Part shown: positions 1 to 31,089 of the stretch, in pieces
Layout of the letters: every line of letters starts with the position of its first letter
Position numbering within the stretch: the stretch's first letter is position 1
IMG/VR virus record: IMGVR_UViG_3300046519_000274
Coordinates: 1-31,089 of that record
Reading direction: 5' to 3' (one strand)
Source: a virus
DNA length: 31,089 nt
The notes under the pieces: generated by a model
Databases searched by the model: none
What the model was told of the DNA's origin: nothing
What the model saw: only the letters and a program-made list of their open reading frames with translations
Program-made: the position numbers and the translations under genes

Positions 1-319
1 AAACATTGGCATTCTTATGCCAGCAAAATGGTAGGTGAGCTATTTATGTGCCACAGGTAGAGAAATATGGGGCGCCGCGTCTGGCATCAGGTGGTGACTT
101 TGAATGTGGGGTTCATGGAGCGTTTACGATCTACCTCTGATCAATTTCTATCTTCTGAATTGGGTTGGGATTTTTTTTGACACCTCAGCTGCGGATCACT
201 CGAAACGAGGCTATCTCCGTTTCCCTACAGGCACCACGTAATTCGCATTCTTAGGCAGAGTGTCGATGGCAATCGGCCAGATGCGGTCATTCAGTAATGT
301 CGATGAAATCACGGCTGAT
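1..319. other. left-end region without a confident gene
   Basis: No open frame here is long enough or similar enough to a known family to call confidently. A 37-codon plus-strand frame begins at 67 and stops at 180, and a 33-codon minus-strand frame (listed separately) lies at 211-312. The composition is AT-richer than the phage structural genes, like the gene at 320-1249. No tRNA, integrase or attachment-like repeat was recognised. Confidence 0.5.
211..312 (-). CDS. possible 33-aa ORF downstream of the UDG-like gene
   Basis: A GTG-started frame begins 7 bases after the stop codon of the gene at 320-1249 and ends with TAG. Its C-terminal half (DRIWPIAIDTLPKNANYVV) has protein-like composition, and the spacing would fit a coupled second gene. 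There is no good ribosome binding site apart from the purine-rich end of the upstream gene. It could equally be the 3' remnant of a larger gene. No function is assigned. Confidence 0.2.
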   Translation of the reverse strand: MISSTLLNDRIWPIAIDTLPKNANYVVPVGKRR

Positions 320-1249
320 TTACTTCTTACGATCATTTTCTTTAGCCAACATATGCATTGTCCAGCTATTAATCCGATCTTTGTTGCGATCAGAAGGGTT
401 ATCTTTATGTGAATCGTAAGTTTTGTTGAGTGATTGACGCGAGGGATGTGAACTTTTGAGGATCACACCAGAAAAACTAGAACTATCCACGGCCAAATGT
501 GCCATTTCACCCAGAGCGACGACAACCTCTGAATCTTTAAGTGCCCCATTTATTCGCTCAAGATTCTTTAGGTTGCAAACCTCATTTTTTGTTCCTTCGG
601 TTCTCCCAGTTTTGCCCTTATAATGCACATCCTCTACGGCATTCAGTATGGTGTAATCATCCAATTGGTTAGTCGGAAATTTAGAAGGGCATTTTTCATG
701 CAAGATACTTATGGCACTTTGTAATGTTTTTCCCGTCTGACCAGCAGCAGGTCGATTGGCTATTTCCTCACACTGCCCCGGTGCAGACAAAATAATCGTC
801 GTTTTAATGTCTTCACGATCACCTTTTCTAAATGCAGATGTCGTTTCACTATTTCTTTTCTGCCTTGAGCTTTGACCAGAAGGTTTATTTTGACTCATGG
901 CTCCTACCTTTGATGAAAGCTGTTCTTTTTGAATTACTGACGCAGGCACGATATTTTTTTTCATACTCCGACGTTCTTCGTATTCCGCTTGCTTTTCGGC
1001 GCGAAGACGCTGACGTTCTTCGTATTCCGCTTGCTTAACGGCGCGAAGGCGCTGACGCTCTTCGTATTCCACTTGTTTAACGGCGCGAAGGCGCTGACGT
1101 TCTTCGTATTCCGCTTGTTTAACGGCGCGAAGGCGCTGACGTTCTTCGTATTCCGCTTGCTTTTCGGCGCGAAGGCGATCGCGATCTCCGTAAAAGATGT
1201 CGTGAAGGCCCCAGATAATCCCCCTAATTTTTCCTAACTCCTTGGACAT
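320..1249 (-). CDS. repeat-containing protein with C-terminal uracil-DNA-glycosylase-like domain
   Basis: This is a 309-residue protein. Residues 25-94 are five near-identical 14-residue units of the form RLRAxKQAEYEERQ, highly charged and predicted helical. Residues 95-148 are a polar linker. Residues 150-300 read like the family 4/5 uracil-DNA glycosylase fold: a first motif LSAPGQCEE (residues 154-162) followed by G-x-x-G-x-x-L spacing, then ILNAVEDV, then VVVALGEMAH (242-251), and finally a SSHPSRQ segment (266-272) where family members carry the HPS motif. In the family these positions form the uracil pocket and catalytic loops. The canonical GE(A/G)PG is changed to SAPGQ, so activity is uncertain. 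The ATG at 1249 has no clear Shine-Dalgarno sequence. The gene is AT-richer than the phage genes, suggesting separate acquisition. The domain call comes from motif order by eye; the gene may be an accessory or defence gene. Confidence 0.5.
   Translation of the reverse strand: MSKELGKIRGIIWGLHDIFYGDRDRLRAEKQAEYEERQRLRAVKQAEYEERQRLRAVKQVEYEERQRLRAVKQAEYEERQRLRAEKQAEYEERRSMKKNIVPASVIQKEQLSSKVGAMSQNKPSGQSSRQKRNSETTSAFRKGDREDIKTTIILSAPGQCEEIANRPAAGQTGKTLQSAISILHEKCPSKFPTNQLDDYTILNAVEDVHYKGKTGRTEGTKNEVCNLKNLERINGALKDSEVVVALGEMAHLAVDSSSFSGVILKSSHPSRQSLNKTYDSHKDNPSDRNKDRINSWTMHMLAKENDRKK
971..1182 (-). repeat. five tandem 42-bp coding repeats
   Basis: Five consecutive 42-bp units encode the 14-residue repeats of the UDG-like protein. 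The units differ by only a few bases (for example Glu or Val at the fourth position and one Ala to Val change), so the array is recent or is being homogenised. Because the unit is a multiple of three, changes in copy number keep the frame. Confidence 0.9.
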
Positions 1250-1716
1250 TCATGCTTTAAATTTATGCTTGGGCTATTAAAGACTGTATCCCCGAAAACA
1301 ATCAAACTATTTGACAGCAGAATGAATCACCACCGACCTATCTGGCTTATCGGAGCACCTTATTTTGCCCGATGTCGCTTATCGGGATTTGGCTGCAAAG
1401 GGTCGAATGCGACCCTAAGTGATGAGCTGCCAGAATCCACTACCAAAATGTACTCATCACGTAAAACGCGACATTTAATTATGACGTCGACACGGGGTTG
1501 AGCGGGGATTCTGACCACTGAATCCAAGGATCCAGCCTCAGGAACTCCCCGCAGCCCTCCGCCATTCCCCCATAAATTGGCCCAAGGATTGGCCCAGCAC
1601 TCTTTGGCGTTCTGCCACCTGAAATCCTCAAATCAAAGTCGCCTCGTCGCAATACCCTCGCGAAAATCCGAAGCCTCGATTACTGTATATTCAAACAGTG
1701 CAAAAAAGGCCCAACC
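1250..1716. promoter_or_regulatory. divergent intergenic region, leader of the SOS coiled-coil gene
   Basis: This 467-bp stretch separates the leftward UDG-like gene from the rightward coiled-coil gene. The left 216 bp are AT-rich and unique; I see no gene there. From 1466 onward the sequence is nearly identical to 6377 onward and ends in a LexA box just before the GTG start at 1717. Short frames in this segment exist in both copies but lack ribosome binding sites and differ from each other through frame-breaking changes, so I do not call them. Confidence 0.6.
1683..1698. promoter_or_regulatory. LexA (SOS) box
   Basis: The 16-base site ctgtatattcaaacag matches the CTG-N10-CAG LexA consensus with an AT-rich spacer. 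It ends 18 bases before the GTG start of the coiled-coil gene. The second copy of this gene has an equivalent site at the same place, which supports genuine SOS control rather than chance. Confidence 0.75.
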
Positions 1717-2034
1717 GTGGTCCCCTACGAAATTGAAGTCACCAGTGACTGGCTCGGCTGTCCGACCAGGCTGGAAACCGTCAAGCATTACGCAAGCATG
1801 CTCGAGGAAGATATCCAAGGCCTGAAGCGTCAGCTGCAGGCGGCCAAAAAAAATATCTCCGACTTGGTGATCATGAATGACCAACTTTCTGCAGAGCTGA
1901 AAAAGGCTCGCGCTTGGATGGCTAATCTTGAAGCGGAAACCACCGAGCAGTTGGCTGAGATTCGCAGCCTGTCGATGGTCCGCGACCAAAACGAAAGGCT
2001 GCGCATCGAACTGGACGCGGCCAAGCGTCAGTAG
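1717..2034 (+). CDS. SOS-regulated coiled-coil protein, copy A
   Basis: A 105-residue soluble protein that starts at GTG, as does its paralogue at 6627. The N-terminus (VPYEIEVTSDWLG) is short and conserved. Residues 18-105 are a nearly continuous heptad-rich coiled coil with the conserved stretch ARAWMANLEAETTEQL. There is no signal peptide or membrane segment. A LexA box lies directly upstream, so expression should rise on DNA damage. In this copy no SRAP gene follows; the stop codon at 2034 is one base from the end of the convergent Rz gene at 2036. The family is not one I can name. The link to SRAP in copy B suggests a partner role in DNA-damage handling, which is inference only. Confidence 0.8.
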   Translation: MVPYEIEVTSDWLGCPTRLETVKHYASMLEEDIQGLKRQLQAAKKNISDLVIMNDQLSAELKKARAWMANLEAETTEQLAEIRSLSMVRDQNERLRIELDAAKRQ

Positions 2035-2035
2035 C

Positions 2036-2551
2036 TCAACGACTTACCTCTCTGACAAAAGCCTGGCACGCCGCCAGCGCGATCAGTCCTTGGTCGCCGG
2101 CGTCGGTGATTCCGATAATTCGTTGAGCATGAGCTGGGTCAAGGCAGGCGCGCGCTCCTCCATGAACCACGCCGCCTGTTCCGGTACCGGCTGACACTGA
2201 ACAGCCACTGGCTGAATCCGCAGCATCGAGGAAGACTGACAGCCGCAAATCAGCAGTGGCAAGGCGATCGCGCAGGCGAGCCTGATTGGTTTGAGCATCG
2301 CTCAGTTCCTTGTAGTGGGTTTGTTCGCTGGCTGACAGCCGCTGCTCGAGCGCCAGCCGTTTCTCCTGATCGGTGCGCACCTGGTCAGCGGCGGCGTTGC
2401 TGATAGCGGTCAGATCAGCCTGATGCAGGCCGTTCTGCTCGGCGAGCTGCTTGCTGTAGCGCCAGTCCTGCACCTTCCATGTCCCGCCCACCGCCAGAAG
2501 CAACAGCGCCAGCACGCCAGCCACCGCCAGATCCAACGCCGCGGGACTCAT
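2036..2551 (-). CDS. Rz-like i-spanin, intact copy
   Basis: A 171-residue inner-membrane spanin subunit. One N-terminal membrane segment (residues about 8-24, rich in Leu/Ala/Val) is followed by a long periplasmic coiled coil, the normal plan of lambda Rz. Paired with Rz1, it joins inner and outer membranes and disrupts the outer membrane at the end of lysis. The ATG at 2551 overlaps the endolysin stop as ATGA, so translation is coupled; this fixes the start rather than longer in-frame extensions that run through the endolysin gene. Rz1 is nested in another frame. A decayed homologue lies at 8934-9458. Confidence 0.85.
   Translation of the reverse strand: MSPAALDLAVAGVLALLLLAVGGTWKVQDWRYSKQLAEQNGLHQADLTAISNAAADQVRTDQEKRLALEQRLSASEQTHYKELSDAQTNQARLRDRLATADLRLSVFLDAADSASGCSVSAGTGTGGVVHGGARACLDPAHAQRIIGITDAGDQGLIALAACQAFVREVSR
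2083..2298 (-). CDS. Rz1-like o-spanin lipoprotein, nested in Rz
   Basis: A 71-residue outer-membrane lipoprotein lying wholly inside Rz in a different frame. The signal sequence ends in the lipobox LLICGC, with the acylated Cys at residue 20. The mature part carries the VPEQAAWFMEE segment that corresponds to the proline-rich PPAWIM region of lambda Rz1. The nested architecture is the lambda Rz/Rz1 type. Confidence 0.85.
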   Translation of the reverse strand: MLKPIRLACAIALPLLICGCQSSSMLRIQPVAVQCQPVPEQAAWFMEERAPALTQLMLNELSESPTPATKD

Positions 2552-3081
2552 GCCAGCACCGCCGTCGCCTTGCCCCACAGCTTCAGGCGATCCGCCTTCC
2601 CGTTGAGCCCGCCATTGATCCGGCGGGTGATGGCTTCGAACTTGTCGGCATCGGCCAGGGTGTTGAGCCCATTGGTTGCCCAGAACCATGCCGCTGAAAG
2701 GCAAGCGTACTTCGGCTGCTCCAGCAGTTCGGGTAGGTTGATCAGGTCCAAGTCCAAGGCTTCGCCGCACGATATGTAGTTCGCTCGTCCGGTGATCTGA
2801 ATCAGGCCCCGACCGCGGTATTTGAAGCCGTCACCCGCAACGGTGTTGCCCAGGTTCTTGCGCCCCTCGTACTTTGCTTGCTGGGCAGTTGGCCCCCACA
2901 TTTCACGGACGTAGACCAGTTGGCCAGATTCATGGCCGATCTGGGCAATGAATGCAGCCACGCGCTTGGAGCCAACGATCTGATAGCGCTGCATTGCCGT
3001 GTTGAGTACTGGAACAAAAACGCCGGCTTTGGCGCCGGCGTTCGGGAGGATCTGCAGCAGTTGCTGCGCGGTGATCGGCAT
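2548..3081 (-). CDS. GH19 chitinase-like endolysin
   Basis: A 177-residue glycoside hydrolase family 19 lysozyme that cleaves the glycan backbone of peptidoglycan at lysis. The core GHESG motif carries the probable catalytic Glu51. It is followed by the KYRGRGLIQITGRANY segment typical of GH19 phage endolysins and the C-terminal INGGLNGKADR motif. There is no signal peptide or SAR helix, so a holin is needed for export; none is visible next to it. The ATG at 3081 is chosen because it follows GGAG with good spacing and matches the start of the second copy; the longer frame to 3144 would read through a terminator-like hairpin. Confidence 0.9.
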   Translation of the reverse strand: MPITAQQLLQILPNAGAKAGVFVPVLNTAMQRYQIVGSKRVAAFIAQIGHESGQLVYVREMWGPTAQQAKYEGRKNLGNTVAGDGFKYRGRGLIQITGRANYISCGEALDLDLINLPELLEQPKYACLSAAWFWATNGLNTLADADKFEAITRRINGGLNGKADRLKLWGKATAVLA

Positions 3082-3096
3082 ACTTTTCTCCAGGCG

Positions 3097-3118
3097 AAAA
3101 AATACCGCACTTGGCGGG
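3097..3118 (-). terminator. terminator-like hairpin just upstream of the endolysin RBS
   Basis: On the minus strand a CCGC/GCGG stem is followed by A and six T, then the element CGCCTGGAGA and the endolysin ATG. The stem is short. Comparable hairpin + T-run + TCTGGAGA leaders occur before other genes in this window. Confidence 0.5.
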
Positions 3119-3156
3119 ATCATTAGATAAACTGCGCCATTCACGCATGCTGGCGG

Positions 3157-3213
3157 TTATGAAGTCAGATTGGCAGTAGTAGTAGTGGGGGTGGTGATTA
3201 GTCGGGCTGTCAT
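3157..3213 (-). CDS. putative threonine-rich leader peptide
   Basis: An 18-residue frame (MTARLITTPTTTTANLTS) starts with ATG four bases after a GGGG purine run. Eight of its 18 codons encode Thr (or seven if the one at position 2 is disregarded). It stops about 40 bases before a hairpin with a T-run, followed by the endolysin start. That order is the layout of amino-acid attenuators such as thrL. The second lysis cassette keeps a related stretch but a stop codon interrupts it, so the peptide is not conserved there. It may be chance or a relic. Confidence 0.3.
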   Translation of the reverse strand: MTARLITTPTTTTANLTS

Positions 3214-3295
3214 TTTTCCCCGGCAAACTCCGACTCCATGCCAAGCAGGAAAAACTAACAACGAGTGTCGATAAATATTTTTCAGAGGTGTAGCA

Positions 3296-4300
3296 ATGGG
3301 GTTCTATCGACTAATTCTCGCCGTGCTTGTCGCGCTCGGTCACATGGGAATCATGTTTTTTGGTGTTGATCTTGGATATGGCGTTGTTGCGGTAATATCT
3401 TTCCTCATCATCAGCGGTTTTGTCATGACGGCCCTGATCGATAAGAACTACGGGAAAATAAGTAGAATCCCGGCATTCTTCGCTGATAGGGCAATGCGTC
3501 TGTACCCTCAATTCATCTTCTATCTTGCGCTGTCGTCAGTACTTATTTATACAGCGCTTGCCGACAGCCCAGTTCACGAAGCAATAACTGCAGTTAACTT
3601 ATTGGCAACGGTTGCAATGGTTCCGCTCGGACTATATATGTTCGGACTTTCCGATCCAAATATTATCCCGCAGGCGTGGTCTCTCGGTCTTGAGATGTGT
3701 TTCTATCTTGTCATCCCATTCATCTTGATATACCGGGCAAGGCTAGTATTGTTTTATGGATCAATTCTAGTTTTTACCCTTGCATTTTTTGGACATATCC
3801 ACTCCGACTGGTATGGCTACAGGCTCCTTCCGGGAGTTTTATTCATATTCCTCTGTGGCAGCTTCATAAAAAGAGGAAGCGCCTTTGAGAGACTTTCCGT
3901 GCTTGTGGCATGGTGCGTAGCTCTGGCAGGTTGCATTCTTATTGCTAAGGGTTACGCAACGTGGCGGCCCTACAACCTTCAAGTCACGGCCGGCATTGTA
4001 ATCGGTATACCAATGATTATGCTTTTGTCCAGAATTCCATATCACAGGGTAGACGAGTTCCTAGGAAATATAAGCTACGGTGTTTTTCTCAATCATTTCC
4101 TAATCATCTATGCTGGGAAGGCTCTTGGCGTAAGTAAGATAAGCGCAGAGTTGGCAGTTCTATATGTGGCGAGTGCTTTTGTTCTCAGTGGTATTTCTTA
4201 TTATCTGGCCGAGCGCCCAGTGCTCGTACTGAGGAAAAAGCTTAGAGCAAAGTCAGCTCCATCCGTATCGACGCCGACATTAGAGAGCTCTGGACTTTAA
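3296..4300 (+). CDS. acyltransferase-3 family membrane protein (putative O-antigen/polysaccharide acyltransferase)
   Basis: A 334-residue integral membrane protein with about ten hydrophobic segments. It has the acyltransferase-3 (OafA/YrhL) hallmarks: His16 in the first helix (VALGHMG), RAMRLYP after the second segment, PQAWSLGLEMCFYL in the middle, and a final helix followed by ERPV. The family transfers acyl groups to cell-surface sugars at the inner membrane. The gene is AT-richer than the phage genes and opposite to the late operon. It has its own RBS (AGAGGTG) and sits in the slot between endolysin and DUF1353 remnant. This is a typical lysogenic-conversion moron: O-acetylation of LPS would alter phage receptors (inference). 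Confidence 0.85.
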   Translation: MGFYRLILAVLVALGHMGIMFFGVDLGYGVVAVISFLIISGFVMTALIDKNYGKISRIPAFFADRAMRLYPQFIFYLALSSVLIYTALADSPVHEAITAVNLLATVAMVPLGLYMFGLSDPNIIPQAWSLGLEMCFYLVIPFILIYRARLVLFYGSILVFTLAFFGHIHSDWYGYRLLPGVLFIFLCGSFIKRGSAFERLSVLVAWCVALAGCILIAKGYATWRPYNLQVTAGIVIGIPMIMLLSRIPYHRVDEFLGNISYGVFLNHFLIIYAGKALGVSKISAELAVLYVASAFVLSGISYYLAERPVLVLRKKLRAKSAPSVSTPTLESSGL

Positions 4301-4444
4301 GATGACTTTCCGCTTGGAGGGACGAAATACTTCATAACCGCCAGACACAAAAGCCGCCTGTAGCGCGGCTGCGGTGATTATTTTGGAGTTCCAGTAGCTG
4401 CTTGGGTCTGCCAATAAAGGGTCTGCGCGGTGATGAGCGTTCAT
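4280..4444 (-). CDS. small 54-aa hypothetical protein overlapping the acyltransferase 3' end
   Basis: Translation from the ATG at 4444 gives a 54-residue frame with a central segment ITAAALQAAFVSGGYEVF and a basic C-terminus. Support for the start is good: it follows TCTGGAGA, the same RBS element used by the endolysin and DUF1353 genes, and the ATG overlaps the TGA of the upstream DUF1353 remnant as ATGA. The 3' end overlaps the convergent acyltransferase gene by 21 bases, which suggests the acyltransferase was inserted next to it. A hairpin with a TTTT tract lies within the frame. No function is recognised. Confidence 0.4.
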   Translation of the reverse strand: MNAHHRADPLLADPSSYWNSKIITAAALQAAFVSGGYEVFRPSKRKVILKSRAL

Positions 4445-4575
4445 TGATCTCCAGACGAAGAAAACATCGAACGGGTCGGGGTCGTGGTGTAGTGCTTGGC
4501 GCCGCCTATCCTGACGCCGGCCCAGAACAGCCAGGCCCGCCAGCGAGCGAGCGAGCGAGCGACGTTCTTTGTTGG
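4441..4575 (-). pseudogene. 3' remnant of a DUF1353 gene
   Basis: The minus strand encodes RWRAWLFWAGVRIGGAKHY, matching the C-terminus RWRAWLFWVGVRIDGVKRY of the intact DUF1353 protein at 11139-11513. The 5' three quarters are missing. At the break the tetramer agcg is repeated about five times. After the matched part the frame runs on 15 more codons and ends in a TGA overlapping the next ATG. This shows that a second copy of the tail-end locus once existed here. Confidence 0.7.
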
Positions 4576-4863
4576 TCGACCACTACAAAAGTAGCTTATC
4601 TAACTAACAGAATTCAGCTGGAACATCGCTCCAACTCCCAGCACCTCATGCACGCAGGACCCATGCAAGACCCTTTGTTTTGGCCGTAATCATTGGCGCT
4701 CGCTGCAACCGAATGCCCAGTAGTGCTTATAAGCGCGTGAGAAAGTCACGCAAAAGTCACGCATGCCTTTTTGGCACCCTCCCCGGCGTCCTGCCGACGA
4801 ACCCAAACCCCCTACATGCAGTATTTTCGAATGCTACGCTGAAATCTCCACGGAGGATTCGCG
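4576..4863. other. non-coding stretch with short direct repeat
   Basis: No supported gene is seen in this 288-bp stretch. It contains a tandem 10-base repeat aagtcacgca at 4743-4752 and 4754-4763. The last 30 bases match the leader of the broken 69-aa gene at 8053 and include the ribosome binding site of the gene at 4864. Confidence 0.5.
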
Positions 4864-5073
4864 ATGCCAAACTCAGATCTACTCCCTTCCCTGCTGTTCA
4901 AGATCAATGAAAACCAGCTCGCCCTGGAGGCCGCCATCATGGAGCTTTCGAACTGGGTTGAGCAACGCGGTGCGGCCGACGTCGCCGACAACGTGCGTGG
5001 TGCACTGGACACGATCGACAAAAATGAAGAGTTCATCAAGCTGACGCTCGCGGTGATGATGGCGCCGGAGTGA
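4864..5073 (+). CDS. conserved small protein (69 aa), intact copy
   Basis: A 69-residue acidic, mostly helical protein starting with ATG after GGAGG. It has no signal peptide or membrane segment. The N-terminus PNSDLLPSLLFKINENQLAL is conserved in a second, broken copy at 8053-8261, which argues that it is a real gene carried by both duplicated blocks. It resembles small Pseudomonas hypothetical proteins; I cannot assign a function. Its neighbours are prophage debris on the left and the Sel1 gene on the right. Confidence 0.7.
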   Translation: MPNSDLLPSLLFKINENQLALEAAIMELSNWVEQRGAADVADNVRGALDTIDKNEEFIKLTLAVMMAPE

Positions 5074-5141
5074 CTGCACAGCCATTTCCGGTCAGTCGTG
5101 ACAGGTATAGGTTTAACATCCCTCCGTCTCAATGCCACATT

Positions 5142-5234
5142 TGTCGCATGTCATGTCGCAGATAATTGAGTACCTGCGACAGACTCACGCGACATCGAAA
5201 TGCCTTTGCCATCAGGTCCCAATGAGTCGTCGCA
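5142..5234. repeat. cluster of TGTCGCA motifs in both orientations
   Basis: The heptamer TGTCGCA occurs at 5142-5148 and 5154-5160, in inverted orientation (TGCGACA) at 5175-5181, and as shorter matches near 5189-5194 and 5229-5234. Two of the units form an inverted repeat with a 14-base spacer. Such clusters can be protein-binding sites (regulator or recombinase arm sites); there is no proof of which. Confidence 0.4.
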
Positions 5235-5269
5235 TAACTCAGGAAATATGCGAAGGAGTGGATCAACAC

Positions 5270-6181
5270 TTACCTAAACGAGTTTTTGGGCTGGTATATT
5301 TTAAAATAATTTCCTGCTAGTTCTTGTGCGTCGGCTAGCTGTGTTTGGGATAGCTGTTTAGCAGCACGATCTCGAAACTTACTGACACTAGAGTCCCCAT
5401 TGGCCGCAGCGACAGAGAACCAGACATAAGCCTGTTTATAATCCTGCGGAACGCCTTTACCGTTGGCGTAGCTAAACCCAAGGAAAGACTGGGCATCAAC
5501 TATGCCCTGCTCGGCGGCCTTGCGGTACCAGATGACTGCCTGCTTATCGTCCTGCGCCACGCCTTCACCTTCAGCATAGCTATTCCCAAGGCTGGACTGG
5601 GCAAAGGCGTCGCCCTGTTCGGCGGCCTTGCGGTGCCAGGCCACCGCCTGCTTCGCATCCTTTGCTACACCTTCACCCAAGCCGTAGAGAAGCCCGAGGA
5701 AAGACTGGGCAGAGGCGTCGCCCTGTTCGGCGGCCTTGCGGTACCAGACCACCGCCTGCTTCGCACTCTTAGCTACGCCCTCACCCTTAAAATATTGCAT
5801 TGCAAGATATACCTGGGCTTTGGCATAACCCTGTTCGGCGGCCTTGCGGTACCAGACCACCGCCTGCTTCGCATCCCGCGCAAGGCCTACCCCGTAGGCG
5901 TAGCAAGACCCAAGGCTGGACTGGGCAGAGGCGTCACCCTGTTCGGCGGCCTTGCGATACCAGGCCACCGCCTGCTTTGCATCTTGCACAACGCCATCGC
6001 CCTTCGAATAACGTTCTCCGAGGTTGAGCTGGGCAGAGGCATCTCCCTGCTCAGCCATTTCCTGAATCGTTATGAGATCCTCGGAGGCATACGCATAGCT
6101 GGCTGACGCTAATAAGCAAAGCGTCAGAAAGAAGGAGCGCGCATAGCGCTCGTAAAGTGGGGTTACGGTTGACTGGTTCAC
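5270..6181 (-). CDS. exported Sel1-repeat (TPR-like) protein
   Basis: A 303-residue protein. An N-terminal signal peptide (hydrophobic core FFLTLCLLASASYAYA, residues about 17-32) is followed by about seven Sel1-like repeats of 36 residues with the pattern A-Q-x-x-L-G-x-x-Y-x-x-G-x-G-V-x-x-D-x-K-Q-A-x-x-W-Y-x-K-A-A-E-Q-G. The family forms right-handed solenoids used for protein binding in the periplasm. The frame opens at a GTG (6181) with a weak AGGGA RBS. The repeats are very similar at DNA level, producing long antisense frames that are not genes. It stands alone between the duplicated blocks, so it is probably cargo. Confidence 0.85.
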   Translation of the reverse strand: MNQSTVTPLYERYARSFFLTLCLLASASYAYASEDLITIQEMAEQGDASAQLNLGERYSKGDGVVQDAKQAVAWYRKAAEQGDASAQSSLGSCYAYGVGLARDAKQAVVWYRKAAEQGYAKAQVYLAMQYFKGEGVAKSAKQAVVWYRKAAEQGDASAQSFLGLLYGLGEGVAKDAKQAVAWHRKAAEQGDAFAQSSLGNSYAEGEGVAQDDKQAVIWYRKAAEQGIVDAQSFLGFSYANGKGVPQDYKQAYVWFSVAAANGDSSVSKFRDRAAKQLSQTQLADAQELAGNYFKIYQPKNSFR

Positions 6182-6592
6182 GTCCCTGCGCTCACTAAAT
6201 TAAAAAAGAGCCCGAGGTTAATCGATAGAGGCTATTGGCGCATTAAAATAGGGCTCTGCGCTTGATTGGAACCATAGATTTACCATGAATCCCGTTATGC
6301 GCACCCCTCGCTCGCTTACCTTGGCTCGGTTTACCGACCGCTATATTGGGTCGACTGCAGCCGTTCTAGTGGATAGACGCGACATTTAATTATGACGTCG
6401 ACACGGGGTTGAGCGGGGATTCTGACCACTGAATCCAAGGATCCAGCCTCAGGAATTCCCCGCAGCCCTCCGCCATTCCCCATAAATTGGCCCATAAATT
6501 GGCCCAGCCCTCTTTGGCGTTCTGCCACCTGAAATCCTCAAATCAAAGTCGCCTCGTCGCAATACCCTCGCGAAAATCCGAAGCCCCGACTA

Positions 6593-6608
6593 CTGTATTC
6601 ATAAACAG
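6593..6608. promoter_or_regulatory. LexA (SOS) box
   Basis: The 16-base site ctgtattcataaacag again fits CTG-N10-CAG and sits 18 bases before the GTG start at 6627, exactly as in copy A. The spacer bases differ from copy A, whereas both CTG and CAG ends are kept, as expected under selection for LexA binding. Confidence 0.75.
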
Positions 6609-6626
6609 TACCAGAAAGGCGAAACA

Positions 6627-6947
6627 GTGGACCCCTACGAAATCGAAGACACCAGTGATTGGCTCGGCAGTCCGACCAGGCTGGAAACCGTCAAGCATTA
6701 CGCCCATATGCTCGAGGAGGATATCGACGAGCTGAGGCGGCAATTGCATGTGGCGAAAGAAAACATTTTCACCCTTGTCGAAATGAACGACCAGCTGTCT
6801 GCCGAACTCCATAAAAAGCGGGCATGGATGGCGAACCTGGAAGCGGAAACCACCGAGCAGCTTTCCCAGATCCAAAGTCTGACGCTGGTCTTGGATCAAA
6901 AAGAAAAGATCATTCGCGAGCTGCAAGCGTGCAATCAGAGGGGCTGA
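6627..6947 (+). CDS. SOS-regulated coiled-coil protein, copy B
   Basis: A 106-residue paralogue of the protein at 1717-2034, with the same GTG start and N-terminal pattern PYEIEDTSDWLG. The coiled coil spans residues about 18-102 with the shared RAWMANLEAETTEQL segment. The stop lies two bases before the ATG of the SRAP gene, so the pair is a tight operon under the LexA box at 6593. The tail of the protein differs most from copy A. Pairing with SRAP suggests that it acts in, or scaffolds, the response to abasic or damaged DNA; this is inference. Confidence 0.85.
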   Translation: MDPYEIEDTSDWLGSPTRLETVKHYAHMLEEDIDELRRQLHVAKENIFTLVEMNDQLSAELHKKRAWMANLEAETTEQLSQIQSLTLVLDQKEKIIRELQACNQRG

Positions 6948-6949
6948 AC

Positions 6950-7645
6950 ATGTGCGGACGACTTTCTCAATACGATGGCATTCACGACTTCGTGGCGGCA
7001 CTCAGCATGCCCAACCCTCTGGTAAACAGCGCTGGCGATCATCCGTTCGAGCGGTATAACGCCGCCCCGACAACCCAGCTCGCCATCTTTCACCAGGAAG
7101 GTGAATACCTGCACGCTGACATGGTTCGCTGGGGATGGCGCCCGCATTGGGCCAAGGATCGCGCAGCACCGATCAATGCCAGGGTGGAAAAAGTCGCCCA
7201 CGGCCCGTTCTTCCGTGCCATCTGGCCGCACCGGGCAATCATCGCGATCAACAACTGGTTTGAATGGGTGGATGAAGGCGGACCGAAAAAGCAGCCGTAC
7301 CTGATCCGCAGCCGAGACCGGGCGCCGATATTGTGCGCTGCGATCGGCCAATACCCGAACGCCGAGCATGAGCCGAGTGAGCATGACGGCTTCGTCATCA
7401 TCACCGCCGACAGCGCCGGTGGCATGGTGGACATACACGACCGACGGCCAGTGACGCTATCGCCTGAACTGGCTCGAGAATGGCTCGACCCGGCCACGCC
7501 AAAGGAGCGCGCCGAACATATGGTGATGCACCAGGGCGAGCCAACTGAGGCGTTCGAGTGGTTCAAGGTGGATCGCGCGATTGGCAACGTGCGCAATCAG
7601 GGTCCCGACCTGATAAAGCCGGCCGAGGAAAGCGGCTTGTTCTAA
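6950..7645 (+). CDS. SRAP-family SOS response-associated protein (YedK/HMCES-like)
   Basis: A 231-residue SRAP protein that covalently traps abasic sites in single-stranded DNA through Cys2 and protects them. All key residues are present: MCGR at the start (Cys2 after Met removal), RYNAAPT at 36-41, WGW at 61-63, Asn76 in INAR, Glu105 in NNWFEW and His163 in DIHDRRPV, at almost the same positions as E. coli YedK. Length is normal for the family. The ATG at 6950 is required to place Cys at position 2; an upstream in-frame extension through the coiled-coil gene is not real. It shares the LexA-controlled operon with the coiled-coil gene, and its 3' end overlaps the convergent gene at 7642. Confidence 0.95.
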   Translation: MCGRLSQYDGIHDFVAALSMPNPLVNSAGDHPFERYNAAPTTQLAIFHQEGEYLHADMVRWGWRPHWAKDRAAPINARVEKVAHGPFFRAIWPHRAIIAINNWFEWVDEGGPKKQPYLIRSRDRAPILCAAIGQYPNAEHEPSEHDGFVIITADSAGGMVDIHDRRPVTLSPELAREWLDPATPKERAEHMVMHQGEPTEAFEWFKVDRAIGNVRNQGPDLIKPAEESGLF

Positions 7646-7872
7646 GTTGCGGCCAGCGATCTCAGCTGCTCTTCAGTCGCGGAATCGAAGATGACATAGA
7701 GCCGGTCAATGGTCGCTGCACTTAATGCGTGAGCCGACTCCAATCCAAGAACAAACCCCTCCGCGCGAGCGCCCGCTTTCGCTGCAACAATCAGCGAGTC
7801 CGCCCAGGCGATCTGAGCAAGAAGTTGGTCGGCTTCGCGCTCAATCTTTGGACTCAGCTCCACACCATCCAT
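7642..7872 (-). CDS. small hypothetical protein (76 aa)
   Basis: A 76-residue acidic helical protein without membrane segments, convergent to SRAP and overlapping its stop by four bases. Composition and the start MDGVELSPKIEREADQLL look like a genuine soluble protein. The ribosome binding site is weak. I do not recognise the family; its context is the decayed prophage block. Confidence 0.5.
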   Translation of the reverse strand: MDGVELSPKIEREADQLLAQIAWADSLIVAAKAGARAEGFVLGLESAHALSAATIDRLYVIFDSATEEQLRSLAAT

Positions 7873-8052
7873 TTGAGTAATCGGCAGGATAGCGGCATAC
7901 GTCCATCATGGAACATCCTTGAAGAAGACGTGGTGGCTGAGCGTCAGGCGCCGTGGTACAGCCATAATAGTCTGCTCTTGCATCCTCCGGCTTCCCTCGA
8001 CCGAACAGCAGCTCCTTCCAGTGCGACGCTGACCTCTCACGGTGGATTCGCG

Positions 8053-8261
8053 ATGCTCAACTCAGAACTGCTCCCTTCCCTGCTGTTTAAGATCAATGAA
8101 AACAAGCTCGCCCTGGAGGCTGCCGTATGGAGCTCACGTGTTGGGTTGAGCAGCGCTAAGCGGCTGAGGTCGGCGGCAACACCCGTGGCGCCCTTTAAAC
8201 GATCGACAAGAGCGAAGATCTCATCAAGATGACGCTTGCAGTGATGATCGCGCCTGATTGA
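8053..8261 (+). pseudogene. broken second copy of the 69-aa small gene
   Basis: The first 26 codons closely match the intact gene at 4864 (SELLPSLLFKINENKLALEA), including its RBS region. A net loss of two bases near 8127 shifts the frame, and further indels follow. The last part still encodes recognisable downstream sequence (aagatgacgcttgcagtgat in another frame) up to a TGA at the corresponding place. The gene is therefore dead while its homologue is intact. Confidence 0.8.
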
Positions 8262-8277
8262 CTTTGCGGTAGGAGAG

Positions 8278-8382
8278 ATGTCGGAGGCCTTTGTGTGGTT
8301 TAAGGTCAACGTTGCTGTGGGCAATGTGTGCAACAAGACCAGTAGCTTAATCGCGGCACTGTATGAAATAATGGCACAATGA
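8278..8382 (+). pseudogene. 3' remnant of a second SRAP gene
   Basis: A 34-codon frame reads SEAFVWFKVNVAVGNVCN, matching the C-terminal TEAFEWFKVDRAIGNVRN of the intact SRAP protein 0.7 kb upstream. The rest of the gene is absent. It lies directly after the broken 69-aa gene, so a second SRAP gene was lost when the duplicated blocks were joined. Confidence 0.65.
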
Positions 8383-8446
8383 GATCTAGCAATTATAAGT
8401 CGAGTAGGTGCAGCCTCTGCCTGCACTAAACAACAAAGGATTTTTG

Positions 8447-8920
8447 ATGAAGATACTAATAGCCGTAGTCGCGTTTAGCTTTTTGGCTGCGAGTTTTCCG
8501 GCGCGCTCGCAGGAGACTGCTTGGATAACGATGTCTCCCAGCGTCTTCGCGCTACCTCCGGCTGAAAAAAATAGCGTCTATTTAATGGCTACATGGAGCA
8601 CGCTAACCAATGACGCAATGGTCAACATTTTCAGATTCAACGAGAATTTGTGCGGCAAGTCGAAGAGCGGTGAACTGGGACTTGTTGGACCCTACAAAGT
8701 GAACGGCATTCTTGTCAAGTTTGATGGCGTGTGCATGAATGGTAGACAAGTGGACAGCCCCGCAAGCCAGAAGGGAAAAAAATTCCTTTTGGACTTAACA
8801 TCTAGTGGCAAGCCAATAACCATAGAATTGGAATACAGCACCACTCTACATTTTTCCCCTTCTGCATCTGACTTTAAAGAAGTTAGGTCCAAGCTAAGAG
8901 CAGCAGAAAGCGCAATGTGA
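8447..8920 (+). CDS. exported protein of unknown function (157 aa)
   Basis: A 157-residue protein with a clear signal peptide (MKILIAVVAFSFLAASFPA, likely cleavage near residue 22, before ETAW). The mature part is rich in beta-strand-forming residues and has two cysteines that could pair (in NLCGKS and GVCMNG). The ATG at 8447 is chosen over an upstream GTG because AAAGGA precedes it at good distance and it opens the signal peptide. GC content is lower than in the phage genes. No family is recognised; it is probably moron or host-derived cargo. Confidence 0.75.
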   Translation: MKILIAVVAFSFLAASFPARSQETAWITMSPSVFALPPAEKNSVYLMATWSTLTNDAMVNIFRFNENLCGKSKSGELGLVGPYKVNGILVKFDGVCMNGRQVDSPASQKGKKFLLDLTSSGKPITIELEYSTTLHFSPSASDFKEVRSKLRAAESAM

Positions 8921-8933
8921 CATTGTCACAAAA

Positions 8934-9458
8934 CTATCGCGAAACTTCCCGCACATACGCCTGGCACGCCGCCAGGGCAATCAATCCTTGGTCGCCGGTG
9001 TCGGTGATGGCGACAATTCGATGAGCATGCGCTGGGTCAAGTCGGGCGCGCGCTCCTCCATGAGCCACGCCGCTAGCTTCGGCACCGGCGCGCATTGAAC
9101 AGCCACTGGCTGAGCCCTCGGCAAGGAGGACTGACAGCCGCAAATCAGAAGTAGCAAGGCGATCGCGCAGGCGAGAAATATTTTTCTGTGCATCACTAAA
9201 TTCCTTGAAATACGTTTCGTCTATCACTTGAAGACGGTCTTCCAAGGCTTTACGTCTGCCCTTCTCCGCCTCCTGCCTATCGATAACAGCCAAGGCTGAA
9301 ACCTCTCGTTCGCGCTGATACGCCGCTGCCTGCCCGGCTAGCTCGGCACGGTAGTGGTTGGCCTGCCACTACCAGGCCATCCAAGCACTAAGAGCCATAA
9401 GGGAGCCCCCTATTGCGAGCACCATCCGAACCCTGAGCCACACAATCGAGCCGATCAC
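8934..9458 (-). pseudogene. Rz-like i-spanin interrupted by an amber codon
   Basis: This is the second Rz copy. The GTG at 9458 overlaps the endolysin stop (GTGA) and the frame encodes the N-terminal membrane segment (residues about 4-29). Codon 30 (9369-9371) is TAG, after AWMAW and before WQANHYRAEL. The rest of the frame, including the C-terminus that matches the intact copy, is open. Related Rz proteins often have Gln here, so a CAG to TAG change is likely. Unless the amber codon is suppressed, no full spanin is made. Confidence 0.8.
8981..9196 (-). CDS. Rz1-like o-spanin lipoprotein, second copy
   Basis: A 71-residue nested lipoprotein frame, open in full, homologous to the Rz1 at 2083-2298. 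It keeps the lipobox LLICGC and the VPKLAAWLMEE segment. It is embedded in the interrupted Rz gene, so whether it is still translated is uncertain, but its own frame has no damage. Confidence 0.7.
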   Translation of the reverse strand: MMHRKIFLACAIALLLLICGCQSSLPRAQPVAVQCAPVPKLAAWLMEERAPDLTQRMLIELSPSPTPATKD

Positions 9459-9988
9459 GCCAACACCGACGAGGCTTTTGCCCACAACTTCAACCGGTCT
9501 GCCTGGCCATTGAGCCCGCCGTTGATCCGCCGCGTGATGGTTTCGAACTTGTCGGCATCGGCCAGGGTGTTCAGCCCATTCATTGCCCAGAACCAAGCGG
9601 GCGACAGGCAGGCGTACTTCGGCTGCTCCAGCAGTTCGGGTCGGTTGATCAGGTCCAGACCAAGGGCTTCGCCGCACGCCGCGTAGTTCGCCCGGCCGGT
9701 GATCTGAATCAGGCCACGCCGCGGTACTTCTGGCCGTCACCCGCGACGGAGTTGCCCAGGTCTTTGCGGCCTTCGTACTTGACTTGCTGGGTGGTTGGCC
9801 CCCAAATCTCACGGACATAGACCAACTGGCCAGACTCATGGCCGATCTGGGCAATGAACGCGGCCACGCGTTTGGAGCCGACAATCTGATAGCGCTGCAT
9901 TGCCGTGTTGAGGACAGGAACAAAAAACGCCAGCTTTTGCGCTGGCGTTCGGAAGGATCTGCAGCTGCTGCTGCTGGGTGATGGGCAT
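9455..9988 (-). pseudogene. GH19 endolysin with two frameshifts
   Basis: The second endolysin copy starts MPITQQQQLQILPN at the ATG 9988 after TCTGGAGA. At 9922-9927 a run of six A (plus strand) replaces the five in the intact gene and shifts the frame after residue 22. The middle part (MQRYQIVGSKRVAAFIAQIG, GHESG) is then in another frame. A second one-base loss near 9716-9720 in the RGRGL segment shifts again. The 3' end still reaches the TGA at 9455. The first change is in a homopolymer and could be a sequencing error; the second is not. Confidence 0.85.
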
Positions 9989-10007
9989 TCGTTTTCTCCA
10001 GACGATA

Positions 10008-10030
10008 GAAAGCCCGCACAGTGGCGGGCT
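10008..10030 (-). terminator. terminator-like hairpin upstream of the endolysin pseudogene
   Basis: On the minus strand a 7-bp stem AGCCCGC/GCGGGCT with a short loop is followed by TTTC, then CGTCTGGAGA and the ATG. It is homologous to the leader of DUF1353 (shared TCAGCTAT just before the stem). Confidence 0.55.
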
Positions 10031-10190
10031 GGATAGCTGAAATTTGTAGCCGATAGTCGTGGTGATTCAATACAACGGCATTGATATCATTCCCCCCACG
10101 TTCTCCATGTATTAAGGGATGCGGGAGAAAATAGTAGCCTTGACGACCACGAACCGTCAGGGCTTCGCCTTTTCCAATCCCCAGACGAAG

Positions 10191-10212
10191 AAAACCCCGA
10201 ACGTGTCGGGGT
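10191..10212 (-). terminator. intrinsic terminator of the exported moron gene
   Basis: On the minus strand a 6-bp stem CCCCGA/TCGGGG with a 5-base loop is followed by TTTTC. It lies about 70 bases after the stop of the gene at 10284. The following bases (TTCGTCTGGGGA) match the leader element at 4455-4470, where the hairpin is destroyed. Confidence 0.65.
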
Positions 10213-10283
10213 CGGTGAAGGATCCGGTGCGCATCGCGCTCAATGAATGTTTGCCTACCTGCTCAAAAAAAGCACGGCCGTTA

Positions 10284-11054
10284 TTAACGAACTGTTTTGA
10301 TTAAAAAGTCTTGAGAGCGATCAAAGAACGTATCGCTACCCGGATTGCGAACTAAATCACCTTCTACCTTTACCTTGTTTTTATCGGCCAGGACGGCACT
10401 TAACAGACTCTTCTCGCCCTCATCCATCTTGGCGACTTCGACCAAGCCTATCGCTTGATTCTCAGAGCCATCATTTGCCTTGGTAAAAATGACCCATCCG
10501 TCCCAATTCCCGCCTACCTTGCCGTGGGTGATATGCCCTATCTCAGTAAAATGAGCATGTGCGGTGTCAGCGCTGACAGGGAAATCCGTTGGGTATCCTT
10601 CCAGAATGTAATCCGCCTCCGTAACTGGATACTTATTCGAGCGGTCCGCTATGAAAGAATATGTTCGTTTGGTCAGAGCCCCGGATTGAATATAGGCGTC
10701 AGCAATTGCAGGAGTTGTCAGAGGGAGAAGAACCGCTCCAAGGTTAAGATTTTGTATGAAGCGGTGCATATTCAAGTTATTTGGCCCTGCCTTTGAGGCG
10801 TAGGTATATATCGTCTCATCCAAGCTGTAGCCGGCATCTGCAAATGCAGCAGTAATATACTTCCCGTAAACATAAGCCATTTCCGGTGTGCCTTGGCCTA
10901 GCTGAGCCGTATCTTTGTTGAACGCCTCAACATACCCCTCGAACTCCTGCGAGATCTGCTGAACCGACTCTGGTGTAAACGGTGCGGACGGCAGCACGGC
11001 AAATGCGCTCGTTGAAAATATCAATGCGCCTATCGCGAGAAAACGGCTAAACAT
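10284..11054 (-). CDS. exported protein of unknown function (256 aa), probable moron
   Basis: A 256-residue protein with a typical signal peptide (MFSRFLAIGALIFSTSAFA, cleavage after residue 19). The mature domain is mixed alpha/beta with segments YGKYITAAFADAGYSLDETI and IGHITHGKVGGNWDGWVIF, and has no Cys. A strong AAGGAG lies 8 bases before the ATG. The upstream AT-rich region carries a TATAAA-like box and a perfect inverted repeat; a terminator follows the gene. Own promoter plus terminator and lower GC are the marks of a moron expressed from the prophage. No family is recognised. Confidence 0.8.
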   Translation of the reverse strand: MFSRFLAIGALIFSTSAFAVLPSAPFTPESVQQISQEFEGYVEAFNKDTAQLGQGTPEMAYVYGKYITAAFADAGYSLDETIYTYASKAGPNNLNMHRFIQNLNLGAVLLPLTTPAIADAYIQSGALTKRTYSFIADRSNKYPVTEADYILEGYPTDFPVSADTAHAHFTEIGHITHGKVGGNWDGWVIFTKANDGSENQAIGLVEVAKMDEGEKSLLSAVLADKNKVKVEGDLVRNPGSDTFFDRSQDFLIKTVR

Positions 11055-11075
11055 ATAATCAATCTCCTTATTTAT

Positions 11076-11093
11076 AAATTTCTGCTGAAATTT
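11076..11093. promoter_or_regulatory. perfect inverted repeat upstream of the exported moron
   Basis: The arms aaatttc and gaaattt are separated by tgct, lying 10-25 bases upstream of the AAGGAG of the gene at 10284-11054 in an AT-rich stretch. It could be an operator overlapping the promoter or a 5' hairpin in the mRNA. Confidence 0.4.
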
Positions 11094-11138
11094 TTATATC
11101 GGCACGCTACGAAAACTCTTTAGGGGCGCGAAAGCATG

Positions 11139-11513
11139 TTAACTTACATAGCCATATCGTTTTACCCCGTCTATTCGGACGCCGACCCAGAACAACCAGG
11201 CCCGCCAGCGAGCGACACCCTCGGCGCGCAATGCCCGGTACAGCACCGCATCCGCCTCCTTGCGACTCACCTGCCCGCCGAAGTACAGCCAGTCGTGCAC
11301 GGTCGCGGCGTAGTTGCCGTAACCGGATACCAGGGCGAACAGCACAAACAGGAAGGCGTTGTGCAGCACCTTCATGCTGGCGAAGTCCGTGATGAAGACA
11401 GCCGGCACAATGATCGTGCGCTCGTCCTCATCGACCAGCACCAGGTCATCGAGGAGCTTGTAGGTTCGACGGTCGGTCTGATCGGTTTTCAGCGTGGTGA
11501 CGAAGCGGTTCAT
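11139..11513 (-). CDS. DUF1353 family phage protein
   Basis: A 124-residue protein with the DUF1353 signature: ITDFASM at residues 42-48 and ALVSGYGNYAATVHDWLY at 60-77, with the His-Asp pair, followed by the R-x-E-A-D-x-x-L-Y-R-A-L helix. DUF1353 is common among late phage genes, often near the lysis region, and its role is unknown. The stretch between these motifs is hydrophobic (AFLFVLFALVSG). The ATG at 11513 follows TCTGGAGA. The C-terminus is duplicated as a remnant at 4441-4575. Confidence 0.8.
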   Translation of the reverse strand: MNRFVTTLKTDQTDRRTYKLLDDLVLVDEDERTIIVPAVFITDFASMKVLHNAFLFVLFALVSGYGNYAATVHDWLYFGGQVSRKEADAVLYRALRAEGVARWRAWLFWVGVRIDGVKRYGYVS

Positions 11514-11530
11514 GAGTTTTCTCCAGACGA

Positions 11531-11555
11531 AAAAAAGCCCGCTCTATAGCGGGCT
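11531..11555 (-). terminator. terminator hairpin upstream of the DUF1353 RBS
   Basis: On the minus strand a perfect 8-bp stem AGCCCGCT/AGCGGGCT with a 4-base loop is followed by seven T, then CGTCTGGAGA and the DUF1353 ATG. It is the strongest example of the recurrent leader. Confidence 0.75.
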
Positions 11556-11625
11556 GATAAATAGCTGACACTGCCGTCTTGAAGGCTAGATAGGAAGCCT
11601 TCACCAAATTAATGTGTTTAGTTCA

Positions 11626-12222
11626 TCAGCGCCGCTTGCCTGTTCCATAGCTGCCTGGTAGTGGCTTCCGAGCGGTGATGCTTCCCCAATCATTGTATTT
11701 ACGCCCCTCAGAGCGAGGCGGCGGCTCTGCTTCATCATCAATATTCTTAAGCAAGACGTCATAGTTTCGCTTCAAAATATTGAAATCAGCGTCCCGGACT
11801 TCCAATTCCTTTTGTAGCTCTGAGATTTCACCCTCATTTTCCAATTTGACCCGCTCTAGGGTTTCTAGCCTCTCCCTGAGTTCCTGAGTCGCCTCCTCAG
11901 ATTTTTTGAGAGCGGCATCCGCCTTTGACAATTTAGCTGAAACTCTGCGGAGTTCTTTTCTCGCAAGCCTCTCTTGCTCTTCAGCGGATTCTGTAGCGGC
12001 TATCTCGTTTCGCTCATGCTGCTTCAGCAGCTTCTTCAGCGCTGCAAACGTAAATTCGATAAAGTCCGTAGCCTCGTCATCGCCAGGAAGCAGCACTGAG
12101 GTAACGTTGGTGAATTTTACAGACGATAGAAACTGATTTTTTTTCTTTGAGAGTTTTTCATCGTTGTTAATGTCGGACCGACTTAACCGCGTGATCGTTT
12201 TCCCAATAGCTTTGCGAGACAT
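11626..12222 (-). CDS. coiled-coil protein of unknown function (198 aa)
   Basis: A 198-residue charged protein. The N-terminus (1-45) is basic with SR/SK pairs. Residues 70-165 form a long heptad coiled coil (Lys/Glu/Leu rich), and the C-terminus is basic and Gly-rich, ending GTGKRR. There is no signal peptide. GC content is lower than in the flanking tail genes, and a 118-base gap separates it from the upstream gene, so it may be transcribed separately and be an insertion between tail-tip and lysis genes. RBS GGGAAGA is plausible. No family is recognised. Confidence 0.65.
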   Translation of the reverse strand: MSRKAIGKTITRLSRSDINNDEKLSKKKNQFLSSVKFTNVTSVLLPGDDEATDFIEFTFAALKKLLKQHERNEIAATESAEEQERLARKELRRVSAKLSKADAALKKSEEATQELRERLETLERVKLENEGEISELQKELEVRDADFNILKRNYDVLLKNIDDEAEPPPRSEGRKYNDWGSITARKPLPGSYGTGKRR

Positions 12223-12340
12223 TCAGCGCTCTTCCCTTTTGAAGTCATAGGGCCACTATATCTATTTAAAAACTGAAAGTCATACAGCGACTGTCTGCCA
12301 TTTCTCTCACGTCCCCAGGACAACGCTACTGTCAGCTGTG

Positions 12341-12859
12341 TTATGGGAGCTGGCTTGGCCACCTTCGTTCCATCATCTCGGCGGTGATCGAGCCGTCGGC
12401 CAACGCGCCCAGCAGCTCGCCTTCCCAAGCCGCCATGGTTGTAATCTGACCCATGTACTGGCACGCATCGCTCAGCGTCTTCGGACTGTAGGTGGATGGA
12501 TTGGGCAGGCCCAGGGCCGAGGCGCACCATTCAGAGCAGAATTGCGAGTCGCTGTCAGTCTGGTTTCGATTGAACAGCTGACTGCCGATCAGCGAAAACC
12601 AGCCGTAGGTGTTGCTATCGGTCGACTTGAAGTAATCCACGACGGCGCCGGCATCCGCCCAGGGCAGATTGATCACGTCCCACTTGTCCGGCTCCAGTTC
12701 GATCACCTTGGCCCTGACGCCTTTGTCCATGATCGAGCTGGAATAGCAGAGGCCGCCAACCACCAATTCGCAGTGGCTGTAAATCGACCGGCTCCACCAC
12801 TGGATAAACCGGGCACCGATACGGGTGTCATTCTTTCGCAATGCGAGCTGTACGGTCAT
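12341..12859 (-). CDS. permuted papain-fold (YiiX/LRAT-like) phage hydrolase
   Basis: A 172-residue protein with the order His first, Cys later that marks circularly permuted NlpC/P60-like enzymes: His29 in SIYSHCELV and Cys108 in FCSEWCASALG. Between them lie the YGWFSLIG segment and, after it, the SPKTLSDA helix, as in YiiX-type proteins. Members cleave amide bonds in peptidoglycan or lipids; in a tail-tip operon the likely job is local peptidoglycan cutting during DNA entry (inference). It starts one base after the upstream gene stops. Confidence 0.65.
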   Translation of the reverse strand: MTVQLALRKNDTRIGARFIQWWSRSIYSHCELVVGGLCYSSSIMDKGVRAKVIELEPDKWDVINLPWADAGAVVDYFKSTDSNTYGWFSLIGSQLFNRNQTDSDSQFCSEWCASALGLPNPSTYSPKTLSDACQYMGQITTMAAWEGELLGALADGSITAEMMERRWPSQLP

Positions 12860-12860
12860 A

Positions 12861-13466
12861 TCACGCTCCAGGCAAGGTGTAGTCGATCACCACCGCCGCC
12901 AATTCCTCAGCGGTGGTCGCCGCTCGGAGCTGGTCGTCGATGCCCTGGCGACGCCCGGTCAGATAGGCCGTGGCTTGAGCAAACGCGGTGACCTTGGCCA
13001 AGGTACGGGCCAGGTATTCGCCGCGGTCCAGGCCGCGGGCCATAGCAGCGAGATCGATCCATGGGGTGGCGGCAGCCGAATCAGCGCCCCACGCCACCGC
13101 CTCGGCGCGCTGACGCTCCCAAGTGGCAATCTCTGCGGCCGGGTAGTCGCAGGTCAGCTGGTCGATAGCGGCGCTGTACTGGGCGTTGTTGAGTTGCGTC
13201 AGGACTACTTTGCGCATTTCGACCGTCGGCGCTTCGACCACCCAGCTCTGGATGGTTCGACCGTCCTCGATCCGCACGGGACCTGCCAGTAGGCTACCGC
13301 CCTCCGGCACCTCTGGACGCTCATCGTATTCCAGCACGGTGGCCCCGTAGTCGATCAGCATTGCGTTGTTCATGTCGCTGTCAGGCGGGAACGACACTTC
13401 AGGATAAGCCGCGCGCAGTTCGTTAGAACTAATGACTTCCCGAGTGTCTGTCAGTACCAATTTCAT
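12861..13466 (-). CDS. tail fibre assembly-like protein
   Basis: A 201-residue protein with an N-terminal beta-rich part (1-75; LIDYGATVLEYDERPEVPEGG) and a helical C-terminal part (80-200) of the DUF4376-like kind seen in phage tail fibre assembly chaperones. Its place directly after the fibre and lectin-like genes fits that role. The ATG at 13466 has AGGATAACTTC upstream. The exact family is uncertain; the role is inferred from layout and position. Confidence 0.5.
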   Translation of the reverse strand: MKLVLTDTREVISSNELRAAYPEVSFPPDSDMNNAMLIDYGATVLEYDERPEVPEGGSLLAGPVRIEDGRTIQSWVVEAPTVEMRKVVLTQLNNAQYSAAIDQLTCDYPAAEIATWERQRAEAVAWGADSAAATPWIDLAAMARGLDRGEYLARTLAKVTAFAQATAYLTGRRQGIDDQLRAATTAEELAAVVIDYTLPGA

Positions 13467-13470
13467 GAAG

Positions 13471-14121
13471 TTATCCTATTTTAATCATTCGACAGGCACG
13501 GACTAAAAGACTGCTGACCTTGGTCGCATCGGCTCGCGCACCGGTTAAAAACTCTTTCGTGTAAGTATTCGCTGCACTTGCATTAGTCGAAGTCCAATAG
13601 GCCGCCGTAATATCGAATTCTTCAGGCCCATGCACGTTAGTTGCCGTCACGTATCGAAACGCATCTGCCGGCGTTTGCGCAGGGTCCGAGACTGTATAGG
13701 TAGTGCCCTGTGGATCAGAGTTACCGTTGAAGCCTGAAGCTGCCGCCGTGTCATTGCTGTTTGTGCGAGGCTTTAAATTGCGATAACAGAGTTCAAGTTG
13801 CTCTGTTGCTGGCAAAAACCAATCAGTAAATCCACTGATCGAAAGGGCGGCGCACCATTGAGCGGCAGCATGATTCACGGAATCGGCAACCATGGCAGCC
13901 GTATTACTGAAGCCGTCCCAAGCACTGGCAGTGTTCACGGTCGCGGTGTTAGTCGCTTTCCACGCCAATGTGGTTTGCCCGCTAGTCTTGGGGGCAACAA
14001 TCAAGGCATATTTCTGAGCGCCCACCAGCATCCGCCCAACATAGAAGCCCCCGCCATATGGCGTGCCGGGGACAATCGGGATTTGCTGACTGGCCCCTAA
14101 GAGCGCTTTACCCATCATCAT
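13471..14121 (-). CDS. DUF1566/Lcl-domain receptor-binding-like protein
   Basis: A 216-residue protein of the DUF1566 (Lcl C-terminal) type, a C-type-lectin-like fold. Diagnostic segments are CAALSISGFTDWFLPATEQLELCY and, at the end, YWTSTNA followed by VRACRMIKIG. In phages such domains sit at the tail tip and bind host surface. The start at 14121 overlaps the fibre stop as ATGA; an upstream in-frame ATG at 14148 would overlap more. It follows the tail fibre and precedes the assembly-like protein, so it is probably part of the adsorption apparatus. Confidence 0.75.
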   Translation of the reverse strand: MMMGKALLGASQQIPIVPGTPYGGGFYVGRMLVGAQKYALIVAPKTSGQTTLAWKATNTATVNTASAWDGFSNTAAMVADSVNHAAAQWCAALSISGFTDWFLPATEQLELCYRNLKPRTNSNDTAAASGFNGNSDPQGTTYTVSDPAQTPADAFRYVTATNVHGPEEFDITAAYWTSTNASAANTYTKEFLTGARADATKVSSLLVRACRMIKIG

Positions 14122-15326
14122 GTCGAAGCCCCCACGCGCCCCACCCAAGTTGTGCCGGTGCCTGTGGTACTCAGCACGTACTCAATAATTTGATTGGCGC
14201 CCGGCGTCGGCGGAACCACGCCGCCATACGTTAGCCAGGTGATGCCACTGAACCAAGTGATAGTTTTCGGAGATGCGTTTTGGCGAATGCGGATAACTAC
14301 AGTCAAACTCTCGCCGGACAACGATGGTAGGTTGGTAAGAGACAGAGTGGCGTTACCGACCAGGGTAAACTCAAAGACCGAACCGGTGGCGAAGTTCAAT
14401 ATTACTGTGCCTGCAGCTGAGCTGTTGGTAACCAGCTTGTCGATGTATTTGGGAATGCTGAGGGTGTCGCTCCACTCTGGTACCGTAGTGCCTTCACCCG
14501 GCGTCAGAGGCTTGCGAGCATTTCCGGTAAGTGCGGGAAGGGTAATCTCAACCCAGCCGCCCCAAGTACCGCTATAGCATGTTCGCGAAAAAATTTTGGT
14601 AGACCCTGAATCAGTCCTCATAAGCGTCTGAACTACGCGAGTGTTCTCTACAGTAAAGTTACGACCACTCACCAGAAGCACACCGTACAACACATTTGGA
14701 GGTCTAGTCCCAAGCGACCCCTCGGTCACCGAATACCAACCGTTGGTTAGAGTGACGTCATCAATATTTGCCAGGGCGACAAACGAGGCAGTACCAATCC
14801 CAGCCGCCACCACAGACACATTGTCCACGCTGCCAAGGCCAACATCCGCTTTGACCAGTGCCACAACTCCGGTTTTACCGTTAACGCTGGTGACGGGACC
14901 GCTTGCGATACTGTCTGCAGCCGCCTTGGCGCGGTTTGCTTCGCTCAATGCACTGGTAGCACTGGTAGCCGCCGCATTCTTTGAAGAGTTCGCCGCAGTG
15001 GCTGAGTTTGCGGCGGCTGTTGCGCTGTTGGCCGCATTGGTCGCACTGGTAGCCGCATTGGTCGCACTGGTAGCCGCTGCGGTCTCGCTACTTGCCGCAT
15101 TGGTCTTCGACGTGTTCGCGGCGGTTGCCGAGTTCGTAGCATTGGTCGCGCTGGTCGCGGCGGCGGTTTTCGAAGAGTTCGCCGCCGTCGCGCTGGTCTG
15201 CGCATCCGTCGCGACCTGATTCACCTCAACCGAGAACTGTGGCAATTGCGAGCCGAAGAAGGTGTCCGTGTCGGTCTTGAATGTCGCGGACGTGCGATCA
15301 AGAACCGGTAGTGGAATAACTGCCAT
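14118..15326 (-). CDS. tail fibre protein with Ala/Ser/Thr/Asn coiled repeat and pyocin-knob-like domain
   Basis: A 402-residue trimeric-type fibre. Residues 1-35 are the tail-attachment end. Residues 36-140 are a low-complexity run of SATNAA-type units (phage fibre repeat, predicted coiled coil). It is followed by VTSVNGKTGVVAL and KADVGLGSVDNV, classic phage-fibre motifs. Residues about 178-265 (ANIDDVTLTNGWYSV to GWVEITL) look like a pyocin knob domain, and the C-terminus is beta-rich. The start overlaps the upstream stop as TAATG. It is the likely main fibre; its low complexity creates a long false antisense frame. Confidence 0.85.
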   Translation of the reverse strand: MAVIPLPVLDRTSATFKTDTDTFFGSQLPQFSVEVNQVATDAQTSATAANSSKTAAATSATNATNSATAANTSKTNAASSETAAATSATNAATSATNAANSATAAANSATAANSSKNAAATSATSALSEANRAKAAADSIASGPVTSVNGKTGVVALVKADVGLGSVDNVSVVAAGIGTASFVALANIDDVTLTNGWYSVTEGSLGTRPPNVLYGVLLVSGRNFTVENTRVVQTLMRTDSGSTKIFSRTCYSGTWGGWVEITLPALTGNARKPLTPGEGTTVPEWSDTLSIPKYIDKLVTNSSAAGTVILNFATGSVFEFTLVGNATLSLTNLPSLSGESLTVVIRIRQNASPKTITWFSGITWLTYGGVVPPTPGANQIIEYVLSTTGTGTTWVGRVGAST

Positions 15327-16234
15327 TAGATAAGGCCCTCGATATCAAGCGAGCAGAGCTGGTAGTTGGGATAAGTGATGTCGATATTGAAACTGGAGAA
15401 GAAGCCGTAGATCAGCAGCGGCTCGTACCCGGCCTCTTCCGTACCGATGTACACGCACGGGGTAGCCCTGAGTGACGCCAGAGTTCGGTAGATGCGATTA
15501 AATGTGCCGAGCGTGGTCATCATCGTGAAGCTGCCGCGCTTGCTATAAGCGCGCTTGGTAATGACCGTATTGCCGAAGGCGTCCCGCTCCTTGCGGCTGT
15601 AGTCGTCGATGCCAACCTTGGCCCCGTACTGCGTTTCACCCAGATCGCTGATCAGCCCGGGCTTGATCACCCCAACAGAGGCGGCACCGCTGGTGGTAAT
15701 GACCGAAATTGACAGTTCTGCACTCGCGTATTGCCCGGGCAGATCCGTGATGACAATGTCGCTTCGCAAGTCCAGCTCAGTGAAAAACCAGTCAAAGATC
15801 GTCTCAATGTCGCCTGCCTCGAGATCGATCCTTTTCTGATAAACCACCACACCACCGGCACCGTCTTTCATCACCACGTCCACATACCGGCCAGCCAGCT
15901 CGAAGAGAGCCAGGCTGTCGGTAAATCCGGTCCGCAGGGTGTAATTCAGCGGGGAAGCGCCCTTTGCGAGCGTGCCCACTACGTTGTCGAACGGTGCCCA
16001 CTTCTTCGTCGGCCCCACATCCAGCCAGACGGCCGGACTGGTCGTGTCGAGCTCTGGAGCGACCGTTCCCGCCCCCGCCACCAGCCTTTCAAACACCTTG
16101 TGCACACTGGCGCGAATCACTCTCGCACCGAGCGCATAGGTCGCTCCAGGCACCCAGGCCGGGTAGTCATTTTCCGCCACCGACGAACTCACCAGCATCG
16201 AATCCGTGATGGGGTGCGGCTTGATGATCTTCAT
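15326..16234 (-). CDS. putative tail-tip protein (302 aa)
   Basis: A 302-residue protein between the tape measure and the fibre. Residues 25-70 (DYPAWVPGATYALGARVI, HKVFERLVAG) look like a short carbohydrate-binding (CBM5/12-like) beta module, and the remainder is beta-rich. The ATG overlaps the tape-measure stop as ATGA. Position suggests a distal tail or baseplate component linking tube and fibre; no classical lambda tail-tip family (gpM, L, K, I, J) is recognisable in it. Confidence 0.6.
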   Translation of the reverse strand: MKIIKPHPITDSMLVSSSVAENDYPAWVPGATYALGARVIRASVHKVFERLVAGAGTVAPELDTTSPAVWLDVGPTKKWAPFDNVVGTLAKGASPLNYTLRTGFTDSLALFELAGRYVDVVMKDGAGGVVVYQKRIDLEAGDIETIFDWFFTELDLRSDIVITDLPGQYASAELSISVITTSGAASVGVIKPGLISDLGETQYGAKVGIDDYSRKERDAFGNTVITKRAYSKRGSFTMMTTLGTFNRIYRTLASLRATPCVYIGTEEAGYEPLLIYGFFSSFNIDITYPNYQLCSLDIEGLI

Positions 16235-19200
16235 GCAAGCTCCTTGGTAAGCATGGCGTTGCCGCCGTCAGTGACCCGGTCCACGATCCGCACGAGCTTG
16301 CCTCCGTTGAGCGCGGAGGCTTGAGTGTTGGCCTTGATGCTTTCCAACTCCGCCCGCAGTGCGCGCAGCTCGACCACAACGGTGGCATTGTTACTGTCAC
16401 CGCCGCTCATCGATGCCGCCTGATTGGCGTTATAGATTCGGTTCGGCGCCGTTATCTGCAGTTGCGGCCCGGTTTCCCCGATAGCCCCACCGCGGGCAAA
16501 CGCCGGCAACAACCCGGCGTTCATCTGATCGAGCAGCCCGGTGCCGAACATGCGCACCGCGTCAGCGCTCATCACGTACTCACCGTTGGAGAGTCGCGCA
16601 AAAATGCTGTCGCTGGTTCCGGTGCCGGGACCGCTAATCAATCCGCCAGTGGCGTACCCAGGCATGATCGTTTCCCCGTTCAGGCGGCCACCGGTGGCGA
16701 TCGTCTGAGCAAGGTTTTCGTACGTGACGGTTCCGTTAGCCAAGGCCGCCGTCCAGGTGGCCAGGCCGTTACCATCGAGCCCGCGCCCCAGCACCGCCCG
16801 GTAAACCGATTCTAAAAGCGCGACGTTGTTATCCGTGGTGTTTTGCATGGCGGCGCCGGCAGCTTGCCCGGCAAGCGCCGCCACCACGGCCGCATTCATT
16901 TGCTGCATGGCCGCCGCCACTGATAGCACCGAGTTGTCGATGCCGTTGAGCGCATCCAGCTGCGCTTGGGCGAACGCCAGCTGACTATCAAACGCAGCCA
17001 TCTGAGCGTCATAAGCCGCCTTGGCCAGCTCGATTTGTGTCTCAAGCCCTTTCAGCGACTTCTCGGCGGTGGTGAGCTGCTTGCCATTGATACCGTTTAG
17101 CTCAGCCACCACGTTGGCCGTGCGACCCTGGTCTCGGTTGAAATCCTCTAGCGAGCTGTACAGGTCGGTGGTGTTGGTACCGACCGTATCGAGCGCATCC
17201 TCCAGACCGGTGAGCCCCGACAACGAACCACCCGCCTTCGCCGTTGCCAATGCTGATTGCAACGTGGCCTGAGCCTGGGCACGCAGCATCTTCACGGCGT
17301 CATCCGAGTCGCCGCGCAGTGCCTTGAGTGCCGCGCTCAGATCGTTGCCCACTGCCGTCAGACCGCTGACATGTTCCGTCGCGGTGGTGACCATGTCATT
17401 GAGCGAGGTGATCCGAGCGTTGTAGGCCTCGGTCGTTGCCTTCTGCTCGGCCGCGATTGCACGCTGCACGGCGCCATTGGCGCCAGTAACGGCACCCTTC
17501 AGTGCATCAACGAAGGCTTGAGCCGCTTGGGCAGCCTCTTCCGCGGCAGATTCAGCGGCTTTAGTGGCGGCTTCAGCAGCAGCCTGAGCGGCAGCTTCCG
17601 CCGCTTGAGCGGCTTCGGCGGCCCGCTGCTCGAGGATCGAATACGCCTGCGCTGCATTGCCGGCCAGGCCGGTAAGCGTCATGAACATCGATTGACCGGA
17701 GGCGGTCGTCATGTCCAAGGCTTCGACCATGCCCCGGTACGCATCGCGCGTTCCGGGCAGCGCCACCCCCAGAGCAGAAAACTGTTTAGTGATCGCCGAC
17801 AGGGCGTCGTCAGCCTTCTCTGACTCGCTGAAGAAGTTGTCGTAGTAAGTGTTGGTCGCAGACTGGAATGCCTCCATCCCGCCTGCGGCCGCAATCAACG
17901 AGTTCGCCAGTTCCATGCTGTGCGGACTGAGACCCAGGACCGCAATGTTCAGCGTGTCCAGCGTGTCGTTGAAGGTCTCGAAGCTGGCAATGCGTTGGGC
18001 CAGCTCCGCGAAGGAGTAGCCGAACCCGCCGGTACCGCCGTCGAGGAAGCCGACCATCTGATCCGATACGGAACTGAACCAATCGCTGACGAGTTTTTGA
18101 ATTTCCTCGCCGGTCTTGCCTTTGGTCGACAGCTTGCTTTTGGCGATGTTCAGACCGACAAACGTACCTTCGTTTGCAGAAATGCCGATCCTTGACACCA
18201 AAGCGATAACGCCTTGCTCGGTGGCATCGTAGACAGCAGCCATGGACTCGGCAGTCTGCGCGTCCAGTGCGCTATACCGGGTGCGCTTCTTGCTGTTCGA
18301 GAACAGGCCACCCTTTTTCTTCTGGTCGATGAACTGCTCAGCCTCAAGCTGGCCGTTCTCTACGCCCAGAGTGATACCCGAATTCTTGGTCTGCCATGAG
18401 CCGCCGAACAGCTTTTCACCCACATACTTGGTGACGACCTGGTGCAGGGTCGAGCCGCTGAGGATCGCCGCCCACTTTTCCCCTACTAGCGGGCTTAGTG
18501 CATCGTCGACCATGGCGAAGCCTTTCGACATCACCGCACCCGGCGCCATCACGGCCTTGCCAAACGCCGTCTTGCCCCCGCTGTCCATGATCTCCCCGGC
18601 GTCAGCACGCACACCGGAGTCGTACAACTTGCCGGATTGGTACATACCCATGACGACCGCCAGCGGCCACATAGCGGCGGCGCTGCTCACGGCCGCACTG
18701 ATCTGACCACCGAGTGAAGCCGCCGTAGCCGCCGCGCCCGCCTCCGCTGCCGCGTAAGTGGCGGCCGTGGTCGTAGCCACCCCGGTAGTGAACTGCGTGC
18801 CCATCGCCGCCGCGCCTTCCGTTACCGCGCCGGACAGCACGGCACTGGTGACACCTTGCGCTCCGATCATGGCGGCCGTTTGCACCGCCGCTGTCCCAGT
18901 GATAGTTGAGGCGAGACTGGTAAAGCCATTCGACAGCGTGCTGCTGATATTGGAGAGCATGTTGCCGTAATAACTGGCACCACCCGAGAGCGCGCCACTG
19001 ATGCCGCCCGAGGCATAGCCTGAGGCCACCGACGAGCCGACACCGGTGATGGTGCTCCAGGCCGAATACAGATTTTTGCCGAGACCGGCCAGTCCGCCGA
19101 AACCGCCCGAACCGCCACCCGAACCCGATCCGCCGATACGGCCCAACAATTTGCCCCAGACCGACGACAAACCTTGGCCATTGTCACCCCCGGTCAACCA

Positions 19201-22068
19201 GTTGCTGATCGACGCCAGCAACGGCTTGGTGGTGAGCATGTGCGCGATTTCGCCCAGCGTCTGCTTGAAGCCTTTCTTCAGGTTGTCCCACAGGCTTTCC
19301 GCGCCACTGCCGATGTTGCCCCAAGCCGTGGCGAAGGCGTCGTCGATACGATCGATGGCGCCTTCGGTCATCTGCCCCCAGAGCGTAGACTTGCTGCGGT
19401 TGACCTCGTACTCATTGCCGAGCTTGACCAGGGCCGCTTGGTAATTGGCCGCATTTTCCGGGTACAACGCCATGGCGGCATTGAGCGCTTGCTGGTCCTC
19501 GGCGTAGTCCTTGAGTAGTTTGGCTTCTGGATACAGCCGCTCCATGATGCCGCCCGCATTGGCCGCTTGCTGTGCCACCTTCACCGCAGCTTGCTGAGCG
19601 TTGGTCGCCGCCAGCAGTTGCTCGTATTCCTTGCTGCCCACCTCGAGGCTTTTGCCCGCCAAGGCAATGGTCATCGACTTCTGCACGTTGTAGGCCGCCA
19701 GCGCATCAGCGCCTACCAGCGTGGCCTTGGCCTGAGCCAGCAGATCGTCCGTTTCCTTGCCGAGGTCATACACGGATTTGCTGATATTCAGCTTGTCCTG
19801 GGCATCCCGCTCTGCGATGAGTTTGGCAATCACTTCGGCGCGAGCACCGGCGCCCGTTTTCAGCAGCGTCTCTTCGACCTTCTGCTGAAGAGTGAACTCG
19901 CGGGATTTATCTGTGCCGGCCAGGTACGCAGCAGCCAAACCGGCCGCCGAGGCGATGGCAATATCGGCCTGGGCTTTGAGGTCGGTGAGCGCCTTGGTTT
20001 GGTTTTTCACCTCGGTCGCAGCTTCTTTTGCCGCACTGCTGCCGTCCTTGGTCGACTGCGTTGCTGCATCATCAGCGGTCTTTTGCACATCTTTCGCCGC
20101 AGCGAGCGAGCGAATGGCAACGATTTGACCTTCGGTGAGGTCTTTGTTTTCGGCGATGAAGCGGTTGGCCTGCTCCATCGCCGTTTTGTCTTGAGCGGTC
20201 TGAAGTTGCTTGGTCAGTTCGCCAATGTACTTTTCCCCGGCCTCGGAGGCGTCCGCTTTAGCAGCGCTGTTCGCATTTTGAGCGACCGTGTTTTTATCGG
20301 TCTCCGCAGTCAGGGCAGCGAGGGTTTGCTGCTGCTTCTGCAGCGCCGCGCTCAGATCGGTCACCGGTGACTGGCTTGACTCCAACGTCCGGGCCATGTC
20401 CTCGGTTACGCCTGGCATCAGACGCAACTGGTCGGCGACCGCCTTCCAATCCACGGTCATGCCAGCGGCCTGGTCTTTCGAGGCCTGGCGGACCAAGTCC
20501 AGCGCAGCCTGGGTATCCGCCGGGAGGCTGGCCAGTCCGGCCATCAAGCCGTCGGCACCGGCAGCACCCATGTTGCGTAAATCATTTTCAAACTTGTCAG
20601 CCATCGCGCCGGACATTTGGCCGAGCTTGGTCTGGGTGTCCGCAATATTGGCTTGAAGTTCACGCAGAGCAACGGCCTGCGTTGCTCGATTGAGCTTGTC
20701 GAAACGCTCGGTCAGCTTATCCAGCGGGTCCGCCAGGTCACCCAGCTTTTTCTCCAGCAGGCTGGTGTTGTCGCGCATGGTGAGAAACGCGATGCCCGCA
20801 CCGATCGCGAGTGCGGCGATGCCGGCAGGCCCACCGAGAATGCCGAGCAGGCCAGTGGATGCACTTTTCAGCCCGGCCTGCGCGGCGGTCAACTGCGCGG
20901 TGGCGTTGCGCTCAGCCATACGCGCTTCAGCCAACTGGATGGACATTTGCGTCTGCACAGCAGTACCGCGGGCGGCGACCGCTTCCCGCTCCGCGCGCAC
21001 CACGGCCGACTGGGCCGCGATCTGATTCGCTGCGGCAGCCTCGACAGCACTGGCAGCCTGAGCAATGTTTGCACTGCGAGCTTGATTCGAGGCCAGCGCC
21101 GACGCACCGAGGCTTTGCACATAGCCGATAAACGAGGCCGCGACCTTGGTCCCCATCACTCCAGCGAGAATGTTCAGGTGATCAGCCAGGAAGCTAACCC
21201 CTGCACCAAGCACCTCCATCGCGCCGTTGTTGGACAGGCTTGTCAATTGTTCGGTGACGCTTTGAATACCCGGCAGCATGCCAAGCACCATCTGACGAGA
21301 AGCCCCCTCGAACGATCCTTCCAGCGCCTTGATCGATTGATTTACCTCGACCAATTGATCAATTTCAAACGACTTGAGGATCTGCCCGGCTTTCTCAGCC
21401 CGGTCACCGAAGGTTTTGAAACCCTCGCCATTGTTCTTGAGCAATGGAATCAGAGCGGTGGCCTCATCGGCCATCGACTCCATGTAGGTGGTCATCTGCG
21501 CCTGGTTGAGCCCGGCCTTTTCCAGCGAGTTGTAATACAGCTGCAGGGCATCCGGGCCCGACAGGGTGGCGAACATCTGCGCCGTGACACCGACCTTCGG
21601 CGCGATCTCTTTAAAGAAGTCGGCCATCTCGCCGCCACCGCGCTGGATGAACTCCCCGACGCGATCGGACGTATCTTTCAGGATGTCGCCGAGTTTGTCC
21701 TGCTCGATCCCGACAGTCTTGGCTCCCGCCGCCAGACGCTGGAAATCGGTGACGGATGAGTTCGACACAGACGAAAGGTTTTTCACCTCTTGGGCATAGC
21801 TGGTGGTTTTGGCGGTGATCGCCACCAGCCCCGCGACAGCAGCAGCCGACGCAAGGCCAATACCAGTAAATGCCGCGCTGACTGCAGCTTGAAGCGTGCC
21901 GGCATTGGCGCCGGTGCGGTCAAACGCACTGTCGATACGGCCAAGGCTGGTATCCATCTTCCCGGCCGATTGCGCCACGGCTGCGTCACCACGCGCAATC
22001 CCCTGGCGAAGCTGCGCCGTGGTCGCCTCAATGCGGATCAACATGCCTTGTACGTCGGCGTCAGCCAT
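16231..22068 (-). CDS. tail tape measure protein
   Basis: A 1945-residue protein, the largest gene, sitting after the tail chaperone as in all siphoviruses. The N-terminus (IEATTAQLRQGIARGDAAVAQ) and segments with Ala-rich heptads are helical. It has hydrophobic parts, including one near residue 420 (GILGGPAGIAALAIGAGIAF) and Gly-rich stretches in the middle. Near residues 1745-1795 is a DUF4214-like unit (VYRAVLGRGLDGNGLATWTA), then GGLISGPGTGTSDSIFARLS typical of tape-measure C-termini. The protein sets tail length and helps DNA entry. The ATG at 22068 follows CTGGAGAAAAG; the longer frame to 22098 runs into a terminator hairpin. Confidence 0.95.
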   Translation of the reverse strand: MADADVQGMLIRIEATTAQLRQGIARGDAAVAQSAGKMDTSLGRIDSAFDRTGANAGTLQAAVSAAFTGIGLASAAAVAGLVAITAKTTSYAQEVKNLSSVSNSSVTDFQRLAAGAKTVGIEQDKLGDILKDTSDRVGEFIQRGGGEMADFFKEIAPKVGVTAQMFATLSGPDALQLYYNSLEKAGLNQAQMTTYMESMADEATALIPLLKNNGEGFKTFGDRAEKAGQILKSFEIDQLVEVNQSIKALEGSFEGASRQMVLGMLPGIQSVTEQLTSLSNNGAMEVLGAGVSFLADHLNILAGVMGTKVAASFIGYVQSLGASALASNQARSANIAQAASAVEAAAANQIAAQSAVVRAEREAVAARGTAVQTQMSIQLAEARMAERNATAQLTAAQAGLKSASTGLLGILGGPAGIAALAIGAGIAFLTMRDNTSLLEKKLGDLADPLDKLTERFDKLNRATQAVALRELQANIADTQTKLGQMSGAMADKFENDLRNMGAAGADGLMAGLASLPADTQAALDLVRQASKDQAAGMTVDWKAVADQLRLMPGVTEDMARTLESSQSPVTDLSAALQKQQQTLAALTAETDKNTVAQNANSAAKADASEAGEKYIGELTKQLQTAQDKTAMEQANRFIAENKDLTEGQIVAIRSLAAAKDVQKTADDAATQSTKDGSSAAKEAATEVKNQTKALTDLKAQADIAIASAAGLAAAYLAGTDKSREFTLQQKVEETLLKTGAGARAEVIAKLIAERDAQDKLNISKSVYDLGKETDDLLAQAKATLVGADALAAYNVQKSMTIALAGKSLEVGSKEYEQLLAATNAQQAAVKVAQQAANAGGIMERLYPEAKLLKDYAEDQQALNAAMALYPENAANYQAALVKLGNEYEVNRSKSTLWGQMTEGAIDRIDDAFATAWGNIGSGAESLWDNLKKGFKQTLGEIAHMLTTKPLLASISNWLTGGDNGQGLSSVWGKLLGRIGGSGSGGGSGGFGGLAGLGKNLYSAWSTITGVGSSVASGYASGGISGALSGGASYYGNMLSNISSTLSNGFTSLASTITGTAAVQTAAMIGAQGVTSAVLSGAVTEGAAAMGTQFTTGVATTTAATYAAAEAGAAATAASLGGQISAAVSSAAAMWPLAVVMGMYQSGKLYDSGVRADAGEIMDSGGKTAFGKAVMAPGAVMSKGFAMVDDALSPLVGEKWAAILSGSTLHQVVTKYVGEKLFGGSWQTKNSGITLGVENGQLEAEQFIDQKKKGGLFSNSKKRTRYSALDAQTAESMAAVYDATEQGVIALVSRIGISANEGTFVGLNIAKSKLSTKGKTGEEIQKLVSDWFSSVSDQMVGFLDGGTGGFGYSFAELAQRIASFETFNDTLDTLNIAVLGLSPHSMELANSLIAAAGGMEAFQSATNTYYDNFFSESEKADDALSAITKQFSALGVALPGTRDAYRGMVEALDMTTASGQSMFMTLTGLAGNAAQAYSILEQRAAEAAQAAEAAAQAAAEAATKAAESAAEEAAQAAQAFVDALKGAVTGANGAVQRAIAAEQKATTEAYNARITSLNDMVTTATEHVSGLTAVGNDLSAALKALRGDSDDAVKMLRAQAQATLQSALATAKAGGSLSGLTGLEDALDTVGTNTTDLYSSLEDFNRDQGRTANVVAELNGINGKQLTTAEKSLKGLETQIELAKAAYDAQMAAFDSQLAFAQAQLDALNGIDNSVLSVAAAMQQMNAAVVAALAGQAAGAAMQNTTDNNVALLESVYRAVLGRGLDGNGLATWTAALANGTVTYENLAQTIATGGRLNGETIMPGYATGGLISGPGTGTSDSIFARLSNGEYVMSADAVRMFGTGLLDQMNAGLLPAFARGGAIGETGPQLQITAPNRIYNANQAASMSGGDSNNATVVVELRALRAELESIKANTQASALNGGKLVRIVDRVTDGGNAMLTKELA

Positions 22069-22084
22069 TGCTTTTCTCCAGGCG

Positions 22085-22107
22085 AAAAAAAACCGCACAA
22101 GGCGGTT
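22085..22107 (-). terminator. terminator-like hairpin between chaperone and tape measure genes
   Basis: On the minus strand an ACCGC/GCGGT stem is followed by a run of eight T, then CGCCTGGAGAAAAGC and the tape-measure ATG. Two bases of the stop region separate it from the chaperone extension. Confidence 0.7.
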
Positions 22108-22122
22108 CGGGTAAATCGGTGT

Positions 22123-22724
22123 TTAATCTTTCTTCCTGCTCATCGCCGCCACCCGGAAGCCCAGACGAGCCTCTTTGGCCACGGTCTCCTTGGACACCGT
22201 GACCTCGCCGCCACCGCCGAAGGGGTTGGTGTCGATCAGGAACTGGCGCTTGGCATCCCACGCCATTACGATCTCAATGACCGGCGCATTCCAGGCTTCA
22301 CTCGGCGACCAGCCCAGCCAGCCGGTGGCGATGTTGAACAGCTCATCGACAACGCTGAGGTCAGGATCCCGCTTTACTCGTTTCCCGCTTCAGTCTGCGC
22401 TTCCAATTCGGCTTCACTTTTGCCAGCCGGGTTCAGGAAGCCGTTCAGGTATGGCAGCACCTGGACACCGACATCGTTCAAACCAGCTTCAAAGACAGCT
22501 TCCTCGATGGGGTCGAGCGCGCCCTTCTTGGCCAGATTCACACCGGTGCCCACCGCGATAATGAAAGCGATGGTCGAGAGATTGGCAGCACCAAGCGATT
22601 GCATGGCTGGCAAAATCCCGCCAAAGCGGCCTTCAATGGCCTTCATCGCTTTCAGTGTGGGTTTCAGGGTGAAGGTGTCATCGCCGACGGTGACTTCAAC
22701 GGTGCCATGGTTGGTCTTGGACAT
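22123..22724 (-). CDS. tail assembly chaperone, -1 frameshift product (gpGT-like)
   Basis: Joining the 116-residue chaperone frame (22374-22724) to the frame open from 22380 to 22123 by a -1 shift at GGGAAAC gives a 200-residue protein. The extension (RVKRDPDLSVVDELFNIATG at its start, ending MSRKKD) has no credible start codon of its own. It contains WLGWSPSEAWNAPVIEIVMA and resembles the T extension of lambda G-T: about 85 residues, ending before the tape measure gene. In lambda both G and GT are needed, with GT binding tape measure and tube. The frame and slip site agree exactly, but production is not shown. Confidence 0.75.
22374..22724 (-). CDS. tail assembly chaperone (gpG-like)
   Basis: A 116-residue protein that probably keeps the tape measure in solution until tail tube polymerises. 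It is of the GTA-gp10/Phage_TAC type: beta-rich N-terminus (TVEVTVGDDTFTLKPTLKAM) then helices with AIEGRFGGILPAMQSLGAAN. It lies between tail tube and tape measure, the standard chaperone position. A -1 slip at its last codons extends it (see the separate entry). No strong ribosome binding site precedes the ATG at 22724. Confidence 0.85.
   Translation of the reverse strand: MSKTNHGTVEVTVGDDTFTLKPTLKAMKAIEGRFGGILPAMQSLGAANLSTIAFIIAVGTGVNLAKKGALDPIEEAVFEAGLNDVGVQVLPYLNGFLNPAGKSEAELEAQTEAGNE
22380..22386 (-). other. slippery heptamer GGGAAAC
   Basis: In the chaperone frame the last codons read GCG GGA AAC GAG TAA, so the heptamer G GGA AAC has the X XXY YYZ form in the correct phase for a -1 shift. 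After slipping, translation continues in CGA GTA AAG and stays open for 85 codons. Lambda uses the related GGGAAAG between G and T. Confidence 0.8.
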
Positions 22725-22752
22725 GGGTAGCTCGCTTTATCGAATGAGGGTT

Positions 22753-22778
22753 GTGCCGACGCCGCGCAATGGCGGCAT
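22753..22778 (-). terminator. strong hairpin between tail tube and chaperone genes
   Basis: A 10-bp stem with one wobble pair (CCGATGCCGC paired with GCGGCGTCGG) and a 6-base loop lies in the 74-base gap. There is no T-run, so it is more likely an mRNA 3' end stabiliser or weak attenuator than a full terminator. It would favour tail tube over chaperone. Confidence 0.4.
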
Positions 22779-22798
22779 CGGTTGCAGCGGGTCGGAAA

Positions 22799-23272
22799 TT
22801 ACGGCGCCGCAGGTACTTCGTAGATTTCGGAGTTGATGCCCAGAGACACAGTGCGCTTGAGCACGCCCTCAACGCTGATACCGGTCTTTTTGTTACTCAT
22901 GACCTTGGCCGCCATGTAGTCGAAAGAACCATCGACGTAGGCGACCTTGATCGGATAATCAAAGCGGGAGCGATCCTGAAATGCCGCCACCAGCGCCAAC
23001 TGACCGGCATCGCCGGCATCGAAGCCAATCGACAGTTCAACCGTGCCAGCATCCGCCAAGCCTTTGAGATGTCGGGCACGGCTGCTGGCCAGCGCGGCGA
23101 AGGTCACATCATTGATGGTGTCGCCATAATCGCCGATGCTTTCGACCTCGCCGATCTCGACGTATACCAACCCCTTCAGCAGAGTGGTGGCGGCAACAGC
23201 GGTGGCGGGTAACGCAGCGGAAAGGCGTGGGCCGATAGAGATCCGCGTACCAGCGCCGGTATTGATAGTCAT
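22799..23272 (-). CDS. major tail tube protein
   Basis: A 157-residue protein, the expected size and position for a siphovirus tail tube subunit. It starts MTINTGAGTRISIG, with features of the tube family: GEVESIGDYGDTINDVTF then LKGLADAGTVELSIGFDAGD and a C-terminal SVEGVLKRTVSLG. It polymerises into the tail tube around the tape measure. RBS AGGAGG lies 8 bases before the ATG at 23272, the best of the region, fitting high expression. Confidence 0.85.
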   Translation of the reverse strand: MTINTGAGTRISIGPRLSAALPATAVAATTLLKGLVYVEIGEVESIGDYGDTINDVTFAALASSRARHLKGLADAGTVELSIGFDAGDAGQLALVAAFQDRSRFDYPIKVAYVDGSFDYMAAKVMSNKKTGISVEGVLKRTVSLGINSEIYEVPAAP

Positions 23273-23328
23273 GGGTAGTCCTCCTGAGGACAGGTGATAA
23301 AGCCGCGTGGCGGCGTTGGTTCAGCGGT

Positions 23329-23712
23329 TTAGTGTTCAGTGATGATTCGAAGCGTGACGCTGCCCTGGTAGGTAACGCCGTCTGGTTCCCGGTTGGTTTG
23401 TTTGCGGTCAACGCGAATCGAGACAACGCGACCGGTAGTGAGCGCAAGCGGTCTTTCGTGAGTCGCGGCATCGATCTCGGCCATGAGGCGCTTCACTTCC
23501 TCCTGGCCTTTGAAGTCAGACCAGACCGACAGATAGAACAGCCGGATATCGCGGCGGCTGGCCAACGGGTCATCGTTGCTGGATATCTCGTAGTCCAAGG
23601 AGACATAGGGAAACGGCGCATCCATAGGCACACTGTCGTAGATCGGACACGACACCTCAGCTACAAGCCGGCCGAAAAGCGCCACCTGCAAGGCAAATGA
23701 TGGATCAGCCAT
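23329..23712 (-). CDS. tail terminator/completion protein (DUF3168 family)
   Basis: A 127-residue protein of the DUF3168 family, which includes gpU-like proteins that cap the tail tube. Typical segments are VPMDAPFPYVSLDY near residue 28 and IRLFYLSVWSDFKGQEEVKRLM in the middle. The start overlaps the upstream gene by 8 bases, so translation is coupled. Its order after gp10-like and before tail tube is standard. Confidence 0.85.
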   Translation of the reverse strand: MADPSFALQVALFGRLVAEVSCPIYDSVPMDAPFPYVSLDYEISSNDDPLASRRDIRLFYLSVWSDFKGQEEVKRLMAEIDAATHERPLALTTGRVVSIRVDRKQTNREPDGVTYQGSVTLRIITEH

Positions 23713-24283
23713 TGCCCAACTCCTCCGCGGCGCGCTGCAGGGTGTTACTGACCGCGTGCCTGATGCTGGCCAAGATGAACTCCTTGTTCACGTCATAGGC
23801 CGGACGGAGCCAGGGGTGAGCTGGACGAGCCGGAATGTCCGGGTACTTGCCGAAGAAGTGCGCACCATCGCTCTTGTTCTTCGTGTCGCGAGCCCGAAGC
23901 GCGTTGCGGCGGCCACCCATCTTCGACTTGTCTCGGTTGTTGGTGTGCTCACCCCCAACCGCATCGGCATCATTGCGGCGGTACAACGTGCCGCTATAGC
24001 CCTTGGTGCCGTACTCGAGGAACCGCAAGTAGAAGAACCGGCGGTTGTCCTTTTTTCCTCGCAAGCCGATTTGAGCATCAAGCCCCGATTTGCTGACAAA
24101 GGCTTCCAGCGCTTCCGCTGCTTGACCCGAATCACGCGGCACCAGTTGCTTCATGGTGTCGAGCAGCTTGTCGGCAGCTTCCTGCATCGCCGGCCTGAGC
24201 TCGTTGTCCAGTAGCGTGTGGATGTTGCGCAGCGTCTTCCTGAGCTTGAAGTCGCCCGCCATCCGCGATCTGCGAGCTGCCAT
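23705..24283 (-). CDS. HK97 gp10-like tail component
   Basis: A 192-residue protein of the HK97 gp10 family (neck/tail joining). It starts MAARRSRMAGDFKLRKTL, and the family segments LRPAMQEAADKLLDTMKQLVPRDSG and RFLEYGTKGYSG are clear. A long charged insert (residues 105-145, RDKSKMGGRRNALRARD) is unusual for the family, which normally runs about 140 residues. RBS GGAG precedes the ATG at 24283; it lies four bases from the upstream small gene. Confidence 0.85.
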   Translation of the reverse strand: MAARRSRMAGDFKLRKTLRNIHTLLDNELRPAMQEAADKLLDTMKQLVPRDSGQAAEALEAFVSKSGLDAQIGLRGKKDNRRFFYLRFLEYGTKGYSGTLYRRNDADAVGGEHTNNRDKSKMGGRRNALRARDTKNKSDGAHFFGKYPDIPARPAHPWLRPAYDVNKEFILASIRHAVSNTLQRAAEELGNG

Positions 24284-24286
24284 GGC

Positions 24287-24481
24287 TTACTCCTTGGGGG
24301 CAGGCTTACCCTTCACCGGTTTGGCCGTAGGCTCTGCTGCTGGCTCGGGCTCATCGGTCACCACTTCCACCAGGCGCCGTGTGATCAGCTCCTCACCCAA
24401 CCCCGGATCAACAACGAATTCATCGCCCGCAGTGTGGCGACCCATCGGGCCAGAGAGGCTGGCCAGGGCACGTACTTTCAT
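24287..24481 (-). CDS. small acidic/proline-rich phage protein (64 aa)
   Basis: A 64-residue protein with a folded N-terminal part (VRALASLSGPMGRHTAGDEF) and a Pro/Ala/Glu/Lys tail from residue 44. RBS GAGG is present. It occupies the small-gene slot between head-closure and gp10-like genes that occurs in many HK97-type phages. The function is unknown. Confidence 0.65.
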   Translation of the reverse strand: MKVRALASLSGPMGRHTAGDEFVVDPGLGEELITRRLVEVVTDEPEPAAEPTAKPVKGKPAPKE

Positions 24482-24493
24482 CTTGAAACCTCG

Positions 24494-24814
24494 TTATGGA
24501 TGGACGACGTTCGAGCAGAGCAACCGAAGCATCGTTAGATCGTTATCCGGCAATGCTGCCTCGATCAGATAGGTTTTGGTTTTGTGCACAAGGCGCATAC
24601 CGGCAACCACATTCGCACGATGTCGGATGCGGATCTCGGCCGAAACAACCCTCTGCAGTTGATCGGCAACAGTTGCGATACGGCCAGTCGGGATGGCGAT
24701 TTCGGCCCAGAGCTTGCCGAGCTCGACCCACGATTCAGTTAATCCGCCACCCGGGCGGTTAACCTTTTGCGACTCGAGGAGTGCGCATCGGTGCTTCAGA
24801 CGACCGGCGCGCAT
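24494..24814 (-). CDS. head-closure protein (SPP1 gp16-like)
   Basis: A 106-residue protein of the phage head-tail adaptor family: it begins MRAGRLKHRCALLES and continues with WVELGKLWAEIAIPTGR and later IRHRANVVAGMRLVHKTKTY, the usual beta-barrel pattern. It closes the connector after packaging and receives the tail. The ATG at 24814 overlaps the upstream stop as TAATG; a longer frame upstream would lie within the connector gene and is rejected. Confidence 0.85.
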   Translation of the reverse strand: MRAGRLKHRCALLESQKVNRPGGGLTESWVELGKLWAEIAIPTGRIATVADQLQRVVSAEIRIRHRANVVAGMRLVHKTKTYLIEAALPDNDLTMLRLLCSNVVHP

Positions 24815-25155
24815 TACACACCCCAGCCAATGCGATATGGCGTTAACAAGGATCGTGACCCCATGGGCAGCTCGGTAGAAATCGTACCCACGACGACATC
24901 TTCCCGGTTCGCGTAGAGACTGCCGGCGATCAGCAGACACGCCGCGCGGATGGACGGGTTGATGACAATTGGCTTGCTGCCAGCAAAACCATCCGACACG
25001 GCTGCAGCCAACGACAATTCATCCGCATAAAAGCGTCGGTTCAGAAACTGCGTCGCGCTGTCTTCAGCCGCGGTCAAGAGCAACTCAACATGCGCACGGT
25101 CATCGTCTTCTGCCCGCAAATGCTGCATTGCCTCCTCAGTAGGAATCGCGTTCAT
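24814..25155 (-). CDS. head-tail connector protein (HK97 gp6-like)
   Basis: A 113-residue, mainly helical protein with the gp6-like pattern: LRAEDDDRAHVELLLTAAED at residues 13-32, then FLNRRFY, and a second helix pair NPSIRAACLLIAGSLYANRE. It forms a ring below the portal. It begins one base after the stop of the Asp-Ala-repeat protein gene and is coupled to the head-closure gene. Confidence 0.9.
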   Translation of the reverse strand: MNAIPTEEAMQHLRAEDDDRAHVELLLTAAEDSATQFLNRRFYADELSLAAAVSDGFAGSKPIVINPSIRAACLLIAGSLYANREDVVVGTISTELPMGSRSLLTPYRIGWGV

Positions 25156-25156
25156 A

Positions 25157-25540
25157 TCAGGCCTTAGGGTCGGTATCAGTCGCCAATCCCTTTGCGATCA
25201 ACAAAAGCGCTTCGTGTTTAGGTGAGGCATACCCCGCACCGCCAGCTTGACGGATTTCCTTTCCGTCCAGGTAACTGCGGACTGGATAGATCACCAACTG
25301 ATTGCAAGAGGTAACAGCGTCAGCGTCAGCGTCAGCGTCAGCGTCAGCGTCAGCGTCAGCGTCAGCGTCAGCGTCAGCGTCAAATGCTTGTGGGCTGTGC
25401 GGCGGCGAATCAACGACCGCTGAAACAACCGTAGAAGTCTGAGCGTCCACGGGAGCAGAATTGAAGAGTGTTCCCTCAACTGTATCAACCGCACCAACGG
25501 GGTCGGTATCTGCGGGTCTTGCGTGGGGTCCGCGGGCCAT
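25157..25540 (-). CDS. phage protein with Asp-Ala tandem repeat
   Basis: A 127-residue protein between major capsid and connector. Residues about 55-76 are eleven consecutive Asp-Ala dipeptides. The C-terminal 45 residues (NQLVIYPVRSYLDGKEIRQA) look folded. The ATG at 25540 is preferred because GGAGG precedes it by 7 bases; an in-frame TTG at 25597 would add 19 residues through a hairpin. The acidic flexible repeat could be a linker. Position suggests a capsid- or connector-associated accessory protein; the function is unknown. Confidence 0.7.
   Translation of the reverse strand: MARGPHARPADTDPVGAVDTVEGTLFNSAPVDAQTSTVVSAVVDSPPHSPQAFDADADADADADADADADADADAVTSCNQLVIYPVRSYLDGKEIRQAGGAGYASPKHEALLLIAKGLATDTDPKA
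25315..25380. repeat. eleven tandem CAGCGT hexamers
   Basis: An uninterrupted array of eleven 6-bp units with no point change, encoding (Asp-Ala)11 on the minus strand. Perfect simple repeats like this are prone to slippage; the hexamer unit keeps the frame. Confidence 0.95.
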
Positions 25541-25600
25541 TCTCGTGCCTCCAAAAGAGTTAGAGCCGCCTTTGTACGGCTCTCCTTGATTGGTCAAATT

Positions 25601-26794
25601 TTAAGGCGCGGCGATCAAGGGCCCGGTCACGAATGCTTCAGGTCGATACACCGCAAACGCCAGTCGCTCCTCAGCACGGATGGTGACCATGTTGTTTTCG
25701 AAGTCTTTGTCGTTCTCTGTCGACACCAACACTTCGATGCCCATGCGATCAAAGATCTGTGCCGCCAGGCTAAAAGCCCCCGTCAGGAACTGGTTCTGGA
25801 CAATGGCCTGCGTTTCAACAACAGGCAGATTCCACAGCCGCGGCGAAGTGCCTTCCTGCGGCTTGCCGATGATGTAGCGGTTCTCGCCATCCTTAAGCAG
25901 TTCGATTGCGGCCCAGTCAATTGGGTTGAGCACGATGCCGGTGGACGGGAATTCAGCCAGCGTGGCCTGGAGCAGTGCCAAGCGAATGCGATCAATGCGT
26001 TGCTCAGCTGCAACAGCGATGCCGGCCGGCGCCAGGTAGGCTTGAGCCTGCGGAATAATGCCGTGCAAATTGTTCCCGGTACCGTTGCCGTAAAGCAGCT
26101 GCGCCTCTTCAGCCAGCAGCAAACCGTAGCGAGCCCGGGCGTCGATGTAGCTTTGCAAAGCGGCAGCGTCATCGAGGATCTGGCGACTACCTTTGAACAG
26201 GTGCGCAATCGTACGAACGTTCGCGTTTTCCAAGCCGAAGGTCAGTTCGCTGTAAGGCTTGGCCAACCCCTCGCCGACGATCGCGGCATTATTGGTGAAG
26301 CCGGTCTCGCGCACGTACTCGACCGCGTTGGAACCCGTGGTACCAGGGGCGACCAGATCACGGATCGTCAGTCGACGCTGAGGCGCAAGAATGACGCCGA
26401 CGCGCTCCGCCGGTACCAATGCGCCACCCGATGCAGGCGCCGAGGTAAGCGCAGCCCGCGGGACCTCGACCCGGCGAGAGCCACGGAACGAGCTGCCCAC
26501 ACCCTCCTCCTGCATCTTGGCCGCCACCAACTGGCCGGCAGAATGCTGAACTTCAGGATCATGCTGCTTCCCAGCATTGACCAGTTTCTGCTCGGCTTCC
26601 TGCATGCGGGCTTGCAGTTCACCTTGCTTCAGCAGAAGTTCGTCCACCTTGCCGCGGGTTTCCGCCTGCATCTCACCGGAGGCTTTGATTTCCTTTTCGG
26701 TGCGCTCGGCGTAGGTCTTGATCTGATCAGCGACGGCTTTCAGGTCGGCCTGGGTTTGTTTCTGCGATGCTTCGATTTGGGAAAGATCTGGCAT
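25601..26794 (-). CDS. major capsid protein (HK97 gp5-like, with delta scaffold domain)
   Basis: A 397-residue HK97-fold capsid protein. Residues 1-95 are a Gln/Glu/Lys-rich coiled coil, the scaffold-like delta domain that the prohead protease removes. The mature part begins around residues 95-115 (FRGSRRVEVPRAALTSAPAS, GGALVPAE) and includes LFKGSRQILDDAAALQSYID, LLYGNGTGNNLHGII, and WAAIELLKDGENRYI. The ATG at 26794 follows GAAGGAACACAAA; the frame to 26827 would read through the terminator. The neighbouring protease gene is upstream. Confidence 0.95.
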   Translation of the reverse strand: MPDLSQIEASQKQTQADLKAVADQIKTYAERTEKEIKASGEMQAETRGKVDELLLKQGELQARMQEAEQKLVNAGKQHDPEVQHSAGQLVAAKMQEEGVGSSFRGSRRVEVPRAALTSAPASGGALVPAERVGVILAPQRRLTIRDLVAPGTTGSNAVEYVRETGFTNNAAIVGEGLAKPYSELTFGLENANVRTIAHLFKGSRQILDDAAALQSYIDARARYGLLLAEEAQLLYGNGTGNNLHGIIPQAQAYLAPAGIAVAAEQRIDRIRLALLQATLAEFPSTGIVLNPIDWAAIELLKDGENRYIIGKPQEGTSPRLWNLPVVETQAIVQNQFLTGAFSLAAQIFDRMGIEVLVSTENDKDFENNMVTIRAEERLAFAVYRPEAFVTGPLIAAP

Positions 26795-26814
26795 TTTGTG
26801 TTCCTTCAGAAATG

Positions 26815-26837
26815 AAAAAACCGCCACGCGGGCGGTT
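26815..26837 (-). terminator. terminator hairpin between protease and capsid genes
   Basis: On the minus strand an ACCGCC/GGCGGT stem with a short loop is followed by six T, about 20 bases before the capsid ATG. The hairpin is strong for a position inside the head operon, so it probably modulates rather than blocks capsid transcription or ends processed mRNAs. Confidence 0.75.
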
Positions 26838-26863
26838 AGTAATCGGTCTGCTGAGACAGTCGT

Positions 26864-27727
26864 TTAGCGGACGGGGATGAGGCCCCGTAGCGCCGACGCC
26901 TGGGTTGCGGTTTCTTCAAACGCGGATATATCAAGGGCAGCGCGAAGCGTACCCGGCACGACAGCGCGAGGCTTGTCGCCACCGGCAGCGCTAGGCGTAC
27001 CGGTCTTGATTTCGGAAAGCAGTTTGCGTCTTTCGGTGCGGGGCATTCCGGACTTGGCGAGGGCGGCGTCCAAACGGCGCGCGGCGTGCGCCTGACTCTG
27101 CTCTTGGTCGGTGGCTTCCTTCACTTCATCGGCGGAAATGAGGCCGGTGGCGAAGCCCTTCTCCATGGCAGTAGCCCCGCCCATGTAGGTCTCCGCATCC
27201 AGCATCGATTCGACGGTCTTCTCATCTTGACCACTGGTGTCGGCATACAGGCCGATCATGGCACGGTCGAACTCCTCCATGGTATCGGCCAGCTCACGGA
27301 TCGCATGTCGATTCCCGGCAAAGTAGGTCCAGCAATTGTGGATCATCAAAAAGGCGGTTTTGGCCACCTCGCGCGTTTCACCGGCCATGGCGATGACGGA
27401 TGCCGCTGAGGCTGCCAGGCCTAACACCTTGGTCGTAACCTGCTGGGAATGCTCGCGCAGCCGGTTATAAATGGCGATGCCTTCAAACATGTCGCCGCCT
27501 GGCGAGTTGATGTACACGGTGACGGGCTTGTCGCCGATGGCTCGCAACGCGGCATCCACACGCTTCACTGTGACGCCCTCTCCCCACCAATCCTCGCCAA
27601 TGATCCCGTACATGGTGATGGTGTCGGTCCCGGTTTCCGTGGCAGCACGGATATCCGGATTCCACATTTCGAGCGCACGGGGGCTCAGCTCGAAGCGAAA
27701 GCCGCTGGCTTTGATATTCAGCGCCAT
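26864..27727 (-). CDS. ClpP-like prohead maturation protease
   Basis: A 287-residue serine protease of the ClpP/S14 fold that removes the capsid delta domain. Motifs: VYINSPGGDMFEGIAIYN near residues 71-88 (oxyanion region), catalytic Ser107 in GLAASAAS and His130 in FLMIHNCW, then the acidic residue region around 170-190. The last 90 residues are a charged tail with TPSAAGGDK. AGGAGTAACC precedes the ATG, which lies two bases after the portal stop. Confidence 0.9.
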   Translation of the reverse strand: MALNIKASGFRFELSPRALEMWNPDIRAATETGTDTITMYGIIGEDWWGEGVTVKRVDAALRAIGDKPVTVYINSPGGDMFEGIAIYNRLREHSQQVTTKVLGLAASAASVIAMAGETREVAKTAFLMIHNCWTYFAGNRHAIRELADTMEEFDRAMIGLYADTSGQDEKTVESMLDAETYMGGATAMEKGFATGLISADEVKEATDQEQSQAHAARRLDAALAKSGMPRTERRKLLSEIKTGTPSAAGGDKPRAVVPGTLRAALDISAFEETATQASALRGLIPVR

Positions 27728-27729
27728 GG

Positions 27730-29031
27730 TTACTCCTGGTCCTGGCCAAGCCAGTTTTTCAAAGCAGCCTGTGCGGCTTGCCCGTCGGTTGTTTTCCCCA
27801 ACTGATCAATCGGGGTGAGGTTGGTCTGTACGGTGAGCACCGCGGCGTTCCCGCCCATGCGGGGCAGGTTCTCTTTAACCCGGCAGTCATCCCGGGTGTA
27901 GATGCCGTTCTGCACCATCGTGCTATAAAGCGCAGCCCGGGCGGCGCTGTCGGCTTTGAGAAAGGCTTCAAGGGCGAACTCGGCGTAATAGGTTCGGCGT
28001 TCAACCGCCGTCAGCAAGCGCTTGTTCACGCACTGCTGTATCTGGTTGGTGATCGAACTGATGCTGAACGTGAGGAACGCGATCATCTGTTGTTCAAGGC
28101 CCGTTCCCCAATTGCTGCCGGCGTCTGTCTTGCCGACCATCCAAGGGGGCACGCCGAACCAGCGACAGACCTCTTCAATGCTGTACGCTCTGGATTCCAA
28201 CAACTGAGCATCGACCGGATTGATGCCGATCGACTCTGGCGTGATGCCCTGCTCGAGCACCGGCGAGCGACCGGCATTCAGCGCGCCCGACACCTGTTTC
28301 ACGTAGTCACGGAATTCTTCGCGCTGCTCGGGCTTCAGGACCCGGTCGACCTTGAAGGCCACGGCAGGCAGCAAACCATTCTTAAAGGTGCCATTGGCAG
28401 CGTCGTCCGCCGACATCGCAGCGCCGAATACGTCCGCGCCGTATCGTATGGCCGAGAGCCCGACGCGGCCGTCCAGGCTGAACGCTGGGATATGCAGCAT
28501 GTTTTCGCGTTCGATTTTCCGCCGCGCGCCCTTTTTCGGTCGGAACCAGTACTCAACACGGCCATCACTGTCGAGCTCAAGATCCACGCGCGACGGCAGC
28601 AGAAAATCCAGGGCGACGGTCCGACCGCCGATCCGCAGGATCTCGGCGAAGGCATTGCCACGCAGCAACATGGCGGCGACCATTGCCTGCCAGAACTGAA
28701 AGGCGGTCATGTCTTCGTTCGGGCTGGTGTGGATGACGTCGTAAATCGGAAAGTCGCGAGCATCGCTCCTACCGCCATCCACCTCGCGGCGATAGACCCC
28801 GAGTGGAAGTCCAGCCACCGAGGTGGAGATGATCCGCACGCACGACCAGACCGCCGACAGTTGCATGGCGTTGTCGACGGTGACCGTTTTCCCGGAGCTC
28901 GACTGCCCTCCAGGGAACTGGCCCCAAAAACCGCCGTCGCTCAACTTGATCGACTTTCCGAACCACTCCCCCAAAGAAGCGCTGGGCTTGCGGGCGGCGC
29001 GACCGATTACGAACGATAAGGATTTAGTCAC
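27730..29031 (-). CDS. portal protein (HK97 family)
   Basis: A 433-residue portal protein of HK97 type that forms the packaging vertex. Segments: VTVDNAMQLSAVWSCVRIIS (51-70), FWQAMVAAMLLRGNAFAEIL, SIEEVCRWFGVPPWMVG in the clip/stem part, then WGTGLEQQMIAFLTFSI. Length is normal. It starts with GTG at 29031, overlapping the upstream small membrane protein by 8 bases. The C-terminus ends KNWLGQDQE. Confidence 0.95.
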   Translation of the reverse strand: MTKSLSFVIGRAARKPSASLGEWFGKSIKLSDGGFWGQFPGGQSSSGKTVTVDNAMQLSAVWSCVRIISTSVAGLPLGVYRREVDGGRSDARDFPIYDVIHTSPNEDMTAFQFWQAMVAAMLLRGNAFAEILRIGGRTVALDFLLPSRVDLELDSDGRVEYWFRPKKGARRKIERENMLHIPAFSLDGRVGLSAIRYGADVFGAAMSADDAANGTFKNGLLPAVAFKVDRVLKPEQREEFRDYVKQVSGALNAGRSPVLEQGITPESIGINPVDAQLLESRAYSIEEVCRWFGVPPWMVGKTDAGSNWGTGLEQQMIAFLTFSISSITNQIQQCVNKRLLTAVERRTYYAEFALEAFLKADSAARAALYSTMVQNGIYTRDDCRVKENLPRMGGNAAVLTVQTNLTPIDQLGKTTDGQAAQAALKNWLGQDQE

Positions 29032-29185
29032 TTGTCAGCCCCTTGCGCACAAAGCCCGCGATAAGAAACAGAGCGCCGGCACCGGCCAGCAATGACCAGC
29101 CAAGGCCTGCCAGAATGTAAACGCCCGCGACGGCCAGGCCGAACCCGCACAGTGCGGTGAATATGAAGAGGTGTAATGGGTTCAT
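29024..29185 (-). CDS. 53-aa two-helix membrane protein
   Basis: A small gene between terminase and portal. The ATG at 29185 overlaps the terminase stop as ATGA, and its stop overlaps the portal start by 8 bases, so it is tightly coupled on both sides. It encodes MNPLHLFIFTALCGFGLAVA then a second hydrophobic helix (WSLLAGAGALFLIAGF) and ends VRKGLTSD. Two hydrophobic spans in 53 residues are like a small holin or membrane-tether. No holin is visible in the lysis cassettes, which makes it a candidate, but the position is unusual for one. Confidence 0.75.
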   Translation of the reverse strand: MNPLHLFIFTALCGFGLAVAGVYILAGLGWSLLAGAGALFLIAGFVRKGLTSD

Positions 29186-30870
29186 ACGATGATCGGATTC
29201 CGAATGGCTGCCATGAAGTCATCGTTTCCCCGGCCTTCGGGGTTCAGAGAAATCAAGGTCACCGCGTTGAATAGGGCCATCAAGGGATCGATCTTGGCCG
29301 AGCCACTGGCTTGCTTGGTGATCAGGATGGAGTTCGCGCGCGGCTCGACCTTCGCGTTGCTGACACACCAGGCCATCATGGGTTGGCCGCCGTGTTTCAT
29401 CCCGCCTTCGGCCAATTTGCGCTCTGCCGTCTTGATCGCCCCGCCGAGCTTCCAGCCCTGGCTGATGGCGACAATCTTTTCCGGAGGGATTTCGCGCTCG
29501 ATCATCGCGTCGTAAATCGCGCCAATCCCGACCGGGTCAACGCCGACCTTGTCCAGCAGGCCCGACTCTTCCACCTGTTCAACCAGGTCGGCCACCTCAA
29601 GCACGTCATCGCCGATTCGCTTTGACAGGGTCAGGTCGCCGTCTTTCTCAAAGTCGTGAAAACGAGGGGCTTCTGCCTTTCTTCGCTCGAGCACGGAGGG
29701 ATGCGCCCAGGCGTGAGTCCAAACCAACCAGTCCCGGGTTCGTTTGTCCCGGCCCACCGCGGCGAAACCCAGCAAGTCGTCCAGGCCACCGCCATCGATC
29801 CCGATGTCGATCACGTCGCATCGGGCAATCACATCATCAAGGGTGAGCTTCTTTTCTGCTGCGCCGACCCAATAGTCAGCGCCTGCCCACCGATCGGAGC
29901 GCAATGCGAGGCCGATCTCGACGTTAAGGTGCTTGGACATGAAGCCCAGCACCTCAGCCTCACCGGCCTCCTCCGCTTTTTTCATCTCCCGGGTGAGGAA
30001 CTTCTCGCTGACCGAATACCCCATGTTCGGGTTGGTGATGTAGAAGTTCTCGGGCTTGCGATGATCATCTGCCTCAAGGATCTTTTTCGGAAACTCGTAG
30101 ATCACCGGCAGGAAGTTCGGATCGACAATCGTGCCGTCACGCACTCCTCGGGCGTACTGGAGCTTTTCGCGAAACACGCCCGCCGGGGGCTGGTCAGACT
30201 GCGTCGTGAGATAGATCACGAACCCTTCGGGCCGAGAGGCCAATCCGCCGGTGGCTTCGCGGAGCATGTTCGCCGCATGTGGGTTCTTGCCAAAGAGGTG
30301 AAGCTCGTCAACCAGGACGACAGCGGCTTTTTTCCCGCCGACAGTGTTTTGATCGGCGGCTACCACCTTCAATGTCGCCCCGGACTCACGATGGGTGATC
30401 GTCCGAACGTGATCCTGCACATGCAGCAGAGCCGAAAGCTCTTCGTCGTGTTTGACCATGTCGCGCGCAGGCGCGTAGGCGTTGTTCGCCACCTCGATCG
30501 TCGGCGCCAGGATGATGAACTCGGCTGACTGGCGCCAGTTGCGGATCAGCACCGTGAGCATAATCGCGGCAGCGATGGTGCTCTTTGCGTTCTTTTTACT
30601 GATGAGGAGAAAGAACTCCTGAATCAGCCGCTCGCCAGTATTGGAGTTGTAGGCGCCGAAAATGGCGCCGGCCAGGTCACTGATCCACGGTGCACAGGAG
30701 TCGCCAATCAACGGGCTACCCGGTGCGTCGACAATCCGCAGGTCATTGAGGACCTGCATGCACGCGGCCGCCTCATCCGGAAACAGCGGCGGAAACGGAA
30801 CCAGCGATTGTCGATTGATGATTCGCGACTCCCAGTCTGGGCACGCTGTGTCCCAGGTGGGTTCGTTCAC
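29182..30870 (-). CDS. terminase large subunit
   Basis: A 562-residue HK97-type (Terminase_1) ATPase/nuclease that cuts and packages DNA. Walker A-like ISKKNAKST at residues 90-98, Walker B VVLVDEL at 184-190 with D188/E189, an EGFVIYLTTQSDQPPAG coupling motif, and nuclease acids in DIGIDGGGLDDL near residue 360. Length is normal. It begins with GTG (30870) directly after the small-subunit stop; no strong ribosome binding site is seen, so translation is likely coupled to the small subunit. Confidence 0.95.
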   Translation of the reverse strand: MNEPTWDTACPDWESRIINRQSLVPFPPLFPDEAAACMQVLNDLRIVDAPGSPLIGDSCAPWISDLAGAIFGAYNSNTGERLIQEFFLLISKKNAKSTIAAAIMLTVLIRNWRQSAEFIILAPTIEVANNAYAPARDMVKHDEELSALLHVQDHVRTITHRESGATLKVVAADQNTVGGKKAAVVLVDELHLFGKNPHAANMLREATGGLASRPEGFVIYLTTQSDQPPAGVFREKLQYARGVRDGTIVDPNFLPVIYEFPKKILEADDHRKPENFYITNPNMGYSVSEKFLTREMKKAEEAGEAEVLGFMSKHLNVEIGLALRSDRWAGADYWVGAAEKKLTLDDVIARCDVIDIGIDGGGLDDLLGFAAVGRDKRTRDWLVWTHAWAHPSVLERRKAEAPRFHDFEKDGDLTLSKRIGDDVLEVADLVEQVEESGLLDKVGVDPVGIGAIYDAMIEREIPPEKIVAISQGWKLGGAIKTAERKLAEGGMKHGGQPMMAWCVSNAKVEPRANSILITKQASGSAKIDPLMALFNAVTLISLNPEGRGNDDFMAAIRNPIIV

Positions 30871-31089
30871 TTATTTCACCGATCGCAAATGAATTGGGGG
30901 TGGAGGTGCAGCGCCGAACTTGCCTTTGGCAGCCTTCTTCGCGGCATCTTCCTTTTCTTCTTTTTTGCCGCCTTCACCTTTACGCGGATGAATGAACGGC
31001 ATGAGTGCTTTCGCTGCGTCGACCCGAAGCTTCGCGTCCGCGTCGTAGTCGTTCATGGTCGCGATCAAGAATGCTTTCGGATCGGTAAA
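30871..31089 (-). CDS. terminase small subunit, C-terminal part (cut by window end)
   Basis: The last 72 residues of a protein whose 5' end lies outside the window. The visible part has a helix (DYDADAKLRVDAAKALMPFI) then a charged Lys/Glu and Pro-rich tail ending PPPPIHLRSVK. It is directly upstream of the terminase large subunit, one base before its GTG. The call rests on position and on the helix, which resembles small terminase subunits that bind DNA repeats. Confidence 0.7.
   Translation of the reverse strand, partial: FTDPKAFLIATMNDYDADAKLRVDAAKALMPFIHPRKGEGGKKEEKEDAAKKAAKGKFGAAPPPPIHLRSVK

Follow-up and report, generated by a model that had tools for sequence, protein, structure and literature searches.

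A prophage-carried protein of the uracil-DNA glycosylase fold with a helical repeat arm, possibly a Brig1-like base-excision defence protein

What might a uracil-DNA glycosylase (UDG)-like protein with a long charged extension be doing on a phage? The gene in question lies near the start of a 31-kb IMG/VR contig related to D3-like Pseudomonas siphophages (record IMGVR_UViG_3300046519_000274; all 31,089 nucleotides were analyzed and are referred to here as the window), and its GC content is 44%, against 58% for window positions 10001-31089. The features discussed below are collected in Table 1. An initial annotation of the locus had proposed five near-identical 42-bp units ahead of the domain, and such an array was indeed recovered by TRF at 970-1177 (5.0 copies, 93% matches, no indels, score 353), in register and as the sole array reported there. 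The corresponding protein units (residues 23-92) consist of RDRLRAEKQAEYEE, three units of the form RQRLRAVKQ(A/V)EYEE and then RQRLRAEKQAEYEE, and unit comparison found 79-100% likeness between the five. An AF2 model of the 309-aa protein, built from five sequences, predicted a single helix over residues 2-99 that includes the repeat array (pLDDT about 92-95 over most of it), a low-confidence linker at residues about 100-134 and a UDG-like domain with pLDDT mostly 80-90.

Table 1. Coordinates of features in the window, and genes near relatives of the UDG-like protein.
Locus	Feature	Position	Strand	Evidence or remark
Window	UDG-like gene, 309-aa protein (N-terminal helical repeat array and UDG-superfamily domain)	320-1249	-	Intact ORF; Pfam PF03167; AF2 model
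Window	Five 14-residue repeats (residues 23-92), 42-bp units	974-1183	-	TRF; unit comparison; AF2 helix
Window	UDG-superfamily domain (residues about 135-309)	320-847	-	N203 and H268 kept; S155 for Glu; A168 for Phe
Window	105-bp site copy 1, sharp left edge, borders slot with UDG-like gene	1466-1570		99% identical to 6377-6481
Window	Small coiled-coil-like ORF after site copy 1	1717-2034	+	Paralogue at 6627-6947
Window	Sel1-repeat protein, second-slot cargo	5270-6181	-	PF08238 E=3.4e-57
Window	105-bp site copy 2, borders slot with Sel1 gene	6377-6481
L002 (Sphingomonas plasmid)	MkoA of Mokosh, split across three ORFs			185 bp from UDG-like gene
L003	Protease			Moderate matches to defence proteases
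L006 (repeat-bearing, Methylococcaceae)	Truncated type I methylase			Just upstream
L008 (Roseivivax)	DarT-like gene, then HNH/ZorE-like gene		same strand (DarT-like gene)	DarT-like gene (PF14487 E=4e-9) 65 bp upstream
L009	Candidate-defence matches			Weak matches only
L040	Dsr1-type SIR2; DUF1643 gene			SIR2 about 1 kb off; DUF1643 gene in locus
L041	DISARM DrmD and DrmMII; HipA-like and Fic genes			In locus; HipA by sequence only
L042	Type I HsdR, HsdS			HsdR 157 bp off, HsdS next
L043	PDC-S46 ATPase; integrase-like gene			ATPase 122 bp off; integrase-like gene close by (sequence only)
L044	SspA, SspB, SspC
L045	GmrSD-type restriction protein			777 bp off

The helix may act as a tether or oligomerisation arm, which would raise local binding to DNA or to a partner. 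Most relatives lack it, and it is therefore probably dispensable for the core chemistry. A simple salt-bridge test gave no support to an array of the classic single alpha-helix (ER/K) type, with i to i+4 pairs no commoner than in shuffled sequences. Two matches to the repeats were also set aside: a PHROG 'tail protein' match (E=0.011) falls on the charged repeats and was disregarded, and a match to a Klebsiella plasmid involves charged repeat only, outside annotated genes, and was taken as low-complexity similarity.

Assignment of the C-terminal domain to the UDG fold is near certain. The 309-aa protein matches PF03167 (UDG) in Pfam at E=5.9e-6, scoring 26.8 bits where the gathering cut-off is 24.3, and a seven-sequence profile built from it together with relatives retrieved the Thermus family-4 UDG 1ui0 at E=1.5e-5. 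Foldseek with the AF2 model returned 35 PDB matches at E<=1e-3, every one of the UDG superfamily and with UdgX at the top; VIA-align superposed the model on UdgX with a Z of 13.2 over 153 aligned residues (rmsd 3.9), Z being about 12 for family 4, 9.9 for MUG and about 9 for TDG. Furthermore, profile-profile comparison by hhalign with canonical UDGs from the genomes of two relatives gave a probability of 97% (E=5e-11). These profile, structural and profile-profile matches together make the fold secure, and the superfamily assignment first read from the motifs was not refuted by them. No match to the UDG-like protein was obtained with NCBIfam or PADLOC models. The motif order on which that reading was based is also correct (SAPGQ at 155-159, GQTGKTL at 170-176, ILNAV at 201-205, VVVALGEMAH at 242-251 and SSHPS at 266-270).

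The active site departs from that of UdgX, in which roles have been described for residues E52, F65, N91 and H178 and for the KRRIH loop, and in which the E52A substitution caused a significant drop in activity (PMC10359453; PMC10776899). Here APGQCEEIANRPAAG aligns gaplessly with UdgX QPGDKEDLAGLPFVG, placing Ser155 at the position of the catalytic E52 (the Glu of GE(A/G)PG) and Ala168 at that of the base-stacking F65. The alteration of GE(A/G)PG that had been suspected is thus real; motif A reads L-S155-A-P-G, with the spacing of PG-x2-E kept as in UdgX and family 4. Glu occupies this position in none of the clade members aligned: members of the window type have SAPG or AAPG as motif A, and those from Rhodobacterales have GACPG. 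By motif and family alignment, N203 takes the place of UdgX N91 and H268 that of H178, and both of these base-contacting residues are invariant in a ten-member alignment. The whole protein has three cysteines only (C160, C187 and C225) and hence no four-cysteine [4Fe-4S] site, about 10 residues fewer follow the NAV motif in this stretch than in UdgX, and the KRRIH sequence of the UdgX R-loop, with its cross-linking His, is absent from the protein. With the base-contacting Asn and His kept and both the acid and the stacking ring gone, the alignments leave open either a changed substrate or lost catalysis. This combination offers a sharp handle on what the pocket accepts.

The main rival to a Brig1-like role in base excision is a catalytically dead protein of the UDG fold. 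Such a protein would bind a flipped base or nucleic acid, serving as sensor, adaptor or inhibitor, and the helix would be its partner-binding arm. Given Ser in place of E52, Ala in place of F65 and the loss of activity in UdgX E52A, catalysis could be lost; the Fe-S cysteines are gone as well, and the long modelled helix would suit a role in interaction. Against this, N203 and H268 have been kept across the clade, and the Glu is dispensable in some UDG families, family 5 being one that is active in its absence. Motif A of family 2 is GINPG, so that this family too functions without it (PMC10359453; PMC10776899). We therefore regard a dead protein as unlikely, while giving it more weight than any of the other alternatives considered below.

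The closest relative is a homolog in a Methylococcaceae MAG (L006), about 55% identical in the UDG domain. Similar 14-residue repeats (e.g., ERQRERAIKQAEYEE) lie upstream of it in frame and are interrupted by a single in-frame TGA; compared with the window protein, its repeats are more numerous and less regular, and it has an N-terminal GHYRNG segment. Judging from these sequences, the repeat-UDG fusion is common to two lineages. The repeat extension had been flagged as abnormal for a UDG, but the Methylococcaceae relative shows that it is not a one-off. Relatives without repeats occur on plasmids of Sphingomonas, Salipiger and Alloyangia and in genomes of Rhodobacterales and Methylococcales. 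The Rhodobacterales and Sphingomonas relatives (L002-L004, L007-L009, L040-L044 and L047) belong to the same clade at about 26-33% identity, and the Rhodobacterales members combine the motif GACPG with a retained Phe (RPFAG or RPFVG), unlike Ala168 of the window protein.

In the phylogenetic tree the clade was split from two canonical UDGs with support of 100/99, and the window protein and the Methylococcaceae homolog were sisters (92/87), with several other rows long-branched. The assignment to family 4/5 in the initial annotation therefore stands at the level of the superfamily, and the tree points to a rare, divergent lineage beside family 4/UdgX that is neither family itself. Relatives were found through plasmids and an alignment query; full-protein or small-alignment searches of viral contigs, GTDB contigs and phage records returned none. 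Counting genomes already known as carriers, clade members were present in 1/369 genomes at class level, 8/390 in the order of G003, 3/201 in the order of G001 and 1/398 at phylum level. No database family or paper on the clade or on the repeat-UDG architecture was found in the collections and open-access literature searched, and the clade is apparently undescribed so far.

This distribution bears on whether the protein is an ordinary repair glycosylase, removing uracil or a deaminated base for phage or host. The UDG fold itself would fit such a role, but the genomes of relatives have a separate canonical family-4 UDG, the clade is patchy and rare even with known carriers included in the counts, and its setting is one of mobile and defence loci. 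A repair function is thus improbable.

Within the window, the UDG-like gene lies directly left of the first 105-bp copy, as the Sel1-repeat gene lies left of the second. The left edge of the site is common to three other IMG/VR contigs, where the slot holds a DUF1643 gene (L021), a 140-aa protein (L020) or a small lipoprotein-looking ORF (L025). In the sister phages L021 and L024 an integrase gene is found on the far side of the equivalent slot. From this arrangement the UDG-like gene looks like the filling of a variable cargo slot towards the end of the phage that carries the integrase, and the best explanation is that a Pseudomonas siphovirus prophage carries it as accessory cargo, in line with the mobile setting originally suggested. 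Alternatively, the 105-bp sequence may serve as an attachment site, and the gene would then possibly sit just outside the prophage in host DNA, an idea weakened by the position of the integrase in L021 and L024. Of the window genes tested, none was recognised as a known defence gene.

Several other features of the window were recorded. A lysis cassette (Rz-like plus GH19-type endolysin) occurs twice, at 2046-3144 and 8944-10070, with 81-87% DNA identity between the blocks, and the second endolysin copy is apparently frame-broken. The phage also carries an SRAP/YedK-family gene at 6950-7645 (+; PF02586 E=5.3e-46), whose region has an 89% DNA match in the sister phage (L024 2349-3837); relatives of SRAP/YedK shield abasic sites. 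The sequence TTTTTCGTCTGGAGAAAA appears five times on the minus strand with <=3 mismatches (3084-3101, 4445-4462, 9992-10009, 11517-11534 and 22072-22089), where 0.03 copies are expected by chance; several copies stand just before ORF starts, and the element is possibly a terminator plus ribosome-binding unit. A perfect (CAGCGT) hexamer repeat at 25315-25382 (11.3 copies) lies inside an ORF at 25157-25597 (-) near the head genes and encodes an Ala-Asp run.

At most loci examined, relatives adjoin or lie near defence or candidate-defence genes (Table 1); the neighbors were chosen by eye ahead of the PADLOC scan, and this is therefore an association and not a measured enrichment. In three loci (L041, L042 and L044) a 95%-identical segment with the UDG-like gene is adjoined by three different defence systems. 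Among the neighbor proteins tried, none had a defence match in L004 and L047, and in L046 a cyclase-domain match to PycC only was obtained, with no recognised defence neighbor. As a control, the canonical family-4 UDGs from the genomes of two relatives adjoin pyrB/LysE and ccmA-ccmB/rimI, and no comparable PADLOC matches were found around those two genes. The earlier suggestion of a defence protein thus gains from the neighborhoods of relatives, which connect the clade to defence, and not from the genes tested in the window. In the open-access literature we found no paper linking Mokosh with a UDG.

Two of these loci have further points of note. In the Dsr1 locus L040, a 364-aa protein encoded at 3264-4355 (+) carries TPG and PHPSG motifs and adjoins the clade member and the DUF1643 gene; no Pfam match was found for it, and by its motifs it could be another UDG-like protein. 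DUF1643 genes are situated both in the equivalent phage slot (L021 1603-2172, -) and beside this relative (L040 1570-2049, -). A UDG fold for DUF1643 was unsupported, with hhalign probabilities of 10% and 0.1% and an AF2 pLDDT of 44, too low for a structure search. In Roseivivax (L008 900-2263), the DarT-like and UDG-like genes share one strand with 65 bp between them, possibly as a two-gene unit.

A counter-defence or superinfection role against host defence, acting for instance on modified host DNA or restriction products, would agree with a phage-borne gene whose relatives adjoin DNA-modification-based systems. Most relatives, however, adjoin defence genes in chromosomes or plasmids, a setting in which counter-defence is less expected, and we consider such a role quite improbable. 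That the protein partners a DNA-modifying toxin, stripping ADP-ribosylated bases made by a DarT-like enzyme, is suggested by the Roseivivax gene pair, but this is one locus only, with no DarT among the examined neighbors of other relatives or in the window, and the idea deserves very little credence.

The best single explanation is that the window protein is a prophage-carried, Brig1-like base-excision defence protein, because this would account for the fold, the retained Asn and His, the presumably widened pocket, the mobility and the defence neighborhoods; by analogy we hold it as the leading possibility, at slightly under an even chance. Brig1 and Brig3 are UDG-type enzymes that protect bacteria against phages by removing modified bases from the phage DNA (PMC11078745; PMC13160076). 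Compared by description and not by sequence, the likeness lies in the UDG type and the altered active-site residues (PMC11078745; PMC13160076). Brig1 and Brig3 occur in defence islands, with Brig1 homologs near SIR2 and BREX/Pgl genes, and in the accessible text no helix like the repeat helix of the window protein is described for either (PMC11078745; PMC13160076). As for location, many clade relatives have adjoining defence genes, as picked by eye, and the window copy sits in a prophage slot. UdgX and family-4 UDGs (UDGa, PF03167) share with the protein the fold (Z about 12-13), the motif order, the motif-3 Asn and the HPS motif. It differs from them in having Ser/Ala for the Glu of GE(A/G)PG and Ala for Phe, in lacking the Fe-S cysteines and the KRRIH loop, and in its N-terminal repeat helix and genomic setting. 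DefensePredictor lists a UDG-containing candidate, unvalidated (PMC13092281).

Under a Brig1-like mechanism, the domain would flip a non-canonical, probably bulky base from invading phage DNA into a pocket widened by the change of Phe to Ala, and N203 and H268 would weaken the glycosidic bond of the flipped base. The abasic sites left behind would block phage replication, as with Brig1 and Brig3, and a lysogen could thereby be protected through excision of unusual bases carried in the DNA of rival phages.

Extending this to the whole clade is more tentative. Its members may together make up a novel antiviral family of DNA glycosylases, with (S/A)(A/C)PG replacing GE(A/G)PG as their hallmark. 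They would keep company with many defence systems based on DNA modification and would hit phages whose hypermodified DNA escapes those systems, the prophage version with its helical repeat arm guarding lysogens; we put this proposal appreciably below an even chance. In the papers found, Brig1 and Brig3 are the UDG-type enzymes for which anti-phage defence through base excision has been demonstrated to date. If the proposal is true, a UDG-fold lineage beside DISARM, Ssp, type I RM, GmrSD, Mokosh and Dsr1, and also on a prophage, would widen base-excision defence, and the clade would supply candidate enzymes with new base specificities.

Follow-up and report, generated by a model that had tools for sequence, protein, structure and literature searches.

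The window analysed here, a stretch of 31,089 bases, is a viral contig from IMG/VR. Its minus strand carries late phage genes for terminase, portal, capsid, tape measure and tail fibre, which terminate in a lysis cassette encoding a GH19 endolysin and an Rz-like protein. At the lysis end of the window, on the strand opposite the late genes, lie two genes for small coiled-coil proteins (cc1 and cc2; cc for the family), each preceded by a LexA-type box; a SRAP gene follows the second after a gap of 2 nt (Table 1). Relatives of cc in annotated phages and genomes all belong to Pseudomonas, except for one unannotated faecal contig. Judged from these relatives, the window is therefore a fragment of a Pseudomonas prophage. 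A UDG-like neighbouring gene was considered as part of the system and set aside as separate, with no relatives in viral contigs.

Table 1. Features of the cc/SRAP locus, in coordinates of the window.
Feature	Position	Strand	Basis
Putative LexA-type operator 1, TACTGTATATTCAAACAGTG	1681..1700, core 1683-1698	+	strict pattern; homologous boxes in 141/145 cc genes
cc1, 105-aa coiled-coil protein, GTG start, no SRAP behind	1717..2034	+	
Putative LexA-type operator 2, TACTGTATTCATAAACAGTA	6591..6610, core 6593-6608	+	strict pattern
cc2, 106-aa coiled-coil protein, GTG start; predicted helix 18-105, conserved tail 1-17 predicted to be disordered	6627..6947	+	
SRAP (YedK/HMCES-type), 231 aa, complete	6950..7645	+	profile, catalytic residues
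Duplicated segment copy 1: operator region and most of cc1	1466..1996	+	
Duplicated segment copy 2: operator region and most of cc2	6377..6906	+	
Second SRAP C-terminus, remnant	8272..8367	+	53% identical over residues 196-227
Lysis cassette A with Rz-like and GH19 endolysin genes, facing cc1	2036..3096	-	
Lysis cassette B, beyond SRAP; second copy with a frameshift in GH19	8934..9994	-	

The occurrence of the feature twice in the window is evidently owing to a segment duplication. The two copies of approximately 530 bases are 84% identical overall, and identity reaches 99% across the 105 bases from 1466 to 1570, between the duplicated upstream regions. The cc1 and cc2 proteins are 70% identical, and their codons show 31 non-synonymous and 29 synonymous differences. 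Because both upstream regions arose from this duplication, the boxes cannot count as independent of each other. We have hence treated the boxes and genes of the window as one observation, and the independent evidence comes from relatives elsewhere. This duplication and the prophage nature of the locus had both been overlooked in the original prediction.

Box 1 (CTGTATATTCAAACAG) and box 2 (CTGTATTCATAAACAG) each lie 18 nt before the GTG of a cc gene, as had been predicted for two paralogous coiled-coil genes, and with the flanking bases included they come near the usual LexA site of 20 nt. Counting the bare CTG-N10-CAG motif gave no enrichment in the window (5 against 10 expected), and therefore only the stricter site and its conservation were counted as evidence. 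The strict pattern CTGTAY-N6-ACAG was found twice against an expectation of 0.04, and none of 100 shuffles contained two such sites. Both strict sites are palindromic CTGT-N8-ACAG sites near a gene start, as is looked for in members of a LexA regulon. No sigma-70 consensus promoter was recognised at either box.

For the comparison, genome and viral collections as well as Pseudomonas genomes were scanned, which yielded 145 distinct cc genes having 45 nt or more of upstream sequence; the relatives come mostly from IMG/VR contigs, many of them fragmentary and from few sampling projects. A CTG-N10-CAG box stands 16-22 nt before the start in 141 of these 145 genes, while a box at a comparable place was found in 88 of 3154 other open frames of the same loci. 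The four cc genes lacking the box comprise one start-codon shift, two fragments and one misplaced start. When 39 representatives of 70%-identity cc clusters were aligned on the box, the TA-CTGT...CAG core was invariant and most positions further upstream varied, so that the site is kept beyond its surroundings, a further mark of a LexA regulon. The box persists where the cc proteins are only about 35-40% identical, and the same box is found in the phages PseuP_222, VW-6S and PseuP_224. Because of the box in 141 of 145 genes and the invariant core against variable flanks, the predicted LexA control of the cc operon is well supported by comparison, and we infer that LexA binds the site and that the operon is induced upon LexA cleavage.

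The cc gene was detected in 95 of 299 Pseudomonas species genomes, some of which carry several copies. In a draw of 369 genomes of the same class, the sole match was the Pseudomonas reference itself. Searches of Pfam and NCBIfam at their curated cut-offs, and of PHROGs and PADLOC for specific matches, assigned cc to no family and returned only weak generic coiled-coil matches, a profile search of the PDB gave generic coiled coils only, and our literature search found no paper on this family. The labels 'DarA' and 'minor tail protein' attached to some relatives were dropped, as no profile match backs them. An AlphaFold2 model of the monomer, built with 43 relatives, predicts a single helix over residues 18-105 (pLDDT about 97) and disorder in the first 17 residues. 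Conservation among the relatives peaks in the first 20 residues, with 3.3-3.6 bits per position compared to 1.3-1.9 bits in the C-terminal half, and the conserved N-terminal tail reads MDPYEIEDTSDWLGxPTxLE. The prediction for cc is thus a long helical rod bearing a disordered tail, which is its most conserved part. The helix shows regular a/d heptads, and the asparagine at one a position (N54) points to a parallel dimer. Moreover, a flexible tail that is conserved while the rod varies would be expected of a protein presenting a short motif to a protein target, so that cc is probably a protein-binding adaptor, although the conservation of the tail may have other causes.

A small gene of this kind could also be a LexA-controlled antirepressor, similar to GfoA and GftA or to Tum, which would bind the repressor of its own or of a co-resident prophage and couple induction to the SOS response. 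This is the main rival to the reading that we prefer. As in the Gifsy prophages, where LexA directly controls small antirepressor genes located outside the immunity region (PMC3121763), cc is small, LexA-boxed, often begins with GTG and lies away from the immunity region, as judged from gene positions in PseuP_222 and VW-6S. The rapid divergence of cc and its many variants would fit a varying target, and the abundance of cc in Pseudomonas genomes, with multiple copies in some, is likewise in line with such a role. The idea is weakened by the repressors of the carriers themselves, since an S24-type repressor was found in 34 of 39 large cc-bearing phage records and also in PseuP_222 and VW-6S; many of the S24 matches start past the usual cleavage region. 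S24-type repressors can respond to RecA directly. Furthermore, the cc tail is conserved across all clades despite the diversity of the phages, and cc matches no sequence family. We regard an antirepressor function as improbable.

The gene behind cc2 is a member of the SRAP family (PF02586), as judged by its profile and active-site residues: it matches PF02586 with 5.3e-46 over positions 1-214 of 214 and phrog_1599 with 1.4e-74, and in an alignment with YedK (2icu/6kcq) the catalytic Cys2 as well as Asn76, Glu105 and His163 are kept, which predicts the same fold and catalytic site. YedK and HMCES cap abasic sites in single-stranded DNA. The original prediction was right in placing a complete SRAP gene 2 nt behind the second cc gene, and it went on to propose that cc is an unrecognised SRAP partner in the DNA-damage response. 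Such a partner would bind SRAP or recruit it to damaged single-stranded DNA, the operon providing joint expression. The tight operon with its 2-nt gap does recur in many phages: directly behind the 145 cc genes we found an intact SRAP gene in 65 cases, a remnant in 8, a short SRAP-like gene in 3, which retain the MCG start and the IHDR motif, no SRAP in 68 and a contig end in 1. Among the 39 large records, SRAP occurs in 16 and, apart from one degraded case, is always inside the cc operon there.

Conservation strongly supports the cc-SRAP operon, but in 80 of the 145 cases no intact SRAP gene follows cc, other cargo such as acyltransferases being found among the genes at this place, and 23 of the 39 records lack SRAP anywhere in the record. 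Along the cc tree, SRAP switches between present and absent at least 26 times, compared to 36-52 times with shuffled labels, a pattern that reads as some inheritance with much exchange. The cc proteins also diverge much faster than the adjacent SRAP proteins, with mean distances of 0.55 and 0.15. Distances of cc and SRAP do correlate (Mantel r 0.61), but the SRAP loci were picked in a way that biases this value, and it was discounted as a sign of interaction. It is well established that E. coli YedK works without any cc-like protein. Together with the occurrence of SRAP behind an unrelated leader or alone, described below, these findings make a dedicated partnership of cc and SRAP unlikely, and the corresponding part of the original prediction was not borne out.

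Starting in reverse from SRAP genes in viral contigs, we found three LexA-boxed forms, namely cc followed by SRAP, a phrog_19595 leader followed by SRAP, and solo SRAP, about 60 nt behind a box of its own. The leader phrog_19595 is a protein of 241 aa with a C-terminal four-cysteine motif, unrelated to cc, for which the structural model is of low confidence (pLDDT 59.5). It has the box in 52 of 53 cases and is followed by SRAP in 24 of 56 cases and by a remnant in 3, so that SRAP occurs behind it about as often as behind cc. The cc form and the other forms are mutually exclusive: of 25 records with one of the other forms, 1 contains cc. A convergent lysis gene was found within 3.5 kb of cc in 124 of 142 loci, the remaining 18 having no recognised lysis gene opposite, and phrog_19595 leaders and some solo SRAP loci are likewise placed opposite lysis genes. 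The P. aeruginosa phage F116 has the same arrangement of box, leader and SRAP with convergent Rz and endolysin genes; its leader of 171 aa is weakly similar to phrog_19595 (E 4e-4, probability 33%). That the operon acts mainly through transcription, its LexA-driven transcripts running head-on into the lysis genes and delaying lysis during SOS with the proteins being secondary, would suit this conserved layout and the convergence of cc1 with Rz, where the stop of cc1 and the end of the Rz frame at 2036 are 2 nt apart and no plus-strand terminator was found between them, but it is very improbable given that the proteins are conserved, most of all in the N-terminal cc tail, and that the distance to the lysis gene ranges from 2 nt to more than 1 kb, often with other cargo interposed.

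Overall, we consider it about two-thirds probable that the locus is an accessory operon which LexA represses in Pseudomonas prophages and which occupies a modular slot, with cc as an autonomous adaptor and SRAP as optional cargo. Comparison of the loci reveals a conserved slot where the late region ends, facing the lysis genes head-on, in which the box is followed by a leader and then, optionally, by SRAP; the leader is cc in the window, and phrog_19595 or nothing in other phages. Upon DNA damage, the RecA filament would promote cleavage of LexA, and the operon would be switched on independently of the late genes and the late promoter. SRAP could then cap abasic sites in single-stranded DNA of both phage and host. 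The cc protein would act separately from SRAP: as an oligomeric rod, it would offer its conserved N-terminal tail to a protein target. This target would most likely be an SOS, replication or regulatory protein of host or phage, and its binding would modulate the damage response or prophage induction.

The operon is present in many Pseudomonas species and offers two unannotated candidate SOS effectors, cc and phrog_19595. Leader alone, leader with SRAP and SRAP alone also provide natural comparisons in lysogens amenable to culture and induction in the laboratory. A more far-reaching idea, which we put forward tentatively, is that Pseudomonas prophages maintain a slot dedicated to SOS, where cc and phrog_19595 can replace each other as damage-response effectors and SRAP is a shared optional cargo; cc would then found a new class of phage SOS modulators acting via a conserved disordered tail on a coiled-coil rod.

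That SRAP is encoded by temperate phages and found in SOS operons has been described by Aravind et al. 2013 (PMC3765255), where a link between phage SRAP and SOS was already proposed. SRAP is common in temperate phages and its role there has only been proposed (PMC3765255), whereas here it is found in a defined, swappable LexA-boxed operon. The SRAP of the window resembles the known YedK/HMCES family, which includes YoqW of phage SPbeta, in profile and active-site residues. It differs in its operon with a LexA-boxed cc or phrog_19595 leader, and no polymerase gene (UmuC, DinB or ImuB) was found beside it in the window.

Gifsy GfoA, GftA and GfhA and the Tum protein of phage 186 are encoded by small LexA-controlled prophage genes outside the immunity region, as cc would be. 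In contrast to these, cc lies opposite the lysis genes and, rather than being preceded by dinI, can be followed by SRAP, and most of its carriers have an S24 repressor. The cc operon also shares features with morons, independent transcription units beside the lysis genes at the att ends of prophages, including presumably a promoter of its own, a position on the strand opposite the late genes and variable cargo, for example an acyltransferase; unlike these, it stands under a conserved LexA-type site and would therefore be expected to be on during SOS rather than in quiet lysogeny. LexA-controlled prophage genes are of a known kind. What is new is the cc family, the conserved LexA-boxed slot and its interchangeable leaders with optional SRAP.

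Before the SRAP gene, the phrog_19595 leader, whose C-terminus has four cysteines, takes the place of the coiled-coil gene as an alternative (loci L275-L329 from other phages), with a LexA-type box 22-25 nt upstream of it in 52 of 53 cases. In phage F116, a LexA-type box is situated upstream of the SRAP gene and is followed after 36 nt by F116p69. The short SRAP-like protein found behind the coiled-coil gene in three loci has kept the MCG start and the IHDR motif and is possibly a degenerate or diverged SRAP.

Features in the window and in loci from other phages or genomes (own coordinates)
Feature	Location	Strand	Remarks
UDG-superfamily protein, 309 aa	320-1249	-	C-terminal PF03167, 5.9e-6
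Membrane acyltransferase	3296-4300	+	phrog_3333 O-acetyltransferase
69-aa ORF, duplicated	4864-5073; 8053-8262	+ (both)	phrog_12397
Sel1-repeat protein	5270-6181	-	phrog_8741
Second lysis cassette	8934-9994	-	Similar to 2046-3087
phrog_19595 leader, 241 aa	L275-L329, e.g. L275:343-1068		LexA-type box upstream
LexA-type box CTGTATATTCATACAG	L331 (phage F116), 1605		
Short SRAP-like protein, ~150 aa, behind coiled-coil gene	L054:1002-1472, L055, L058		Pfam only 0.0042

Acyltransferases repeatedly adjoin the coiled-coil gene in other phages; that of the window is likely a moron modifying the O-antigen. The Sel1-repeat protein, with a signal-like N-terminus, is placed between the two coiled-coil copies.

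It seems that the window contains two tandem right-end modules derived from related phages. The lysis cassettes share 81-87% identity, in pieces, and GH19 of the second is frameshifted. Copy 2 of the phrog_12397 ORF is degraded; this ORF also occurs upstream of phrog_19595-SRAP operons.

The 309-aa protein combines N-terminal 42-nt tandem repeats, encoding charged 14-aa units like EYEERQRLRAVKQA, with a C-terminal uracil-DNA-glycosylase superfamily domain. No relatives were found in viral contigs. Any connection of this protein with SRAP and abasic sites is speculative. The protein shares its superfamily with the antiphage glycosylase Brig1 (PMC11078745).
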